Assembly (NCBI RefSeq): GCF_001428335.1
Contig: NZ_LMSG01000017.1
Span: forward strand, 62,140-126,139
Source: Arthrobacter sp. Soil762
GTDB lineage: Bacteria; Actinomycetota; Actinomycetes; Actinomycetales; Micrococcaceae
Direction: 5' to 3'
Length of the DNA: 64,000 bases
The translations under genes and the position numbers were made by a program. Shown here piece after piece: positions 1 through 64,000 of this stretch. Below the pieces are notes generated by a model that searched no databases, was not told the DNA's origin, and worked only from the letters and a program-made list of their open reading frames with translations. Position 1 is the stretch's first letter. Every line of letters starts with the position of its first letter.

Positions 1-935
1 AGGCCGGCGTTCTTCAGTGCTTTTTCGGTGGCGGGCACGGGGCCGATGCCCATAACCTCGGGTTCGACGCCGACGTAGGCGTAGCTGACCAGCCGCATTT
101 TGACCGGCAGGCCCAGTTCCGCGGCAGCTTCCGAGGACGCCAGGACGGCGGCCGTGGCGCCGTCGTTCAGGCCGGCGGCGTTGCCTGCCGTGACGCGGCC
201 GTGGGCGCGGAAGGGAGTACGCAGGGCCGCCAGGTCCTCGAGCGTGGTACCCGGGCGGGGCGGTTCATCAACACTGTTCACAGTCCAGCCCTGTCCCGGC
301 TTCAGGGTAGCGACCGGCACGAGGTCAGGCTGGATCTGGCCCTGGGCGTAGGCGGCTGCGAGTTTGTCCTGCGAGGCAACCGCGTAGGCGTCTGTGCGTG
401 CCTTGGTGATGGCGGGGAATCGGTCATGCAGGTTTTCCGCTGTGTTGCCCATGTTCAGGGACGCGGGGTCAACCAGCCGCTCGGACATAAAGCGCGGGTT
501 TGGATCGGCGCCGGAGCCCATCGGGTGGTTGCCCATGTGCTCCACGCCGCCGGCGATGACGACGTCGTAGGCACCGAAACCGATACCGCTCGCCGTTGTG
601 GTGACTGCGGTCATTGCGCCGGCGCACATGCGGTCGATGGCGAAGCCGGGGACGGTGCGGGGGAGCCCTGCCAGGAGGGCGGCTGTGCGGCCGAGGGTCA
701 GGCCCTGGTCGCCGGTCTGGGTGGTGGCTGCGACAGCGACTTCGTCAATCCGGGCCGCGGGCAGCGTGGGGTTGCGGCGCAGAAGTTCGCGGATGCACTT
801 CACCATCAGGTCATCGGCGCGGGTTCCGGCGTAGATGCCTTTCTCGCCGGCTCGGCCGAAGGGTGTGCGGACGCCGTCAACAAAAACGACGTCGCGGACA
901 GTTCGCGGGGATCCGCTGCTTCCGTGGTGGCTCAC
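1..935 (-). CDS. Acetyl-CoA C-acyltransferase (thiolase), 3' end beyond window
   Basis: Reading the minus strand from a GTG at 935 gives about 311 residues of a thiolase. Near the N-terminus is DVVFVDGVRTPFGR, then DRMCAGAMTAV around the nucleophilic cysteine, GGVEHMGNHPMG, GNAAGLNDGA, and GIGPVPATEKAL close to the left edge. Thiolases cleave 3-ketoacyl-CoA in beta-oxidation or condense two acetyl-CoA. An AGGAG seven bases upstream supports the GTG start. The C-terminal Cys/His region is outside the window. The 16-bp-arm palindrome at 1000-1035 sits just upstream and may control it. Degradative versus biosynthetic role cannot be told here. Confidence 0.93.
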   Translation of the reverse strand, partial: MSHHGSSGSPRTVRDVVFVDGVRTPFGRAGEKGIYAGTRADDLMVKCIRELLRRNPTLPAARIDEVAVAATTQTGDQGLTLGRTAALLAGLPRTVPGFAIDRMCAGAMTAVTTTASGIGFGAYDVVIAGGVEHMGNHPMGSGADPNPRFMSERLVDPASLNMGNTAENLHDRFPAITKARTDAYAVASQDKLAAAYAQGQIQPDLVPVATLKPGQGWTVNSVDEPPRPGTTLEDLAALRTPFRAHGRVTAGNAAGLNDGATAAVLASSEAAAELGLPVKMRLVSYAYVGVEPEVMGIGPVPATEKALKNAG

Positions 936-999
936 GTTTACTCCTCATCGAGACGTTGGCGCCGTCCGGAGGCCAAAGGGCAGCGCTCTGGGACGGCAG

Positions 1000-1035
1000 T
1001 GCACACTATGTTACTCGTCAGTAACATAGTGTGCA
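1000..1035. promoter_or_regulatory. 16-bp-arm perfect palindrome upstream of thiolase, probable operator
   Basis: Arms TGCACACTATGTTACT (1000-1015) and AGTAACATAGTGTGCA (1020-1035) are perfect inverted repeats around CGTC. No T-tract follows on either strand. It lies in the 118-nt gap between the rnd stop and the thiolase start, 65 nt before that start. The symmetric GTTACT/AGTAAC core resembles operators of dimeric TetR-family repressors. The regulator is not in this window. Confidence 0.6.
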
Positions 1036-1053
1036 AGGCTCGGTGAGGGGCGT

Positions 1054-2382
1054 TTACTCGGTGGCTGCGGTTGCCTTGGTTTCCTTGGCCGGCAGCGGTT
1101 GCGGGTTGAGGAACGCGTCCGTGAGAAGCGGTGCGACCACGCCGATCTGCCATTCGCGGGCACCGAGGGCGCGCAGCTCAGCTGCCACTGATTCTTCGGT
1201 AATGTCCGACGGCGGACGCCACGCCACGCGGCGCAGGTAGTCCGGCGTCAGCAGGTTCTCCACGGGAAGGTTCAGTTCCTCCGCCTTTTCCTGCAGGAGC
1301 GGGCGGGCGGTGGACAGGCGTGCGGCGGCCTCGGGGTCGCGATCGGACCACACCCGCGGCGGGGGCGGTGCGTTGGTGGGCAGGTGCAGCGGCGGAAGGT
1401 CCTCAAGATCGCGGGCAGCGGCGATGCACCGGAGCCAGCGGGGTGCCTCACGCTGAGCCGCACGGCCATGGAAGCCCTTGGTGCCGAGCAGCTGGGGAAC
1501 GGTGGACGGCATCGCCTTGGCGGCGGACACCAGCGCGGAATCAGGGATCAGCCGTCCCGGCGCAACATCGCGCTTCTGCGCCAGGGAATCGCGCTCCAGC
1601 CACATTTCGCGGACAGCGGCCAGCTGCCGCCGGTCACGGATCTGGTGCAGGCCCGACGTCTTGCGCCAGGGGTCAACCCGGGGAGGGGCGACGCCGGAGG
1701 CCAGGATCGCGGCAAATTCCTGCTCCGCGTATTCCAGCTTGCCGTCGGCCTGCAGCAGTTCGATGAGTTCTTCGCGCAGCTCGGTCAGGACTTCCACGTC
1801 AAGGGCCGCGTAGCGCAGCCACGGCTCGGGCAGCGGCCGGGTGGACCAGTCGGCGGCCGAATGTTCCTTCGCCAGGCCAAACCCGAGCAGCTGTTCGATG
1901 ACGGCAGCCAGGCCAACGCGTGGCAGGCCGGCCAGCCGCGCGGCGAGCTCCGTGTCAAAGAGCTTGTCCGGCCACATGCCCAGCTCCAACAGGCAGGGCA
2001 GGTCCTGGCTGGCTGCATGCAGGATCCATTCCACCCCCTGGAGCGCCTCGTTGATGATGGACAGGTTCTCGAACGGTTCAGGATCGATCAGCCAGGTACC
2101 GGAGCCTTCGCGCCGGATCTGCACCAGGAACGCGCGCTGGCCGTACCGGAATCCTGAGGCCCGTTCTGCATCAACCCCTGCGGGCCCTGTTCCGGCGGCG
2201 ATGGCTGCCGCACACCGCTCCAGCCCGGACTGCGTTTCGATAACCAGCGGCACGCCGTCGCGCGGTGCATCGAGGTCAATGACTACGGGGACCTGGCTGT
2301 CGAAGCCTTCCACCGTGATGTGGGGAGTGGTATCAGCAGCCGGAGCGCCGGCCGTGGTGTTTTCCGGAATATGAGGGGTCAT
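1054..2382 (-). CDS. rnd: Ribonuclease D (HRDC-domain 3'-5' exonuclease)
   Basis: This 442-residue protein has a DEDD 3'-5' exonuclease domain. VDAERA near residue 70 supplies the first acidic pair, HAASQDLPCL the second acidic motif, DTELAARLAGLPRVGL follows, and YAALDVEVL carries the last Tyr/Asp pair. An HRDC-like helical domain starts near residue 240 (REMWLERDSLAQKRDVAPGRLIPD). RNase D trims tRNA and small-RNA 3' ends in the cytoplasm. It follows DUF3000 on the same strand 31 nt downstream, a common actinobacterial pairing. The N-terminal 35 residues are low complexity. Confidence 0.93.
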   Translation of the reverse strand: MTPHIPENTTAGAPAADTTPHITVEGFDSQVPVVIDLDAPRDGVPLVIETQSGLERCAAAIAAGTGPAGVDAERASGFRYGQRAFLVQIRREGSGTWLIDPEPFENLSIINEALQGVEWILHAASQDLPCLLELGMWPDKLFDTELAARLAGLPRVGLAAVIEQLLGFGLAKEHSAADWSTRPLPEPWLRYAALDVEVLTELREELIELLQADGKLEYAEQEFAAILASGVAPPRVDPWRKTSGLHQIRDRRQLAAVREMWLERDSLAQKRDVAPGRLIPDSALVSAAKAMPSTVPQLLGTKGFHGRAAQREAPRWLRCIAAARDLEDLPPLHLPTNAPPPPRVWSDRDPEAAARLSTARPLLQEKAEELNLPVENLLTPDYLRRVAWRPPSDITEESVAAELRALGAREWQIGVVAPLLTDAFLNPQPLPAKETKATAATE

Positions 2383-2413
2383 GATGCCTTCAGTTTACCG
2401 ACAAGGGGCAGTC

Positions 2414-3064
2414 CTAGTTCCGGCGCCGGCGCGGAAGGGCCGTGACGCCCTCGGGCAGAGGGGGGAGTCCGGCGAACGTGCAGACCATGTCGGACCACGC
2501 CTCCAGATGGGCAGTAACGTCCGAGGACGCCGGAGTCCAGGAGGCGCGCAGCTCGATATCGATCGATCCGGGCCGGTCGGAAAGTGTTCCAAAGCTCTCC
2601 GACAGGACGCGCGTGGCGGTCCCGCCGACCGCCCGGTAAGGGGCCTTGTGGTTCTCCAGCGCCTCGACCAGCCAGGTCCAGGCGACGGTGCCCAGCATTT
2701 CGTCGTTGCCCATCTCGGGCTCAAGCTGGGCCCGGATGTAGGTGACAATCCGGAATTCGCCGTCCCAGACTGCTGAGCCTTCGGGGTCGTGCAGCAGGAT
2801 GAAGCGGCCCGTGGCCAGCTCGGTGTCGTCGTCGTCCTCGCTGCCGGACGCCGCCGCCAGAGCCATGGCGGCGGGCCCGTGGACGGGCGTGGTGCCGCTG
2901 CCCGGTCCCGGCGCCATGACCTCGGCCCCGAGTGCCACGGCGAACGGTGCCAGGCGCGCCGGGGCGGGAATTTCCGCCAGGCGCAGTTCACTGCGGCATT
3001 GGGCCTTCCTGAGGGCTCCCAAGGCGTGGAGAAAATCCGGGGGAACCTGGGCTAGTGCGTTCAC
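2414..3064 (-). CDS. DUF3000 family protein
   Basis: A 216-residue protein starting MNALAQVPPDFLHALGAL matches the actinobacterial DUF3000 family in length and in its position beside rnd. It has no membrane segment or signal peptide. A variable acidic linker (SGSEDDDDTEL) lies mid-protein, then an alpha/beta-looking C-terminal half. The function is unknown. The conserved rnd neighbourhood hints at an RNA-related or housekeeping role, but that is inference. Confidence 0.8.
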   Translation of the reverse strand: MNALAQVPPDFLHALGALRKAQCRSELRLAEIPAPARLAPFAVALGAEVMAPGPGSGTTPVHGPAAMALAAASGSEDDDDTELATGRFILLHDPEGSAVWDGEFRIVTYIRAQLEPEMGNDEMLGTVAWTWLVEALENHKAPYRAVGGTATRVLSESFGTLSDRPGSIDIELRASWTPASSDVTAHLEAWSDMVCTFAGLPPLPEGVTALPRRRRN

Positions 3065-3125
3065 CTTCGCAGATTACGCAACGGCAGGGGGCGGGCAGTG
3101 CAGGCTCGCCGTCGGCCGGTCCATG

Positions 3126-4253
3126 CTATCCGGCTTCCTTGCCCGCGTGGTGGGCCGCAAGTTCCCGTCGGATCGCGGCCACAAAGGCGTCGACGTCGTC
3201 CTCGCTGGTGTCGAAGGAGCACATCCAGCGGACCTCGCGGGCGGCTTCATCCCAGTCGTAGAACCGGAAGGACTCCCGCAGGCGGTCAGCTATGCCGGCC
3301 GGCAGGACGGCAAACACGCCGTTTGACTCCGTCTTCTGTGTGGGCTCGACGCCCTCGATCGTGTCCACCGCGGCGCGGAGGCGGGCGGCCATGGCGTTGG
3401 CGTGCGACGCCGAACGGAGCCACAGGTCGCCTTCCAGCAGGGCGATGAACTGGGCGGACAGGAAGCGCATTTTCGAGGCCAGCTGCATGTTCATCTTGCG
3501 CAGGAACTTCAGGCCGTGGGCCGCTTCGGGGTTCAGGGCCACCACCACTTCGCCGTACAGCAGCCCGTTTTTGGTGCCGCCGAAGGAGAGGATGTCCACG
3601 CCGGCGTCGCGCGTGAAAGCCCGCAGCGGCACGTCCAGGTGTGCGGCGGCGTTGGCCAGCCGCGCGCCGTCCATGTGGAGTTTCATGCCCTTGGCGTGGG
3701 CATGATCGGCAATAGCCCGGACTTCATCCGGGGTGTAGCAGGTGCCAAGCTCGGTGGTCTGCGTGATGGACACTGCCAGCGGCTGTGCCCGGTGTTCATC
3801 GCCCCAGCCCCACGCCTCGCGGTCAATCAGCTCCGGCGTCAGCTTGCCGTCCAGGGTGGGGATATGCAGGAGTTTTATCCCGCCGATCCGTTCCGGAGCG
3901 CCGTTTTCGTCCATGTTGATGTGCGCCGTCGAAGCGCACACCACAGCACCCCAGCGCGGGAGCAGCGACTGCAGGGACAGCACGTTGGCCCCCGTGCCGT
4001 TGAACACCGGGAAACATTCGATGCCCGCGCCGAAGTGATCCTCCATCAGCCCCTGCAGCCGTGCCGTGTAGTCGTCCTCGCCGTAGGACACCTGGTGGCC
4101 CTCGTTGGCTGCCGCTAGGGCGGCCAGGACCTCGGGGTGCACACCGGAGTAGTTGTCCGAGGCGAAACCGCGGACGGACGCGTCATGCAGCCGGGCGGCG
4201 GGATTTTCAAGCCGGGGGGCGGCATCTGCCGTTGTTGTCATTGCTTTGCTCAC
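3126..4253 (-). CDS. Low-specificity L-threonine aldolase family (PLP enzyme)
   Basis: The 375-residue product belongs to fold-type I PLP enzymes of the beta-eliminating lyase/threonine aldolase group. GFASDNYSGVHPEVL is the N-terminal signature, HMDGARLANA carries the cofactor-binding Asp, and SFGGTKNGLLYGE contains the Schiff-base lysine. The family cleaves L-threonine or allo-threonine to glycine and acetaldehyde. An in-frame ATG at codon 5 is an alternative start. It is a separate cistron downstream of the SDR/DUF6421 pair on the same strand. Confidence 0.9.
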   Translation of the reverse strand: MSKAMTTTADAAPRLENPAARLHDASVRGFASDNYSGVHPEVLAALAAANEGHQVSYGEDDYTARLQGLMEDHFGAGIECFPVFNGTGANVLSLQSLLPRWGAVVCASTAHINMDENGAPERIGGIKLLHIPTLDGKLTPELIDREAWGWGDEHRAQPLAVSITQTTELGTCYTPDEVRAIADHAHAKGMKLHMDGARLANAAAHLDVPLRAFTRDAGVDILSFGGTKNGLLYGEVVVALNPEAAHGLKFLRKMNMQLASKMRFLSAQFIALLEGDLWLRSASHANAMAARLRAAVDTIEGVEPTQKTESNGVFAVLPAGIADRLRESFRFYDWDEAAREVRWMCSFDTSEDDVDAFVAAIRRELAAHHAGKEAG

Positions 4254-4326
4254 GTTCTTAGTCTAGGGAGGTGGGGTCCGGGCGGTCAGGGCCCAGCCTG
4301 GGATTTGCGGTCAGGGGGTCAGTGGA

Positions 4327-5088
4327 TCAGGGGGTCAGGAGCAGGCGCCGGCCGTTCAGTTCGGCGGCGGGGCGGCTGAACAGTCCGACGACGGCGGCGG
4401 CCAGGTCCTCGACGTCGGTGGCGCCGGGGAAGGTCCGTTCCGGGTGCGCCTTCCGGAGTTCCGCGTCCACCAGCGCTTTCACCACCAGGACGACGGCGGC
4501 GCCGCGCAAGGCGGTGCCCTCATCCGTGGCCGTGCGGGCCAGGCCCTCGGCCATCGCCAGTGTCCAGGTCTCGGCGGCAGCCTTTGCCGCCACGTAGCTG
4601 GCCGTCGCCGCCGTGGGCTTGTCCACCGCGGTGGAGGACACCATGGCAAACCGTCCGGTTCCGGCGGCGGCCAGGTCGCCGTAAAAGACCCGGGACACAT
4701 TCCTGAGCGTGGTGATGGCGCCGCGCTCCAGGAAGTCCCAATCGGCGTCGCTCTGGTCCGGGATGCCCTTGGCGCCGCGCCAGCCGCCCACGAGGTGGAT
4801 GACGCCGTCCATGGTCCCCGCGGTGTCCGTCAGGGTCTTCCGGAGGGCCTGGACGTCAGCGAGATCCGCAAGGTCGCACACCAGGGGAGTGACGCCGTCG
4901 CCCGCCTGCCTCGCAGCAGCGTGGATGCGCGTCCTGTCCGACCCGACCGTGGAGACCCGGAACCCTGCCCGGTACAACGCCCGGGCCACCGCGATCCCGG
5001 ACGGTCCGCTGCCGCCGGTGACCAGGACGTTCAGCCCGAGGGAATTATCCGGAACAGGTACAACGCGCGGGGCGCCGGGTTCGCTCAC
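4327..5088 (-). CDS. SDR-family NAD(P)-dependent oxidoreductase
   Basis: The 253-residue product has a Rossmann nucleotide-binding turn near its start (LVTGGSGPSGIAVARAL). VGGWRGAKG follows, then FAMVSSTAVDKP with the Ser, and ASYVAAKAAAETW with the YxxxK catalytic pair. The chosen GTG at 5088 overlaps the upstream stop as GTGA, implying translational coupling. The open frame runs further upstream inside DUF6421, but that part has no family similarity. The substrate is unknown. The tight link to DUF6421 suggests the two act together. Confidence 0.88.
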   Translation of the reverse strand: MSEPGAPRVVPVPDNSLGLNVLVTGGSGPSGIAVARALYRAGFRVSTVGSDRTRIHAAARQAGDGVTPLVCDLADLADVQALRKTLTDTAGTMDGVIHLVGGWRGAKGIPDQSDADWDFLERGAITTLRNVSRVFYGDLAAAGTGRFAMVSSTAVDKPTAATASYVAAKAAAETWTLAMAEGLARTATDEGTALRGAAVVLVVKALVDAELRKAHPERTFPGATDVEDLAAAVVGLFSRPAAELNGRRLLLTP

Positions 5089-6452
5089 AGCGCGGACGCT
5101 CCGGTGATGCCGGCGGTGGATTCGATGACTGGACGCATTTTCTTCTCCATGGCTTCGTAGAACATGGACAGCGGAAATTCGTCGTCCAGCACCTGATCGG
5201 TGAGGCCGCGGGGCGGACCTGCAACGGGAAGCGCGTCGGGGCCCTTGGCCCAGACTGATGCGGGGTTGGGCGTGAGTGTTGCGGAGATCAGCTGGTACGC
5301 GGCAAGCCAATGGGCCATCTTCGGCCGGTCAATGGAGCGCCAGTAGAGCTCGTCGATCGAGGCGCCGAGGGCGATCACCGCGTCCGGCACCTGGTCCCAG
5401 TCGATGCTGAGCCGGCTGTCGGTCCAGTGCAGGACGTGGTGCTGGTGCAGCCAGGCAAAGAGCAGTTGCCCGCCGAGGCCGTCGTAGTTACGCACCCGGT
5501 TGCCGGTGATCGCGAAGCGGAAGATCCGATCGAAGATAATGGCGTACTGCACCAGTTTCGCGTGCCGGCGTGCTTCCGGCCCGGCGTTTTCGTCCTGTTC
5601 GATCCGGACGGACTCCCGGAAGGCTGTGAGGTCGCAGCGCAGTTCTTCCAGCGAATACAGGAAGTAGGGCATCCTCTGCTTGATCATGAACGGGTCAAAG
5701 GGAAGGTCGCCGCGCATGTGGGTCCGGTCATGAATCAGGTCCCACATCACAAACGTGGCCTCGGCCAGTTCCTGGTCGGCCAGGAGTTCCGCGGCGCCCG
5801 CGGGCAGGTCCAGGGAGGTAATGTCTGCGGCCGCGCCCAGGACCCGGCGGAACCGGGCAGCTTCACGGTCCGCAAAAATAGCGCCCCAGGTGAAGGTGGG
5901 TGTCGCCCGCACGGCCACGGTTTCGGGGAACAGCACCGCCGAGTTGGTGTTGTAGCCGTGGGTGAAGTCCAGGAACCGGATGGGCACAAAGAGCTTGTTG
6001 GAATAGTCACTGGCCTCGAGGCCGGCCACAAAATCGGGCCAGATGACCTCGATCAGTACGGCCTCCACCAGCCGGCTGCTGCTTCCGTTCTGGGTGTACA
6101 TGGGGAAGATGACAACATGCTGCAGGCCATCCTGGCGCTGCAGCTGGGGCTGGAACGCCAGCAGCGATGCGAGGAAGTCCGGGACGGCGAATCCAGCCGT
6201 GGCCCACGCCTGGAAATCAGCGACGACGGCATCAAGGTAGGCCGCGTCGTGCGGGAACAGCGGTGCCAGTTCGGCAACCGACTCCGTGATGGCGGCAACC
6301 CGCAGGGCTGCCTCGGCGTGATGGCCGGCATCAGGCACGGAGCCGTCCTGGACCTGCAGTGCCTGCAGGGATTCGGCGGCGCTCCTGAGGCGGAGCCAGG
6401 CGGGATTTTCGGCGGTGATCCTCTTAGGGGCCACGGTCACGGTGACGGTCAT
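5085..6452 (-). CDS. DUF6421 family protein
   Basis: A 455-residue soluble protein starting MTVTVTVAPKRITAENP, recognised as DUF6421, an actinobacterial family often next to an SDR gene. The ATG at 6452 is preferred over one 54 nt upstream because GAGAAAGG precedes it and the extra residues look non-conserved. Visible features include MWDLIHDRTHMRGDLPFDPFMIKQRMPYF, with two His that might bind a metal or cofactor, and Trp-rich helices. No signal peptide or membrane segment is evident. Its biochemical function is unknown. Confidence 0.75.
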   Translation of the reverse strand: MTVTVTVAPKRITAENPAWLRLRSAAESLQALQVQDGSVPDAGHHAEAALRVAAITESVAELAPLFPHDAAYLDAVVADFQAWATAGFAVPDFLASLLAFQPQLQRQDGLQHVVIFPMYTQNGSSSRLVEAVLIEVIWPDFVAGLEASDYSNKLFVPIRFLDFTHGYNTNSAVLFPETVAVRATPTFTWGAIFADREAARFRRVLGAAADITSLDLPAGAAELLADQELAEATFVMWDLIHDRTHMRGDLPFDPFMIKQRMPYFLYSLEELRCDLTAFRESVRIEQDENAGPEARRHAKLVQYAIIFDRIFRFAITGNRVRNYDGLGGQLLFAWLHQHHVLHWTDSRLSIDWDQVPDAVIALGASIDELYWRSIDRPKMAHWLAAYQLISATLTPNPASVWAKGPDALPVAGPPRGLTDQVLDDEFPLSMFYEAMEKKMRPVIESTAGITGASAL

Positions 6453-6565
6453 GGTGCGACTGCCTTTCTCATTGCTTGGGGCATCTACGGCGAGCGTAGC
6501 AAGCAACCAGAGTCTCTAACTCAAATCAAGCCTGAGCATAAGATACTCTCGGGCTCGAGGCACCT

Positions 6566-6596
6566 CGTGGCTCCGCCAGATGTAGGCGGAGCCACG
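6566..6596 (-). terminator. 12-bp-stem hairpin downstream of msrB
   Basis: CGTGGCTCCGCC (6566-6577) and GGCGGAGCCACG (6585-6596) pair perfectly around a 7-nt loop, 11 nt past the msrB stop. No strong U-tract follows, so it may be a weak terminator or a 3'-end stabiliser. Confidence 0.55.
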
Positions 6597-6606
6597 GCTG
6601 GCGTAC

Positions 6607-7116
6607 TCAGGACTTCGTGGAATCGTCCCCCGCAGCGCCGCGCGGCACCAGTTTCAGGGACACCGAATTGATGCAGAAGCGCTGGTCCGTGGGCGTGCCG
6701 TAGCCCTCACCCTCAAATACGTGGCCCAGGTGTGAATCACAGTGCGCGCACCGTACCTCCACCCGCTTCATGCCGAGCGTCCGGTCGTGGATGTAACGGA
6801 CGGTGCCTTCGGCGAGCGGTGCCCAGAAGGACGGCCAGCCACAATGCGAGTCGAATTTTTCGTTGCTCCGGAAGAGCTCGGTGCCACAGGCACGGCATTG
6901 GTAGACACCCTCCGTATGGGTGTCCACGTACTCGCCGGTGAAGGGGCGCTCCGTACCCGCCTGCCGCAGCACGTGGTATTCCTCCGGCGTGAGTTCCTGT
7001 CGCCACTCGGCGTCGGATTTCCGGTAGGTGGGTTCCGCAGCGACGGAGTCGGCGGCCGGACCGGGCACGGAATCCGTGGCCTTGTTCTCGAAGATGCCCT
7101 TACCAAAGATGCTCAT
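6607..7116 (-). CDS. msrB: Peptide-methionine (R)-S-oxide reductase MsrB
   Basis: The 169-residue protein reduces methionine-R-sulfoxide in proteins. Structural zinc cysteines appear as CRAC (74/77) and CAHC (123/126). CGWPSFW carries Cys92, and RFCINS holds the catalytic Cys148. SHLGHVF is also typical. The first 30 residues are an extra disordered-looking extension without a signal-peptide pattern, so a cytoplasmic location is expected. The gene lies 14 nt after the downstream end of the 7131-7622 gene and is probably cotranscribed with it. Confidence 0.95.
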   Translation of the reverse strand: MSIFGKGIFENKATDSVPGPAADSVAAEPTYRKSDAEWRQELTPEEYHVLRQAGTERPFTGEYVDTHTEGVYQCRACGTELFRSNEKFDSHCGWPSFWAPLAEGTVRYIHDRTLGMKRVEVRCAHCDSHLGHVFEGEGYGTPTDQRFCINSVSLKLVPRGAAGDDSTKS

Positions 7117-7130
7117 AGTCAGCTCAACGC

Positions 7131-7622
7131 TCAGGAGTCGCCGATAAATCCCGAGCCGGCATACAGGTGGAGCACGGGGAGCCCCAACTGGTCCTGGGCT
7201 TTGTTGGCCCAGTCCGTGTGGAACGTATCCGCAACTGCGTGAGGACGGGTGATCACCACTGCCTGGGCTGCGCCGAGTTCCTTGACCTTGGCCACCAGTC
7301 CTTTGACGGCGCCACCGTCTACTACCTCGCCGGTGACTCCTCCGCCCAGCCCCTCCAGGGCAGCCAGTGAGACGGCCAGCGTCTCTGCAGCCTCGGCCCG
7401 TTCAGCCGTGGGATCCGGGGCGTGGGCGGTCAGTTCACGGAACGCCTTAGCAACGTCCAGCAGGGAGAGATTCTCAAGGAAATCCACCAGCAGATGCCGT
7501 TCAGTGTTCGCTGGAACCAGCAGGACAAGGGGCGTGTCCTGCCCGTCCACCAGGCGTTCTATGTTGACGCGGTCGTCCGCGCCCAGGGGTTCTTCGGTCA
7601 GAATGACGATTGGATCGCTCAT
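7131..7622 (-). CDS. Hypothetical protein, alternating alpha/beta pattern
   Basis: A 163-residue protein with no confident family. It alternates predicted strands and helices: IVILTEEPL, LVLLVPANTERHLL, QAVVITRP, LGLPVLHLYAG. This pattern suggests a small Rossmann-like or universal-stress-like fold. It precedes msrB by 14 nt on the same strand, so the pair probably forms one transcript and could share an oxidative-stress context. No catalytic motif is recognised. Confidence 0.6.
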   Translation of the reverse strand: MSDPIVILTEEPLGADDRVNIERLVDGQDTPLVLLVPANTERHLLVDFLENLSLLDVAKAFRELTAHAPDPTAERAEAAETLAVSLAALEGLGGGVTGEVVDGGAVKGLVAKVKELGAAQAVVITRPHAVADTFHTDWANKAQDQLGLPVLHLYAGSGFIGDS

Positions 7623-7778
7623 GGCATCAGCCTAGTCGTGCGCACCGGTGGCTGCATCCATTTGGGCCGCACGGCCGTTGCGGTGTCATGCGGGCGGCGT
7701 CCCCGGGGCCGGCAGAATTCCGGCGCCACGTGCCGGACGGAATATGGTCAACCCGTCTGCGGCAGTAAGAATGGTTCC

Positions 7779-9044
7779 ATGGCACCTTCCACGCGCACCT
7801 CCACGTTGACGGCGGCAGTTCCGACCCAGGCCGACGGCCGCATGTCGCTGCGCGCCAAATGGGCGCTCGGCGGCGTCATTGGCGGCGGGGCCCTTGCCGG
7901 CCTGCTGGCCACAGGCTCCTCCGCGCTGGCGCTTTATTTTGCCCGGCGTGTGATTACTCCCGTCCGGCAGCGGACGGCGGACCAGGAAGTCCTCGCCGTG
8001 ATCCGGGAAGGGGGCGGCCGCCAGGTCATCCTGACAGCCACTCCGGAGACCACTGTGGAGGGCGTCTATGGGTTGTTTTTCGACGGCGGGAAGGGGCACG
8101 CCCGGATCGGGCGGATCGTGTCCTATTCGCCGGCGGACGGCACGGTCCTGCGCGAAGTGGAAGCCGTCTATGCCGGCGATCTCGATACGGCCCGCCGCGG
8201 ATGGTGGAGCGGTGCGCTTTACCCGGATCCCGCCACGGCCGGCTTTGCGGCCGAGGACGTACTGATTGAGGTCGACGGCGGCACGGCACCGGCATGGCTG
8301 GTCCGGGCCGGCGGGACGTCCCGGACCTGGGCAGTCATGGTTCACGGCCGTGGGGCAACCCGCCAGGAGGCCCTCCGGGCGGTAGGCCCCGCCCTCGAAC
8401 TGGGGCTCACCAGCCTGCTTGTCTCGTACCGGAACGACGGGTTGGCGCCATCGGCCGAGGACGGCCGGTACGGCCTGGGATCCACGGAATGGCGTGACAT
8501 AGAGGCCGCCATCGAGTTTGCCCTGGCCAATGGCGCCGAGGAAATTGTTCTCTTCGGCTGGTCAATGGGCGGTGCCATCTGCCTGCAGACGGCCGATCTC
8601 TCGCCGCACCGTCACCTGATCCGGGCCATGGTCCTGGACGCGCCCGTCATCAACTGGGTCAATGTGCTGGCCCACCATGCGCAGATCAACCGCATTCCGT
8701 CCCTCGTTGGCCGCTACGGGCAACTGATGCTGGGCCACCCCGTGGGCCGCAGGCTCACCGGACTGGCCGCACCCGTGGACCTCAAGGCCATGGACTGGGT
8801 GGCGCGCGCTGTGGAGGTCCGGACGCCCACCCTGATCATCCACAGCGTTGATGACGAGTACGTTCCCTATGAACCATCCGCGCTTTTGGCCGAGCGGAAT
8901 CCGGACATGGTCACGTTCGAAACGTTCAATCACGCCAGGCACACGAAGGAATGGAATGTCGATCCCGAGCGCTGGGAGAAGCTGATCAAGGCGTGGCTGC
9001 GGCCTCAGTTGGCTCCGCGGCTTAATCCCGGGCAGAACCGCTAA
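7779..9044 (+). CDS. Membrane-anchored alpha/beta hydrolase
   Basis: The ATG at 7779 gives 421 residues. The longer in-frame extension upstream is antisense to the previous gene and is dismissed. An N-terminal hydrophobic segment (GGVIGGGALAGLLATGSSALALYFA, split by short Gly runs) looks like a membrane anchor. The hydrolase domain shows VMVHGRGATR for the oxyanion region, FGWSMGGA as nucleophile elbow, SVDDEYVP for the acid and FNHARH for the base. It resembles the extracytoplasmic esterase/peptidase-like DUF of actinobacteria. The substrate is unknown. Its stop overlaps the convergent ybaK stop. Confidence 0.85.
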   Translation: MAPSTRTSTLTAAVPTQADGRMSLRAKWALGGVIGGGALAGLLATGSSALALYFARRVITPVRQRTADQEVLAVIREGGGRQVILTATPETTVEGVYGLFFDGGKGHARIGRIVSYSPADGTVLREVEAVYAGDLDTARRGWWSGALYPDPATAGFAAEDVLIEVDGGTAPAWLVRAGGTSRTWAVMVHGRGATRQEALRAVGPALELGLTSLLVSYRNDGLAPSAEDGRYGLGSTEWRDIEAAIEFALANGAEEIVLFGWSMGGAICLQTADLSPHRHLIRAMVLDAPVINWVNVLAHHAQINRIPSLVGRYGQLMLGHPVGRRLTGLAAPVDLKAMDWVARAVEVRTPTLIIHSVDDEYVPYEPSALLAERNPDMVTFETFNHARHTKEWNVDPERWEKLIKAWLRPQLAPRLNPGQNR

Positions 9045-9538
9045 AGTGTGCGGGTGCCGATGCCGGCCGTCACGGCGGACGTCAGCCGGATAAGGTCCGC
9101 CGGCGCAAGCTCAACGTCCAGTCCGCGCTTGCCACCGGAAACCAGCATCGTTTCGAGGGCAAGGGTGCTGCTGTCCACCACCGTGGGCGATGACTGGCGC
9201 TGGCCCAAAGGCGAGATCCCGCCCAGGACGTAGCCGGTGCGGCGTTCAGCAGCCGCAGGATCTGCCATCGAAGCCTTCTTGGCGCCAAGGGCGGCGGCGA
9301 ATGCCTTGAGGTCAAGGTTTCCGCTGACCGGGACAACACCCACAGCCAGCCGGCCTTCCACTTCGACCATGAGGGTTTTGAAGACCTTTTCGGGAGCGAT
9401 GCCCAGGGCTTCGGCGGCTTCCGTGCCGTAGCTGGCTGCGGAGGGATCGTGGGCATACGGATGCAGCACAAAGGGAACGCCGGCTGCAGCCAGTGCGGCT
9501 GTGGCCGGCGTTCCGTTTGAAGAACTCTTGCGTCCCAA
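9041..9538 (-). CDS. ybaK: Cys-tRNA(Pro)/Cys-tRNA(Cys) deacylase YbaK
   Basis: A 165-residue YbaK/EbsC-type editing domain: PFVLHPYAHDPSA at the N-terminus, EALGIAPEKVFKTLMVE with the conserved catalytic-site lysine, and TGYVLGGISPLGQR. The family hydrolyses mischarged Cys-tRNA(Pro) in trans. Length is normal. It converges with the hydrolase gene with a 4-nt overlap of stop codons. Confidence 0.92.
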   Translation of the reverse strand: MGRKSSSNGTPATAALAAAGVPFVLHPYAHDPSAASYGTEAAEALGIAPEKVFKTLMVEVEGRLAVGVVPVSGNLDLKAFAAALGAKKASMADPAAAERRTGYVLGGISPLGQRQSSPTVVDSSTLALETMLVSGGKRGLDVELAPADLIRLTSAVTAGIGTRTL

Positions 9539-9570
9539 AGCGTTCAGTTTCCTGTTAGGAGGTCAGCTGA

Positions 9571-10032
9571 TCAGGACGCAAGCCGGGACGTAGCGGCGAC
9601 CTTGCGTTTGATCCGTCCCAGCATGGCGGTCATGCCACGCATCCGCAGTGGCGTGATGGCCCGCGTCAGGCCCAGCAGCTCCGGCATATCGTCCGGCACC
9701 GCCAGGATTTCAGCGGCGCTGAGTCCGTCGAGCCCCTCGTGGAGCACACCGGCGAAACCCCGCGTCGTGGGGGCTTCCGGTGGCGCCTTGAAGTAGAGCC
9801 GAACGGCGTCGGCCGGGCCGGCGTCGTTCTTTTCCGTTTCAATCGTCAGGAACAGCGGCGACTGGCATTCCACCACCTGCTCCAGGAGCTCGGGGTGGTC
9901 CTTCAGCCGGTCCGGCAGTTCCGGCAGTTCGCGCGAGAACTCAAGCAGTAGCTGAAGCCGATCGGGTTCGGTCAGTGCCTGGAAGTCATCCACGATTTCC
10001 GCCAAGGCGGCGGGCAGGTCATGTGTACTCAT
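9571..10032 (-). CDS. sufE: SufE family protein (cysteine desulfurase sulfur acceptor)
   Basis: The 153-residue product starts MSTHDLPAALAEIVDDFQAL. It has the SufE core, including VECQSPLFL with the sulfur-accepting cysteine and TRGFAGVLHEGLDGLSA. SufE-type proteins accept persulfide sulfur from a cysteine desulfurase. The ATG at 10032 lies just after the sulfurtransferase stop and replaces a longer frame reading into that gene. The pairing suggests a sulfur-relay unit outside a suf operon. Confidence 0.9.
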   Translation of the reverse strand: MSTHDLPAALAEIVDDFQALTEPDRLQLLLEFSRELPELPDRLKDHPELLEQVVECQSPLFLTIETEKNDAGPADAVRLYFKAPPEAPTTRGFAGVLHEGLDGLSAAEILAVPDDMPELLGLTRAITPLRMRGMTAMLGRIKRKVAATSRLAS

Positions 10033-10042
10033 CTGTTCCAGT

Positions 10043-10954
10043 TTACGCCGGGACCGTGCCGCGTTCAGTGCCCTTGGCGATGGGAACACGGACGGCGTTG
10101 CCCCACTCGGTCCAGGAGCCGTCGTAGTTCCGGACAGTGTCAAAGCCCAGCAGGTACTTGAGAGCGAACCAGGTGTGGCTGGAACGCTCGCCGATGCGGC
10201 AGTAGGCCACCACGTCATCGCCCGCGGTCAGCCCGGCCTCGCCCAGGTAGAGGGCCTCGAGCTCTTCCCGGCTGCGGTACGTCCCGTCCGGCGCAGCGGC
10301 GCGTGCCCAGGGAATGGATGCTGCCGTGGGAATGTGGCCGCCGCGGAGCGCGCCTTCCTCCGGGTAGGCCGGCATGTGGGTCCGCTGGCCGGTGTATTCC
10401 TCGGGGGAGCGGACGTCAATGAGCGGCTTGCCGAAGTGGGCCAGGACGTCGTCCTTGAACGCGCGGATGGGGGCGTCGTTGCGCTCCATCACCGGGTAGT
10501 CGCCGGGCGCCGGGGAGGTCCGCTCCGTGGTCAGGTCGCGGCCTTCGGCGATCCACTTGTCCCGGCCGCCGTCGAGCAGCCGGACATCCTCGTGGCCGAA
10601 CAGCGTAAAGACCCAGAGCGCATAGGCGGCCCACCAGTTGGACTTGTCCCCGTAGATGACCACCGTGGTGTCGCGGGAGATGCCCTTGGCGGCGGCCAGG
10701 GCGGCAAACGCCTCGCCGTCCACGTAATCGCGGGTCACGTCATCGTTGAGGTCCGTGTGCCAGTCGATCTTGACTGATCCGGGGATATGGCCGGTCTCGT
10801 AGAGGAGGACGTCCTCGTCGGATTCGACCACGACAAGGTTTCCGTCCGACAAGGCGCCGCTTTGGAGGGCGGCTGCGAGCCATTCGGTGGACACCAGGCG
10901 CTCCGGGCTGGCGTAGGCGGCGAACTTCTCGTTCTGTTCAACTGCGTAGGACAT
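10043..10954 (-). CDS. Thiosulfate/3-mercaptopyruvate sulfurtransferase (two rhodanese domains)
   Basis: A 303-residue protein with tandem rhodanese domains. The N-terminal inactive domain has [21 protein letters not shown]. The C-terminal domain has [19 protein letters not shown] and the active-site loop CRIGERS carrying the persulfide cysteine. [12 protein letters not shown] is typical of actinobacterial CysA/SseA-like enzymes. It moves sulfane sulfur to an acceptor, with the downstream SufE (10 nt away) a natural candidate. A 212-nt divergent intergenic region separates it from zapE. Confidence 0.93.
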
Positions 10955-11167
10955 GGTGATGGCCTTTCACTGAGACACACGGCGGATGCTGTAGAAGGAA
11001 AACCTGCCTCCCACACTAGCCACGGCCGGCCGCCCTGTCCGCCTCTTTGTTAACAGTGGGAAATATGGCCTTCGTCACGCCGGGGCCCTTGCCAGCGCCA
11101 CCGCGGGGGAGGCCAGTGCCATTGCCGGTATTCTTTCTGGGGACAACCCACCAGAGAACGGACCACC

Positions 11168-12205
11168 TTGGTACAGATCGAACAGCTTGCCGCCCGCACT
11201 CCGGCGGTTTCGGTGGATGAGCTCCTCAAGGGTTTCTATCCGTCCGCACGGTTCGGCCAGGTCTCCTTTGCCAGCTACCGGCCGGACCCGAACCAGCCGT
11301 CCCAGGCGGCGGCGATCAAGGGGCTGGAAGGGTTCGCAGGGGGAGTTGGAGCCGGCGACGGCGACGGCCTGTTCAAGAAGTTCTTCACCAAGAAGGTCGC
11401 TACCAGGGCGGGGATCTACCTCGACGGAGGATTCGGCGTCGGCAAAACCCACCTGCTGGCCTCGCTGTGGCATGCCGCCCCGGGCCCCAAGGCCTTCGGC
11501 ACGTTTGTGGAATACACCAACCTCGTGGGCGCCCTTTCGTTCCGCAAGACTGTTGAGGCACTGAGCCACTACAAGCTCGTATGCATCGACGAATTTGAGC
11601 TGGATGATCCGGGTGACACCGTGCTGATGTCCCGCTTGATGCGTGAACTGGCCGACGCCGGCGTCAAGCTGGCTGCCACGTCCAACACGCTGCCGGGTTC
11701 GCTGGGCGACGGCCGCTTTGCCGCCGTCGACTTTGCCCGTGAAATCCAGGTCCTGGCGGACCAGTTCGACGTCATAAGGATCGACGGCGAGGACTTCCGC
11801 CACCGTGGGCTGCCCGCCGCCCCGGCACCGCTGAAGAACAGCCAGCTCGCCGCACAGATGAAGGCCGAGTTCAACGGCAAGACCGTGGCAGAGGACGAAT
11901 TCAGTTCACTGATCGGCCACCTGGCCGGTGTCCACCCGAGCCGCTACCGGCAGCTCATCGACGGCATCGACGGCGTTGTGTGGCGCAATGTGGAGACCAT
12001 CACCGAACAGGCCGTGGCGCTTCGTTTCGTTGTGTTGGCGGACCGCCTGTACGACAAGGATGTGCCCATCCTGGCCAGCGGCGTCCCCTTCGACAAGCTC
12101 TTCACGGACGAGATGATGCACGGCGGGTACACCAAGAAGTACTTCCGTGCTGTGTCCCGCCTGACTGCACTCGCCCGCGAGGGCCAGAACCACGAGCCGT
12201 CCTAG
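11168..12205 (+). CDS. zapE: ZapE/AFG1-like ATPase
   Basis: The 345-residue protein is an AFG1-type P-loop ATPase. The Walker A motif is GGFGVGKTH near residues 87-95, CIDEFELDDP is Walker B, and LAATSNTLP is the sensor region. ZapE stabilises constricting FtsZ rings in E. coli; mitochondrial AFG1 works in quality control. The start is TTG at 11168 or GTG at 11171. A convergent terminator follows at 12249. Confidence 0.9.
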   Translation: MVQIEQLAARTPAVSVDELLKGFYPSARFGQVSFASYRPDPNQPSQAAAIKGLEGFAGGVGAGDGDGLFKKFFTKKVATRAGIYLDGGFGVGKTHLLASLWHAAPGPKAFGTFVEYTNLVGALSFRKTVEALSHYKLVCIDEFELDDPGDTVLMSRLMRELADAGVKLAATSNTLPGSLGDGRFAAVDFAREIQVLADQFDVIRIDGEDFRHRGLPAAPAPLKNSQLAAQMKAEFNGKTVAEDEFSSLIGHLAGVHPSRYRQLIDGIDGVVWRNVETITEQAVALRFVVLADRLYDKDVPILASGVPFDKLFTDEMMHGGYTKKYFRAVSRLTALAREGQNHEPS

Positions 12206-12248
12206 GCATCAGCCGGGGAGGCCGGACCGTCAGTTAAACGCCAAAGGC

Positions 12249-12276
12249 GCGGGTGCCGCCTCCCGGCGGGACCCGC
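12249..12276. terminator. Hairpin between convergent zapE and antitoxin-like gene
   Basis: GCGGGT plus CCGCC pair with GGCGG plus ACCCGC around a TCCC loop, with one G/G mismatch. Its place between convergent stops suggests a shared terminator, although no long U-tract follows. Confidence 0.6.
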
Positions 12277-12318
12277 ACCCCCTTGACGTGCTAGGGCAAT
12301 GCCCTGGCCAAATCCTTC

Positions 12319-12576
12319 TTACGGAGCCTTGTCAACCGGGGGAACCGGGTTGACTGGCGGAGCCTGCTCGGTGGCAGGGGTCTCGCCGGGGGTTCCGTCG
12401 TTCTTGTCAACGAGCTTGGAAGCGCCATCCTGGATCTTATCGACGTGACCCGCGTACTTGCCGCCAGTCTTTGAGTCGACAAAATCGCCGGCCTTGGTGA
12501 TGCCGTCCTTGATGGCCCGCTCGTTGCCGTGGATGAGACCCTGAGCCTTGCCCTTGAGATCGTCAATCAGTCCCAC
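12319..12576 (-). CDS. MT0933-like antitoxin family protein
   Basis: The 85-residue product (VGLIDDLKGKAQGLIHGNE...) matches the actinobacterial MT0933-type antitoxin family (Rv0909-like). It has an amphipathic charged N-terminal half with KAGDFVDSKTGGKYAGHVDKI. A Pro/Ala-rich tail follows. The GTG at 12576 is chosen because GGAGG lies five bases upstream; a GTG two codons earlier has no room for an SD. No toxin gene is adjacent, so it may not act as an antitoxin here. Confidence 0.75.
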   Translation of the reverse strand: MGLIDDLKGKAQGLIHGNERAIKDGITKAGDFVDSKTGGKYAGHVDKIQDGASKLVDKNDGTPGETPATEQAPPVNPVPPVDKAP

Positions 12577-12729
12577 GAGCACCTCCCTTCAATCGCGGAG
12601 CCAGGTCGCTCCTCCGCAACCGAGCCTAGCCCTCTCTGCGGAGCGTGCCAAGGCGCTGTGACAAATGTTGTAAAGTCCGTGCGGCGTATCCGGGCAATAA
12701 AAAAGCAGCTCACGGGGAGCTGCTGTGTG

Positions 12730-12801
12730 TGGGCGATACTGGGATCGAACCAGTGACCTCTTCCGTGTCAGGGAAGCGCGCTACCGCTGCGCCAATCGCC
12801 C
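12730..12801 (-). tRNA. tRNA-Val (anticodon GAC)
   Basis: A full cloverleaf is readable. The acceptor is GGGCGAT/ATCGCCC, the anticodon stem CTTCC/GGAAG holds loop CTGACAC (GAC), the T-arm is GGTTCGATCC and the discriminator is A. CCA is not encoded. It is identical to the copy at 12980. Confidence 0.96.
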
Positions 12802-12845
12802 GGAACCGGAAGGCCGGCCATTTCGGATTTATTACTGGGGTAGAG

Positions 12846-12918
<73 letters not shown>

Positions 12919-12920
12919 GT

Positions 12921-12977
12921 ATGAAGTACACCCTGGCCGGTGGCCAGACGTACTTCATGAAGCAAGTTTCCTTGCTT
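12921..12977. other. Two hairpins between tRNA genes
   Basis: ATGAAGTAC (12921-12929) pairs with GTACTTCAT (12950-12958), enclosing CTGGCC/GGCCAG around a GGT loop. A second perfect stem, AAGCAAG/CTTGCTT (12960-12977), follows. Both lie in the 61-nt spacer between tRNA-Val and tRNA-Gly. They could guide precursor processing or end transcription of the upstream tRNAs. Confidence 0.6.
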
Positions 12978-12979
12978 GG

Positions 12980-13051
12980 TGGGCGATACTGGGATCGAAC
13001 CAGTGACCTCTTCCGTGTCAGGGAAGCGCGCTACCGCTGCGCCAATCGCCC
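12980..13051 (-). tRNA. tRNA-Val (anticodon GAC), second copy
   Basis: All 72 positions match tRNA-Val(GAC) at 12730. It lies between the Cys gene upstream and the hairpin spacer downstream, in the same cluster transcript. Confidence 0.96.
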
Positions 13052-13090
13052 ATTTCGTCCGGCGCGAACCGGAATCCATGGTTTTCACCG

Positions 13091-13161
13091 AGGTGGGTAC
13101 GGGATTCGAACCCGTGTGAACGGCTTTGCAGGCCGCTGCCTCGCCTCTCGGCCAACCCACC
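13091..13161 (-). tRNA. tRNA-Cys (anticodon GCA)
   Basis: Acceptor GGTGGGT/ACCCACC, anticodon loop CTGCAAA (GCA), T-arm CGGGTTCGAATCCCG and discriminator U, the identity base for Cys. No CCA is encoded. Confidence 0.96.
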
Positions 13162-13208
13162 GTGTAAGCTCCGATTCCGAAAAACCATTGCCGTGACAGT
13201 GTCCTGCG

Positions 13209-13281
<73 letters not shown>

Positions 13282-13509
13282 ATTTGGGCCGCCGAATCCG
13301 TGCCGTTTCGGGCATTTCCTCGCGTTCCAACGAGTAAGAACTCTATAGGAGGTTCAGGGAATCTCCAAATCGCGAGCCCCTCGACCGTGGCAATGCCCCT
13401 GGATCCCTGCAATCTAGGGGATTTTTCTAATGACAGGGGTGTAATTCGAGCGGCGTTCCGTCTCGATTTCCATAAACCCCGCCCGGTCGGCTAGCATTCA
13501 AAGGCATCG

Positions 13510-13581
13510 GGGCGATTGGCGCAGTGGTAGCGCGCTTCGTTCACACCGAAGAGGTCACTGGTTCGAACCCAGTATCGCCCA
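13510..13581 (+). tRNA. tRNA-Val (anticodon CAC), prophage attachment gene
   Basis: Cloverleaf with acceptor GGGCGAT/ATCGCCC, anticodon stem CTTCG/CGAAG and loop TTCACAC (CAC). From the anticodon loop to 5 nt past the gene the sequence is exactly repeated at 54757. The tRNA therefore stays whole after integration, with its 3' half possibly contributed by the phage. Confidence 0.96.
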
Positions 13582-13586
13582 CCGAG
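13540..13586 (+). repeat. attL, 47-bp core repeat
   Basis: Bases 13540-13586, starting TTCACACCGAAGAGGTC and ending CGCCCACCGAG, recur exactly at 54757-54803. The identity starts in the anticodon loop of tRNA-Val, a usual crossover point for tRNA-targeting tyrosine integrases. Confidence 0.95.
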
Positions 13587-13589
13587 AAG

Positions 13590-13640
13590 AAAGCCCGTCA
13601 GGACGCGGATATCCGGTCCTGACGGGCTTTTGTTTTTTCT
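13590..13640 (+). terminator. Phage-supplied intrinsic terminator after tRNA-Val
   Basis: AAAGCCCGTCAGGAC (13590-13604) pairs perfectly with GTCCTGACGGGCTTT (13616-13630), followed by TTTTGTTTTTTCTT. It begins 4 nt inside the prophage and would end tRNA-Val(CAC) transcription after integration. The original host terminator is now beyond attR. Confidence 0.9.
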
Positions 13641-13768
13641 TGAACGGCTCCGCGTGGGGCAGCCGTGGGGCAAACCGGTTCACCGCCCGCAAGTAGCGAT
13701 GCCTGCACACCTTCGTGTCGTCGTAATCCCAGATGTGGATGTCCAGCATTTGACGCTACAATCTCGCC

Positions 13769-13945
13769 ATGACTACCAAACTCGAATCATCACCAGACGC
13801 CCAGCTTCAGCAGCTCTTACGTGAGGCCGGAGTTAACACTGCGGTTACCGAAGCCATGCGCGTCTTTCACGCATCCGCTCCGCTGGTACCCATGCTGATG
13901 GCACAGCGGCCGGCTGTCTCCTTTGCGGCGACTACTCGCGGATAG
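13769..13945 (+). CDS. Small 58-aa protein upstream of serine protease, likely leaderless
   Basis: ATG at 13769 opens a 58-residue protein (MTTKLESSPDAQLQQLLREAG...) ending two bases before the protease start. A TACAAT -10-like box at 13757-13762 ends 6 nt before the ATG, so the transcript would be nearly leaderless. No SD is present. The middle is an amphipathic helix (TEAMRVFHASAPLVPMLMAQRP). The tight spacing suggests cotranslation with the protease and perhaps a partner or regulatory role. No homologue is recognised. Confidence 0.6.
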   Translation: MTTKLESSPDAQLQQLLREAGVNTAVTEAMRVFHASAPLVPMLMAQRPAVSFAATTRG

Positions 13946-13947
13946 AT

Positions 13948-14895
13948 ATGCCTAGTTGGGGGGAAATTCTAAAAGAGATCGAACTAAGCGCAGTTGCCCG
14001 AGGCGGACACCCTGACTTGGATGGAATACGTCAGGACCATCTAAGTGCCTTGCAGGCGATCACGGGGCGAAACGTTGTTGTTTACGCCACGGACTGGATG
14101 GAACCGAAGGGACCCGCCCAGCTAGGGTCGATCCAGTTGCAAGACATGCAGGGCCTAATGGAAGTGTTCCGTGGATTGGACCAGTCGGCAGGCCTGGATC
14201 TCATTTTGCACAGCCCTGGCGGGGATCCGAATGCCGCGGCGAGCATCGTCCAATATATGCGGAGCAAATTCGGAGACGTTCGGGTTATTGTTCCTTTGGC
14301 TGCCATGTCTGCGGCAACGATGTGGGCGCTTTCCGCTGACTCGATACTGATGGGCAAGCACTCCCAACTCGGACCCATTGACCCGCAGCTCGCAAACCCG
14401 CAGGGCTACATGGTCCCGGCTGCATCAATCCTCCGTCAGTTCAAAACTGCCCAGGAGGAGTGCGCAGTCGACCCTTCGAAGCTCAGCGCGTGGGTCCCGA
14501 CGTTGCAGCAGTATTTCCCTGGGCTGCTGGAGATATGCGCGGACGCAGACAAACTTTCGAAAACGCTGGTCCGCGACTGGCTAAAGGTCTACATGTTCAA
14601 GGGCATGCCTGATGCCGAAGCCAAGGCCGACGAAGCGGCGGACTTTTTTGCGGATACAGCCAGGCATATCTCGCACAGCCGAGGCATTGCTCGGGATCAG
14701 CTGCGTGCGGAACTCCCTCATCTCAAAATTGAGAACCTGGAAGACGATGCTGCTCTGCAGGATGCCGTGTTGTCCGTTTTTCACGCGGTATCACACACGC
14801 TCTCCATGAGCGGCGCCGTGAAATTGATCGAGAATCACCTAGGCCGGCGATTCTTGAAGCAGGTTCAGCAGATAGTTCCGGCCCCGCAGGTTTGA
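13948..14895 (+). CDS. SDH-type Clp-fold serine proteinase (crotonase-like)
   Basis: A 315-residue protein of the SDH_sah/ClpP-like superfamily. LILHSPGGDPNAAASIVQYM matches the oxyanion loop, VPLAAMSAATMWALSAD carries the probable nucleophile Ser, and MGKHSQLGPIDPQL is the family signature after it. No signal peptide is visible. The C-terminal half is helical. Such proteins occur in phages and defence-like islands, but their targets are mostly unknown. It is left-end cargo, transcribed opposite to the lytic genes, and closed by a strong terminator at 14911. Confidence 0.82.
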   Translation: MPSWGEILKEIELSAVARGGHPDLDGIRQDHLSALQAITGRNVVVYATDWMEPKGPAQLGSIQLQDMQGLMEVFRGLDQSAGLDLILHSPGGDPNAAASIVQYMRSKFGDVRVIVPLAAMSAATMWALSADSILMGKHSQLGPIDPQLANPQGYMVPAASILRQFKTAQEECAVDPSKLSAWVPTLQQYFPGLLEICADADKLSKTLVRDWLKVYMFKGMPDAEAKADEAADFFADTARHISHSRGIARDQLRAELPHLKIENLEDDAALQDAVLSVFHAVSHTLSMSGAVKLIENHLGRRFLKQVQQIVPAPQV

Positions 14896-14910
14896 TACCT
14901 AACCGGACGA

Positions 14911-14950
14911 CGAAGAAACCCCGCCATCTGAAGATGGCGGGGTTTCTTCG
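14911..14950. terminator. Strong bidirectional terminator
   Basis: CGAAGAAACCCCGCCATCT (14911-14929) is the perfect complement of 14932-14950, with A- and T-rich flanks on each strand. It separates the protease from the convergent gene at 14971. Confidence 0.9.
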
Positions 14951-14970
14951 GTTAGTGAACAAAACCGGTC

Positions 14971-15486
14971 TTATTGGCTCCCAGAAACACCGTCGTCTGG
15001 CTGGTCACTCTGGATCTGCTCCACGATCCTGGCCACGTCCTCAGGGTAAATCTCCTTCGCCTGACTCCCGATAATGGTGGTCAGGAGCGTCAACAGAATT
15101 GCGATCCACGCAGCCAACGTTGCACTCTTCGTGCCCAGAGCGGAATCGACCATAGAAGCAAGCCCCGGGGCCTCCCGCTCTACGGTCTTTCGAATCTTGC
15201 GCTCAACGGCTGCCGGGTCGGCCTCATTCTCGTTCAACGCTCGCTGAGCCCAAGCCAGCGCTGTGTGCAGCCGGATGAGTTGCGCGGGGGTCGGTGATAG
15301 TGAGACAGCCGCGGTACCGTCGAGTTTGGTCTGGTAGTTCCCGTTGATGATCGCGCCGGCAGACCCACACAAAGGGCATGGTGTGAGCGTGCCACTGATG
15401 GTTACATCGGCCCCTGGGCCTACTTCCACGAGGCTGCTCGTCATTACGGTCCCATGTGTCGGGCAATCCACAAATAGCTGAGTCAT
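14971..15486 (-). CDS. Hypothetical zinc-ribbon protein with one membrane segment
   Basis: A 171-residue protein. The N-terminus has CPTHG and later CPLCG, giving a plausible metal site. A charged helical region follows (ERKIRKTVEREAPGLASMVDSAL), then one hydrophobic segment (LAAWIAILLTLLTTIIG) and a short acidic tail rich in Asp/Gln. The layout suggests a membrane-anchored cytoplasmic domain. It is divergent from the acyltransferase and may be lysogenic-conversion cargo. No family is recognised. Confidence 0.6.
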   Translation of the reverse strand: MTQLFVDCPTHGTVMTSSLVEVGPGADVTISGTLTPCPLCGSAGAIINGNYQTKLDGTAAVSLSPTPAQLIRLHTALAWAQRALNENEADPAAVERKIRKTVEREAPGLASMVDSALGTKSATLAAWIAILLTLLTTIIGSQAKEIYPEDVARIVEQIQSDQPDDGVSGSQ

Positions 15487-15627
15487 GCGAGAAGTCTATG
15501 GTCGCCGCGTTAGACCGAATGGAAAAGGGCACTCACCGGGTCTCGTGGGCCGCATATGATGGGCTGACCCCGGCCTTAGTCGTCGGTCTCTTGAGCAAAT
15601 GCAATCTTCTTTGAACATGGGGGAACC

Positions 15628-16839
15628 GTGGTTGAAACCGCAACCGTATCGAAGGCTGAGCAAGCCGGTCTCGACGGCGTGAACGTGCCGCTTGACGTGC
15701 TGAGGGCCGTTGCGGCCCTGGCTGTGGTCTTACAGCACGTCCGAACTCTCGTGATGGTGGACTTCGACGACGTCGCTCACAACCCATTGCAGACGGTGCT
15801 TTACGGAGTATCAGCCCTCGGCCACCAGGCCGTCGTCATCTTCTTCGTTCTCAGCGGTTTTTGGGTGGGTGGCAGCTTGATCCGCAGTGTGAAGCGCGAC
15901 TCTTTTCACTGGAGCGGGTACTTGACGAACAGAGTCACTCGACTGGGCATCGTGCTCGTGCCGGCATTGGTCCTGACCATGGCCTTCGACCTCGTTGGGC
16001 GGCATTACTTCGGCGATATGAGCACGTACCGGGGAGATCTGAGGTACGGGGGAGTTGCCTTGGATCAGCGGCCCATCGATGCTGGCACGTTCTTGGGTAA
16101 CGCTGTGTTCTTGATGGCGATCAAGGTGCCTACCTATGGGACGAACACGGCGTTGTGGTCGTTGTCGTTCGAATTCTGGATGTATGTGCTGGCCCCTTTG
16201 GTTCTCTTCGGGGTGTATTTCTGGACGCGATCCAAGTACGCCTTGATTTACGCGACCGGCGCTGTTGCCGTGGCTGTGCTGATCGGCCCTCGGGCCCTGT
16301 CGTATGTGCCCCTGTGGGCGCTCGGGGCTGTCGTGGCGGCCTTCGCTCCGCGCCTGATCAAGGTCCTGAATTCGTGGTCAGTCCGGAAAGTTGCTGCGGC
16401 TCGAGTGCTCACGGGTGGCCTCACCCTCATGATGTGCATGGTCGTCCGCGGGCTGAATTCCCTCCCAGAAGTAGTCGGCGACCTTATTGTTGCGGTCGCT
16501 GCAGCGGCATTCATCGCAACCTTGCTCACTGGGCTTCTCGGCTCGGGCGGCTTCTCGCGGGTGCTGACGCGATTATCTTCCCTCGCTCATAGCTCCTACT
16601 CGCTTTACGCAATCCACCTTCCTATTGCCTTTCTTGTAGTGTCCGCACTCGGGGTACAGGTGGACAGCCGATGGCCTTCTGATGCGGTTCATTGGATCTA
16701 CATGCTTGCAATTATCGGGGGCATCGTTGCTGCAGCTTGGCTGTTTGCCCAGGTGACTGAACGTCACACGGCCACCGTCCGCCGTTACGTGGTCCGTCAG
16801 ACTCAAGCGGTGCAGTCCCGGCTGCCGTCTTCTTCCTAG
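15628..16839 (+). CDS. Acyltransferase 3 family membrane protein (OafA/YrhL-like)
   Basis: The 403-residue protein has about ten hydrophobic segments. It carries hallmarks of acyltransferase-3 enzymes, which O-acylate surface polysaccharides: LDVLRAVAALAVVLQHV with the conserved R and H, FFVLSGFWVGGSL, and LWSLSFEFWMYVLAPLVLF. The GTG at 15628 follows GGGGGAA. In temperate phages such genes often modify the cell surface and block further adsorption; that role is inferred. It is carried on plus at the left prophage end. Confidence 0.9.
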   Translation: MVETATVSKAEQAGLDGVNVPLDVLRAVAALAVVLQHVRTLVMVDFDDVAHNPLQTVLYGVSALGHQAVVIFFVLSGFWVGGSLIRSVKRDSFHWSGYLTNRVTRLGIVLVPALVLTMAFDLVGRHYFGDMSTYRGDLRYGGVALDQRPIDAGTFLGNAVFLMAIKVPTYGTNTALWSLSFEFWMYVLAPLVLFGVYFWTRSKYALIYATGAVAVAVLIGPRALSYVPLWALGAVVAAFAPRLIKVLNSWSVRKVAAARVLTGGLTLMMCMVVRGLNSLPEVVGDLIVAVAAAAFIATLLTGLLGSGGFSRVLTRLSSLAHSSYSLYAIHLPIAFLVVSALGVQVDSRWPSDAVHWIYMLAIIGGIVAAAWLFAQVTERHTATVRRYVVRQTQAVQSRLPSSS

Positions 16840-16869
16840 CGGTCGCGGTGTTCTGGCCACGCCCGACAC

Positions 16870-16905
16870 ACGCCCCATGAGGCAGGGAACGGGGCGTTTC
16901 CGTTT
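16870..16905 (+). terminator. Hairpin after acyltransferase
   Basis: ACGCCCC (16870-16876) pairs with GGGGCGT (16891-16897), followed by TTCCGTTT. A moderate intrinsic terminator, 30 nt past the stop. Confidence 0.55.
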
Positions 16906-16945
16906 GGGAACTGAACCGGTCTTGTGTAGCGGTTAGACTCTGGGC

Positions 16946-17095
16946 ATGGAAACCATTGCCCTACCGATCTGCGCCCTTGTTATTGGGGCTGTCATTGCCT
17001 TTAGCGCGTACGCCACGCGGGCGAATCGGAAGCCCTCCGGGCTGAGCCCGGAGGAATCCCGAAAAGAGCGCGAATGGCAGAACGCCATCAAGTAG
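16946..17095 (+). CDS. Small 49-aa membrane protein, possible leaderless start
   Basis: ATG at 16946 gives METIALPICALVIGAVIAFS, a single membrane helix, then a basic cytoplasmic tail ending KEREWQNAIK. TAGACT at 16934-16939 fits a -10 box only 6 nt before the ATG, and no SD is present. The stop touches the convergent SGNH gene stop at 17096. The function is unknown; a membrane microprotein expressed from the prophage is plausible. Confidence 0.55.
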   Translation: METIALPICALVIGAVIAFSAYATRANRKPSGLSPEESRKEREWQNAIK

Positions 17096-18250
17096 TTAAA
17101 CGCTTGCCGGGTTGTCTACCACCGCGAGGACGGCTTTAGCGATCCCGGCACCGTCCAGCGCGTAGCCCGCATCATTTGGGTGCAGCGTGTCATACATCAG
17201 CCCCGCCGCTGTTGCGGCAGCGTAGGTCCCGCCGTACATGCTGGTGATGTCGATGAGGCCCAGATCGTTGGTGTCCGCCAGTTCGTAGAGCGTTTTCGTA
17301 TACATAGACATCGGCCCGCCGCCCGCGCTGAACGGGTTCGAGGTGCAGAGGATAACGTCACCTACAGCCTTCAGAGTTGTGATCACAGCCTCAATCTGCG
17401 TCCTGTATGACGACATAACCGTGGCTTGGGCGCTGTCGTTGATTTCCAGGCAAAGGATCGAGACGTGGGGGTTCCATGCTGCGATTACCGACTTCGGGGC
17501 GTAGAAAGGCCCGTCATCCCAGTCGGCTCCTTTGGAGCTGGTGATCCCGAAGTTCGCCACGACTATCCCACCATTGGCTTGCCTGACGCCTGCATATTGA
17601 AGATATACAGTCGCCGTGGTGACGGTGATCGTAATGGTATGCGTGGTGTTCGCCAGACCAGTTACCCGATATGTTGCCAGGGCACTTGCGCCAGTGCTGG
17701 TGACTTGCACTGCTGTGCCACCATCAATGGAGACAGTAAACGCTCCGAAGTTGTCGCCGTAGACGACTTCCGCAACGGTTCCGGCAACATTTGAAGTAAA
17801 CACTGCTTGCCCGCCGATAGAGCCGGAGGATCGGAGCAGGGACAGCGGGTTGAACTGCGACCATGTCCCCGAAGGATAAGTCCAGCGCGAGTCCGAGCTT
17901 TCATTGAGCGGCTGAAGCACGCCGCCCACACTGTATCCCGCCGCCACGAGCGCATTACTGAACTGCACCGGCCTGGTTTTTGCGGGGCGGGCCGTGGCAG
18001 TGTAGCCCGCCGTCGTGGAATCGCCGCACATGGCAATCCTTGTTTGATCCGTGCCGAGGATGCCAGCCGCCAGCCCGGCCCTGAGCTTCCTGGTGTTCGA
18101 CGCCTTCAGGTTGTAGGCGAACAGGGACGGGTTGTAGGACTTGGTTGCCCCGGCGATAGTTGGGGCGGCGGCGCGGGCCGGGCCTGCGAGAAACGCGTTA
18201 GTTTCCGGCGCTACATTCAGTGTGCCTGACTGCTTCAGTGACCGGCTCAT
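17096..18250 (-). CDS. SGNH/GDSL hydrolase, tail-tip associated
   Basis: The 384-residue protein has block I CGDSTTAGY with the catalytic Ser, a block III-like LCLEINDSAQ, and block V DTLHPNDAGY with the Asp/His pair. Between them is a beta-rich insertion (about residues 130-215) that may bind carbohydrate. It ends the minus-strand tail cluster and overlaps the upstream gene by 4 nt. Such esterases on tail tips can deacylate cell-wall polymers during adsorption. That is inferred from position. Confidence 0.82.
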   Translation of the reverse strand: MSRSLKQSGTLNVAPETNAFLAGPARAAAPTIAGATKSYNPSLFAYNLKASNTRKLRAGLAAGILGTDQTRIAMCGDSTTAGYTATARPAKTRPVQFSNALVAAGYSVGGVLQPLNESSDSRWTYPSGTWSQFNPLSLLRSSGSIGGQAVFTSNVAGTVAEVVYGDNFGAFTVSIDGGTAVQVTSTGASALATYRVTGLANTTHTITITVTTATVYLQYAGVRQANGGIVVANFGITSSKGADWDDGPFYAPKSVIAAWNPHVSILCLEINDSAQATVMSSYRTQIEAVITTLKAVGDVILCTSNPFSAGGGPMSMYTKTLYELADTNDLGLIDITSMYGGTYAAATAAGLMYDTLHPNDAGYALDGAGIAKAVLAVVDNPASV

Positions 18251-18939
18251 GCGTGCACCGTTCCTGTCACTACGATGTCCACGGCCGTTGCGGTGCCGGA
18301 GTATCCGGCGATCCTGTCGCCGGGTCCGAGCATCGCGCCGCCGATGAGGTCTTTCAGTGGCAGCGTGTCATTCGCGGCTAGGGTGTAGGCGTGGATGACG
18401 CGGTGGGTGCCGTCCACAGCCCCCCCTGTCTGCACGATGGACAGGTACACGGTGACGGGCGTGGCGTAGGTGCTGACCGTTGGCACGGTGAGCGCTGTTC
18501 CTGCCGCGCCAACGTCTGTGAAGCTGGTTGTCGTCACGTTGGTTACGAGCGCGTTTTGTCCACCCGCCGTAGTGCCGCGGTAGACGTTGTAGGACGCGGC
18601 GCCGGGGGTTGCCGTCCAAGATAGCGGCTGGCTGGAAGATGAGCCCGTGGTCGTGGCGGTCACTTCGTTGGAGCCGAGAGTTTCACCGCTCGCGGACTTC
18701 GCGGTTACCTTCCAGTACCACGATCCTGCCACGAGTGAGCCACCCGTCGTGGAGGTCGCCCCAAGTGTAAGGACGGGCGGCAGGATCAGACCACTGACGT
18801 TGCAGATGGAACCCTGTGCGACCTTCACGGACGTTGATGCCGGAACCGTGTAAATGGCGGCGTCGGCAGTTCCGAGCTGCTGCGAGACAAGCACCTGCGG
18901 GGAAATGGACAATGCGACGATGACGTTCTGACCAGCCAT
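18247..18939 (-). CDS. Tail-tip/minor tail protein with fibronectin III-like domain
   Basis: A 230-residue beta-rich protein. Residues about 55-145 read as a fibronectin type III-like fold (GSWYWKVTAKSASGETLGSNE, LSWTATPGAASYNVYRGT, TSFTDVG). The C-terminus (LPLKDLIGGAMLGPGDRIAGYS) is typical of small virion surface proteins. Ig-like and FN3 modules on phage particles bind surface sugars weakly. It overlaps the SGNH gene by 4 nt, so both probably occur in one structure. Confidence 0.65.
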   Translation of the reverse strand: MAGQNVIVALSISPQVLVSQQLGTADAAIYTVPASTSVKVAQGSICNVSGLILPPVLTLGATSTTGGSLVAGSWYWKVTAKSASGETLGSNEVTATTTGSSSSQPLSWTATPGAASYNVYRGTTAGGQNALVTNVTTTSFTDVGAAGTALTVPTVSTYATPVTVYLSIVQTGGAVDGTHRVIHAYTLAANDTLPLKDLIGGAMLGPGDRIAGYSGTATAVDIVVTGTVHA

Positions 18940-18942
18940 GAT

Positions 18943-19242
18943 TTAGCCTCCGAAGACGATGGAAAGAGCAGCGGAGAGCCCGGCTGCTTGGGTGGGTGTG
19001 GTGTAGGTGGTGGAGAGGTCCCAGTTGGCTGAGCTGTAGCTCGCCCCCGACGTGAAGTCCACCTTCGCGGACACGACATCCCCGGTCGGGTTGAGAACTT
19101 TGTCGCCCGCGAGGTACGCCGTGGTGGCTTTCCACTTGGGTAGGTAAGCGGCAGACTGTGCCGCTTGGGTGAGGTAGGCGGGGACGTGCTTTTCGAACAT
19201 GCGGCCGGAGCCGTCGAGCGTGGGTACATCGCGAGTTGCCAT
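18943..19242 (-). CDS. Short tail protein with carbohydrate-binding-like motif
   Basis: A 99-residue protein. WKATTAYLAGDKVLNPTGDVVSA resembles the aromatic start of small CBM5/12-type modules once gaps are allowed, and SGASYSSANWDLS supplies further aromatic residues. A Gly-rich end follows. Likely a structural part of the tail tip, cotranscribed with its neighbours. Family assignment is tentative. Confidence 0.5.
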   Translation of the reverse strand: MATRDVPTLDGSGRMFEKHVPAYLTQAAQSAAYLPKWKATTAYLAGDKVLNPTGDVVSAKVDFTSGASYSSANWDLSTTYTTPTQAAGLSAALSIVFGG

Positions 19243-19255
19243 GCTGGGCTGCTCC

Positions 19256-19846
19256 TTAGGTAGTGATGGTCAGGACGTCGGAATCCGTGGGCTTCACAGC
19301 CACGGTGCCGTCCAGCTTGGTACTGATGATGAGGATGTCCGGGTCTGTTGGATGGATGGCCATTCCGCCGCCGGCAGCAGTTGCGGCAGCTGCGGCCGCG
19401 CTGACCTGGGCGGCCGCGGCTGATGCTTGTGCTGCAGCGGCGTCGACGGCGGACTCCGCTGCATCAGCGACTGCTCCGGCGAGCGCGGCCGCGACAGCAG
19501 CCGCAGCGTCTGCCCCGGCCGCCGTGGCAGCAGCCTGGGCGATCTCCGCAGCGGCCCGGGCAGCGACAGCTTCGTTTCGTAGGCCGTCGAAGGACTCGAA
19601 GGACCCCGTCCAGGGCCCGGACTTCCACTTCACCTGGGGGATGGTCGCCACGAACGGGCTGAGGGCTCCAACGGCGTTGGACGTCAGCGGGTTCGTCATC
19701 GGCAACCCGGACAGATCCTTCAGCACGATCGGGGAAACCCCCGCCTCGTCCGAGGGATCGTAAAGGAACACGGCGCCGTTCTGGACTACGTTCATGGGGT
19801 TGTCCGGGTCCACGACGATCTCTACTTTGAATGGGTAGTCAGTCAT
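19256..19846 (-). CDS. Tail fibre-like protein with Ala-rich coiled coil
   Basis: The 196-residue protein begins with a beta-rich head (FKVEIVVDPDNPMNVVQNGA, LYDPSDEAGVSP). An Ala-rich stretch of about 75 residues (heptad-like A/E/D pattern, positions about 90-165) is expected to form a trimeric coiled coil. A short beta tail with two related repeats (DPDILIIST / DSDVLTITT) ends it. This is fibre-like architecture. It overlaps the holin gene start region by 4 nt. Confidence 0.6.
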   Translation of the reverse strand: MTDYPFKVEIVVDPDNPMNVVQNGAVFLYDPSDEAGVSPIVLKDLSGLPMTNPLTSNAVGALSPFVATIPQVKWKSGPWTGSFESFDGLRNEAVAARAAAEIAQAAATAAGADAAAAVAAALAGAVADAAESAVDAAAAQASAAAAQVSAAAAAATAAGGGMAIHPTDPDILIISTKLDGTVAVKPTDSDVLTITT

Positions 19847-20136
19847 GCGGGCTGCCCCTCTTTCTGAATGTTCTTCGGTGTGACTTTGAGCCGCAGCAGG
19901 TAGGAGCCGAGTGCGGTCAGGAACGACTTAGTGACCAGGATCAGCAGTGCGATCCAAAACGCCTCGGTGGTTACCTCGTGAGCGCTCAGCAGGTTGGAGA
20001 TCCCGCCGCCGATCAGTACAAGGGCGTCGAGGATGAATCCGGTGTACAGGGTGCGCCATGCGCGGGTGAGCGCGTCGACGTGCAGCGCCCACCACGGATT
20101 CCTGGCGGTTTCGGGCTGGGCTTCATGGTCCCCCAC
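19843..20136 (-). CDS. Holin (two membrane segments)
   Basis: A 97-residue protein with two hydrophobic helices (GFILDALVLIGGGISNLL and FWIALLILVTKSFLTALGSYLL) and a basic C-terminus LRLKVTPKNIQK, as in class II holins. The GTG at 20136 follows AGAGGGG at normal spacing; the open frame upstream overlaps the endolysin and is not used. It lies directly after the endolysin, forming the lysis cassette. Holins time lysis by opening the inner membrane. Confidence 0.75.
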   Translation of the reverse strand: MGDHEAQPETARNPWWALHVDALTRAWRTLYTGFILDALVLIGGGISNLLSAHEVTTEAFWIALLILVTKSFLTALGSYLLRLKVTPKNIQKEGQPA

Positions 20137-20150
20137 GGTGATGGTCCCCT

Positions 20151-22004
20151 CTAGTTGTTTTCGCGGTTGAGGAACTCGGCGATCCACTTCTTGCCGAGGA
20201 ACTCTGTGAAGCGGCCCAGGAGGTCCGCCTCGTCGTCCGTGGCCGGCGGCGGCGGAGTGACTACTGGCGGGTTCGGGGCCGGCTCGTGCAGCGGGGCTTT
20301 CGCGCCGCCGTCGAGCCAGTCCTGGGCGGTGCCGTACCAGACGTTCAGATCAAGATCGCCGTCGTAGCCGTTCAGGCGGCCCTTGGCCGTGTACTGCCAC
20401 ATGATGACGCCGGCAGCCCATCCAACCTGGGTGAGTTCGACGGCGAGCGGAGTGAATCCTGTCTGCTCGTCGTAGTGCTTGCCGCCGGCGTACCAGAGCG
20501 GGTACTTGGCTTCCACGCTTGACCAGTCGTGCGGGTTATCCCTGGGGCCGTTGATGGCAGCGGCGTTGAGGTAGATGGCCGGCGTGGACTTCGTCGCTTC
20601 CGCCACGATGTCCAGCCATTCCAGCGCCCAGTCCGTGCGGTGCTGGTTCTCGGCCTCCCAGTCCAGGAACACCCGGTCTCCGGCCACCAGGTGCGGCTTG
20701 ACCGCAGCGAGAAAGGACTCAGCCTCAGCCCGCGCCGTGTTGCCGGTGTCGGCCAGCGGCCGAGCGTAGTGGTAGAAGCCCACAGGCCGGCCCGTCAGTC
20801 GCGCCTCGGCCAGGTTGGACGCGAGGGCCTTGTCTGCCCAGCCGCCACCGCCCTCGGTGGCCTTGATGATGTAGAAATCAACGGCCAGCGTGTTGAGGGC
20901 CGCGGCTTCCTGGTAGGAGGCGACGTCGATGCCGTTCAGGAACGCGAACGCTGGAACCACGGGGGACTCCACCGGTGGGGCGGGCATTGGCGGCACGATG
21001 GTCAGATCCGCGAGACCGACGACGCTTTGGGACTCGAATCCGCCAGACCAGGCGAAACCCTTATCCAGGACGAACCACACATCGTTGGCCACGCCGTCGG
21101 TGCCGGTGACAGGCTCGCCATGGACGTATGCCAGGACAACCTGCGCCAGGCCACCTCCCACGGCATCCACAATGTCCGCGGCGGCGGCTGCTTCCCGGCG
21201 GATGTTGGCGCCGAGTGGGCCAGCAAGCCGGGCGTTCGTAGGCAGCTCCACGCGTGGGGTCAGATCCGTCAGCCCATCAGTGGACCGGACCAGGAAGTTA
21301 CCGAACCAGGAGTAGCCGATGTCATCGACGTACCAGCGGTTGTCGGTGATCCCGGCTTGGGTGATCTCCTGGCCTTCGGTCCAGCCGGTGAACACCTCAA
21401 GGTTGTTCGGCGGGATCTCCCGCACGATCGTCTCAGGGCCGCCGAGCTCAGGCCGCGAGCGCTGGAAGCTGACCTGCGGGCCGTTCTTGCGGTGATTGGG
21501 CTTGGTGGGTTCGAGCTGGGTGGCGTCGGGGGTGGCGCTGAAGTGGCCCTTGACGTAGCGGTAGGGGTCGACACGGCCGTAGGTGCCGTTGTTGATGTTC
21601 CAGCGCGGGGGCATGCATTCCCAGTGGAGGTGCGGGGCGAACTTGGCCCCGGACTGGGACCGCGTGTCACCGGAGTAGGCGATGATCTCGCCGCGCTTGA
21701 CCCACTGCCCCTGGTTCACCACGGTGCGGACGAGATGCCCCTTGATGAACGTTGGCTCTTCCTCGCCGCAGTTCACGACGCAGACGACGCCCGCCATGTC
21801 CGGGACCAGCAGCCATGGGTTGCCGGGCTTAGCCCAGCCCTCAAACTCGATCCACCCGTCACCAGGTGCGCGGACGGGAGTGCCCACCCCAACGCCGTCG
21901 TCCTCTCCTGTGTGGCCGCCGGCCGGGTTGAAGCCTCCCGGGAACGTCGCAAAGAACTGGGTGATGGTGAAGCCGGGGTCAAGCGGATGGGTGTAGGTGG
22001 CCAT
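20151..22004 (-). CDS. Endolysin with M23 endopeptidase and GH25 muramidase domains
   Basis: The ATG at 22004 (AGGAG six bases upstream) gives 617 residues. Residues about 20-160 are an M23/LytM zinc peptidase: HTGED (His31, Asp35) and HLHWE (His125, His127). The middle (about 180-380) contains repeated beta units ending in DGLTDLTP/VGLADLTI, likely wall-binding linkers. Residues about 395-590 form a GH25 lysozyme: GIDVASYQ and FLDWEAE carry catalytic acids. Two different peptidoglycan bonds would be cut. A helical tail (LLGRFTEFLGKKWIAEFL) ends the protein. Confidence 0.92.
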   Translation of the reverse strand: MATYTHPLDPGFTITQFFATFPGGFNPAGGHTGEDDGVGVGTPVRAPGDGWIEFEGWAKPGNPWLLVPDMAGVVCVVNCGEEEPTFIKGHLVRTVVNQGQWVKRGEIIAYSGDTRSQSGAKFAPHLHWECMPPRWNINNGTYGRVDPYRYVKGHFSATPDATQLEPTKPNHRKNGPQVSFQRSRPELGGPETIVREIPPNNLEVFTGWTEGQEITQAGITDNRWYVDDIGYSWFGNFLVRSTDGLTDLTPRVELPTNARLAGPLGANIRREAAAAADIVDAVGGGLAQVVLAYVHGEPVTGTDGVANDVWFVLDKGFAWSGGFESQSVVGLADLTIVPPMPAPPVESPVVPAFAFLNGIDVASYQEAAALNTLAVDFYIIKATEGGGGWADKALASNLAEARLTGRPVGFYHYARPLADTGNTARAEAESFLAAVKPHLVAGDRVFLDWEAENQHRTDWALEWLDIVAEATKSTPAIYLNAAAINGPRDNPHDWSSVEAKYPLWYAGGKHYDEQTGFTPLAVELTQVGWAAGVIMWQYTAKGRLNGYDGDLDLNVWYGTAQDWLDGGAKAPLHEPAPNPPVVTPPPPATDDEADLLGRFTEFLGKKWIAEFLNRENN

Positions 22005-22069
22005 GCTGCGCTCCTGTTTCTGGGCATAAAAATGGCCCCGGGGTGCGGGGCCTTGATGGGTTGGGCTCG

Positions 22070-22921
22070 CTAGAGGTTCAGGCTTGGAATGGGCGACGGC
22101 GTGACGAGGCCCGCGTCGGATCGGCAGCGGCCGCCGTCGTCGTCTACCTGACCGTCGGTGTACGTGATCCGCCAGAGGCCGTTGTCCTGGCAGAACGTAT
22201 CGGCAATGCCGCGCCCCGGTTCGCCCTTGGGCCCGCCGGGACCTTCCGGCCCTGCAGGACCACGGCACGCATCGTTGGCACAGGCGGTCTGGACTGCGGC
22301 GAGGACCATCTCAGAGCTGGGCCCGGGACCGGTGGCGCCTATGCAGGCGCCCGCGGAGCAGTAGTCCGTGACAGCGGCCAGTACCATCTCGTACTGGGGT
22401 GCGAGAGGTTTGCCGTCCTCCCCGGCCGGCCCGGTGCATCGGCCATCCGAGCAGAACCGGACGAATGCCGCGGCAATGTCATCGGCGGTGGGGTCCGCGC
22501 CGTCGGCGCCCCGGCAGTTGTCGCCTTCTGCGCAGTAGACCCGGAAGGCCTGCACGAGATCGGCGCGCGACGGGCCGAGCACGACCGGTGGTTCTGCCGG
22601 CTGCTGTACTGGCTCCTGGGCTGCGGTGGCCAGTTTCTCGCAGAGATCCTTGTCGAATATCTCAGTGTCCTTGGTCCCGCACAACGCCTGCTGCGCTTCT
22701 TTCGCCAGGTCCTTCTTTTCGGCCTGCTCGGTGACCACCTGGGCGCCGGACACATCCACTTGATGCAGTGCGATGTTCAGCAGCGGCACAATGATGGCCA
22801 CCGAGATAGCCAACAGCATGGCCAGCCCGAATAACCACCACTTCTGCCGCTGGTCCCGGATCCTGGCCTCATTCACCTTTTGCTCAAGGTCTGCTGTTTC
22901 TTTCTCCAGCTCCTCGCTCAT
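22070..22921 (-). CDS. Membrane-anchored Cys-rich protein with collagen-like triplets
   Basis: A 283-residue protein. The N-terminus is a short coiled coil, then one membrane helix (residues about 29-51). Outside lie five modules, each with a pair of cysteines: C..DLC, YCAEGDNCRGADG, FCSDGRCTGPAG, YCSAGACIGATG, ACANDACRGPAG. Then come Gly-X-Y triplets (GPEGPGGPKGEPGRG) and a last Cys pair. It lies between the tail and lysis genes. It could act as a spanin-like or envelope-crosslinking lysis factor, but no family is recognised. Confidence 0.6.
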   Translation of the reverse strand: MSEELEKETADLEQKVNEARIRDQRQKWWLFGLAMLLAISVAIIVPLLNIALHQVDVSGAQVVTEQAEKKDLAKEAQQALCGTKDTEIFDKDLCEKLATAAQEPVQQPAEPPVVLGPSRADLVQAFRVYCAEGDNCRGADGADPTADDIAAAFVRFCSDGRCTGPAGEDGKPLAPQYEMVLAAVTDYCSAGACIGATGPGPSSEMVLAAVQTACANDACRGPAGPEGPGGPKGEPGRGIADTFCQDNGLWRITYTDGQVDDDGGRCRSDAGLVTPSPIPSLNL

Positions 22922-23226
22922 GCGTCCTCCAACTTAGGGATGGCCGTCCACTTATCCGGCTCCGGTTCGATGTCATGGCGGAGCAGCTGCTCCCGCCACG
23001 CGTTGCCGTCAGCCGTCTTGATCTCCAGCGCCAGATTCAGCCACCGGTTCTTCTGCTCGGCCTTACGCAGCTGCTCCTTGAAGTGCTCCGCCATCATGGC
23101 TTCACCCGTCTCGCGCTTCTTGTCTGCCCTCCGAATGAGGAACGCCATGCCCCCACCGAGTGCACCCAGAAGCGCCACGACCGCCCCAACAAATCCTGTT
23201 GAGGCGGTGATAACTCCAGCATCCAC
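22918..23226 (-). CDS. Small holin-like membrane protein with coiled-coil tail
   Basis: A 102-residue protein with one N-terminal hydrophobic helix (FVGAVVALLGALGGGMAFLI). A highly charged helical tail follows (RRADKKRETGEAMMAEHFKEQLRKAEQ). It overlaps the next gene by 4 nt (ATGA). Single-helix proteins with charged tails beside lysis genes may be alternative holins or antiholins. The role is not shown by sequence. Confidence 0.55.
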   Translation of the reverse strand: MDAGVITASTGFVGAVVALLGALGGGMAFLIRRADKKRETGEAMMAEHFKEQLRKAEQKNRWLNLALEIKTADGNAWREQLLRHDIEPEPDKWTAIPKLEDA

Positions 23227-23259
23227 ACGTCTAGTCCTCCCTCATGGCGTCACTGGTGG

Positions 23260-24243
23260 TCACCACCCGATAGCGACGAAGTTGACCCTGTGCAAGGTGT
23301 TGCCGATCTTGCCCCAAACGTTCTGACTGTTGATGCCCTCCAGGACGTAGACGACTTCCGTCTTGTCACCGATACCAGCGGGCCCCCAGAAGTTCTCGCG
23401 GCCGGCGACGCTCATGAACACGATGCGACCGGGAGCCCAATCGTCACCGTTTGTGAGGGTTACGGAAAGCAGCCCATTCGGGAACGGCTTAGGCCAGGAG
23501 AATCTGGCATAACCGGAGTTGTCCGTCACGGAGACAACCGAGCCTGCCTGTATGAGGAAGTCGCCACCGTTGGGCGGCACCCCACCGTTCAGTTTGCCCC
23601 CGGCGCCGAAGAGCGGGATCTTGCCAAGCTCACCTGTCTTGATCCAACTCAAGGTGTCGAGCGGCCCGATCACCAGCCGCCACAACACAGCGTTGATATT
23701 GATCTCGGAACCGATCCGCGTCAGGTAGGTGAGGACCAGCTCATCTTTTGCGTACATGCCACCGTTACCAGCCCAGCAGCGCAGGTCCACGAGCTCCTGC
23801 GGCTGGGTCTGCCCGCCCACCCACTTGGCCAGGTAGAGCGGCTGGTCATCCAACGTTCCGGGAGTGTTCTCGCGCGCCGCCGGGAGCGCCTTCTCCACGC
23901 CGCCGGCAACCTTCGTGACCGACGTCGGGCCGCCCGCCAGGGGAGTCCAGTCGCGGCGGACGGTGATCAGGTCCCACCTGGTCACCCCGGCAGCGGGAGC
24001 GTCGCACACGACCGTTACAACGTCGTCGGACTCGTCCAACACGCCGTGCCCCCACGCCTTGCCGGCGGCGACGTTCACCGCGTAAGGCGTGGACGGGTGC
24101 GCGGTGACCTTGAAATCGCCCGGGCCGTCGACGCCGTACTCGGATGAACCAATATGCGGGTGGGCCTTCGCCCACTTGACCTCCGTGACCAGGGACGCAG
24201 GCGTGCCCGCACTGGAGTCGTAGAACGTGCTGAGAATAGCCAC
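23260..24243 (-). CDS. Minor tail protein (tail tip/baseplate)
   Basis: A 327-residue beta-rich protein starting MAILSTFYDSSAGTPASLV. VKWAKAHPHIGSSEYGVDGP and DLITVRRDWTPLAGG resemble N-terminal parts of actinophage minor tail proteins that attach to the tail tip. The C-terminal half (IPLFGAGGKLNGGVPP, YARFSWPKPFPNGLLSVTLTN) looks like a receptor-facing domain. Its place after Dit and Gp37-like genes supports this. Confidence 0.65.
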   Translation of the reverse strand: MAILSTFYDSSAGTPASLVTEVKWAKAHPHIGSSEYGVDGPGDFKVTAHPSTPYAVNVAAGKAWGHGVLDESDDVVTVVCDAPAAGVTRWDLITVRRDWTPLAGGPTSVTKVAGGVEKALPAARENTPGTLDDQPLYLAKWVGGQTQPQELVDLRCWAGNGGMYAKDELVLTYLTRIGSEININAVLWRLVIGPLDTLSWIKTGELGKIPLFGAGGKLNGGVPPNGGDFLIQAGSVVSVTDNSGYARFSWPKPFPNGLLSVTLTNGDDWAPGRIVFMSVAGRENFWGPAGIGDKTEVVYVLEGINSQNVWGKIGNTLHRVNFVAIGW

Positions 24244-24246
24244 TGG

Positions 24247-25374
24247 TTACTTCCTTCTGAGATCTCGGACGGCCGACCCGAGGGTGGCAATCGCGTTGGC
24301 TAGTTCATGGTCTGTGTTGTCGCTGATCTGGCCGATAGCAGGGTCCACCTTGAGGCCGTTAGCCCGAGTCCACGAGATCGCCACCGAACGCAGCGTGTCC
24401 GTGATGGTGATGCCTGCCCCAACTTCAAAGGTGACCAGATCACCCACCCGCACACCGCCCGTGCCGCCATACCGGAACACGGACGTCTCGGCGAGCTTCA
24501 CCGACAGGCCCGACTTCTGAGCCGTCTCCGCGAACGTCTCGGCCGCGCGCTCTCCGTAGACGTCGCCGACGCCGGAATCCCTAGCGTCGCGGAACACCTC
24601 GATCCGCTCACCCAAGGCCGCGGCGAGCGCCGGGTCTGTGTAGCCGACGAAGGTTCGGAGAGTGCCTTCGCCATGGCCGCCGATTATGACGTCGGTAGCT
24701 TCTGCTTCGGCCTGGTCCCATTCCCATTCGGTGACGACGCCGCCTGCTTCTGTGAGGGTGCGTGGGTGCGGTTGAGGTTCGTAGCAGTCCACGACGAGGC
24801 CGGCGCCGACTTGGCGGACGGTGACTCCGATGCCAGCGGCATCGACGGCGGGGAAGAGCCTGTCGGCGAGGGGGTGGAAGCGGAAGGCTGCGGTGATGTT
24901 GGCGCCTCGGCCGAGGTCCGGGCCGACGGTGACGGGTTCGCCCAGGCGGTTGATGGCGTTGGCGGTGACGGCTGCCTTGACTACTGTCTCGGCCGGGCCG
25001 CTGATGGTGTGATATTCGCTGGTCTGGGCGGTGAGCGCAGCTGTTGGAACTGGCCAGCCGCTGATGCGGTGGAACAGACGCCAATCGTCCACCACCGTGA
25101 ATGTCATGGACCCGTTCAGCGAAGGACCTGATCCCTTCTTCATCCGGACCTTGCCGCCGATCAGGTACTCGCCCTGGTACTCGACGGTGACGCGGGCGCC
25201 GCGCTCCATGAGCAGCGGCAGCTTCGCGTTGCCTGACCCCACTGTGATGGTGACGTCGCCGATGCCGTTATGCACCGGGACGGCCACCACCTCTTCGGGG
25301 TCCCCGAGCCAGCCCTGCCGGACAAAACCCTTGTTGTAGAGGGTGATGACGAACGGTGATTCTTCGTCAGTCAC
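24247..25374 (-). CDS. Siphovirus ReqiPepy6 Gp37-like tail protein
   Basis: A 375-residue protein of the Gp37-like group (baseplate hub-like). The N-terminus VTDEESPFVITLYNKGFVRQGWLGD and the later TDVIIGGHGEGTLRTFVGY are characteristic. The GTG at 25374 overlaps the upstream stop as GTGA with GGAGG five bases ahead. ATG at 25377 and TTG at 25386 also exist but crowd the SD. Such proteins form the tail hub below the distal tail ring. Confidence 0.75.
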   Translation of the reverse strand: MTDEESPFVITLYNKGFVRQGWLGDPEEVVAVPVHNGIGDVTITVGSGNAKLPLLMERGARVTVEYQGEYLIGGKVRMKKGSGPSLNGSMTFTVVDDWRLFHRISGWPVPTAALTAQTSEYHTISGPAETVVKAAVTANAINRLGEPVTVGPDLGRGANITAAFRFHPLADRLFPAVDAAGIGVTVRQVGAGLVVDCYEPQPHPRTLTEAGGVVTEWEWDQAEAEATDVIIGGHGEGTLRTFVGYTDPALAAALGERIEVFRDARDSGVGDVYGERAAETFAETAQKSGLSVKLAETSVFRYGGTGGVRVGDLVTFEVGAGITITDTLRSVAISWTRANGLKVDPAIGQISDNTDHELANAIATLGSAVRDLRRK

Positions 25375-26336
25375 CATGCCCTCCAATACAGGGGAGTGAG
25401 CTCGACCATCATTGCCCCGCCTCCCGTGATGCTGATGTTGACTGGGGACGTCTGGCCCGCCGGGATCCGCGCCCAGTCCACGGCGCCCGTCAGATCCGCT
25501 GTCCGGTCAACAGGGTTCGTGAACAGCGCCGGGGTGTTGCCCGTCGCCGGCGTGTAATCGCACTCCAGCGCGGTCCGCACCCTGGGATCCGTGTCGATCA
25601 CGACCGCTTTGCCAGTCGCCACCACGAACGGGACTTCGACGACGTCGGCACCCACGCCAGCGTGCGCTGCGGTGGAAGGACCAATGACTGTCCACACCGG
25701 CCATGCGTCCTCGTCGCCGTCGTTCGTCACCTCAGCGTCCGCCATGGTGTGCCCGGTCATGATGTTCACCAGCTGCGGGCCCACCGTCTCGTAGAACTCC
25801 TGCGACGCCCCGGTGCCCCATGCGGCCCGGACCGTAGTCCCAGTCCAAAACGGCTGGTCAGCGACCATGAGCGCCACGTACGCGGCCCAGCGGCGCATCG
25901 CCGGGTCCGTGTCGTACGCGTGGTCCTCCGGGACGAACCGGAGCTTTATGGACCGCTTGGCACCCGTCCCGCCCGGGCTGACCGTGAGCGTCCCGTGCCG
26001 GCGCGGATGCATCGACTTCCAGAACCTCCGGTCATGCTCAATCCACGCCTTCGAACTGGCGTCCTCGAACACAGCCAGTGGCAGAACAACGTTCCGTTCC
26101 TCCGCGACAGCACCCGTGAAAACCTGCCCAGGGACAGCCGGGCTCTTCCGGACCCACTGCGTGAACTTCGGGAAATGCAAACCCTCGACCCCGTCGCGCA
26201 GCAGGCAGACGCCCCCGTTCGGGTCCGTGAGGTCCCAAGCGGAGCCGTCATGCCCCGTCCACGTCATCCCCGTCTTGACCCACAAAGCGGCCGGGACCGG
26301 CGCGGATGGTGCTGGTACTGCATAACCAATGGCCAC
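25371..26336 (-). CDS. Distal tail protein (Dit-like)
   Basis: A 321-residue protein directly after the tape measure gene, where siphoviruses carry Dit. GMTWTGHDGSAWDLTDPNGGVCLL, VVLPLAVFEDASSKAWIEHDRRFWKSM and the C-terminal ITGGGAMMVELTPLYWRAW fit the phage tail family in Gram-positive hosts. Dit forms the ring joining tube and tip. No catalytic site is expected. Confidence 0.78.
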   Translation of the reverse strand: MAIGYAVPAPSAPVPAALWVKTGMTWTGHDGSAWDLTDPNGGVCLLRDGVEGLHFPKFTQWVRKSPAVPGQVFTGAVAEERNVVLPLAVFEDASSKAWIEHDRRFWKSMHPRRHGTLTVSPGGTGAKRSIKLRFVPEDHAYDTDPAMRRWAAYVALMVADQPFWTGTTVRAAWGTGASQEFYETVGPQLVNIMTGHTMADAEVTNDGDEDAWPVWTVIGPSTAAHAGVGADVVEVPFVVATGKAVVIDTDPRVRTALECDYTPATGNTPALFTNPVDRTADLTGAVDWARIPAGQTSPVNISITGGGAMMVELTPLYWRAW

Positions 26337-26339
26337 GGC

Positions 26340-28928
26340 CTACCCTCCCGCTGTAATCAATTTGAGATTGCTGCGGGTAGAGGCCCGCCGCTTCTTCGCA
26401 TCCATCGCGTCAACAATGTGATCCGGGTTGCCGTACACCGGGCCGTTGAAGTTCACGATCGAGCCAGCTGCAGCCGCGGCCGCCCCGGCATCCCTGCCGG
26501 CCGTGGCCGCATTCGACCCTTGACCGCCATTGACGCTGAGCGACGCACTGGACATCAGCCGTTGCGCTGCTGCTGCCACCGCGCGCTGCTCAGAATCGAT
26601 ACCGCCAGCGAAGTCCTTAGCCAAGGCCTGCCCCGAGAACGACGTATAGCCCTTGCCACTGAACGGTCCCCGCTTAGCCGGCGAGTGCGGGAAGAACGAC
26701 TTCGCGAAGTCCAGCACTCCACCCACCGCGTCACCTATCGCCCCGACCATGCCGGAAATACCGTCAATGAAGCCTTGGATCAGGGCCTGTCCCGCATTCA
26801 GCAGGAATGAGCCCAGATTGCCAAGGGCCGACATGATATTTCCGGGTAAATCGACGAAGAACCGGACGATATTTCCGATAAATCCGCCGACTCCGCTGAC
26901 CACGTTTGACCAGGTGTCGGAAAAGAAGCTTCCGACCCGGCCAAGCCCGTCCTGGACGCTGGACCAGACGCGCTGGAAGGTTGGAACCAAGGTTCCGGTA
27001 AACCAGCGGATCACGTTGTTCACGGTGTCCTGGATGAACGAGAACACCGACTGGAAGATCTGGCGCCCGAGCTCCGTCTGAGTGAAGAACCAGACCAGTC
27101 CCGCGACCAGGGCAACAATCGCCAGGATCACAATCCCGATGGGGTTGGCGCTCATCGCCGCGTTCCAGGCCCACTGTGCCGCTGTAGCAATACCCGTGGC
27201 GGCCGCCCCTGCGAGCTGGGCGGCTTTAGCGGCCACCATGGCGGCGCCGGTAGCCACCATGGATCCGATGGCTGCGAGACGCGAGCCTGTGCCCGCCGTG
27301 GTGGCAACCGTGTCCGTGACCGTCGCTGCGGTCTGTCCACGGATTGCTGCTGCCAGGGCGAAGTTCGACGCGGCCTGAGCTGCAGCCACTGGCACGGACG
27401 CCAGAGCCGCGATGTTCCCTGCGATCTGGGCGAGCCGCCAGATCACCATTCCCGCCGCGAGCGCGATTATCGCTGCGGTCAGGATTCCGGTGTTGTCAGC
27501 GAGAAACTGCATAGTGCCAGCAGCACCCTCGAGGAGCGGCTTCAGGAGCGGGAGTGCCCCGGCGATCAGCTTGCCGATTTCGGTGGACATGTCGCCGACG
27601 GCCTTGCCGACCTCGACGAGGATAGGCCCGGCAGGACGGGCCACGGCCAGGAAGGCCTCCCACACTGAGCCCATCTGTGAGAAATCGCCGGTACTGATGG
27701 CCTGTTTGATGGCATCATAGGCGAGCCGGACACGGTATCCGACTTCCTCCATGAAGCCAGGGAACCCGGAGGACGTGATGTCGCCGTCGGCCGCTACGAA
27801 GGCGGCTTTGAAGGCTAGGAAGCCTCCTCGGGCTTCATCCAGCGCAACGCGCGTGCCGTATCCGAAGCGCTCCATGAAGCCAGCGAACCCGGACGAGGTG
27901 ATATCGCCGTCGGCCGCCGAGAAGGCTGCTTGGAAGGCGCGGATGCCGCCGATGGCTTCGCCGAGTAGCTTTCCGATGCCGTTGGATGGGTCGAGCCCGA
28001 GCGCTTTGACGAGATCCGGAGTCAGGGCTCCGGACGCTATTCCGGCCTGGAATGCGGAGAGCCGTGCGAGGAAGGTCGTCAGGGTGATGGCGAATACTTT
28101 GGCTCGTTCCTCCGACTTAGCGAAGGCGGCTGGCAGCCGGTCGTTCATGAAGCCATACAGCGAGGAAAGTGCTGGGAGGAAGGCTCCAGCTACTGCCGCT
28201 TTGCCTTCCTTGACGATGGCGTTGAAGGTGGCTTGACGGGAGTTGAAGCTGGTCGTTTCGCGTGCAGCTGCGCCCTGGGCGTCGGCGGTCTGCTTCATGA
28301 TCAGCGAGAGAGTTGCGGCCTGCTGCGCCTGGGTGTCGAAGCTTCCGCCGACCTTGGAAAAGCCCAGCGCAGCCGCTTCAGCATCGATCTTCGCCTGGTT
28401 CAGACTGACGCCGTACTTCTCGATGGGATCTCGTTCGCCCTTGAGGGCGCTTGATAGGGAATCGACGGCATCCTTTGTGGAGCCGCCGAACTGGGCGGAA
28501 AGATCTCCACCCAGGGTGATCAGCTCGTTCGTTTTGGGTGCCAGCTGGTCCATGGCGATGCCGCCGTTTTTCAGCTGGGAGCCGATTACGGTGCCGAGTT
28601 CCTGGTACTCGTTTTTCGTCAGGCCGAGAGCCGTTTTTGCGTTCGCTGCGTAGCCGAACACCGTGGCTGAGGCGTCCTTGAATACGGCTTGGACGCCGCC
28701 GATGGACTGCTCAAGATTTCCTGCCCCTTGGACGCCCTCCAGGAAGCTGTCCTTGAGCTTATCGAGTCCGATCAGGGTGCCGAGGCCTACGAGGGCGCCC
28801 CGGAACGCCTGGCCAAACGTCCGGCCGCCTTCACGGCCGGACGTCTCAACCTCGTTGGAGACCTTGCTGCGGAAGCCTGTGAATACTGGCTCGATCGCTA
28901 CCTGGCCGGAACCGACTTCATCAGCCAT
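26340..28928 (-). CDS. Tail tape measure protein
   Basis: An 862-residue protein with long helices and a hydrophobic central third (about 455-640). It has tape-measure hallmarks: AKTALGLTKNEYQELGTVIGSQLKNGG and DSLSSALKGERDPIEKYGVSL at the N-terminus, then ALIQGFIDGISGMVGAIGDAV and HSPAKRGPFSGKGY near the C-terminus. Using the usual 0.15 nm per residue, a tail of roughly 130 nm is expected. An internal duplication of about 40 residues (AADGDITSSGFxGFME) lies mid-protein. It follows the frameshifted chaperone genes. Confidence 0.93.
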   Translation of the reverse strand: MADEVGSGQVAIEPVFTGFRSKVSNEVETSGREGGRTFGQAFRGALVGLGTLIGLDKLKDSFLEGVQGAGNLEQSIGGVQAVFKDASATVFGYAANAKTALGLTKNEYQELGTVIGSQLKNGGIAMDQLAPKTNELITLGGDLSAQFGGSTKDAVDSLSSALKGERDPIEKYGVSLNQAKIDAEAAALGFSKVGGSFDTQAQQAATLSLIMKQTADAQGAAARETTSFNSRQATFNAIVKEGKAAVAGAFLPALSSLYGFMNDRLPAAFAKSEERAKVFAITLTTFLARLSAFQAGIASGALTPDLVKALGLDPSNGIGKLLGEAIGGIRAFQAAFSAADGDITSSGFAGFMERFGYGTRVALDEARGGFLAFKAAFVAADGDITSSGFPGFMEEVGYRVRLAYDAIKQAISTGDFSQMGSVWEAFLAVARPAGPILVEVGKAVGDMSTEIGKLIAGALPLLKPLLEGAAGTMQFLADNTGILTAAIIALAAGMVIWRLAQIAGNIAALASVPVAAAQAASNFALAAAIRGQTAATVTDTVATTAGTGSRLAAIGSMVATGAAMVAAKAAQLAGAAATGIATAAQWAWNAAMSANPIGIVILAIVALVAGLVWFFTQTELGRQIFQSVFSFIQDTVNNVIRWFTGTLVPTFQRVWSSVQDGLGRVGSFFSDTWSNVVSGVGGFIGNIVRFFVDLPGNIMSALGNLGSFLLNAGQALIQGFIDGISGMVGAIGDAVGGVLDFAKSFFPHSPAKRGPFSGKGYTSFSGQALAKDFAGGIDSEQRAVAAAAQRLMSSASLSVNGGQGSNAATAGRDAGAAAAAAGSIVNFNGPVYGNPDHIVDAMDAKKRRASTRSNLKLITAGG

Positions 28929-29370
28929 CGGGCGTCTCCGTTCGTAGTTGCCCGAAGGCGCTCATTGCCCTCAGCTGCTTGGCCAGAGTTTCTCGCTCTT
29001 CAGGCGTGACGTCCGCGGCCTTGGGCGCGGTGTCCCACGGCAGATCAATCTGAATCGGCTTGTCACCCTTGCCGCGGGTCGCGTTCACCACGCGGGCAAA
29101 CGTGCCGGCCGCATAAATTTCCTGCCTGCTCGCCGCGTACTTCCAGCCAAGGATTGACGCCGTGAGGTGCGAATCAAGTTCCTGGGTCAGACCCTCAATT
29201 AGGTCCGCCGCTTCCTCGTAGCTGTAGCTCAAGCCCATTTCGTCGGCGCTGAGCTGGAACCTCTTCCGGAAGTCGTAGCGGACTGCCGGCCAGTGGTCCT
29301 CTACTAGCTCGAGGAAGGACCGGATTTTCCCACGGAGGCGCCCAGCTTCTCGCCGACGGCCTGCATCCAC
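28921..29370 (-). CDS. Tail assembly chaperone, frameshift extension (T part)
   Basis: This frame is probably not started on its own; it is reached by a -1 shift at 29325-29331. After the shift, translation continues IRSFLELVEDHWPAVRYDF for 134 residues. Starting from the ATG at 29729, the fusion would be about 269 residues. The segment AGTFARVVNATRGKGDKPIQIDLPWD is typical of actinophage T domains. It helps load the tape measure and overlaps that gene by 8 nt. Confidence 0.82.
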   Translation of the reverse strand: MDAGRRREAGRLRGKIRSFLELVEDHWPAVRYDFRKRFQLSADEMGLSYSYEEAADLIEGLTQELDSHLTASILGWKYAASRQEIYAAGTFARVVNATRGKGDKPIQIDLPWDTAPKAADVTPEERETLAKQLRAMSAFGQLRTETPDG

Positions 29371-29729
29371 TCCATAGCGAAGAGGAGAGTGTCTGCCCCG
29401 TCCTGGAGGCCGGTGAGCGTCTCGGCATCCTCCGGAGTCATGATCTGCTCCAGGATGTAATCCACGATCTCTTCTTCAGGAATGCCGGCGTCCTCAACTT
29501 TGAGGAGGACCTTCATCTTGCTGTATGGGACCAGTAGGCTCAGCGAGATTTCGCCGTCGACGTTCGTCTGGCACTTCAGCGTGTTCTCCACGATGAGGCT
29601 GCGGGGCTTCGGTCCGGGCTCAGGCGCCGACTTCGGCGCTGCGCTCTTGGCTGCAACTGGCTTGCGCGCGCGAGGGGCGGCCGGCTTTTTCGTGCTGGGT
29701 TCGGCTGCTTCAGGAGCTTCCGTGGTCAT
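29304..29729 (-). CDS. Tail assembly chaperone (G part, zero frame)
   Basis: A 141-residue protein. A basic Pro/Ala/Lys-rich N-terminus (KKPAAPRARKPVAAKSAAPK) is followed by LIVENTLKCQTNVDGEISLSLLVPYSKMKVLL and a helical end. Its position between the major tail and tape measure genes, plus the overlap and slippery site with the next frame, identifies it as a lambda gpG analogue. Confidence 0.85.
   Translation of the reverse strand: MTTEAPEAAEPSTKKPAAPRARKPVAAKSAAPKSAPEPGPKPRSLIVENTLKCQTNVDGEISLSLLVPYSKMKVLLKVEDAGIPEEEIVDYILEQIMTPEDAETLTGLQDGADTLLFAMEWMQAVGEKLGASVGKSGPSSS
29325..29331 (-). other. Programmed -1 ribosomal frameshift site (GGGAAAA)
   Basis: In frame the mRNA reads GTG GGA AAA TCC, so the heptamer G GGA AAA has the X XXY YYZ layout. 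A GGTCCT...AGGACC inverted repeat starts 3 nt downstream (29316-29321 with 29295-29300) and may stimulate slippage. The zero frame ends 24 nt after the heptamer region (TAG at 29304-29306). Confidence 0.88.
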
Positions 29730-29766
29730 GGCTTGTCTCTCTTCTGACGGGTGGTGATGGGTGGAG

Positions 29767-29808
29767 CTGCTGCCCCGCGCTCACCCATCAAGAGGCGCGG
29801 GGCAGCAG
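29767..29808 (-). terminator. 14-bp-stem hairpin after major tail gene
   Basis: CTGCTGCCCCGCGC and GCGCGGGGCAGCAG pair perfectly around a 14-nt loop between the major tail stop and the chaperone start. There is no U-tract. Likely an attenuator or mRNA stabiliser lowering downstream expression. Confidence 0.7.
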
Positions 29809-29820
29809 GTGTTAGGGCGA

Positions 29821-30654
29821 CTAGACGTCGCGCGTGTAGGAGAACGGTGCGGACGGGCCCACAGGGTTGGTGACGACGACGCTTGCGACGCCGGCCGCAC
29901 CCGCAGGCAGGACCGCGTCGATCTGCGTGGCAGAAACGATGTCGAAGTCAGTAGCTGCGGTTCCGCCGAACGTGACCGCTGTTGCGGTAGCGAACGCTGT
30001 ACCAGTGATGGACACTAGTTCGCCGGCGCCAGCCGGATCCGGGGAACCTTCAACGGCGGTGATCGTCGGGATGGTCGTCACCGTCGTCTCCGCCGGGATC
30101 AGCCATTCACCGATGTGGTTGTTCTCCAGTCCGGGGGAGCGGTCGATCTTGAAGGTGACCTCGTAGCCCAGGACGTTGCCGCGCTCGGACTTGTCCTCAG
30201 CGACCGATGCGACCGTGGCGTTCGCTGCTACGCGGCGCCGGATCATCCCGTTCTTGAAGATTTCTTCCGTGAAGATGACGTACTTGGCGCTGGTGCCGCC
30301 GCCGTCGATCGTGATGTATCCGTTCACGTCGGCGGTCTTGCCGCGGATGATGGAGCGCACAATCTCATCGGTCTGCGCGAACTTGACCTTCAGCTCCACG
30401 TTGGCCAGGCCCGACGGGAGAGAGAAGCCTTCCTGCCAGAACTCGATCGGATCGCCGTCCGCCTCCATGGACCACTCAAAGCCGCCGTCCTCCGTCAGGA
30501 GACCGGGAAGCTTATAGGTCACCGCGAGTGCCAGGGACCGCGAGGCGCCGGCCACCGGCGTCGGAATCGCCGTGCCGAACGGTGCGATGCCAATGTGTCC
30601 GGTGACCGGTACACCTACGGCGGTTACATCATTTCCTAAGCTGTCTGCAGCCAT
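29821..30654 (-). CDS. Major tail protein with C-terminal IPT/TIG Ig-like domain
   Basis: The ATG at 30654 has GGAGG at normal spacing and gives 277 residues. The first about 195 residues form the tube domain (GFEWSMEADGDPIEFWQEGFSLPSG, FKIDRSPGLENNHIGEWLI). The last about 80 (IPTITAVEGSPDPAGAGELVSITGTAFATATAVTFGG) match the IPT/TIG Ig fold, which would project from the tail surface. Hairpins on both sides suggest it is set apart for high expression. Confidence 0.88.
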   Translation of the reverse strand: MAADSLGNDVTAVGVPVTGHIGIAPFGTAIPTPVAGASRSLALAVTYKLPGLLTEDGGFEWSMEADGDPIEFWQEGFSLPSGLANVELKVKFAQTDEIVRSIIRGKTADVNGYITIDGGGTSAKYVIFTEEIFKNGMIRRRVAANATVASVAEDKSERGNVLGYEVTFKIDRSPGLENNHIGEWLIPAETTVTTIPTITAVEGSPDPAGAGELVSITGTAFATATAVTFGGTAATDFDIVSATQIDAVLPAGAAGVASVVVTNPVGPSAPFSYTRDV

Positions 30655-30664
30655 TACTTGCCTC

Positions 30665-30719
30665 CAAATAGAAAAGACCACCCACAGACGTGAATGGCTG
30701 GATGGTTGGGTGGGGTGGT
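30665..30719 (-). terminator. Hairpin with U-rich tail before major tail gene
   Basis: On the minus strand ACCACCC (30719-30713) can pair with GGGTGGT (30683-30677), followed by CTTTTCTATTT. The long 29-nt loop makes this a weak terminator or attenuator ahead of the major tail gene's SD. Confidence 0.45.
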
Positions 30720-30720
30720 G

Positions 30721-31170
30721 CTATGCGGTAAATGCCTGGCCAGTGAGCCCTAGGTCGGCCGTGAAGTAGCGGCGCGGCTGGCCGGAGTCTTCCCGGACCT
30801 TGAAAGGGCCGGCGGTGCTCCGGACAACGGCAACCGGGTTGCCGGCCTCCACCGCTGCGGAGCCGGCGACTATGGCCTGGACCAGCAGCGCGAGGCTGGA
30901 TACCTCTGTGCCGTTGGTGGGATCATCACCCGCCAGGACGGTTATGCCGACTGTCGTTTCCCTAGTGTTCAGGCCGGTGGTGGGGCCGCCGTCGTCGCGG
31001 ACAACGACTGCCTTGCTCCTGCGTGGATCCGGAAACCGGTCACTGACAAAGACGCCGTCCGCGAGCGCAGAGTGTGGACTTGCGCCGTCGGCCGCGATGG
31101 CTGCGAGACGTGCCCGGATGTGTCCGGTGAGGAAGAGTTCGACGTCGGAGTGTATGACGTCCTTACCCAC
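30721..31170 (-). CDS. Tail terminator-like protein
   Basis: A 149-residue alpha/beta protein starting MGKDVIHSDVELFLTGHIRARL, located directly before the major tail gene, the usual place of the tail-terminator (gpU-like) ring protein. RRSKAVVVRDDGGPTTGLNTRETTVGITVLAG fits this small-fold family. It overlaps the gp10-like gene by 8 nt. Assignment rests mostly on position and size. Confidence 0.65.
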   Translation of the reverse strand: MGKDVIHSDVELFLTGHIRARLAAIAADGASPHSALADGVFVSDRFPDPRRSKAVVVRDDGGPTTGLNTRETTVGITVLAGDDPTNGTEVSSLALLVQAIVAGSAAVEAGNPVAVVRSTAGPFKVREDSGQPRRYFTADLGLTGQAFTA

Positions 31171-31447
31171 CGGACTTCTCCGCGTTCAGTGCGCGGGCGA
31201 GGTTCCCGGTTTCGGATTCGACGAACATGCTTGCCGGGTCTTCGGCCACGACCAGGCCGACGTTTCGAGTCGCGGTGCTCTTGATCCTGGTAGTGATCCG
31301 GTCCCGGTAGTCGCCAGTGTCCACCGGTGCGGATGCCCGCGCCCGGGCGGCGACACTGTCGAGGTGTCGTTGGACGACGGCGGTGACTTTGGGGGAGTGC
31401 CCGAGCTTGGTGAAGAAGGCGTTGTTCCACTTCATCTTGCCTGCCAT
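31163..31447 (-). CDS. HK97 gp10-like head-tail protein
   Basis: A 94-residue protein with the gp10-family pattern: an N-terminal helix (HLDSVAARARASAPVDTGDYRDRI) containing the conserved APVDTG, then short strands. The family lies at the neck and helps join heads to tails. It has 1-nt and 8-nt overlaps with neighbours. Confidence 0.8.
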   Translation of the reverse strand: MAGKMKWNNAFFTKLGHSPKVTAVVQRHLDSVAARARASAPVDTGDYRDRITTRIKSTATRNVGLVVAEDPASMFVESETGNLARALNAEKSGG

Positions 31448-31797
31448 CAGCCCGCCACCTTCCTGATCCGGAACTCAACGCCCGGATTCCAGCCCGTCAG
31501 CGCGTTCTTCCAGTCGGCGACTTCTCCCTCGACGTCCCAGAGTCCTGAGCGGGCCCTGATGCGGTCGTGGGGCAGGACGTCGACGCCGGGACCGGCGTAG
31601 AGGCTCATGCCCGTGGTGACGCTAGTACGGTCCTCTGTGCGGGTCTCCGTGCTCGAGGACGGGGCGATGGCCACGCCTTCCAGCTCGATCATGGCCGGCG
31701 CTGTCCAGTCCCTCTTGGTTGATTCGCCGGAATATGGATCCGGGACCAGCTGGGCCCGCTCCCGGGTGACCGTCTCACCGTGTGCCAGGGGAAACAT
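31447..31797 (-). CDS. Head closure (stopper) protein
   Basis: A 116-residue beta-rich protein (LAHGETVTRERAQLVPDPYSGE, MSLYAGPGVDVLPHDRIRARSGLWDVEGE). This pattern of SPP1 gp16-like stoppers, with YAGPGVDVxPxDRI, is common in actinophages. It plugs the connector after packaging. Its order after the gp19/gp15 adaptor supports the call. Confidence 0.7.
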   Translation of the reverse strand: MFPLAHGETVTRERAQLVPDPYSGESTKRDWTAPAMIELEGVAIAPSSSTETRTEDRTSVTTGMSLYAGPGVDVLPHDRIRARSGLWDVEGEVADWKNALTGWNPGVEFRIRKVAG

Positions 31798-32220
31798 TCA
31801 GGACCGCCCTTCAGGCCAGACGAAGATGCCCTCGTAGTTACCCGACGGCGGCATAGAAGACTGCGGCAGGGCGGTCGATCTGCCCTCAAACACGGCCACC
31901 ATCCAGTCCTCGAGTACGAGCGGATCCGTACTTGCCCCTGCCAGCGTTGCTGACCTAGACATCGGACCCACTCCTTCAGAGAAGGACTTGGCCCCGCGGA
32001 CAGGAACGACGTCGACGGCGCCAAGAACCATCTGGACCACGACGTCGCTCACGTCCTCCGCGGCCAACGTGCCTGCCGCGATCCGGGAATCGACGTCGGG
32101 CCAGTGCCGCCGGATCTTCCGCGAAGCGGACCCCAGGTAATAGGTTGCCCGGGTCGCCTCCGCGGAAGTGAGAGGACGCCAGGCCGCCGCCACTGTGTCA
32201 ATTTGTGCCAGATCGGCCAT
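31798..32220 (-). CDS. Head-tail adaptor (Gp19/Gp15/Gp42 family)
   Basis: A 140-residue helical protein. It starts MADLAQIDTVAAAWRPLTSAEATRATYYLGSASRKIRR (given here in part) and has DVVVQMVLGAVDVVPVRGAKSFSEGVGPM, the typical actinophage head-tail connector pattern. It binds beneath the portal. It is the first connector gene after the capsid genes, separated from the stopper by 0 nt. Confidence 0.78.
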   Translation of the reverse strand: MADLAQIDTVAAAWRPLTSAEATRATYYLGSASRKIRRHWPDVDSRIAAGTLAAEDVSDVVVQMVLGAVDVVPVRGAKSFSEGVGPMSRSATLAGASTDPLVLEDWMVAVFEGRSTALPQSSMPPSGNYEGIFVWPEGRS

Positions 32221-32236
32221 GGCGTCCTCCTACTTG

Positions 32237-32566
32237 CTACTTGGCGGGTGTGGACTTCGCGGTGGCTGTAGCTTTCGCCTTAGCCTCTGCTTCGGCAGCC
32301 GCCTTGGCATCCGCTGCGGCCTTGGCTTCAGCTTCGGCTGCAGCCTTTGCAGTTGCTTCCGCTGCCGCGGCTTCCTCTTCGGTGGGGGTTGCCTCGATGG
32401 TGACCTGCTCGATCAGGCCGAGCGCCTCCAGCTGGTCGAGCTTGGCCTGCTCGACGCCCTCGGGGATGATTCCGCCCTGGCGGATGATGCGGGCGATGCG
32501 GTTGCCGGTGGCGGGGCCGACAGCAACCTTCACCACAGAGGCCATTGCCTTATACAGCTGCGGCAT
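32237..32566 (-). CDS. Hypothetical head-region protein with Ala/Lys/Glu coiled coil
   Basis: A 109-residue protein. The first 55 residues (VKVAVGPATGNRIARIIRQGGIIPEGVEQ) form a small domain. The rest is a low-complexity charged Ala helix (AEATAKAAAEAEAKAAADAK and more). It sits 2 nt after the capsid gene. Comparable genes in actinophages are unassigned; a role in head joining or DNA binding is possible. Confidence 0.6.
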   Translation of the reverse strand: MPQLYKAMASVVKVAVGPATGNRIARIIRQGGIIPEGVEQAKLDQLEALGLIEQVTIEATPTEEEAAAAEATAKAAAEAEAKAAADAKAAAEAEAKAKATATAKSTPAK

Positions 32567-32568
32567 GA

Positions 32569-33477
32569 TCAGAGCCCCGTTCCGGTGACGACGAACCCGG
32601 CGAGTGGGTTGACAACCACGGGCACATGGGGGTTACGCGCCTGCAGCCGGGTCTTGTCGGCCTTTTCGCGGTAGGAAGCAATCTCCACTCCGGTGTCGCC
32701 GCCCACCTTGCGGTACTCGGGCGAGGGGATGTCCTCGCGTGCGACACCGCCCAGGCGGCGGCGGTCCACGAACATCGGGTTCGTGAACTGATCGTCATCA
32801 CTGGAGATCCAGGTCAGACCTGCGAGGGTCGGGAAGGCACCCGTCTTTGCGGTGTCGTCATCGTTCGGCAGCATCTCTATCAGTTCCGGGATGATCGCGG
32901 CGTAGTCGTCGCCGTTCAGCACCACGGTGTCGATGGAGTAGCCGAGCTTGAGCTTCCTGGCCGCAGACTGGACACGGAGAGCGTCCTTCAGAATCTGCTT
33001 TCCGGTCGTCCAGGCAGCGCCCGCCGCGAGGGGCTGCGTCACAGAGGACTGGATCACACCAAGAGCAAGCTCGTTGGCGTTGAACACGAGCTCTGTCTGC
33101 AGGAGCAGCATCGCATCGTCGATGGGCTGGCGGAGGCTGCGGCCGATCTCCTCGTCTGTGATCTCGGTCGCGATGCCTTCCTTGGAGGCCGTGTAGATCT
33201 CGTACTGCTCAGCGCTCAGCGGCGTCAGCTTGTACTCGGCTCCCGGGGCAACGGATTCGGCCTTGCGGTCCGTGCGGATCTTCTCGTTCGAAGGAACCGC
33301 GATCGCACCGCCCTGGACCTTGTAGCGGCCCTGTAGGAGGAAGTTCCCGACGAACTGCTGTGCGGTCAGGATCTCGCCCAGACGACGGGCAAGCAGCGTC
33401 GGGTTCTTGACGAACGCCTGCAGCTCAGCCGCGGAGGCCGTGCCCAGCTGGCTGGGGGTGTACGGATACGTCTTCAT
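32569..33477 (-). CDS. Major capsid protein (HK97 fold)
   Basis: A 302-residue protein with HK97-fold traits: an N-terminal arm, QFVGNFLLQGRYKVQGGAIAV, then EKIRTDRKAESVAPGAEYKLT for the E-loop region, and a C-terminal P/A-domain segment (VVLNGDDYAAIIPELIEML, VEIASYREKADKTRLQARNPHVPVVVNPLAGFV). No long N-terminal delta domain is visible; scaffolding is likely supplied by the protease/scaffold gene upstream. Confidence 0.9.
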   Translation of the reverse strand: MKTYPYTPSQLGTASAAELQAFVKNPTLLARRLGEILTAQQFVGNFLLQGRYKVQGGAIAVPSNEKIRTDRKAESVAPGAEYKLTPLSAEQYEIYTASKEGIATEITDEEIGRSLRQPIDDAMLLLQTELVFNANELALGVIQSSVTQPLAAGAAWTTGKQILKDALRVQSAARKLKLGYSIDTVVLNGDDYAAIIPELIEMLPNDDDTAKTGAFPTLAGLTWISSDDDQFTNPMFVDRRRLGGVAREDIPSPEYRKVGGDTGVEIASYREKADKTRLQARNPHVPVVVNPLAGFVVTGTGL

Positions 33478-33492
33478 GTTGTGGCGGCCTTT

Positions 33493-33852
33493 CTAGTTCT
33501 GGAGGACTTCGACGGACGCGCTGTCGGCCGCGCTCGTGAGAGCGAGCCCGATGTCAGCGCCGGCAGCGAGCGTGCGGACCTTGCCGGCGCCAGCTGCTTC
33601 GAGCCGGGCGCCTCGCACGATCGCACCGGATGCGGTCAGCAGATGAACCGGCTTGCCAACCTCGACGGTCACCTTGTCGCCAATGGCGGCATCATGACCG
33701 GCAATGCCGACTACCTTGGCGGAGGCGGCTGCAGCCGGGGTCACCGAACGATCAGTGGCGCCCACCTCAACAGGGTGGCCACCAGTGACGGCCGCGGACA
33801 CATCGAACGTGACCGTCTGGCCGGGGCGGAACAGAGGCAGGTACTGGCCCAT
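33493..33852 (-). CDS. Head decoration/cement protein (DUF2190-like)
   Basis: A 119-residue small beta protein starting MGQYLPLFRPGQTVTFDVSAAV, with KVVGIAGHDAAIGDKVTVEVGKPVHLLTASG. This pattern is shared by capsid-cement proteins. Its place between the protease and the major capsid gene agrees. It probably binds the outer capsid to stabilise it. Confidence 0.75.
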   Translation of the reverse strand: MGQYLPLFRPGQTVTFDVSAAVTGGHPVEVGATDRSVTPAAAASAKVVGIAGHDAAIGDKVTVEVGKPVHLLTASGAIVRGARLEAAGAGKVRTLAAGADIGLALTSAADSASVEVLQN

Positions 33853-33854
33853 GA

Positions 33855-34316
33855 TCAGGACTCCTTCGGGAATACGTGGTTGTACGAGCGATCCTCGTCC
33901 GTGGACTCGGTGATGCCGCCGGTGTAACCAGCGGCCGCGACAGGCACGAGGCCCTTTTCGAGGCCGGCGAGGGTCTCGGACATGCCGGGGTCCGCGGCGA
34001 GCGCGTTTACCCAGTGGTCTCGGCGGGCAGGAGCGATCCGGCCATCCTCGACGGCGGCGTTGACCAACGCGAGGCGGTTGGAGGCCAGCTGCTCCTGGCG
34101 CGCTGCGCGGCCTTCGGCGGCAGCGTTCTGGAGGTCCGCGTACTGGGCTTCGTCCAGTACGACTGTGCCTGGTGCTGCAGCTACAGGAGCTGCGGGGGTT
34201 ACTTCCTGCTCTGCGAGCGCCTCGTCGAGTGCGGACAGAAGTCCGGTCTCGTCAAGGTTTGCTGCGGCGGGGATGCCGAGCCGCTTGCGGAGCCCCTGTG
34301 TCAGTGCTTCCGACAT
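33855..34316 (-). CDS. Nested scaffold protein (internal in-frame start)
   Basis: The ATG at 34316, inside the protease gene and in frame, is preceded by AAAGGA nine bases upstream. It would yield 153 residues starting MSEALTQGLRKRLGIP, the scaffold part without the protease. Nested protease/scaffold starts are known in lambda (C/Nu3). This product is predicted, not proved. Confidence 0.55.
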   Translation of the reverse strand: MSEALTQGLRKRLGIPAAANLDETGLLSALDEALAEQEVTPAAPVAAAPGTVVLDEAQYADLQNAAAEGRAARQEQLASNRLALVNAAVEDGRIAPARRDHWVNALAADPGMSETLAGLEKGLVPVAAAGYTGGITESTDEDRSYNHVFPKES

Positions 34317-35123
34317 GGTGTCGGTTCCTTTCTGTTGGGGGGTGATGATGTCCTTCGGCTCGGCCGGAGGTGTTGGGATGGTCTTGGCGACCATGTGGGC
34401 GGCCATAGCCAGCGGTGAACCATTGACCAGGCTGAGGCCCGGGCGGCGTTCGTGGCTGGCTTTGACCGTGGGTGCCGGGGCGTTGCGGCGCCCGGCGTGG
34501 GCGAATATGGAGAGATCGAAGCGGTTGGTTGCTTCGGTATCGTCGGTGGACTCTGCCTCGCCTTCGTCGATCCGATCAGCGAGGCCCGCCTCCACGGCCT
34601 CCTCAGCGGTGTACCAGGTCTCGGCGAGCATCGCCTCGCGCCATTCGTCGGCTGTGCCTCCGGCGCGTTCGGCGTAGATGCCAGCGATGGTGCCTGAGAT
34701 GCGGTTTAGGATCTCGGCGGTGTCGGCCATGTCCTTGGCGTTGCCCCAGCACAGTGCGCTGGCGTCGTGAATCATGAGTTCGGTGTTCTTGCCCATGACC
34801 ACTTCGTCAGCTGCCTGAATGATGAAGGACGCTGCAGAGGCTGCCAGGCCGTCCACAGTGGCTACCACCTTGGCCTGGTGCCGGCGGAGGGCGTTCATGA
34901 TGGCCACCCCGTCAAAGACGGAGCCACCTGGGGAGTTCACCCGGAGGTTGATCGTCTCAACATCCAGTGCCTGCAGTTCCTTGACGAAGTCTCCGGCGTT
35001 GACTCCCCAGAAACTGTCGATCACGTCGTAGATGTAGACCTCGGCCGAGGTGCCGGCTTCGTCGGTCTCCATCCGGAACCACTTCCCCTGGCTCGCGGAG
35101 GGCTTGAGCATGTTGATCTTCAT
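33855..35123 (-). CDS. Prohead protease (ClpP/S14-like) fused to scaffold domain
   Basis: The 422-residue protein begins MKINMLKPSASQGKWF with AGAT-type SD ahead of the ATG at 35123. The N-terminal about 185 residues are a ClpP-type serine protease: LRVNSPGGSVFDGVAIMNAL, GLAASAASFI with the nucleophile Ser, and MIHDASA with the His. The C-terminal about 150 residues are helical and charged, fitting an internal scaffold (GLRKRLGIPAAANLDETGLL). The protein would shape and mature the prohead. An internal start at 34316 could release the scaffold alone. Confidence 0.85.
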   Translation of the reverse strand: MKINMLKPSASQGKWFRMETDEAGTSAEVYIYDVIDSFWGVNAGDFVKELQALDVETINLRVNSPGGSVFDGVAIMNALRRHQAKVVATVDGLAASAASFIIQAADEVVMGKNTELMIHDASALCWGNAKDMADTAEILNRISGTIAGIYAERAGGTADEWREAMLAETWYTAEEAVEAGLADRIDEGEAESTDDTEATNRFDLSIFAHAGRRNAPAPTVKASHERRPGLSLVNGSPLAMAAHMVAKTIPTPPAEPKDIITPQQKGTDTMSEALTQGLRKRLGIPAAANLDETGLLSALDEALAEQEVTPAAPVAAAPGTVVLDEAQYADLQNAAAEGRAARQEQLASNRLALVNAAVEDGRIAPARRDHWVNALAADPGMSETLAGLEKGLVPVAAAGYTGGITESTDEDRSYNHVFPKES

Positions 35124-35124
35124 T

Positions 35125-36435
35125 TCATCTCCGTGGGTTGGTTGGTTGCGGCTGTGGTGCTGGCTGGGCAACGGGTGTACGTGGCTCGCGAGCCGTGGCG
35201 GGATCCGCTGCGGGGAGCCCGTAGGTGGTCCGCAGGAAGTCATCGAGCTTCTGGTCGGCGGTAATGGCACCGCTATCGATCAGGGCCTTGATGGCCTCGG
35301 CCGTTGCCGGGTGGCGGGAGCCGATTTCTTCGAATACCAGCCGCGGGGCTGGTTCGTTGGGCCCCCAGTTGACGTCGACCAGGTCTTCGATGACGTGCTG
35401 GGTGGTGATGTCCGCGATCTGCATGGCCACCGTCTGCAGGGAGAGCGTGAAGAAGTCGGCGAACGTGGAACCCAGCGCCCAGGACCCGGTTTCGGTGCCG
35501 AGGTTCAGGAAGTGAGCCAGGACGCCGCGGGCGATCTGTTCGTCGTAGTACCTGATGGGCTTATCCGCGTCGGGGAGAGTCCCCTCTACGCCCTTCAGCG
35601 CGAGTTTCGCACTGTTCGGTATCGAGGCGCCGGAATTGTCGCCGGACCGAAACCCCTTAGCCAGGGTCAGTCCGCTGTCCAGCTCGTTCTTTTCCCTCGT
35701 AGTCCGATCTTCGCCGGTCACCGTGTCAGGAAGCTTTGAGCCCTCGTACACCGGGACGCCCATGCCGTTGCGATCCACCGTCTGCGCCTGGACGCGCAAC
35801 AGGCGGTCCTTCAGCAGCCAGTACTTGTACGCGGGCCGCAGGAGCGACTGGCCCAGCCAGTTGCCGCCCTCACGCTCGTTGACGTACACGGCGAGCCGCT
35901 CCACACCCATCTTGGCTTCTTTGTTACCCCCGGAGGGGTGACCGTGCTGGTAAATGGCGACCAGGCCGCCGTCGGGCGCTACATCCACCCGGGAGATCGT
36001 CTTGGGCGGGCGCCAGGCGAGCTTCCGGAGCCGCGCAAGACCGCTCTCGTCGATCCGGTACACCTGTTCGAACACTGAGTGCCCAAACGGGAGCATCAGC
36101 AGCGACAAACGCAGATGCTCGGCCCAGGAGAACCTGTCACGGGTCCGCAGGACCGGCGCGTTCTCTTCACCGACAAGCGGCAGGCCCATGTCGTCCGCAA
36201 CCTGGCGGGCAACCTCCGGGCGGGCGCCGTTGGGATCGATCCGCCACTTTGTCCGGCGGATCGGCAGCGTCATGGCCCGCAGCACCGAAATGACCTGGCC
36301 ATCCTGCCGACGCATGCGGTCGTACACCTCAATGTTGTGCGGCCACTGAAGCTCCGGGGTCTCTTCCTCGTCCAGCTGCGTCCACCACTCGGTGGCCGTA
36401 CTGGCATAGCCCTTTTCTGACACGGGAACCGTCAT
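35125..36435 (-). CDS. Portal protein (DUF935-like)
   Basis: A 436-residue portal: IEVYDRMRRQDGQVISVLRAMTLPIRRTKWRIDP near the N-terminus, LPFGHSVFEQVYRI mid-protein, WLGQSLLRPAYKYWLLKDRLLRVQA for the stem, and a Pro-rich tail. The dodecameric ring is the DNA entry point and binds TerL. It lies between TerL and the protease gene, 1 nt before the protease ATG. Confidence 0.88.
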   Translation of the reverse strand: MTVPVSEKGYASTATEWWTQLDEEETPELQWPHNIEVYDRMRRQDGQVISVLRAMTLPIRRTKWRIDPNGARPEVARQVADDMGLPLVGEENAPVLRTRDRFSWAEHLRLSLLMLPFGHSVFEQVYRIDESGLARLRKLAWRPPKTISRVDVAPDGGLVAIYQHGHPSGGNKEAKMGVERLAVYVNEREGGNWLGQSLLRPAYKYWLLKDRLLRVQAQTVDRNGMGVPVYEGSKLPDTVTGEDRTTREKNELDSGLTLAKGFRSGDNSGASIPNSAKLALKGVEGTLPDADKPIRYYDEQIARGVLAHFLNLGTETGSWALGSTFADFFTLSLQTVAMQIADITTQHVIEDLVDVNWGPNEPAPRLVFEEIGSRHPATAEAIKALIDSGAITADQKLDDFLRTTYGLPAADPATAREPRTPVAQPAPQPQPTNPRR

Positions 36436-36452
36436 GCTGCGCGCTCCTCTCG

Positions 36453-38255
36453 TCAGAAGCCCTGTTGGGCCCAGTTATCAGTGGATGAATCGACGTCGGC
36501 CGTCCGGACTGCTTCCGGTGCCGGCGGTGGCGGCGGGGGAACAACCTCTTTGCGGCCCAGCAGCCACTTGGCCGCCGTAAACGCCATCAGGGGCGCCACC
36601 TCCGCAGGGGATGCCCTGTGGTCAGGGATGGAAGCGCCGGCGCTGAAGACCTTCAGGACGGCCGTGGCCGCCGCGACGTCCAGGACCGGCTGTGGGTTGT
36701 GCCGGACGGTGCAATCCCTGACGGAGTCGTAAGTGTCCGCCCAGCCCGCAGTGAGGTCACTGCCGGACCATTCCACAACCGGGATGGTGAACTTGACGTC
36801 TTCGGCCAGGGTGACCATGAGCGGGGAGATCGGGGCGCCCTTGGACTGGCCGGCTACAGACCGAATACGGTCCCGGCGCTTGTCGTCCATCAGGTAGTCC
36901 TTGACCCAGTCCGAACCGTGACGTGCTGCCACGATCTCGACCTGAGCGACGCCGTCGGCCCGGTGTCCGGCGAACGCTACGTAGGTCATTGACCGGTCAT
37001 GGGATTGATCCAGGCCCACCACGACGTCAGTGACGATCCGGTGCTCTTCGCCCATCCGCAGGCTGCCATCTGGCAACTTCTCCGCTTCGTTCTTGCCCTT
37101 ATCCCACGAGCCAGGCGGGAACGGGCCCGTCAGAGTGCCCTCTGACCACTGGCAAAGGACCTCAGTGCGGAAAACCCACTCAGGATCGGTCCTGCAGGCC
37201 GCGGCGATGGTCCGCTCAGTGAAACCGGGGTTCCAGTTCAGCGACGGATTGGCCTGGGCCCACCCTTGCCGGTCCCGCTCGTCCATTCCTGGGGCGGTTG
37301 ACCACTCAAACAGGCCGAGAGTGTCCTCGTCCTGTTCAAATTCGGCCAGCTCGTCCTCGTCGAGCTCCTCGTCGTCGTCCGTGAGCTCGTTCAGGTCCAG
37401 CGCGGTAGGTCCGGAGGCCCCGATCTCCTCGCAGATCCCGTCAGGATCCCCGATTGCCTCGTGCGCCATCTTGCGGAGGTACCGCAGGACGATGGACGTC
37501 AGGTCGCCGGCGTTCGAAAGCGCCAGAATCAGCGCTTCAGCCTGCGCCATGGTGGTCTTGGTGATCGCACCCCAGGCTTCCCAGTTCTGATGCTCGCGCA
37601 GCTCATCGAGCATGATCAGATTCCCGGTGAAGCCACGGCCGGCGCGGCGGTTAGCGGCCTTGACCTTGTAGCGGGCCTTGGTCTTCTCAGTGGCACCGTC
37701 AGTGATCTCCAGCGCCTTCTTGCCGTTGACCTTGACCACGCGCTTGAGGATCTTGGAGAGCTCGTCGTCTTCTTCGACGAGATCGACGGCGCCCTGCCAG
37801 ACTTCCTCAGCTGTTTCGAGGTCCTGGGCGGTGCCCATGACCAGCGGCCAGCCCCAGACGATCATGAACCAGAGCGCGAGGACCTGCGAGAGCGTGCTCT
37901 TGCCGTTCTGGCGGGCGATCAGCACCACTACCGTGCGGAAGCGCAGCGTCCCGTCCGGGAGCAGCTCCAGCATCCGGCACAGGAGGACCTTCTGCCAGGG
38001 GTACAGCTTCAGGTGCAGGACGTTCTCGGCAAACTCGATGACGTCATAGCCGAGGGTCGTCTCTGGCGTCAGCGGCCGCAGCGGGGGAGTACAGATCCGC
38101 GGCTCAGCCGAGCCGTAGATCTTCTTCTTTTTCGTCCCCGTGTGAGGTGGCTCGGGAACGTGGCAGATGGAGCGGTAGTAATCACCGGGGTCTACATCAG
38201 CCGGTCCGCTCACCGGCGCGGCGTGCGGCGGCGCGAGCTTGGAGGTCGGAGACAT
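36453..38255 (-). CDS. terL: Terminase large subunit
   Basis: A 600-residue motor/nuclease. FAENVLHLKLYPWQKVLLCRML (given in short form) is the adenine-binding Q motif, ARQNGKST the Walker A, LIMLDEL the Walker B, and VVGLDQSHDRSMTY starts the RNase H-like nuclease. It packages DNA into proheads. The ATG at 38255 follows GGAGGG; the gene start overlaps TerS by 59 nt. Many short early proteins lack paralogy, but 45478-45975 carries a copy of this Q motif. Confidence 0.93.
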   Translation of the reverse strand: MSPTSKLAPPHAAPVSGPADVDPGDYYRSICHVPEPPHTGTKKKKIYGSAEPRICTPPLRPLTPETTLGYDVIEFAENVLHLKLYPWQKVLLCRMLELLPDGTLRFRTVVVLIARQNGKSTLSQVLALWFMIVWGWPLVMGTAQDLETAEEVWQGAVDLVEEDDELSKILKRVVKVNGKKALEITDGATEKTKARYKVKAANRRAGRGFTGNLIMLDELREHQNWEAWGAITKTTMAQAEALILALSNAGDLTSIVLRYLRKMAHEAIGDPDGICEEIGASGPTALDLNELTDDDEELDEDELAEFEQDEDTLGLFEWSTAPGMDERDRQGWAQANPSLNWNPGFTERTIAAACRTDPEWVFRTEVLCQWSEGTLTGPFPPGSWDKGKNEAEKLPDGSLRMGEEHRIVTDVVVGLDQSHDRSMTYVAFAGHRADGVAQVEIVAARHGSDWVKDYLMDDKRRDRIRSVAGQSKGAPISPLMVTLAEDVKFTIPVVEWSGSDLTAGWADTYDSVRDCTVRHNPQPVLDVAAATAVLKVFSAGASIPDHRASPAEVAPLMAFTAAKWLLGRKEVVPPPPPPAPEAVRTADVDSSTDNWAQQGF

Positions 38256-38871
38256 TCGAACCCTCCGGCTTCTTCTCGCCGTCGGACGGCTCAGCAGGGG
38301 CAGCTGGGGCAGCAGCGCCGGCGCCCATCGGCAGCGACGCCGGGGTGATCTGGAGGTCCGCGCAGGCCTTCAGGTAGGTGGGGACCGTCGTCGTCATGGC
38401 TTTCTGCAGGGCCGCCATGCTGTCCCGCTGCGCCTCGTCGATCATCCAGGCGAGGGTCTTGAGCGCAGCAACGGGGCCGGCGAACCGGAGCCCGTGCAGG
38501 TGCTTGGCCTCCGAAAGGGTCTGGGCGGTGGCGTCGGCCATGTAGCCGCGCTTACGGACGGGCTTCACCAGGGGTGCGAACCGATCGCCCCACGCGCGGA
38601 TCTGCTCCGCAGTGGAACGCTCGACGGCGAGCGCAGGGTGAGGGATGACGCGGCCGCGGGGATCCCTGACCACCATGCCCTCTTCCTCGACCCGCTGGCG
38701 GGCTTCGCGGAGGCGGGCCATGAGGGTGCAGAAGGTCTCCAGGGCGGAGCGGTCAACATTGCCGGCGAGGTCGTTGCTGGCGACGATCTCTCGCCACATG
38801 TTCGCTACAGCTTCGGGAAGGTGGTCCGGGGGCTCGATGGGGTCTGGTTCTGCCTGGGTGCGTGGCTTCAT
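38197..38871 (-). CDS. terS: Terminase small subunit (P27-like)
   Basis: A 224-residue P27-family protein: LPEAVANMWREIVASNDLAGNVD, then ETFCTLMARLREARQRVEEEGMVVRDPRGRVIPHPAL, a typical P27 signature with PRGRVIPHPAL. A flexible C-terminus (SDGEKKPEGSNVS) overlaps the TerL start. It selects phage DNA for packaging. It overlaps the upstream HTH gene by 4 nt. Confidence 0.88.
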   Translation of the reverse strand: MKPRTQAEPDPIEPPDHLPEAVANMWREIVASNDLAGNVDRSALETFCTLMARLREARQRVEEEGMVVRDPRGRVIPHPALAVERSTAEQIRAWGDRFAPLVKPVRKRGYMADATAQTLSEAKHLHGLRFAGPVAALKTLAWMIDEAQRDSMAALQKAMTTTVPTYLKACADLQITPASLPMGAGAAAPAAPAEPSDGEKKPEGSNVSDLQARAAARRAGERTG

Positions 38872-39266
38872 AGTTTCAGCTCCCCGAGTGTCATGGTGCC
38901 GCAGCGGATTGTTGACGTGGAAAGGACGCCGGCGCGGATGGCGCCTATCGGCATGGTCTCGACGGCGGACCAGCTGGCCACACTCTGTGGCCGCAGCTTC
39001 GCGACCAGGTCAGAGAGTGTCCGGCGCGAATGCCGCCAATCAATCAGGACGGCAATGTCAGCGACAACCATCTGCGGGTAGTCCGCCAGGACCTCACGAA
39101 CGGCAGGCTCGGCATCCTCGGACACAGACGGCCGGTAGTAGTGATCGCGAGCTCCGGGGACCAGCGCGCGGCGGACGGCGTTGCGAGAGGCCTTCTGTTC
39201 CCTGGCGATGCCCCGGATCGATTCGCCTTCGCCGTGGAGTAACCGGAAGGCTGGTCGGTCGTGCAT
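38868..39266 (-). CDS. IstA-like helix-turn-helix protein without transposase core
   Basis: A 132-residue protein. Residues about 5-35 (RLLHGEGESIRGIAREQKASRNAVRRAL in short form) match the HTH of IS21 IstA transposases. A second domain (EDAEPAVREVLADYP, RRTLSDLVAKLRP) matches the IstA region that follows. The DDE catalytic core is absent and the frame ends normally. It is coupled by ATGA to TerS, suggesting a domesticated DNA-binding role in packaging or late control. Confidence 0.6.
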   Translation of the reverse strand: MHDRPAFRLLHGEGESIRGIAREQKASRNAVRRALVPGARDHYYRPSVSEDAEPAVREVLADYPQMVVADIAVLIDWRHSRRTLSDLVAKLRPQSVASWSAVETMPIGAIRAGVLSTSTIRCGTMTLGELKL

Positions 39267-39493
39267 CAGCCTGTCAGGAGGGCTGGGGCGGTGGCTTCCA
39301 AGAGCTCGTCCCGCCGGCGGTGTTCTTTCATTGAGTCAGTGATGAATACGGCGGTGAGAACTCGTCCGCGAGCGGCGCTGGGCGAACGAGGCGTGACGAA
39401 CAGCGGCTTACCCGCAAGGAGGCCGTTTTCTGCGAGCCAGGCTTCGCCGTCGTTGTGGTCTTTGCAAATGATCGCGACGTTGCTGCGTGCCAT
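39266..39493 (-). CDS. Hypothetical 75-aa phage protein
   Basis: A small alpha/beta protein (MARSNVAIICKDHNDGEAWLAENG). The 1-nt overlap with the IstA-like gene points to cotranslation. VAIICKDHNDGEAWLAENGL resembles short ASCH- or Rossmann-like edges but no family is clear. Confidence 0.55.
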   Translation of the reverse strand: MARSNVAIICKDHNDGEAWLAENGLLAGKPLFVTPRSPSAARGRVLTAVFITDSMKEHRRRDELLEATAPALLTG

Positions 39494-39659
39494 CTTTTCG
39501 TACTCCTTCGGATTCTCGGTGGAGGGTCCGTTTTCCCCGCCAATTCAACGATCTTGGGGGATTTTTCGGAGGGAAAAACCCGGGGGGAGAGGATCCTTCA
39601 GGCGGGGAGTGTCCCGGGCTGACTGGAGCTGGATTTTATTCGGGTCCGGCTGGCCGGAG
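39494..39659. other. Non-coding gap beside packaging genes, candidate cos region
   Basis: This 166-nt gap between the HNH gene and the small protein has G-runs (TTGGGGGATTTTTCGGAGGG, CCGGGGGGAGAGG) and no convincing ORF. In HK97-type actinophages with an HNH gene, cos often lies near HNH/TerS. No overhang can be assigned by eye. Confidence 0.3.
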
Positions 39660-39956
39660 TCACCATTGCTCCGACGTCACACCGAGACCGAGAGTGTCAC
39701 CGACACCCTCCGCTTTGTTGCAACTGAGATGCGCGGGCTTCCAGTTGCTCGGCTCCCAGGTGAGATGCGGGTAGGAGCTGCGCGGCTTCACGTGCTGGAC
39801 GCTGCACGACTGCTCATCCGGGTATGCCAGCGAGTAGTCAATGACCATGTCGCAGATGCAACACGGCGCCTTGTTCCGTCGCCCCTCGGACTTGACCCTG
39901 AGCAGCGCGTCACTGCGACGGCGGCCTGACCATGCGGGGATATACAAACCGTTCAT
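39660..39956 (-). CDS. HNH endonuclease
   Basis: A 98-residue nuclease. CCICD and LSCNKAEG supply zinc cysteines, and HVKPRSSYPHLTWEPSNWKPAHLSC carries the HNH residues (His, Asn, His). HNH proteins next to terminases are needed for cos cleavage in HK97-like phages. The ATG at 39956 is chosen over one three codons earlier as the conserved start (MNGLYIPAW). It faces the DUF2188 gene divergently. Confidence 0.85.
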   Translation of the reverse strand: MNGLYIPAWSGRRRSDALLRVKSEGRRNKAPCCICDMVIDYSLAYPDEQSCSVQHVKPRSSYPHLTWEPSNWKPAHLSCNKAEGVGDTLGLGVTSEQW

Positions 39957-40052
39957 GGCGTCCACCTTTTGGTCACGTGGTCCCGGACCCTATGCTTTGC
40001 TTTCCGCCAGACGTACGCTGAGGCTTCCATAACCAATAACAGGGGGTAGGCA

Positions 40053-40274
40053 ATGGCGTCAGCACACGTGGTTCCGAGCGGTTCAATGTGGCTAGTGAAA
40101 GTGAACAGCCAAGAGCGTTCGCGTCACTTCACACAAAGCGTCGCCTGGGATGCGGCGCGCGACTACTTGGCGTCCAACGGCGGGGGCGAGCTCTCCATCC
40201 ATGGCACGGACGGGGCTGTCCGAGCCAAGGACACCATCTATCCGGGTAATGATCCACGGAACATTCGCGGCTAG
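40053..40274 (+). CDS. DUF2188 family protein
   Basis: A 73-residue protein: GSMWLVKVNSQERSRHFTQSVAWDAARDYL, then LSIHGTDGAVRAKDTIYPGNDP, the DUF2188 pattern, a small basic fold. AGGGGG lies upstream of the ATG. It is the only plus-strand gene in the middle of the prophage. A strong terminator follows, so it is probably an independently expressed moron. Confidence 0.82.
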   Translation: MASAHVVPSGSMWLVKVNSQERSRHFTQSVAWDAARDYLASNGGGELSIHGTDGAVRAKDTIYPGNDPRNIRG

Positions 40275-40280
40275 GAATGA

Positions 40281-40316
40281 CGAAAGGCCCCGTTGGTGAT
40301 CCGACGGGGCCTTTCG
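40281..40316. terminator. Bidirectional terminator
   Basis: CGAAAGGCCCCGT (40281-40293) pairs perfectly with ACGGGGCCTTTCG (40304-40316). It lies after the DUF2188 stop and after the minus-strand 40391 gene stop, serving both directions. Confidence 0.85.
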
Positions 40317-40390
40317 CGAAACTGTTTTGGGGACAACTATCCCGAGCACGCTCATTCTATCCAGAGTCTCAGAGGATTAACAACTGTCAC

Positions 40391-41020
40391 TCAGCCCACG
40401 CGTGTCACATGGTCAGCTAAGGCGTGGAGTTGGTAACCGGACCAGGTTGCCCCGCAGTTGCCGCATGAGGCGAACGTCCCCCGCTCGTGAGGTACCGCAG
40501 TGAGCGTCGGCTTCCGGATCATCTCCCCCTCGTCCTCCACCTTGTAGTGGCTGAGCTGGCACTCCGGGCACTTGCCCTTCAGCTCGATCCGCTGCTGTGG
40601 ATTGAACAGGGCTTCAATGTCGTTGCACCAACCGCCGATCATCCGGATAGCTTCCTTCTCCGACTCCGGAGCGGCAAGGGCCTTCACAGCCCAGAACTGG
40701 ATCCGCTTGGCGATCGACGTGGCGTCCAGGCGGTCAGTCCCACCGAACGTCCAGTACTGATAGGTGCTCGTCTCATCAATCCGTCTCAGCAGATCGAACG
40801 CATTCAGCGCCATGGGAGCAGGCCTGCCCGATCCGCTGCCGCCCGAGCCCGACTCCATACCCGGGGTCAGTGCAGCCTGCAGCTGGCCCAACAGGGATGG
40901 CCACATCCTGTACCTGGTCACGGCGTTGCCGGCTTCGTCTTCGGTCTCCACCGGCTGAGGAGTGTTCCTGGTCAACTTACTCACCACGCCGCCGAGGTCC
41001 ATGGATTCGTTGCTCTTCAC
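40391..41020 (-). CDS. Hypothetical phage protein with C-terminal zinc ribbon
   Basis: A 209-residue protein. The first half is helical (RYRMWPSLLGQLQAAL, NAFDLLRRIDETSTYQYW). The C-terminal about 60 residues form a zinc ribbon: CPECQLSHYKVEDEG and CGNCGATWSGYQLHALADHV. Comparable proteins are common in actinophage early regions just before the packaging genes. A late regulator is possible but unproved. ATGA overlap with the VRR-NUC gene. Confidence 0.65.
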   Translation of the reverse strand: MKSNESMDLGGVVSKLTRNTPQPVETEDEAGNAVTRYRMWPSLLGQLQAALTPGMESGSGGSGSGRPAPMALNAFDLLRRIDETSTYQYWTFGGTDRLDATSIAKRIQFWAVKALAAPESEKEAIRMIGGWCNDIEALFNPQQRIELKGKCPECQLSHYKVEDEGEMIRKPTLTAVPHERGTFASCGNCGATWSGYQLHALADHVTRVG

Positions 41021-41349
41021 TCGTCACCTCTCAAGTCTTTGATGATGTGGCCGTTCCTCAGATCCATGGGGCGCCAGACGCCGGCATTGATCCCAGACAG
41101 CTGCAGCACGCCCAGCCACTCCAGCTGGTCAGGGGACACTTTGCCGACGTCGGTCTTCAGCTCACGAATCAGCACACGGCTACGGGCCGAGTTGGCCAGG
41201 ACAAGATCCGGCCAGCCCGCCCGTGAGCGCCGGGAATCGAATGGGTGATAGGTCAGGTGGTAGCCGTATATCCGGGCAAGGTCGATGACCTGCTGCTGGA
41301 ACTGGACTTCTGAGATTTTCGGAATGAAAGCAGTTTTGGGAGAAGGCAA
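41017..41349 (-). CDS. VRR-NUC domain nuclease
   Basis: The 110-residue VRR-NUC protein has GWPDLVLANSARSRVLIRELKTDVGKVSPDQLEWL in pieces: GWPDL supplies the Asp, RELK the Glu/Lys pair of the PD-(D/E)XK site, and SPDQLEWL the conserved helix. Such stand-alone domains act as structure-specific nucleases or Holliday-junction resolvases in phages. Confidence 0.9.
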   Translation of the reverse strand: MPSPKTAFIPKISEVQFQQQVIDLARIYGYHLTYHPFDSRRSRAGWPDLVLANSARSRVLIRELKTDVGKVSPDQLEWLGVLQLSGINAGVWRPMDLRNGHIIKDLRGDE

Positions 41350-41352
41350 GGG

Positions 41353-42546
41353 TTAGTTCCGTCCTCTGGTTCGGGGGCGTCCACGTCTAGGTCTCTTATT
41401 GCTATTGGGTGAGGGTTTGGAAGGTAGCGGGGGAGAGGTTGGCTCCCTTCCCGTACCTGCCCGTCCCGTCCCGTCCCGACCCGTCCCGGCAATACCGGTT
41501 CCATCAGTCAGGCGTTTCGCAGGATTGGCAATATGTTGGCAACCAGGGCCGTGCTGGTGAGTCTCTTGCTGGCCGGTGGGGCCGTCGCCAGCGATGGATG
41601 GGCCGGCGGAACCGTTGCCCTCTTGCTGGCCGGCAGGACCATCGCCAGCAGCTATCGGGCCGGATGTGCCGTTGCCCTGGGTAGTGGGGCCGGATGTGCC
41701 GTTGCCCTCTCGCTGGCCGGTCGGACCGTCGCCAGCAGTGATAGGGCCGGTGGAACCGTTGCCTTCGGGAGTGAGGCCGGATGTGCCGTTGCCCTCTTGC
41801 TGGCCGGTGGAACCGTTGCCAGTCTCGTCGCCGGGCTGCAGCTGCTTCCCGGACGGTTCGGGGACGGTCATCCCCATGCGCTTCACATATTCGTGCTCGC
41901 GCAGCCACTGGACCGTGGAAGTGCTGAAGAAGGCGTGCTCTGGTGCAGGCAGGCGCGGGTAGTCTTGGTCAGCGTTCGGGTTATCCCGTCGGCCCGAGTT
42001 GCAGCCCCGGCAGGAGACGAACAGATCCTTCTCTGAGGCTGCCTGCTTGCCAGGGATCCGGTGATCGTACGTGCCGCCCAGGCGCCCGTTCTGGGCTCCC
42101 CAGCGGACCACCTTGCCGCAGTAGCGGCAGCCGTCGCCGTCGCGCAGCCTGGCCGGGATGACCAGCTCTGGACGTGCTGTGTCGTTGCGCCTCTGCCGTT
42201 CCCAGTCGATCTCGGCTTTCGTGCGGAGGTGGATGAAGTCCGGGTCATCGAGGATCCGGTACACCTTGCGTGAGTGGCCGTCTTCCTCGAGGGATTCCTC
42301 CACCATGTAGCCGGAGAAGACTGCGAGCTGCAGTAGCTCGTTGGCGCGGGACATGCCGCCGGCCATCTGGATGGCCGTGCCCCTGTTGATGACGTAGTCC
42401 GTGAGGTGCGCGGCTGACTGGGTCGAGCAGCGCATGACGAATCCGAACAGCTCATTCACAATCCTTTCGTCGGCAAGCTGGTGTTCGAGGACGGCGAGCG
42501 CGGTGGGGTGGTTCGCTGCGGTGTCTCCCACTCTGGCCCATGGCAT
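41353..42546 (-). CDS. HNH endonuclease/replication-organiser-like protein with repeat tail
   Basis: A 397-residue protein with three parts. Residues 1-110 read as winged-helix domains (HLTDYVINRGTAIQMAGGM, VYRILDDPDFIHLR) like phage replisome organisers. Residues about 135-200 are an HNH nuclease (CRYCGKVVRW, TYDHRIPG, CRGCNSGRRD). The C-terminal about 150 residues are nearly all Gly/Thr/Ser/Gln repeats (EGNGTSG, AGDGPTGQ) ending in basic RRGRPRTRGRN. It overlaps the upstream gene by 91 nt. Confidence 0.72.
   Translation of the reverse strand: MPWARVGDTAANHPTALAVLEHQLADERIVNELFGFVMRCSTQSAAHLTDYVINRGTAIQMAGGMSRANELLQLAVFSGYMVEESLEEDGHSRKVYRILDDPDFIHLRTKAEIDWERQRRNDTARPELVIPARLRDGDGCRYCGKVVRWGAQNGRLGGTYDHRIPGKQAASEKDLFVSCRGCNSGRRDNPNADQDYPRLPAPEHAFFSTSTVQWLREHEYVKRMGMTVPEPSGKQLQPGDETGNGSTGQQEGNGTSGLTPEGNGSTGPITAGDGPTGQREGNGTSGPTTQGNGTSGPIAAGDGPAGQQEGNGSAGPSIAGDGPTGQQETHQHGPGCQHIANPAKRLTDGTGIAGTGRDGTGRAGTGREPTSPPLPSKPSPNSNKRPRRGRPRTRGRN
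41545..41840. repeat. Coding minisatellite (33-36-nt GNGTSG/AGDGPTG units)
   Basis: About nine imperfect tandem units, with the plus strand repeating GGATGTGCCGTTGCCCT and GGTCGGACCGTCGCCAGCA. They code for a flexible hydrophilic tail. A shorter GTCCC-rich array (41455-41490) encodes GTGR repeats beside it. Confidence 0.8.
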
Positions 42547-42767
42547 CTATCTGTCCGTCCTTCTGTTGTGGTTGATGTGGCTTCAGTGGGCGGCTGGCCG
42601 TGCGGCTGCAATTCGGTGGCGGCCTGAGGCATCCCGCAGCGCGGGCACTTGTGCGTTGCGTCTGGCTGGTGTGCGCCCTCGGCGATGCACTTGCGGAGCC
42701 TGCGTGTAAGGATCGCGGCGGCCAATTTGCGGCCTTCTGATTCGATCTCCGCCATGGTCTTAGTCAT
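42456..42767 (-). CDS. Hypothetical zinc-finger protein
   Basis: A 103-residue product from ATG at 42767 (GGAGGGG upstream): TKTMAEIESEGRKLAAAILTRRLRKCIAEGAHQPDATHKCPRCG in pieces, giving a C-x(17)-C-x2-C-like metal site, then a disordered tail. The last 91 nt overlap the HNH gene in another frame. The N-terminal half looks genuinely coding. Confidence 0.55.
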   Translation of the reverse strand: MTKTMAEIESEGRKLAAAILTRRLRKCIAEGAHQPDATHKCPRCGMPQAATELQPHGQPPTEATSTTTEGRTDRCHGPEWETPQRTTPPRSPSSNTSLPTKGL

Positions 42768-42917
42768 CGGGGCTCCCCTCCTTTGTGGATCACTCGGCAT
42801 GTGTGTCTCGTTTCTCGTGTTCCGTGCATCCGCATTTGCTGGCGCCATCGTCGTGAACTATGGCGGTGCAGGATTCTCGTCCGTGGTAATGACCACAGCA
42901 TTGGCAGTGCCACCTAC

Positions 42918-43691
42918 TCACGCCCGCCGCCTCATCTGCCTCTTCATCCGTTCCTGGAGGAAGTGGTCAATGCTCTTGTCCGGGTTGACAGGCGCTTCGG
43001 AGGACGAAAGGTGGGGCGGGGACAGTTGCTCCCAGCCCTCTGCGGCAGCCCGGTTGATGGTCCGGCTGATCGCGGCCGCCTCGTGACGGTTCGCGGGGAG
43101 GCGCGGCTTGTCCCAGAGCATGAGGTACAGGTCCCTGACGGCCCGGGCCGTCTCGGCGTTGCAGTACTCGCGGTCCAACAGAAGGCTGAAGTTCGAATGC
43201 TCGCGGCCGAGCCTGCGCCCCTGCCACCCGACTGAGTAGCCAAGACATGCGAGCGTCTTGACCCGCGCCTGGGTGGGTTCGGCTTTGACGCGGATCGTTT
43301 TTCCCACTGTGGTCAGGGACGGCTTGACCGCTAGGACCCGCTCTGCGACGCGCGTCTCCACGCGTGCCCGGGGCGGCATGTTCCGGGACGGGTCGCCGTA
43401 GATGATCTTGCCCAGGGTGGCATTCGAGACCCCTGCGATACGGGCAATGATCTTGAGCCCGTATCCGCGCTTACCCAGCGCAAGGATGTGTTCCCTGACC
43501 GGGCCGGCGTCGATCCTGCCGACGTCGTACGTGCCTGCGGCCTTCGCCGCTTCGCGTTCCCGTTCCCTTAGCGTGTTGGCCTTGGTGCAGGGTGTGCAGC
43601 GGCATTTGTCCACCACGTAAGCCGTGGGTGTGCCGTGCTGGTGATTGGCCCGGGCGCATTGGCAGTCGCGTTTGATCCGTTCGGCCGTCAT
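42918..43691 (-). CDS. Phage regulator with Cys-rich head and HTH
   Basis: A 257-residue protein. The N-terminus CQCARANHQHGTPTAYVVDKCRCTPC is a Cys/His cluster (given in part: CQCARANHQHG, CRCTPC). An HTH follows (IIARIAGVSNATLGKIIYGD), then a second basic helical domain (KTLACLGYSVGWQGRRLG). The C-terminus ends RQMRRRA. The Cys-rich head is common in actinophage DNA-binding proteins. The start overlaps the 43-aa gene as ATGA. Confidence 0.65.
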   Translation of the reverse strand: MTAERIKRDCQCARANHQHGTPTAYVVDKCRCTPCTKANTLREREREAAKAAGTYDVGRIDAGPVREHILALGKRGYGLKIIARIAGVSNATLGKIIYGDPSRNMPPRARVETRVAERVLAVKPSLTTVGKTIRVKAEPTQARVKTLACLGYSVGWQGRRLGREHSNFSLLLDREYCNAETARAVRDLYLMLWDKPRLPANRHEAAAISRTINRAAAEGWEQLSPPHLSSSEAPVNPDKSIDHFLQERMKRQMRRRA

Positions 43692-43819
43692 GGTGAGCAC
43701 CTGCACTCACCGCTGAGCGGGTGGTAGATGCCGCCGCAGGACGGGCACGGGTCCATCTTCTCCGGCTTAGACAGCAGTGAATCGTTCTTTTTCTCAAACA
43801 TCTCTGTAGGCTTCGGCAT
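43688..43819 (-). CDS. Small 43-aa zinc-ribbon protein
   Basis: ATG at 43819 overlaps the dnaN stop (TGATG) and its own stop overlaps the next ATG (ATGA). The protein (MPKPTEMFEKKNDSLLSKPE...) ends CPSCGG...CRCSP, a two-pair metal site. Translational coupling on both sides supports a real gene. Confidence 0.6.
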   Translation of the reverse strand: MPKPTEMFEKKNDSLLSKPEKMDPCPSCGGIYHPLSGECRCSP

Positions 43820-45096
43820 CAGACTCCCTCCAACGGCTGCGGCATGCGGACGGGCATGATCAGGTGCCGGTACGTGTCCTTAGTTCCGCAGGCAACGCCG
43901 CCGGCCGTCAGGCACACAGGCTTAGCCAGGCTCTCCTGGAACGACATGCGAACCTTCTCGGCGTCGATCGAGCGGAGCGCCGCGAGCAAGTACGCGGGGT
44001 TGAACGCCACAGCCTGCGTCGCGTCTTCCGGGACTGTTCCGGCGGCCACGAGTGCTGGGGTTTCGACGGCGGCGGCGGGCGCTTCGTTGAGGGCCGGGCG
44101 GATGGTGATGGTGCTGGAGGTCATGACGATGGTGGCCGGGGTGTTTCGTTCGTTGAGGTCGACGGTGACGCTCACCTGGTCGATGAGGTCTCTTCTGTCG
44201 GCTTCTATGTGGGTTGCAGCGGTATCCAGGAAGAGTGCTGCGAGCTTGGGGTATTCGCCGCCGGTCCCCATGAGCGTGTAGGTCAGATCTCCGGAGATGA
44301 GACTGAGCGCGGTCCCGCCGCCGGAGCGCCCGGGGGAGTCGGCAGAGGCGAGGACGCCCACTGTGACCTGGTCGCCGTCGAGGTGCCTACTGACGGACTT
44401 CCACACGGCGGCTTTCATGAGGAACCGGAACTCGGGGACAGGCTGCTTGGTGGCGATCCGCTCGGAAGAAAGCCGGTAGCGGTCTGTGGCCTGCATCGTG
44501 AGGTGCTTACCGGCGCCCTGGATCTCGATGGAGGTCAGAATCGGGAGCGTGTCGTCAGTGGATGCGGCCACGAGTGAGCGGTTGAGTGCCCCCACGAGTA
44601 CCTGGCGGTCCATGCGGAATCTCTCGAACGCTGCATGCTCCGGCAGCGGCGGGTACTCGGCCACGTTGTAGTGGTTCAGGATCGGGATCGTGTACCCCTC
44701 TGCACTGACCGTCAGCAGCCGCTGGCCCAGCATCTCCCGAGCCGCCAGCGTGACCGGGGCCTTGGGATTGCGGCGGGTGATGGTCCGGATCGTTCGGACC
44801 AGCCACGAGAGCGGCAGGAGCGCCTGCGCATCCTTCAACCGGCCCGACGGCTCGTGCTGGAGCTTGGCAACGGCGGACGTCTCATAGTCATACGCCGACA
44901 CCGTCGCTTTCCCCTGGCTACACTCAACGAGGACGCACGCCAGGATTGGGATAGGCGGTCGGTTCGACGCCGCGACGCCGACAGCGCGGAGCTTCCTCAG
45001 CCACTCCTCACTCGTTGCAGTCACCTCCAGATCGGCGAGCGCCGGAGCTGGTCTGGTGATGGTGGTGTCCGTTGTGGCCAGTGCCGTGATGGTCAT
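43819..45096 (-). CDS. dnaN: Phage DNA polymerase III beta clamp (DnaN-like)
   Basis: A 425-residue three-domain sliding clamp: LRAVGVAASNRPPIPILACVLVE, then ATDRYRLSSERIATKQ, and the C-terminal FNPAYLLAALRSI with YRHLIMPVRMP matching the end of bacterial beta subunits. No phage polymerase is seen, so the clamp would recruit the host replicase or other clamp users. AAAGGA precedes the ATG at 45096, inside the end of the upstream HTH gene (89-nt overlap). Confidence 0.9.
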   Translation of the reverse strand: MTITALATTDTTITRPAPALADLEVTATSEEWLRKLRAVGVAASNRPPIPILACVLVECSQGKATVSAYDYETSAVAKLQHEPSGRLKDAQALLPLSWLVRTIRTITRRNPKAPVTLAAREMLGQRLLTVSAEGYTIPILNHYNVAEYPPLPEHAAFERFRMDRQVLVGALNRSLVAASTDDTLPILTSIEIQGAGKHLTMQATDRYRLSSERIATKQPVPEFRFLMKAAVWKSVSRHLDGDQVTVGVLASADSPGRSGGGTALSLISGDLTYTLMGTGGEYPKLAALFLDTAATHIEADRRDLIDQVSVTVDLNERNTPATIVMTSSTITIRPALNEAPAAAVETPALVAAGTVPEDATQAVAFNPAYLLAALRSIDAEKVRMSFQESLAKPVCLTAGGVACGTKDTYRHLIMPVRMPQPLEGV

Positions 45097-45481
45097 TGAT
45101 GGTCCTTTCGCGGTGCTGCGGGTGGAGGAGGTTGGTGAGCTGATTGAGGCGGCGGACTTCGATGGCGTAGGCGCCTTTTTGCTGGTCGGTCCAGCCGCGG
45201 CCGGGGAAGTACTTGCTGACCGTGGATGATCCGACGCCGAGCAGTTCGGCGACGGCTACCTGGCTGTATCCCTCTTCAAGGAGCCGGTCCGCTTCGGGCA
45301 GCCACTCCTCGAGCGGTCGGAACGGTGCTTTCGGGGCGGATAGGCCGAGTGCGCGTTTGTGCCGGCTGATGGTCCGTTCGGTGACGCCCATTTCGTCGGC
45401 TATCTCGTCGAGACTCCTGCCCTCGCTGACTAGGGTGCGTAATCGCTCCCTGTCAGCCAGGCGGCCGTATTGGCGCCTCAT
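45008..45481 (-). CDS. Two-HTH DNA-binding protein
   Basis: A 157-residue protein with two helix-turn-helix units: SLDEIADEMGVTERTISRHKRALG (about 23-46) and YSQVAVAELLGVGSSTVSKYFPG (about 71-93). This resembles phage replication or partition regulators. The His-rich end (DHHGTGHNGHHHH) overlaps dnaN and may be a by-product of overlap. It is coupled to the upstream gene by ATGA. Confidence 0.7.
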   Translation of the reverse strand: MRRQYGRLADRERLRTLVSEGRSLDEIADEMGVTERTISRHKRALGLSAPKAPFRPLEEWLPEADRLLEEGYSQVAVAELLGVGSSTVSKYFPGRGWTDQQKGAYAIEVRRLNQLTNLLHPQHRERTINDHHGTGHNGHHHHQTSSGARRSGGDCNE

Positions 45482-45975
45482 TGCCCCAAGCCATTCAAGT
45501 CCGTCCCTGATTGGCGGTGCGCGCCGATAATGATCCTGCCGACCTCGAGCGCTTCCTCCCGGTCATCGAAGTAGGGCTCATCGACGATTACGTGGGCGAC
45601 GTCGTCGCGGTCCCAGCCCATGAGCTTCCAACGTCCGTCCTGCGTTTGCCGGACACCCGCCCTCGGATATCTGGCATGCCGCAGGGTGAACGGCGCATCC
45701 GGCGAGCGCCGGAGGACTTCCTTTTGCCAGGGCGTCAGCTTGAACTGCAGCACGTCCTCCGCGAAGCTGACGGCCGCATCCATGGGCGCCGGCTTCGCGA
45801 GTTCGTCGACGGTTGCCTCGTATTCGTTGAGGGCTTTGGCGTGGTCCAGGACGGCGGTCTGGGCTTTGACCCGGCCGACCCACGGACGAAAGCCACCGTC
45901 GAGGACGGCGGGGCGGTATCCGCAGACGCAGACGGGTTCGTTCTCCGGGTTTCTTCTCAGATCGTGGTTAGGCAT
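45478..45975 (-). CDS. Hypothetical protein with TerL-like Q motif
   Basis: A 165-residue protein. CVCGYRPAV lies at the start. Residues about 70-90 read FAEDVLQFKLTPWQKEVL, strikingly like the prophage's TerL (FAENVLHLKLYPWQKVLL), which binds ATP adenine there. No Walker A or B follows. The rest (DGRWKLMGWDRDDVAHVIVDEP) is alpha/beta. It may bind the same partner as TerL or be an old terminase fragment. SD spacing supports ATG 45975. Confidence 0.6.
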   Translation of the reverse strand: MPNHDLRRNPENEPVCVCGYRPAVLDGGFRPWVGRVKAQTAVLDHAKALNEYEATVDELAKPAPMDAAVSFAEDVLQFKLTPWQKEVLRRSPDAPFTLRHARYPRAGVRQTQDGRWKLMGWDRDDVAHVIVDEPYFDDREEALEVGRIIIGAHRQSGTDLNGLGQ

Positions 45976-47377
45976 CGTCATCTTCTCCCTGGTCTTCGTC
46001 TGCGGCGGTGTCGGTTGATTTGCTCTTGAGCGCGGTGAAGTGGGCCATGGCTTCGCGTTCGAAAACGGCCGGCGGGTAGTTGAAGACGTCGTTGCGGACG
46101 AGGATCCAGCGGGCTGTGCCCTCGGACTCTCGCCAGCTGTACGACGTCGGATCCCAGGTGGATGGTTTGTGCAGCTGGGATGGCTTGAGCTGCAGCTCGG
46201 CCATGAGCATCACGAGCTGCAGGGGCCGGAGCTTTGCGACGGCTTCGCGGACCTCGATGGCGCCGCCGGATCCGGAGAGGCCGTCGTACTTCTTGCCCAG
46301 GATCAGCTCGCAAGCCCGCTCATAGCCGTAGTAGGAGCCCAGCACGTTCGGGGCGATGCCCGCCTGCAGGATCTTCTCCGTAGGAGTGAGCGGCAGGCCA
46401 CCGCCGGCATCGGTCAGACAGCGCCGCAGGTGCTCATCCCATATCGCGAGGTCCTGCTCCAGGCCAGCCTCAATATCCTTCAGCTTCCGCCGCGCTTCTT
46501 TCTCTTCCTCTGTTGGGGGAGTCTTGGGCGCCTGGCTACTGTTGGCCTTCTTGTACCACTCAATCTGGCCGCTGTTCTCGTTAATGAAGGCGAACTCGCC
46601 CGCGGCGGCGTGCTCCTCGTCCGGGCGGCGGTCGGCCTGATAGTCCCGGTTGTAGTGCCCGCTGTAGGTCTGGTTCCGGTCCAGCGTCGGGATGCTCAGT
46701 TCCTTGATCAGGGTCTCCGACGCGGCCTTCGTAACTGGGGCGTCTCGCTTGGTCCTGAGCTGTTTCACCAGGCGATCCCATTCACCGACGCCGCGGTGAG
46801 GGTTCGTGGCCATCAGGATCAGCTCCTGGTATGACTCGTGGTCGTCCTTGAACTCGTCGAACGCGTCCGACTGCTCCAACGTCAGGCCGCCGGCGTCCAC
46901 TAGATGGTGAGCGACGGCCGGCAGCCCCGCGAGCCGCGAGCGCTTTCGGATGAACGACTCAGAGCGGTGGATGGCCTTCGCGACCTTCTTCACTGACATG
47001 CCTTCGCATTCCAGGATCGTCTGGATAGCCTTCGCCTCGTTGGAAGCCGTGATGCCCTCGCGGTGGGTGTTCTCCCGCAGCATCGCCTCAATCTGCAGGG
47101 GCAGAGTGTCCAGCGACGGATCCACCCAGGAGTAGAGCGTCTCGACGTTCCCGAGCTCCGCGGCTGCCCTTCTTCTATGCCCCTCGATGACGAGGAACTT
47201 TCCCGCGTCCAGGCCCTCGGTTATGGGGAACAGGCGGCATCGAATCGTGTTGCCGTTTTCGGCAATGTCGTTCGCCAGCTCGGCCAACTTCTGAGGATCC
47301 CCAAGATCAGTGCGGGGGTTATGCGGGTGCGGGACCATGTCAGCGACCGCGACCATCCGGTAATCTGCGGGGCTCAT
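45968..47377 (-). CDS. ParB/Spo0J-like nuclease-domain protein
   Basis: A 469-residue protein with an N-terminal ParB domain: MVPHPHNPRTDLGDPQKLAELANDI (in part), VIEGHRRRAAAELG for box II, and ENTHREGITASNEAKAIQTIL. An HTH follows (SVKKVAKAIHRSESFIRKRSRL). The C-terminal about 200 residues are specific to actinophages. No ParA is adjacent, so plasmid-type partition is unlikely; a CTP-binding regulator or replication role fits better. ATGA overlap with 47374. Confidence 0.83.
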   Translation of the reverse strand: MSPADYRMVAVADMVPHPHNPRTDLGDPQKLAELANDIAENGNTIRCRLFPITEGLDAGKFLVIEGHRRRAAAELGNVETLYSWVDPSLDTLPLQIEAMLRENTHREGITASNEAKAIQTILECEGMSVKKVAKAIHRSESFIRKRSRLAGLPAVAHHLVDAGGLTLEQSDAFDEFKDDHESYQELILMATNPHRGVGEWDRLVKQLRTKRDAPVTKAASETLIKELSIPTLDRNQTYSGHYNRDYQADRRPDEEHAAAGEFAFINENSGQIEWYKKANSSQAPKTPPTEEEKEARRKLKDIEAGLEQDLAIWDEHLRRCLTDAGGGLPLTPTEKILQAGIAPNVLGSYYGYERACELILGKKYDGLSGSGGAIEVREAVAKLRPLQLVMLMAELQLKPSQLHKPSTWDPTSYSWRESEGTARWILVRNDVFNYPPAVFEREAMAHFTALKSKSTDTAADEDQGEDDDA

Positions 47378-47688
47378 GCACCGACCGCCTTCCGTGCGAA
47401 CTCATCGATGGCGGCCGCAGCCTTCAGGACCTCGCCGCGGGCCTTATCTTCGACGGCGAGGGCCAGCTGCATTGCTTCCTCTGCCCGGGTGGATTCCAGT
47501 GCGCGGAGTTCGGGCGAAAGGACTGCGGCTTCCACGGCAGCTTCGACGTGGTCCAGCTCGGAAAGGCTGTTGACGGCCTGCTGCAGCGTCATACGGTGTC
47601 CGTTGTGGAGGTAGCTCTCGACTGTTGGCTTCACGGGGTTACCGAGCCAGTCCTGCTCGGTGGGCGATTCAATGGGTTGTACGGTCAT
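47374..47688 (-). CDS. Hypothetical 104-aa phage protein
   Basis: A helical acidic protein (MTVQPIESPTEQDWLGNPVKPTVESYLHNG). The middle is Glu/Ala-rich coil (ELDHVEAAVEAAVLSPELRALESTRAEEAMQ, in part). It precedes ParB with an ATGA overlap, so the two are likely coexpressed. No family is recognised. Confidence 0.6.
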   Translation of the reverse strand: MTVQPIESPTEQDWLGNPVKPTVESYLHNGHRMTLQQAVNSLSELDHVEAAVEAAVLSPELRALESTRAEEAMQLALAVEDKARGEVLKAAAAIDEFARKAVGA

Positions 47689-47729
47689 GGCGCTGCCTAA
47701 CTACTGGGCGGGTGATGGGTTGGGTACAG

Positions 47730-47749
47730 ACGCCTGGAACACCAGGCGT
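47730..47749 (-). terminator. 8-bp-stem hairpin in early operon
   Basis: ACGCCTGG/CCAGGCGT around AACA lies in the 106-nt gap between the 47795 and 47374 genes. No U-tract, so processing or attenuation is more likely than full termination. Confidence 0.45.
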
Positions 47750-47794
47750 TGGAATGAGGAGTTTGGGGCTTACTGTGCTGGGGCGGACTGCCGG

Positions 47795-47983
47795 TCAGTA
47801 CCGGCTGTCCGCCTCCAGCACGAAGCCGCCGGCGCCAGCCATCAGGGTCAAAGCCCCGAAGACGGCAACACCGTTCAGCACCGGCAAAGCCAGCGTGAAC
47901 AGCAGGGCGCCGATGATGAGCAGCGGGAGGTACGCGAACGTGCGGCGGCGATTCAGGCCGACCCGCGCCGACGGGCGCCTCAC
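47795..47983 (-). CDS. Small two-TM membrane protein
   Basis: The GTG at 47983 overlaps the upstream stop (GTGA) and gives 62 residues. A basic start (VRRPSARVGLNRRRTF) precedes two hydrophobic helices (YLPLLIIGALLFTLALPVL and VAVFGALTLMAGAGGFVL). The ORF could be extended upstream, but coupling favours this start. Early-region membrane protein of unknown role. Confidence 0.62.
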   Translation of the reverse strand: MRRPSARVGLNRRRTFAYLPLLIIGALLFTLALPVLNGVAVFGALTLMAGAGGFVLEADSRY

Positions 47984-48291
47984 TGCACTGCCCCGGCTGC
48001 AGCCGCAGCGTTCCACTCCGGGGTTCCCCGGTGGATGTGCAGCGAGTAGTTCGCCCAGATGGTGCCGTTGAGTAGGATCTGCCCTTCGGTCTTGTTCATG
48101 ACAGAGACGTCAATGCGGTACGCGTCGACGTCTACGTCGGCTTTGGACCGGTTCTGCCAGAACCACTTGAGCCAGGTCGTCATCCCCGCGGCCAGTTCCC
48201 TGGCGTCGCGGAACTCCAGCTCCGGAAAGTCTTTGAGCGGACGGTGACCGATTGGCTGCACCACGGCGAATCTCTTAATGCGGGCCTTCAC
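47980..48291 (-). CDS. Hypothetical 103-aa protein
   Basis: Starts MKARIKRFAVVQPIGHRPLKDFPELEF and has WLKWFWQNRSKADVDVDAYRIDVSV. Overlaps both neighbours by 4 nt. The mixed alpha/beta pattern gives no recognised family. Confidence 0.58.
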   Translation of the reverse strand: MKARIKRFAVVQPIGHRPLKDFPELEFRDARELAAGMTTWLKWFWQNRSKADVDVDAYRIDVSVMNKTEGQILLNGTIWANYSLHIHRGTPEWNAAAAAGAVQ

Positions 48292-48944
48292 CGACGGCCG
48301 CGCAGCGAAGATTCGGCGCGGGCAGCGACGACACGGTCAAAGGCTGACAGTTCCGCCGTCGGGGACGCTGTCGGATTGAAGATGGTCACGCCCGCGAAGA
48401 TGCCCGCGCCGGGGATCCCAGGGAGCCGCATGGGGTTGGGGCCCGGCTTGGGGCCGGCAGTCGCCGGAGCCGTGGGGGACGGCTCGACGGCGACTGCCGG
48501 GGACTGTGGGGGAGTGGGCGGCTCGTCGCCCTGGTCATTAATCTCGCGGTACCTGGTCTCCGCGTCCGCCACTTCGGCGGCGAAATTACGGATCTGCTTG
48601 AAGACGTCCAATGCCAGGTCCTCAAGGTTCAGCGCAGCGAAGCCAGCGTTGCCCATGGGATCGAACGACTTGACGGCCTTGAGAGCCGTCGTGAGTTCCT
48701 CCAACTGCGAGTGCAGCCGGCGGCTGTCCGCGAACCGCTTATTCTGGATGATCTTCACCTTGGTCTCGGGCAAAGCGTCCGGACCTATCTGGTAATCAAC
48801 TGCCTGGAAGAACAAGTTCCGTGGGAACTGATCCAAGCGGTGGCTATACAAATCACTTAACGGATCCGGCGTCTGCGTAGACACTCTGCCGGCGGCAATA
48901 CCCTCACGCGGTTCAACACGCGACCTGAGACCTGGTCGTTCCAT
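48288..48944 (-). CDS. Hypothetical 218-aa phage protein
   Basis: A helical N-terminal half (LFFQAVDYQIGPDALPETKVKIIQNKRF, ALNLEDLALDVFKQIRNFAAEVADAE in short form) and a Pro-rich linker (EPPTPPQSPAVAVEPSPTAPATAG) before a short C-terminal domain. It follows a hairpin at 48970 and heads the 48944-47795 coupled trio. No family is seen. Confidence 0.58.
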   Translation of the reverse strand: MERPGLRSRVEPREGIAAGRVSTQTPDPLSDLYSHRLDQFPRNLFFQAVDYQIGPDALPETKVKIIQNKRFADSRRLHSQLEELTTALKAVKSFDPMGNAGFAALNLEDLALDVFKQIRNFAAEVADAETRYREINDQGDEPPTPPQSPAVAVEPSPTAPATAGPKPGPNPMRLPGIPGAGIFAGVTIFNPTASPTAELSAFDRVVAARAESSLRGRR

Positions 48945-48969
48945 TTTGGTTAGACTCGATTCTGATTTG

Positions 48970-49008
48970 AGAGCCGGGCTACCCCTCCCAGAGGTTGGGC
49001 CTGGCTCT
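48970..49008 (-). terminator. Hairpin between Xis-like gene and 48944
   Basis: AGAGCC (48970-48975) and GGCTCT (49003-49008) pair, with an imperfect inner stem. It is in the 168-nt gap with no ORF and may attenuate the early transcript or mark a new promoter. Confidence 0.4.
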
Positions 49009-49112
49009 TGGATTTTCTATGGGCGGTCCAGTGAACTTCTTGGCGGAATCGCACTGGGCCGCCTTCTTTCTTGCTTGCCCTCCCCCAGGAGGGACAAACT
49101 ACGGGTACTGGC

Positions 49113-49337
49113 TCAGCCTGTTCGGCTCAGCTGCCGCACGTTCGACTGATGCGCGCACGGCACGCCATCCAGCCAGGAATCCAAGCAATCAACCCGCACA
49201 AACCACCGGCCACCCTTCTTGCTCTGCACACCGTGAAGCTCACCAGCGGCGAGCGCCTTCAGAATGGTCTTCGGGTGACGGATCGCGGCTTCGGCCGTCT
49301 GCTCGACCGTGAGTCGTTGGACCAGTGCGGGGACCAT
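49113..49337 (-). CDS. Excisionase-like HTH protein (Xis/AlpA type)
   Basis: A 74-residue winged HTH: RLTVEQTAEAAIRHPKTILKALAAGELHGVQSKKGGRWFVRVDCLDSWLDG, quoted in part here as RLTVEQTAEAAIRH and GGRWFVRVDCLDSWL. This is the excisionase-family pattern. It is likely the recombination directionality factor that, with the integrase at 53442, drives excision at attL/attR, and it sits in the early lytic operon as expected. Confidence 0.78.
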   Translation of the reverse strand: MVPALVQRLTVEQTAEAAIRHPKTILKALAAGELHGVQSKKGGRWFVRVDCLDSWLDGVPCAHQSNVRQLSRTG

Positions 49338-49340
49338 GGG

Positions 49341-49892
49341 TTACTCCTGGACTGTGGTTTGAGTGGGGTCCGGCGCGGCGCCGTTGGGGGAAGAGACCGC
49401 GCCGGGGTTTAGCTCCCCATCTGTAGGATTCGGGTTGTCACACACCGCGCCGGACGGCGCACCAACAGATGGGGAAGAATTATGGGACGACTTATGTATG
49501 GGCTCGGAAGCGGCAACGTGATTCTGAACCGCCACGACGGCGTCATCCGGGCGCTGCAGCACAGCATTCTCAAGGCGCTTGCGGAGGGCCGTAGCGTGTT
49601 CCTCCGGAGTGGCGGTACTAGTGATAGTGGTGAAGCCACTCACTCCGTTCTCTGGATCCCGCCGACAGCACAGCTGGCGTTCATCTACGAAACCGACGTC
49701 CACCCAAAGCTCGACGATCGACTTGCCGGCCTCTTCAATGAGGCCATCCGCGAGTCCGGAGGTATCGAGCTCCCCGACGTCAGGCACGAAGGCGACCACG
49801 ACGACTCCGATCTCGTTGCCACGCGCACGCCCTAACGTCTTCTGATCCGGCGCGGCGGCAGCCGTTTGAGTTGTCGTCGCGTCGGGGCTCAT
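49341..49892 (-). CDS. Hypothetical 183-aa early protein
   Basis: ATG at 49892 follows AGGAGAAG. The middle forms an alpha/beta domain (GVVVVAFVPDVGELDTSGLADGLIEEAG, ELWVDVGFVDERQLCC in part). The C-terminal about 60 residues are Ser/Pro/Asn-rich. An 11-bp inverted repeat (49414-49424 with 49465-49475) lies inside the coding region. No family is recognised. Confidence 0.58.
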   Translation of the reverse strand: MSPDATTTQTAAAAPDQKTLGRARGNEIGVVVVAFVPDVGELDTSGLADGLIEEAGKSIVELWVDVGFVDERQLCCRRDPENGVSGFTTITSTATPEEHATALRKRLENAVLQRPDDAVVAVQNHVAASEPIHKSSHNSSPSVGAPSGAVCDNPNPTDGELNPGAVSSPNGAAPDPTQTTVQE

Positions 49893-50086
49893 GCTGCTTC
49901 TCCTGGGGTGTCGGTGTCGGGTAAGTCTTCGATGTGGCTGCCACAGCTGCAGCCCATGGCGTCGAGCTGCCACTTCAGCGGGCTCAGGCCGGCGGCGAGC
50001 ATAGTCTCCCGCGCCTGCTCCTTCGCCGCGTTGCACTCCGAGCGCGTCGGCACGTACAGCGGCGGGCACACGTCGGCGCCCCTCAT
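49889..50086 (-). CDS. Small 65-aa Cys-containing protein
   Basis: MRGADVCPPLYVPTRSECNAAKEQ, then MGCSCGSHIEDL: four cysteines that could bind a metal. Overlaps both neighbours as ATGA in the early operon. The function is unknown. Confidence 0.58.
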   Translation of the reverse strand: MRGADVCPPLYVPTRSECNAAKEQARETMLAAGLSPLKWQLDAMGCSCGSHIEDLPDTDTPGEAA

Positions 50087-50280
50087 GCCGATTCCTGGGC
50101 GTCGAGTACTGCGCTGACGCGCTTCATCTCCTCGTTGAACGCCTGCGACTGCACCGCGTAGTCGCGGGCACTCTCAAATTTCCCGCTCAGGACCTCCAGC
50201 GTGCACTGGTACGCGGCGACGTCGGCGCGGGTCTTAGCCAGCTCCCAGTTCCGGTGGGTGAGCTCCGGTTCCTTGCTCAT
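50083..50280 (-). CDS. Small 65-aa helical early protein
   Basis: An almost fully helical protein (MSKEPELTHRNWELAKTRADV) following the Cro-like gene with an ATGA overlap. Phages often carry small host-takeover or antirepressor proteins here. No homologue is recognised. Confidence 0.55.
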   Translation of the reverse strand: MSKEPELTHRNWELAKTRADVAAYQCTLEVLSGKFESARDYAVQSQAFNEEMKRVSAVLDAQESA

Positions 50281-50609
50281 GCTGACTTCCTCCTCGGATG
50301 GGCCGGACGGGCCAGCCGGGCCGCGTGCTGATTGGGCACAAGACCCCGACCGGAATTGCCGGTGACCTGTGATTCATGGGTAACGATGGGCATAACTTCG
50401 TGCTCTTCGAGTTCGAAGAGGACCTCCCAAGGCACATGCAGTCTGCTGGCGATGGAGATTGCTAGATCCTCAGTCAGGGTCTTCATTCCGCCCGTCTCGA
50501 GCAGGTAGATCGTGGTCTGAGATCGACGCACCAGGGCGGCGAGATCGCGCTGGGTGAAGCGCTCCTGTTGGCGCCACCTGCGAATCATCGCTGGATCCTT
50601 GACCTTCAT
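50277..50609 (-). CDS. Cro-like XRE-family regulator
   Basis: A 110-residue protein from ATG 50609 (AAGGAAACC upstream). The HTH_XRE is IRRWRQQERFTQRDLAALVRRSQTTIYLLETGG (in part), with typical RDLA and STIY-like positions. It is the first gene of the lytic operon, divergent from the repressor across the 50685-50725 operator region, as Cro is in lambda. Confidence 0.75.
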   Translation of the reverse strand: MKVKDPAMIRRWRQQERFTQRDLAALVRRSQTTIYLLETGGMKTLTEDLAISIASRLHVPWEVLFELEEHEVMPIVTHESQVTGNSGRGLVPNQHAARLARPAHPRRKSA

Positions 50610-50684
50610 CCAGGTTTCCTTTCGAACGAGCGGCGGCTGCCGCCGTTTTGTTTGTAGAACCATTTCTACCTCCCATTTTTCGCG

Positions 50685-50725
50685 TTGACAAGTTAACTAT
50701 GGTTCACGGGTCACCTACTTGTCAA
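50685..50725. promoter_or_regulatory. Divergent promoter/operator of the immunity switch
   Basis: TTGACAAGT (50685-50693) and ACTTGTCAA (50717-50725) form inverted repeats. Between them GGTTCACGGGTCACC (50701-50715) is an imperfect palindrome. On the minus strand TTGACA (50720-50725) with CATAGT 18 bp on would be the Cro-operon promoter, overlapped by the inner palindrome. The arms are likely repressor/Cro sites. Confidence 0.62.
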
Positions 50726-50837
50726 ACTGAAAAGCGAGGAACTCCTAGTGCCGTCTGGCAGGATGAGCTAGTTACTTGTATTTATCTTTTTCTCTGCGTC
50801 TTACACAAGGGAAAAGTAGTAGGGGAGTGTCTTGCTC

Positions 50838-51509
50838 GTGAATCAACCTCAAAGCCTTCGATCCCTCGTGGAGCTTGCCGCTGACCGGCATGCAACATCC
50901 GGGCGCCAGCTGGCCTTCTTGGCTCAGCGGCAAGGCTTTACGTTGGCTACGACGACGGTCAATGCAATACGCCAGGGTGTGTACAAGTCGGCTCCGACAG
51001 CCGAGACCATCAGGGCTATTGCTTGGCTGGCCGGCGTCAGCGACGAGGTGGCGTTCACGGCCGCGGGACAACCCGTCCCCGGTCCACCGTTTGCCGAGGA
51101 ACTCCCACCAGGCGTCGATAACCTTTCGCTGAAATCGCGTAAGGCTGCACTCGACATGCTGCGGGTCCTCGTTGATCTGGAGAAGGACGCAGATGAAGAA
51201 CGTCAAGCCGAGCTACAAGCCCTACGCGAAGAACGCCGGAAGCTCCTCAAAGACTCCGGTTACGTTAGCCCTGGACAGAAGACCGAAGAGCTCGGTGACG
51301 AATCTACTCTGGCGGCCAAGCGTAAGGCCGGCGAATCCATCCAAAAGCACAAAGCCAGCCTTCGCGCCGTCCATGCTGAAGACGACAACATCCCACTGCC
51401 CGAGAACTACCTAGACCTGGCAGCACACCACGCCACAAACTCATCCGGCCGGCGCGAGCACGACGCCGGCCGCGAGCGCGGCGAAGAATCGCAAGACACT
51501 GATAACTAA
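50838..51509 (+). CDS. Prophage immunity repressor (no protease domain)
   Basis: A 223-residue protein. The first about 70 residues carry an HTH-like unit (TSGRQLAFLAQRQGFTLATTTVNAIRQGVY in part). A coiled-coil region (EKDADEERQAELQALREERRKL) follows, then a hydrophilic tail. No S24/LexA autoprotease motif is visible, so SOS autocleavage is unlikely; the nearby ImmA could cleave it. A TTG at 50832 is an alternative start. It is divergent from the Cro-like gene. Confidence 0.75.
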   Translation: MNQPQSLRSLVELAADRHATSGRQLAFLAQRQGFTLATTTVNAIRQGVYKSAPTAETIRAIAWLAGVSDEVAFTAAGQPVPGPPFAEELPPGVDNLSLKSRKAALDMLRVLVDLEKDADEERQAELQALREERRKLLKDSGYVSPGQKTEELGDESTLAAKRKAGESIQKHKASLRAVHAEDDNIPLPENYLDLAAHHATNSSGRREHDAGRERGEESQDTDN

Positions 51510-51529
51510 CCAAACCATTGGGGGAAACA

Positions 51530-52444
51530 TTGGCGACTGACGTTGTCGTGAAAAAGGCGGCCTTCTATCGGGCCTACATCTTGAAGGACGCTGCCCGCCA
51601 GGATCCGCAGGAGCGCGATTGGACAGCTTTCCTTTCCGGCGTAGCGAAGCTTCCATTCACGGAGCGCGTAATCGATGACATTGTTTTCGAACCTTCCAAG
51701 TTCAGCGACGGCTGGGTGTTGGGTATTCATAAGCCCATCAATACCGACTTCATGACCCGCGTTAACGCCAAGACCGGCAGAATCGCGGACCTTTTGGACG
51801 ACCCCGAAGCGGGAGACGGAGGCCTGTCGCACTCCACTGCTGTCTATTTCACCGGCCTGGGCAACGTGTTCGCATTGACCGGTGGCGGCGGTAATTCATC
51901 GCCGCGATCCAACGCGGTGGCCGATTTCCTGCAGGAGTTCGCACCGCCCGCCGAGGGTTCCTTTTGGAAAACCGAGCCCGTCATGACAAAGGACCAGATC
52001 GAGCAGCTCCGTGCGTCGAAGGGGCTGGTTGAATTCACGTCGCGCTTCAGTACCGCTCAGAGCCTCTTCACCGCGGATGACGACGACACTGGGCTTGTTG
52101 GCTTCGCGGAGAAACTAGCAGTACGAGTCGGCGGCGACCTGGAAATTTCGATCCAACTCAGACTGCCGGCTGAGTCCCGGAACAAGTCCGTCAAGGAAAA
52201 GCTCCGAAACCTCGTGCTTGGCGACCTCCCGCGCCTCGCTGGCAAAGGAACCGGCGCCAAGGCTAAAGCGGTCTTGGCAGAGGGTGTAGAAGAGGAAATT
52301 TCGCTAGTTGCACACCGTCTTGCGGAAGATTTCGAGATTGGTAAGCTCGGACCTGAGAGCCGTCAGTTCTCTGAGCTAATGCAGGCACTTCTGAATGTCG
52401 GTGCCCAGATGGAAGATCGGGTTACGACGATTTTGGAGGGGTGA
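51530..52444 (+). CDS. Uncharacterised soluble partner of a two-gene prophage module
   Basis: A 304-residue protein (TTG at 51530, GGGGGA upstream). It starts MATDVVVKKAAFYRAYIL and has alternating beta strands and helices: SDGWVLGIHKPINTDFMTRVN, STAVYFTGLGNVFALTGGGG, and a long helical C-terminus (AVLAEGVEEEISLVAHRLAEDFEIG). No family is recognised. It is translated just before a four-TM gene (4-nt gap), in the lysogeny block where phages keep exclusion genes. Confidence 0.6.
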   Translation: MATDVVVKKAAFYRAYILKDAARQDPQERDWTAFLSGVAKLPFTERVIDDIVFEPSKFSDGWVLGIHKPINTDFMTRVNAKTGRIADLLDDPEAGDGGLSHSTAVYFTGLGNVFALTGGGGNSSPRSNAVADFLQEFAPPAEGSFWKTEPVMTKDQIEQLRASKGLVEFTSRFSTAQSLFTADDDDTGLVGFAEKLAVRVGGDLEISIQLRLPAESRNKSVKEKLRNLVLGDLPRLAGKGTGAKAKAVLAEGVEEEISLVAHRLAEDFEIGKLGPESRQFSELMQALLNVGAQMEDRVTTILEG

Positions 52445-52448
52445 TCAC

Positions 52449-52964
52449 GTGGCAAAATCCGCGAAGACCAGGTTGGGGAACATCTGGGCCAACGCTCCGA
52501 TGGTTGACCATGTCCTTCCACTTGCTGGCGTGGCCTTGTGGTTTTTCATCGCACAGTCCTACTTCCCCGCGGACGATGCGACCCGCAGAAGCATTTACAC
52601 CCTGATAGCTACTGTTTCCGGTTTGGCCATGGCGGCGACCACGTTTGCGTGTTCCATGACGTACCAATCGGCTAACATCCTGATGACCAGAGTGAAGGAT
52701 CTGTTCGCTGTTTCACTCAAGCGAAACTGGGTCACCATCATCAGATCGAACCTGATGACGGCACTCATCCCCGTCGTTGCGATGGCAATTGATGGACTTT
52801 CCGCCCACTGGGCCGCTGGCGGAGCGCTCTACGCGGTGTTGCTCCTGGTTGCAAGGTTTCTTCGAGCCCTGTACTGGCTGCAGTACACCCTGTTCATGCA
52901 AAGCCTGGCAGCCCAAGTTCCTGAGAAAGTCGTTGTACAGGCCCGCGAGGACATACGCTCCTAG
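52449..52964 (+). CDS. Four-TM membrane partner of the two-gene module
   Basis: GTG at 52449 (GGAGGGG seven bases upstream) gives 171 residues with four hydrophobic helices at about 20-38, 50-70, 95-112 and 118-141. Loops are short and positive inside; the N- and C-termini look cytoplasmic. A longer frame inside the previous gene is ignored. It forms an operon with the soluble 304-aa protein. A membrane effector or anchor of an exclusion system is plausible. Confidence 0.65.
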   Translation: MAKSAKTRLGNIWANAPMVDHVLPLAGVALWFFIAQSYFPADDATRRSIYTLIATVSGLAMAATTFACSMTYQSANILMTRVKDLFAVSLKRNWVTIIRSNLMTALIPVVAMAIDGLSAHWAAGGALYAVLLLVARFLRALYWLQYTLFMQSLAAQVPEKVVVQAREDIRS

Positions 52965-52987
52965 ACCCGCATCACCGTTGCCTGTCG

Positions 52988-53416
52988 GTGGGTCCATATA
53001 CAGTCACGCGTGTGTTTCATCCTTGGGGGATTCTTAGAAAACTTGCTCACATCCGGCTGTCCTGGGTGGTGATGCCTGACCTTGTTCCCGGTCGCACCAA
53101 CGGCGTCGACATTATCTGGATGGACAAGCGTCTGGATCAGGTGGAGCGTCGCTGCACGCTCACGCATGAGCTGATCCACATCGAACGAAAACACGTCGGC
53201 TGCCAGACGGCATCCGTGGAGCTTGAGGTGTGCCTGGAAACAGCGCGGCGGCTCATCCCCATCGAGACGCTGGCGAGCGAGCTCCGGTGGAGCAACTGCC
53301 CTGACGAGCTGGCGGACGAACTCTGGGTCACCCTCGATGTACTCAAAGACAGGGTCCGCGGGCTCACCCCCGACGAGCTGGCACTGCTCGTGGCCACCGA
53401 AGCCCAAGTCCACTAA
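52988..53416 (+). CDS. ImmA/IrrE-like metallopeptidase
   Basis: A 142-residue protein with the zinc motif HELIHIERKH and a downstream Glu-containing helix (ASVELEVCLETARRLIP in part). In ICEBs1 and related elements ImmA cleaves the ImmR repressor; here it lies three genes downstream of the repressor. The true start may be GTG 53012 (VFHPWGILRKL), where family similarity begins. Confidence 0.85.
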   Translation: MGPYTVTRVFHPWGILRKLAHIRLSWVVMPDLVPGRTNGVDIIWMDKRLDQVERRCTLTHELIHIERKHVGCQTASVELEVCLETARRLIPIETLASELRWSNCPDELADELWVTLDVLKDRVRGLTPDELALLVATEAQVH

Positions 53417-53441
53417 ACTCCACCACCTGAAAGGACCGGCC

Positions 53442-54674
53442 ATGGCCTGGACCGAAGTTCTACCCTCCGGAAAATACCGGGCACTCTACCGGGACCCGAA
53501 CGGCAAACGCCGATCGGCAGGCACGTTCGACCACAAACGGCGGGCGCTGAACGCGGCGTCCGCCGCCGAGCAAGAGTCCAGGTCCCGCGGGTGGCAGGAT
53601 CCCGACGCCGCGGACCGGCCATGGGGTGAATGGGCCACCGAGTGGTGGGAGACCAGGAAGGTCGAGCCCACCACAATGGCCAGCGAAACGTACCTGTTGG
53701 AGTCTTACCTGATGCCCAAGTGGGGGACGGTGCCGCTGGCGGAGATCACCCGCCACCGGGGTCGCGCCTGGGTCACCGAGCTATCCAAGACCGAGCGCCG
53801 GATCTCCGCGGCCGAGGAAGCCAAGCGGAAGAAGGCACTGGCAGAGGACCCCACTGCGAAGATCCAGAGGCATTACCTGGCCGCGTCTTCGGTGCAGAGG
53901 ATCGCCGGGCTGTTCTCCGCCTCACTGAACGCCGCTGTGGACGCCGAGGTGCTCCCAGCCAACCCAGTGTTCCGGTTAAAGCTCCCGTCACGCCCACCGG
54001 CCGGCGAGCGCTTCCTGACGCACGCTGAGTTCGCGTCGCTGACTGAGGAATTCTGGGATGCCTTCGACGTTGCTGCGATTGCGTTGATGGCCGGCTGTGG
54101 GTTGCGGTGGGGTGAGGCCATGGGTCTGCACCGGCACCGAATGGACCGCGAGCGCGGCTGGCTGCGCGTGGTGGAGACGTGGGACCCGAAGGCGAACCAG
54201 ATCAAGGCCTATCCGAAGGGCAAGAAAGCGAGGGACGTCCCGGTGCCGGGATGGGTGGGGGACATCCTGGACCGGCTGCCGATACTGCCAGCCGCGGACT
54301 GCGGACACGTGCACGCCGCGGGTCGGTGCCGGTCCAACCTGGTGCTGCACGGGGCCGGGGACATGACGGACGTGAACAACTGGCGGAAACGAGTCTGGGC
54401 GCCGGCGCTCGGCCGGGCCAAGATCGGGCACGCCCGCCCGCACGATCTTCGCCACACTTATGCGTCCTGGTTGGTGCAGAACGGGGTGTCGATCGAAGAA
54501 GTTGCGCGTCTTCTTGGTCACGCTTCCTCGGTGGTTACCCAACGGTACGCGCACCTCGCTGACACCCCGAAAGACTCAGTACTCACTGCCCTGGGAGACC
54601 CGTTCCGTGGGGCAATCGTGGGGCAAAGTGATACTCCAGGGGACTCCCAGAGCGTCCGAGCGGTTCCGGCATAG
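53442..54674 (+). CDS. int: Tyrosine integrase
   Basis: A 410-residue site-specific recombinase starting MAWTEVLPSGKYRALYRDPNGK (arm-type binding domain). SAM-like core follows. Catalytic residues appear as Arg222 (LRWGE), His334/Arg337 (HDLRHTYAS), His360 (LGHAS) and Tyr369 (TQRYAHL). AAAGGA precedes the ATG; the longer frame upstream overlaps ImmA. It lies 82 nt from attR and acts on tRNA-Val(CAC). Confidence 0.95.
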   Translation: MAWTEVLPSGKYRALYRDPNGKRRSAGTFDHKRRALNAASAAEQESRSRGWQDPDAADRPWGEWATEWWETRKVEPTTMASETYLLESYLMPKWGTVPLAEITRHRGRAWVTELSKTERRISAAEEAKRKKALAEDPTAKIQRHYLAASSVQRIAGLFSASLNAAVDAEVLPANPVFRLKLPSRPPAGERFLTHAEFASLTEEFWDAFDVAAIALMAGCGLRWGEAMGLHRHRMDRERGWLRVVETWDPKANQIKAYPKGKKARDVPVPGWVGDILDRLPILPAADCGHVHAAGRCRSNLVLHGAGDMTDVNNWRKRVWAPALGRAKIGHARPHDLRHTYASWLVQNGVSIEEVARLLGHASSVVTQRYAHLADTPKDSVLTALGDPFRGAIVGQSDTPGDSQSVRAVPA

Positions 54675-54756
54675 GGTCCCTGCATCCCTTACGGGAGTAG
54701 GGGAGTACGGCCAAAGGCTTCGGCGGCCTACAATCTACTCCGAGGCCGGATAATTA

Positions 54757-54803
54757 TTCACACCGAAGAGGTCACTGGTTCGAACCCAGTATCGCCCACC
54801 GAG
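54757..54803 (+). repeat. attR, 47-bp core repeat (tRNA-Val 3' fragment)
   Basis: Exact copy of 13540-13586: the anticodon loop to 5 nt past tRNA-Val(CAC). No 5' half exists here, so it is a remnant, not a tRNA gene. Confidence 0.95.
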
Positions 54804-54809
54804 GAATCT

Positions 54810-54849
54810 GGTCCGTTTCCGCTCAGCCGAGCGGAAACGGACCTTTTTT
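54810..54849 (+). terminator. Original host terminator of tRNA-Val(CAC)
   Basis: GGTCCGTTTCCGCTC (54810-54824) pairs with GAGCGGAAACGGACC (54829-54843) and is followed by six T. It lies just beyond attR, where the tRNA gene end would be in the unlysogenised chromosome. Confidence 0.92.
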
Positions 54850-54890
54850 GTGCCCGCCATTATGTCAGCCCCTTGTGAAAGAGTCTTTGC

Positions 54891-55751
54891 ATGACTGATC
54901 CACTCCTTGCCCACGCCACGGAATACGGCCGCATGTATGCGCGGTCCACGTCCGAACAGTTCTCCGTTCCGTCCATCACCACCGTCATCGGCCAGCAGCC
55001 GCACGGACTGGACGGCTGGTTCGGTTACATGGGCGCCAGCAGCCTGGCCAAGGATCCGCTGCTGGCCGATTCCCTGGGCAGCCCGGCAAAGATCCGGCAG
55101 GCCGTCAACCGGGCCTCAAAGGCAGCAGAACTGTACCGGGACGACGCCGCCAAACGCGGGGACCGCGTCCATAATTACTGCGAGCAGGTTGCGCTCCGCG
55201 CCCTGGGCCGGCCCCACGCCATGAAGGAGACCCGCGAGGCCCTGGCGGCCAACGGCGAGGAAGGCTTTGCCCTGCGGTTCGATGAGTGGTGGGACCTCTA
55301 CGGGGTGGAGCCCATCGCACCGGAAATTACCGTCTGGAACAGGTCAGTGGGCTACGCCGGGACGCTGGACCTCGTGGCCAAAATCAACGGCCGGATCTGC
55401 GTTATTGATTACAAAACCAAGGGCACCACGCGGGATGGCACCGTCAAGCCGCTGGACGACAAGGTGGTTATGCAACTGGTGGCCGGCATGAAGGCGGAAG
55501 AAAGCCTGGTGGATGCCGTGGCTGGGGAATGGGAGCCCTGGAAGTACGGCGAGAACCCCTTACTGCTGGCTGTGGCCATCGGCGAGACCGAAGTCCGGCC
55601 GGTCCGCGCGAACCCCGACGTCCTCAAGCACCACTGGTGGAAGTTCTGCGCCCTGCGCCGGGTCTGGGAACTGTCCGCCGATACGCTCGCCGCCGGGTCT
55701 GCGCTTCTTCCCGTGGCTCCGCCCGCGTCTGCGCAGGTCCGCAGCGCCTAG
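54891..55751 (+). CDS. PD-(D/E)XK nuclease-superfamily-like protein
   Basis: A 286-residue protein. FSVPSITTVIGQ starts the core; VGYAGTLDLVAKINGRICVIDYKTKG contains the GTLD and DYKTK motifs of RecB/Cas4-like nucleases (in short form: GYAGTLDLV, VIDYKTK). It is the first host gene after the prophage, so it is chromosomal. The C-terminal helices (HHWWKFCALRRVWEL) are conserved in actinobacteria. Specific function unknown. Confidence 0.7.
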   Translation: MTDPLLAHATEYGRMYARSTSEQFSVPSITTVIGQQPHGLDGWFGYMGASSLAKDPLLADSLGSPAKIRQAVNRASKAAELYRDDAAKRGDRVHNYCEQVALRALGRPHAMKETREALAANGEEGFALRFDEWWDLYGVEPIAPEITVWNRSVGYAGTLDLVAKINGRICVIDYKTKGTTRDGTVKPLDDKVVMQLVAGMKAEESLVDAVAGEWEPWKYGENPLLLAVAIGETEVRPVRANPDVLKHHWWKFCALRRVWELSADTLAAGSALLPVAPPASAQVRSA

Positions 55752-55874
55752 CGGAGCGCGCCTGCCGGAACTTCGCATGCCTGGAGTCCTGCTGCGCGGA
55801 GTCCCGGGGCTGGTTCCCCTGCGCCTAAACTGGATAGGTTCGCCAATAACGCCCACCGTGAGGAAAGACAGCAC

Positions 55875-56483
55875 ATGGCCATTCTGAACATCCGCATCAT
55901 CGGTGATCCTGTGCTCCGCACAGTGGCCGATCCCGTGACGGAATTCGGTCCTGAGCTCGCCAAGCTGGTTGCGGACATGACGGAAACCATGGAGGACGTG
56001 GATGGCGCCGGCCTCGCGGCCCCCCAGATTGGCGTCAGCCAGCGGGTCTTCACCTACCGGATCGACGGCGTGGAGGGCCACATCATCAATCCGGTCCTGG
56101 AAAACAGCGAGGACTTCCAAGCGGACCAGGTTGAGGGTTGCCTGTCCATTCCGGGCCTGGCGTTCCCGGTCCGCCGCTTCCGCGCCACACGCGCTACCGG
56201 TGTTGACCTCAATGGAAATCCTGTCGCGGTGGAGGGGGAAGGCCTGCTGGCCCGTTGTTTCCAGCACGAGACAGACCACCTGGACGGCATCCTCTACACC
56301 GACAGGCTGGAAGGCGAGGACCGGAAGACCGCCCTGCGCTCCATCCGCAATGCCAACTATGACGCCATCACGGAACGCACGACGACGAAGCGAGCCAAGA
56401 CGGTCGGGTCCAGTTTCGGCGGCGCGAGCTTTGGGGGCACAAGCGCCGGGGGCGCCAGCTTCGGCGGCGGCGCCACCACATGA
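55875..56483 (+). CDS. def: Peptide deformylase
   Basis: A 202-residue enzyme with GAGLAAPQIG (motif 1), EGCLSIPG (motif 2, metal Cys) and QHETDHLDG (motif 3, metal His residues). It removes N-formyl groups from new proteins. The last about 28 residues form a Gly/Ser/Phe repeat (SSFGGASFGGTSAGGASFGG, quoted in part), unusual for this family. It overlaps fmt by 4 nt, pairing deformylation with formylation. Confidence 0.95.
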   Translation: MAILNIRIIGDPVLRTVADPVTEFGPELAKLVADMTETMEDVDGAGLAAPQIGVSQRVFTYRIDGVEGHIINPVLENSEDFQADQVEGCLSIPGLAFPVRRFRATRATGVDLNGNPVAVEGEGLLARCFQHETDHLDGILYTDRLEGEDRKTALRSIRNANYDAITERTTTKRAKTVGSSFGGASFGGTSAGGASFGGGATT

Positions 56484-57400
56484 GGGTACTTTTTGCCGGC
56501 ACCCCCGCCGTGGCCGTCCCGTCCCTAGATGCCCTGATAGCAGCTGGCTTTGAGATCGTTGCGGTCCTGTCCCGTCCTGACGCGCCGATAGGGCGCAAAC
56601 GCGTGCTGACGCCGTCGCCCGTTGCAGCCCGCGCCGCCGAGCTGGGAATCGACATCATCCACGCCACCCGCGTGGACGAGGCCGTGACGGCGAAAATCGC
56701 CGCGGCCAAGCCGGACGTGGCCGCCATTGTGGCCTACGGCGGCCTGATTCCGCGCCCCGCCCTTGATGTTCCCCCGCACGGGTGGATCAACCTGCACTTT
56801 TCCCTGCTTCCCGCATGGCGTGGCGCTGCCCCCGTGCAGCGGGCCGTGATGGCCGGCGACGACGTCACCGGGGCAGTCACCTTCCTGTTGGAAGAAGGGC
56901 TGGACACCGGCCCGGTCTTCGGAACGCTGACCGAGGGCGTTGGCCCGGAGGACACCGCCGGAGCGCTGCTGGAGCGGCTGTCCCACAGCGGGGCCGTGCT
57001 CCTTGCCCAGACGCTGTCCGCCGTCGAGGCAGGGAGGGCAGCTGCACAGCAGCAGGTCGGCGACGTTTCACTGGCCCCCAAGCTGACCATCGATGACGGC
57101 AGGCTCGACTGGAAGCAGCCCGCCTTGGCGATCGGCAGGCGCGCCCGCGGCGTAACTCCCGAGCCCGGCGCCTGGACCACCTTGGACGGACAGCGCGTCA
57201 AGCTCGAACCTGTCCGGCTCCGGCCAGGTGACACTGACCTGCAACCCGGCGCGGTATTCCTCGACGGGAAGAGCGTCCTGGTGGGCACCGGATCGCACGC
57301 CGTGGAGCTGACGAGGATCCAGCCTTCGGGCAAAAAGATGATGGCCGCCGCTGACTGGGCGCGTGGCATGGCAACACTGGAAAGCGTGGTCTTCAAATGA
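56480..57400 (+). CDS. fmt: Methionyl-tRNA formyltransferase
   Basis: A 306-residue enzyme: MRVLFAGTPAVAVPSLDAL, VAYGGLIPRPALD, and HFSLLPAWRGAAPVQRA with the conserved SLLPxxRG formyl-donor signature. It formylates initiator Met-tRNA using 10-formyl-THF. ATGA overlap with def and 4-nt overlap with rsmB imply one operon. Confidence 0.97.
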   Translation: MRVLFAGTPAVAVPSLDALIAAGFEIVAVLSRPDAPIGRKRVLTPSPVAARAAELGIDIIHATRVDEAVTAKIAAAKPDVAAIVAYGGLIPRPALDVPPHGWINLHFSLLPAWRGAAPVQRAVMAGDDVTGAVTFLLEEGLDTGPVFGTLTEGVGPEDTAGALLERLSHSGAVLLAQTLSAVEAGRAAAQQQVGDVSLAPKLTIDDGRLDWKQPALAIGRRARGVTPEPGAWTTLDGQRVKLEPVRLRPGDTDLQPGAVFLDGKSVLVGTGSHAVELTRIQPSGKKMMAAADWARGMATLESVVFK

Positions 57401-58983
57401 GCGAATCCGGCGGTAATGCAGGCGGCACGGGCGGCAGCGGCAGCGGCGCCCCGGGCGGACGCGGCAACAACGGACGTGGCAAGGGCGGGCCGCGGGATTC
57501 CAGCCAGCGCAACGCCCAGGGCCGCGAACGCAACCGCCCCTCCCAGCGGAGCTTCACCGAAAACGCTCCTGCGCAGCGGACCCGCCGGGCGGACCCCGCG
57601 CGGCTTGTGGCTTTTGAAGTCCTGCGCGCGGTAGCCGCCGAGGACGCCTACGCCAACCTGGTGCTCCCGTCCCGCATCCGCCATCACGGCCTGGACAAGC
57701 GCGACGCCGGCTTCGCCACCGAGCTCAGCTACGGGGCCCTGCGTGGCCAGGGCACGTACGATGCCATCCTGGCGCGCTGCGTTGACCGGCCGCTGGACCA
57801 GCTTGACCCTGCCATTCTCGACGCCCTGCGGATCGGCACCCATCAGCTGCTGGCCATGCGTGTCCCGGCCCACGCCGCCCTGGATCAGACCGTGGGCCTG
57901 GCCCGCGCCGTCATCGGCGCCGGACCCTCCGCCCTGATAAACGCAGTATTGCGGAAAGTCACGGCGCACACCCTGGAGGAGTGGCTTGAGATCCTCGTTG
58001 CCGGTGAAAGCGACGAAACCACCATCGCCTCCCTCCGGTACGCCCACCCCGAATGGATTGTCCGGGCCATGCGCCAGTCCCTGGTGGCTCACGGGCGGTC
58101 AGCCGCCGAAATCAACGACCTGCTGGAAGCCGATAACGAAGCTCCGGTGGTTAACCTCGTGGCCCTGCCCGGCCTGGGCAGCCTGGATGAAGCTCTGGAG
58201 GGCGGGGCAACCCCCGGTGAACTCGTTGAAGGCTCGGCGCTCTCCAGCGGCGGAGACCTGGGCCGCCTCGCCTCCATCCGGGAAGGCAGCACGCGCGTCC
58301 AGGATGTGGGCTCCCAACTGGTGGCCCGCGCCATGGCGGCGGTGGACCTCGATCCCACCGGAAGCCCTGGGGCAGAACGCCGGAACGAAACCTGGCTGGA
58401 CCTGTGCGCCGGCCCCGGCGGTAAGGCGGCCCTGCTGGGCGCCCTGGCCAACGCCCAGGGTGCCACGCTGCTCGCGAATGAACCGGCCCCGCACCGTGCC
58501 AAACTCGTCAGCCAGGCCCTGTCCGCCGTGCCCCGGGACGTCTGGCGCGTCCGGACCGGCGATGGCCGCGACGTGGGCACTGAGCAGCCGGAGTCCTTTG
58601 ACCGTGTCTTGGTGGACGTCCCCTGCAGCGGGCTGGGTGCCCTGCGCCGCAGGCCGGAGTCCCGCTGGCGCCGCACCCCCAAGGACCTCGCAGACCTGGG
58701 ACCGCTGCAGCGCGCCCTGTTGAAATCGGCGCTGGAGGCCGTCCGCCCCGGCGGAGTGGTTGCCTATGTCACCTGTTCACCCCACCCGGCCGAAACCACG
58801 GCAGTGGTCAGCGATGCCCTCCGGAAGCGGGATGACCTGGAGCTGCTGGACGCCGGTGCCGTGCTGGACAGCGTGAGCCTGACCGGGAATCTGGGCGCAG
58901 GCCACGATTCCACGGCGCAACTCTGGCCGCACATCCACAGCACCGATGCCATGTTCCTGGCCCTCATCCGGAAGAAAGCCTGA
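57397..58983 (+). CDS. rsmB: 16S rRNA (cytosine-5) methyltransferase RsmB/NOP family
   Basis: A 528-residue protein. The first about 60 residues are a Gly/Arg/Asn-rich basic tail (GGRGNNGRGKGGPRDSSQRN). A NusB-like helical domain follows (RLVAFEVLRAVAAEDAYANL). The SAM-binding core has DLCAGPGGKAALL, VDVPCSGLGALRRRPESRWRR (in part) with motif IV Cys, and YVTCSPHP with motif VI catalytic Cys. Confidence 0.93.
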   Translation: MSESGGNAGGTGGSGSGAPGGRGNNGRGKGGPRDSSQRNAQGRERNRPSQRSFTENAPAQRTRRADPARLVAFEVLRAVAAEDAYANLVLPSRIRHHGLDKRDAGFATELSYGALRGQGTYDAILARCVDRPLDQLDPAILDALRIGTHQLLAMRVPAHAALDQTVGLARAVIGAGPSALINAVLRKVTAHTLEEWLEILVAGESDETTIASLRYAHPEWIVRAMRQSLVAHGRSAAEINDLLEADNEAPVVNLVALPGLGSLDEALEGGATPGELVEGSALSSGGDLGRLASIREGSTRVQDVGSQLVARAMAAVDLDPTGSPGAERRNETWLDLCAGPGGKAALLGALANAQGATLLANEPAPHRAKLVSQALSAVPRDVWRVRTGDGRDVGTEQPESFDRVLVDVPCSGLGALRRRPESRWRRTPKDLADLGPLQRALLKSALEAVRPGGVVAYVTCSPHPAETTAVVSDALRKRDDLELLDAGAVLDSVSLTGNLGAGHDSTAQLWPHIHSTDAMFLALIRKKA

Positions 58984-59001
58984 CCCGTGAAAGGTTCCCC
59001 C

Positions 59002-59682
59002 ATGCTGCAGTGCTGCATCAACCCCAGCATCCTGTCCGCCGACTTCGTCAACCTCGAAGCCGAACTGCAGCGCATCAGCAACGCTGACGCCGTGCACGTG
59101 GACGTTATGGACAATCACTTTGTCCCCAACCTCACCTTGGGCTTGCCCGTGGTCCAGCGGATCCAGGCGGTCAGCCCCGTCCCGCTGGACGCCCACCTGA
59201 TGATCTCCGACGCCGACCGCTGGGCGCCGGGGTTCGCCGACGCGGGGCTGGCCTCCGTGACCTTCCACGCAGAAGCCTCCATTGCGCCGGTCAAACTGGC
59301 CCGCGAACTCCGGGCCCGGGGCTCCAAGGCCGGCATGGCGCTGCGCCCTGCCACGGCTGTGGAACCCTACCTGGACATGCTTGAGGAACTGGACATGCTC
59401 CTGATCATGACCGTGGAGCCGGGCTTCGGCGGCCAGGCGTTCCTGGACTTCACCCTGCCCAAGATCCGCAAGGCCCGGGCGGCCATTGACGGCTCCGGAA
59501 TCAACGTCGCCCTCCAGGTGGACGGCGGCATCACCGAGGAAACCATTCTGCGGGCGGCCGAAGCAGGAGCCAACGTCTTTGTGGCGGGTTCGGCTGTCTA
59601 CGGCGCGGAGGACCCGGCAGCAGCCATCGGACGGCTCCGCGAAGCCGGCAGCATCAAGTTACGTGCTGCGTCCGCGGAATAG
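59002..59682 (+). CDS. rpe: Ribulose-phosphate 3-epimerase
   Basis: A 226-residue TIM-barrel enzyme: [31 protein letters not shown] with the metal-binding His/Asp, [12 protein letters not shown] and [10 protein letters not shown]. It interconverts ribulose-5-P and xylulose-5-P. ATG 59002 with AAAGG seven bases upstream is preferred to the GTG at 58987. It supplies ribulose-5-P chemistry near the riboflavin genes. Confidence 0.96.
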
Positions 59683-59724
59683 TCTGGGCCATCTTGTGGT
59701 TATGGCACAATAGCAACACACAAT

Positions 59725-59875
59725 ACGTGCTCCGGGGTCGGTGTAAGTCCGAACCGGCGGTGATAGTCCGCGACCCGCGAGCTGGCGCTTTCCCCCTTCA
59801 GGGAAGGAACCGGCGGACGGTTGAACTGGTGAAATTCCGGTACCGACAGTTAAAGTCTGGATGAGAGAAGCACGT
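59725..59875 (+). promoter_or_regulatory. FMN riboswitch (RFN element)
   Basis: ACGTGC/GCACGT closes the element. Inside are the conserved blocks CTCCGGGGTCGGTG, GAACCGGCGGTGATAG, ACCGGCGGAC and GATGAGAGAAG, the RFN signature. It would turn down the rib operon when FMN is high. The expression platform probably lies at 59933-59992. Confidence 0.96.
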
Positions 59876-59932
59876 ACAGCTGTATCTGTGGCGCCCTATG
59901 GTGCTGCGGCCTTCTGCTGTCGTATACCCCCG

Positions 59933-59992
59933 GAGCCATCGCGGTTCTAGAGGGAAGGAACGACAACACACATGAACCCCTTGCGATGGCTC
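59933..59992 (+). promoter_or_regulatory. Stem-loop enclosing leader SD, candidate expression platform
   Basis: GAGCCATCGC (59933-59942) pairs with GCGATGGCTC (59983-59992). The loop holds AGAGGGAAGGA and the leader ATG (59972). Closing this stem could hinder ribosome entry, coupling FMN sensing to translation of leader and ribD. A U-tract for termination is not present. Confidence 0.55.
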
Positions 59993-60055
59993 TTTGAAGC
60001 CAGGATTTCCCATGCTCCGGGAACCGAAGCCACCGAACCGGTGGCTGCCCCATGA
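59972..60055 (+). CDS. 27-aa leader peptide overlapping ribD
   Basis: ATG 59972 (GGAAGGA about 9 nt upstream) encodes MNPLRWLFEARISHAPGTEA and seven more residues; its TGA overlaps the ribD ATG (ATGA, 60052-60055). Translation of the leader would carry ribosomes onto ribD, which itself lacks a strong SD. Confidence 0.6.
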   Translation: MNPLRWLFEARISHAPGTEATEPVAAP

Positions 60056-61170
60056 CCCGGATCGAAAACGTCACGGCGTTCAGCGCCGCCGAAACCGCCG
60101 CCATGGACGCAGCTCTCGAAGCAGCCCTGCAGGGCCCGCGCGGAGCGAATCCGCTGGTGGGCGCCGTCGTCATCGATGCTGCCGGCCACCAGCTGGTGAC
60201 CGGCTACCACCGCGGTGCCGGCACACCCCACGCGGAAGCGGACGCCATCGCCCAGGCTGAGGCCGCAGGGCTGGACCTGAGCGGCTGCACAATGGTGATC
60301 ACGCTGGAACCCTGTGACCACAGCGGCCGCACGGGGCCCTGCACGCAGGCGATCATTCGTGCGGGAATCACGGACGTGGTCTACGCAGTCGACGATCCTC
60401 ATGACCCTGCGGCGGGCGGCGCAGCCACCCTCCGGAACGCGGGCGTCCAGGTCCGCAGCGGGCTCGCGGCCAGCGAATCGTTCAAGTTGAACCGTCAGTG
60501 GTTCCTGGGAGTGGCCGTACAGCGCCCGTTCGTGACGCTGCACATCGCTCAGACCCTGGACAGCCGGATCGCCGCTGAGGACGGAACGAGCCAGTGGATC
60601 TCCTCCCCGGAGTCGCTCGCTGACAACCACGGACTGAGGCGGCGGATCGACGCCATCCTCGTCGGCACGCAGACCGTGCTCGTGGACAACCCCCGGCTGA
60701 CAGCCCGCGACGCGTCCGGAGCCACAGCCGGCAAGCAGCCGCTGCGTGCCGTGATGGGCCTGCGCGACATTCCGGCCGACGCCGCCGTCTTCGGTGACGA
60801 CGGTAACGTGCTCCACCTCGCCACGCGGGATCCGCGGGAGGCGCTCTCGCTCCTTTACGCGGAGGGAGTCCGCCACGTCATGGTGGAAGGCGGCTCACGC
60901 ATCCTCAGTTCGTTCCTGTCCGCCGGGCTTGTGGACGAACTCATTGTCTACCTTGCCCCGACCCTGCTGGGCTCCGGAACTCCCGCCCTCAACGGACTGG
61001 GAATCACCACCCTCGCGGATGCCCGGCGCTGGGACTGGGACCCCTCCGACGGTGGCGCCGTCCTGACCCTGGGCCGGGACCTGAGGCTGCACCTCCGTCC
61101 GGTACCAACCGAAGCTCTTGAACCACACCTATCCCGCGCTGCCGCGGAACCAGCCATGGGAGGCTACTGA
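60052..61170 (+). CDS. ribD: Bifunctional riboflavin deaminase/reductase RibD
   Basis: A 372-residue protein. The N-terminal deaminase has GRGANPLVGAVV-like PRGANPLVGAVV, HAEADAI (zinc His/Glu) and EPCDHSGRTGPC (zinc Cys pair). The reductase domain (about 150-350) has HIAQTLDSRIAAEDGTSQWI, VGTQTVLVDNP and MVEGGSRI. It does the second and third steps of riboflavin synthesis. 1-nt overlap with ribE. Confidence 0.96.
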   Translation: MTRIENVTAFSAAETAAMDAALEAALQGPRGANPLVGAVVIDAAGHQLVTGYHRGAGTPHAEADAIAQAEAAGLDLSGCTMVITLEPCDHSGRTGPCTQAIIRAGITDVVYAVDDPHDPAAGGAATLRNAGVQVRSGLAASESFKLNRQWFLGVAVQRPFVTLHIAQTLDSRIAAEDGTSQWISSPESLADNHGLRRRIDAILVGTQTVLVDNPRLTARDASGATAGKQPLRAVMGLRDIPADAAVFGDDGNVLHLATRDPREALSLLYAEGVRHVMVEGGSRILSSFLSAGLVDELIVYLAPTLLGSGTPALNGLGITTLADARRWDWDPSDGGAVLTLGRDLRLHLRPVPTEALEPHLSRAAAEPAMGGY

Positions 61171-61805
61171 TGTTTACCGGAATTATTGCCGAACAGGGAC
61201 AGGTCCTGTCCGTGGAGCGGGATGGCGATGCCAGCGCAACGCTCCGCCTGCGGGCGCCCGGCACCACCGAAGGGCTGGGACTTGGCGGGTCCATTGCCGT
61301 CAACGGGGTCTGCCTGACGGCCACCGCCATCGAGGGCAAAGAGTTCAGCGTTGATGTGATGGGCGAAACCCTCGTCCGCAGCACCATCGGCGAACTAGCC
61401 GCCGGTGACTCGGTGAACCTTGAGCGCTGCGTCCCCGCCGGCGGCCGGCTGGACGGCCACGTCGTCCAGGGCCACGTCGACGGCGTCGGGCAGCTGCTGG
61501 AGCGCGAGGCGCTCGGCAACTGGGAACGCCTCAGGTTCGGCATACCGGCCAACCTTGCCCGCTATATCGCGGAGAAGGGCTCCATCGCGATCGACGGCGT
61601 CTCGCTCACCGTCACGGCGGTCAGCCCCGCCGCGGAGCCGCAGCCCTGGTTCGAAGTGGGGCTGATCCCCACCACACTGGCAGAGACCGGACTGGGGGCC
61701 AAGGCAACCGGCAGCAGGGTCAACCTTGAAGTCGACGTGCTCGCCAAATACACCGAACGGCTGCTGGCCTTCAGCACCGGCGCAACCACCGGGGGCGAAC
61801 GATGA
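61170..61805 (+). CDS. ribE: Riboflavin synthase alpha chain
   Basis: A 211-residue protein with two lumazine-binding repeats: [12 protein letters not shown] and [15 protein letters not shown] in the first, [15 protein letters not shown] and [15 protein letters not shown] in the second. It dismutates lumazine to riboflavin. It is sometimes named ribC. 4-nt overlap with ribB. Confidence 0.96.
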
Positions 61806-62518
61806 ACGCTGCCGTTCGGCTGGACCCGGCCGCGGACGCCGGCCCGGCGCCTAGCGCAACCTTCGGACTTGACCCCGTGGAAGATGCCATCCGCGCCATG
61901 GCCGCCGGCCGGCCTGTGCTGGTGGTGGACAACGAGGACCGCGAGAACGAAGGCGACATCATCTTCGCCGCACAGCATGCCACCCCTGCCCTCATGGGAT
62001 GGACTATCCGCTACAGCTCCGGCGTCATCTGCGTCCCCTTGAGCGGGGAGCGCGCCGACACGCTGGCCCTGCCGCCCATGGTGGCCGTGAACCAGGACGC
62101 GAAGGGTACGGCGTACACCGTTTCCTGCGATGCTGCGGTGGGTGTCAGCACCGGAATCTCCGCCACAGACCGGGCCCTCACGGCCCGCGTCCTTGCCGAC
62201 CCCGGCGCCGGACCGGCGGCCGTGACCCGGCCCGGGCATATTTTCCCGCTCCGGGCAGTTAACGGAGGAGTGCGTGAACGCCCCGGCCATACCGAAGCGG
62301 CCGTGGACCTCTGCCGGCTCGCCGGACTGGAGCCAGTGGGCGTGATCGCCGAGGTTGTGTACGACGACGGTGAAATGATGCGGCTCGACGGGCTGCGGGG
62401 ATTCGCCGCTGAACACGGGTGCCCCCTGATCTCGATTGAGGATCTGGTGGCCTACCTTGATGCAGGAGCCGGGACACCCGCCGACAGTGACACCGGGCCG
62501 GACGCCCGGGCGGAGTAG
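61802..62518 (+). CDS. ribB: 3,4-dihydroxy-2-butanone 4-phosphate synthase
   Basis: A 238-residue Rib[18 protein letters not shown] carries the acidic metal-binding loop, then [20 protein letters not shown] (the RAxxGGV turn) and [16 protein letters not shown]. It makes the four-carbon unit from ribulose-5-P. Here RibB and RibA are separate genes rather than the usual RibBA fusion. Confidence 0.95.
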
Positions 62519-62528
62519 AGGAGTAATG

Positions 62529-63763
<1,235 letters not shown>

Positions 63764-63867
63764 CAGCGGGCGGGCTGCCGGGGCGCGGTGTGTGTTCGCT
63801 CACATCGCGCCCGTCATGCGGCGGCCCGAAAGGCGCCCCCGGGCCGGCAGCAAGTAGGCTGTAGGGC

Positions 63868-64000
63868 GTGAAGAATTTCGAGACGCTGTTCGCTGAACTG
63901 AGTGAGAAGGCAGCCACCCGCCCGGCAGGCTCCCGCACCGTCGCTGAATTGGAGTCCGGAGTCCACGGCATTGGCAAGAAAGTCGTGGAGGAAGCAGCCG
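63868..64000 (+). CDS. hisE: Phosphoribosyl-ATP pyrophosphatase, 5' part
   Basis: The first 44 residues ([19 protein letters not shown]... [11 protein letters not shown]) match HisE, histidine step 2. GTG 63868 has no SD; TAGGCT at 63855-63860 could be a -10 box for a near-leaderless mRNA. The 3' part is beyond the window. Confidence 0.9.

Follow-up and report, generated by a model that had tools for sequence, protein, structure and literature searches.

The closest described counterpart of the segment considered here is the N-terminal Q-motif region of TerL, the phage packaging ATPase (phrog_9; HK97 TerL, 6z6d; T4 gp17), which it resembles in the sequence of the Q-motif helix-turn-helix and in predicted helix boundaries. 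The conserved glutamine of HK97 TerL, Q33, contributes to a putative adenosine pocket (PMC9410871). A possible functional analogy is offered by the packaging-redirection proteins of PICIs (E. coli satellites; PMC6739421), which are small proteins that modulate a terminase. Our search of the open-licence PMC literature found no paper on TerL Q-motif fragments outside TerL. As for the PICI proteins, we know of no TerL-like motif in them.

We analyzed a 165-residue protein encoded by a prophage in Arthrobacter sp. Soil762 (the window, that is, the whole stretch of DNA that was analyzed, is 64,000 nucleotides long; Table 1). Its likeness to TerL is confined to about 25 residues (approximately 68-92, in the numbering of the 167-residue form of the protein, which we use for the module throughout), and, in contrast to TerL, this module has no Walker A, Walker B, or nuclease and is embedded in an unrelated protein. 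Judged from its sequence, the segment is best described as a portable TerL-type Q-motif unit, consisting of two short predicted helices and an invariant W-Q turn, that has been reused and is not a terminase.

Table 1. Positions of the module, its host protein, and related genes in the window
Feature	Coordinates	Strand	Basis and remarks
165-aa Q-module protein gene	45478..45975	minus	ORF list and translation; host protein of the TerL-like segment
TerL-type Q-motif module of the 165-aa protein	45706..45780	minus	DAAVSFAEDVLQFKLTPWQKEVLRR; HMM alignment, hhalign, AlphaFold2 secondary structure
Whole inserted stretch	45709..45816	minus	Residues ~56-91, edges +/- ~5 residues; absent in other phages' homologs (alignments)
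N-terminal domain, residues 1-52	45826..45981	minus	CxCG...LDHAKALN common to homologs; predicted beta-beta-alpha, pLDDT 72-91 over most
C-terminal part, residues 93-167	45481..45705	minus	SPDAPF linker and YPRAGVRQ..DGRW.L domain; predicted beta-beta-beta-alpha (107-158)
ParB-like protein gene	45968..47377	minus	PF17762, phrog_6218; directly upstream, start/stop overlap with the 165-aa gene
HTH DNA-binding protein gene	45008..45481	minus	HTH families; directly downstream of the 165-aa gene
DNA polymerase sliding clamp	43819..45096	minus	PF00712, phrog_947
Early HNH protein	41353..42546	minus	phrog_15463; homolog adjoins free-standing Q-module ORF in sister phages
Terminase small subunit	38197..38871	minus	PF05119
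TerL of the same prophage	36453..38255	minus	phrog_9 (E 3.9e-70) and PF03354; model most like HK97 TerL 6z6d in fold
Q-motif region of TerL	37971..38051	minus	Residues 69-95, helices 69-79 and 86-95; alignment and predicted structure

Similarity of the segment to TerL

The original prediction was that the 165-residue protein carries a near copy of the Q motif of the prophage's own TerL, and this was borne out: FAEDVLQFKLTPWQKEVL in the protein is identical at 12 of 18 residues to FAENVLHLKLYPWQKVLL in TerL, and the profile tests are clear, with the Q motif/adenine-binding region of TerL found in the protein by both HMM and hhalign. The accompanying statement that no Walker motifs follow was confirmed in the sequence, because there is no GK[ST] downstream of the module, where the next residues are those of the host protein's own linker; Walker B and the RNase H-like nuclease gave no Pfam or PHROG match, and the predicted fold of the protein has no RecA or RNase H domain. 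The protein is therefore not classed as a TerL; without P-loop, Walker B, and nuclease the module cannot be a motor, and without the P-loop it is also unlikely to bind nucleotide by itself.

The Smith-Waterman score of the protein against its own TerL is 68 (the highest of 2000 shuffles reached 64), which by itself is borderline rather than decisive because another (junk) ORF in the window scores 63. For a comparison independent of the motif, we used an HMM of the TerL Q region made from 13 TerLs gathered by full-length similarity; it scores the 165-residue protein at 22 bits (E 9e-5, among 18,781 ORFs), the free-standing ORFs next to the HNH gene in sister phages at 23-28 bits, and JanetJ gp42 at 18 bits. 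In profile-profile comparison with hhalign, the TerL-type Q-motif profile matches the module at 96.3% (E 1.6e-9) and the free-standing ORFs alone match TerL at 94.5% (E 7e-8), whereas the family of the 165-residue protein without the insert shows no similarity to TerL. The modules retrieve mostly annotated terminases in tblastn, from hosts that differ by query module; with JanetJ gp42 itself as the query there was no TerL among the matches.

A DNA pattern for FAE[DN]VL-x6-WQ occurs twice in the window and not once in 100 shuffles, and a slightly wider pattern matches only the 165-residue protein's gene and its own TerL among 395 genomes of the bacterial family. In IMG/VR the first pattern has 82 loci; 78 of the 80 classified matches are open frames with a Walker A motif 33-52 residues downstream (that is, TerL), and the other two are the 165-residue protein and one chance match. 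Because the pattern was drawn from the two peptides, these counts speak for specificity and not for independence. We consider a TerL-type origin of the segment quite probable. A further candidate, Shiba gp75, was set aside as a chance match of unrelated sequence.

The original prediction offered, as one of its readings, that a terminase N-terminal fragment had been duplicated and reused. Reuse is supported by the TerL-type profile, by the insertion described below, and by free-standing ORFs in sister phages, but copying from this prophage's own TerL is not: the motif DNA of the two genes agrees at 31 of 42 bases and at only 7 of 14 third positions, and the own TerL stands about 20th among the 94 TerLs compared with the protein, some 20 others being equal or better (many of these 20 had been picked by the motif itself). 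The third-position divergence and this rank rule out a recent duplicate.

The host protein and the inserted stretch

The ORF of the 165-residue protein extends over 45478-45981 on the minus strand and encodes 167 residues if read from an upstream ATG at 45981. The second ATG, at 45975, is the conserved start, because the homologs in Arthrobacter phages begin there, the stop of the ParB-like gene is overlapped, and a purine-rich agggagaag lies just upstream. Solely from its position, with genes for the ParB-like protein, the sliding clamp, and the HNH protein around it, we infer that the gene is early. No Pfam or PHROG family covers the protein. Its homologs, at 36-58% identity, are found in the Arthrobacter phages Nandita, Zaheer, Ryan, Cole, Popper, QuinnAvery, Gusanita, and Maja, with more in IMG/VR (L152-L156); they are placed after a ParB-like gene wherever annotation was seen, as is so in Nandita, Maja, and Gusanita, and they retain the C-terminal YPRAGV..DG.W domain and, except in Elesar gp44 and L155, the N-terminal CxCG region.

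In alignments, homologs (Nandita, Gusanita, L152, L153, and L154) are without the approximately 35 residues that bear the motif and have nothing in their place. Because exactly that segment is absent, we read it as a clean insertion of about 35 residues between the CxCG/helix domain and the C-terminal domain. In L153 and L154 the C-terminal domain is directly preceded by RSPEAPF...RHA. The corresponding residues of the window protein are therefore those of the host protein itself, and only residues 68-92 or so are TerL-like. Many close relatives, including phages whose TerL is about 78% identical to that of the window (Nandita, Cole, Ryan, and Popper), have the homologous protein without the insert, which is therefore dispensable. 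The protein has the features of the Nandita gp51-like family (N-terminal CxCG...H, C-terminal YPRA.V..DG.W, and a position after ParB), and by these marks it is assigned to that ParB-adjacent family as a member with a TerL-type insert.

In the AlphaFold2 model of the protein (mean pLDDT 70.5), an N-terminal domain of beta-beta-alpha type is followed by two short helices, a disordered link, and a C-terminal domain of beta-beta-beta-alpha type. The two helices of the module are predicted at residues 67-77 and 84-92 with a turn between them, at a pLDDT of only 51-58, and the TerL model has its helices at the equivalent residues. The best fold match of the own TerL model is HK97 TerL, and the model of the 165-residue protein found nothing below E 0.4 in a fold search of the PDB; in BFVD its sole significant match is the Elesar relative. 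A match of the protein to T7 tail tubular protein B, with E values of about 0.6-1.4, was dismissed as noise. Of the two findings that the original prediction named as counting against it, only the first applies: the similarity to TerL is restricted to the motif and the predicted fold is a different one, but other phages do have homologs, some that carry the motif and some that do not. The interpretation offered there is partly supported.

Free-standing copies, selection, and possible roles

The module is also found as free-standing ORFs of about 90 residues, in L032 (94 residues), L187, L189, JanetJ (gp42), and genome G840. It starts near residue 1-10 of these ORFs and is followed by a short hydrophobic and then a basic stretch; it is the only part that they have in common with the window protein. 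In L032, L187, and L189 the 3' end overlaps the early HNH gene by about 90 nt, the G840 ORF is a like one with the same tail, and JanetJ gp42 sits two genes upstream of the early HNH gene. The arrangement as an independent ORF beside the HNH gene is not that of the window, in which the module is fused and lies about 3 kb from the HNH gene. Eight virus records have a TerL close to that of the window; the fused form is present in two of them, the free-standing form in three, and three have neither. None has both (the records may be incomplete), and outside TerL the module occurs no more than once per record, fused or free-standing. The weak match of a free-standing ORF to phrog_9544 (E 0.13) was followed in 178 Actinomycetota genomes, where a search for this family gave no match; its control gave none either, so that this negative carries no weight.

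Several observations concern the HNH slot itself. The sister phages have the free-standing ORF in the slot that corresponds to 42456-42848 of the window, before the HNH gene, and the window has a different small protein there, with a CPRCGM motif. At the HNH gene start (L225, L226, and L227) the Q-module ORF overlaps by about 90 nt in another frame, and the tail that lies in the overlap, SSAMAEAGRRGGESP, is conserved even in G760, which has no Q module at this place.

A conserved and movable piece of TerL surface in early genes is most economically read as mimicry. Under this reading, a Q-motif unit that has entered the linker of a two-domain early protein unrelated in its other parts, or that has an ORF of its own in sister phages, would act in trans by imitating the N-terminal face of TerL. 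It would dock on a usual contact partner of TerL (the portal, TerS, the packaging HNH protein, or TerL itself), and the docking could delay or tune packaging while early replication proteins are being made. We infer this mechanism in its entirety, partner and timing included, and hold it tentatively, with the chances somewhat against it: the Q motif of TerL is at the ATP pocket and not at a documented portal or TerS interface, the module is short and modeled with low confidence, many close relatives do without the insert, and JanetJ gp42 as a tblastn query matched no TerL.

Nothing specific to packaging would be needed if an old N-terminal fragment of TerL had been captured by illegitimate recombination and then tolerated in a flexible linker, as the mosaic early regions of actinophages, the placement of the insert in a low-confidence linker of the model, and the relatives that manage without it would all allow. 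Against a tolerated remnant stands the apparent purifying selection on both the fused and the free-standing module (dN/dS about 0.25-0.3): when the window gene is compared with its relative of 80% identity, dN/dS is 0.25 for the insert, 0.30 for the Q part, and 0.11 for the C-terminal part, the most conserved portion of the protein, and between two free-standing ORFs it is 0.28 over the portion before the overlap, all of these values resting on small numbers of changes. The W-Q and the flanking hydrophobic residues are retained in every copy and the module recurs at several genomic places, and we regard an inert remnant as fairly unlikely.

Convergence, in which an amphipathic helix-turn-helix resembles the TerL Q motif by chance and has another job (for example, extending the DNA or protein binding of the host protein), we regard as unlikely. 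Only about 25 residues are common, and chance matches do occur: the same HMM gives 22-24 bits to homologous ORFs that lie in the primase/polymerase genes of the phages Lewando and DizzyRudy. These calibrators, however, surfaced in a 2.3 Gb search, whereas the 165-residue protein shares a prophage with TerL, the 395 genomes have no further match to the wider motif, and the free-standing ORFs reach 28 bits from single records of about 40 kb. The Lewando and DizzyRudy ORFs were rejected as members because the DizzyRudy match is read in another frame than the long primase/polymerase ORF, and presumably the Lewando match likewise. Their peptide is strikingly TerL-Q-like (L208:1324-1596 and L209:1351-1623 for DizzyRudy and Lewando, respectively; FAESYLGVTLLPWQ in DizzyRudy) and is probably a by-product of conserved main-frame codons.

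Avs receptors recognize the folded ATPase core of terminase. That the early position of the gene serves a decoy, occupying or desensitizing such TerL-sensing receptors before TerL appears, is very improbable, because even though a phage terminase is bound by Avs3 (the own TerL has PDB 8dgc as one of its fold matches), a 25-residue piece without a P-loop would be a poor mimic. We know of no nucleotide binding by a Q motif alone. A stand-alone adenine or nucleotide sensor, reporting the ATP level to the host protein, is hardly credible: although the TerL Q residue contributes to the adenosine pocket (PMC9410871), the 165-residue protein has no phosphate-binding loop.

If the module does act on packaging, then it would represent an undescribed class of phage-encoded TerL mimic, one easily missed on account of its length of about 25 residues and its absence from family libraries. 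It would then also offer a way into the question of how phages hold the packaging motor idle early in infection. A broader generalization, that the start of the packaging ATPase (the Q motif, in some cases together with a degenerate P-loop) has been put to use again and again in actinophages as small trans-acting TerL mimics, fused or free-standing, that time packaging or blunt TerL-sensing immunity, is possible but rather doubtful. Even if it were only a relic, the module would be a clean case of a piece of a motor that moves from one early gene to another and is kept under selection.

Comparison with other phage proteins

The hypothetical proteins Nandita gp51, Gusanita gp47, Maja gp41, and Elesar gp44 resemble the 165-residue protein in their position after ParB and in their C-terminal domain, and all but Elesar gp44 also in the N-terminal CxCG region; they differ in being without the TerL-like insert. 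JanetJ gp42 and the L032, L187, L189, and G840 ORFs have the same module but carry it free-standing, in most cases with an overlap into the beginning of the early HNH gene. Another Maja protein, gp55 (MK279899.1, 35969-36334; L203:2970-3335), encoded directly upstream of a small HNH gene, has a C-terminal ARIGKKLGIDLTPWQEQVLNVQ that resembles the N-termini of mycobacteriophage TerLs (34% over 50 residues, E about 1).

The gp46 family of Squashvirus and Gillianvirus (Microbacterium phages) is similar to the window protein in having a Q motif within a small accessory protein. It comprises proteins of about 165 residues from 43 Microbacterium phage records, encoded next to the lysin gene (L205:901-1389, which is Wilca gp46; L206; L210-L217), in which the Q motif is accompanied by a degenerate Walker A (GGKQVGRTT, GGKQSGRAT, APKGAGKVN, or MPKRAGKST); hhalign matches the family to TerL at 87.5%, from the Q motif through Walker A, and by sequence it looks like a collapsed or decayed terminase-like fragment. 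Its degenerate P-loop (GKQVGRTT, PKRAGKST), its terminal hhDE, and its other N-terminal domain set it apart from the Q-motif module that the 165-residue protein carries.
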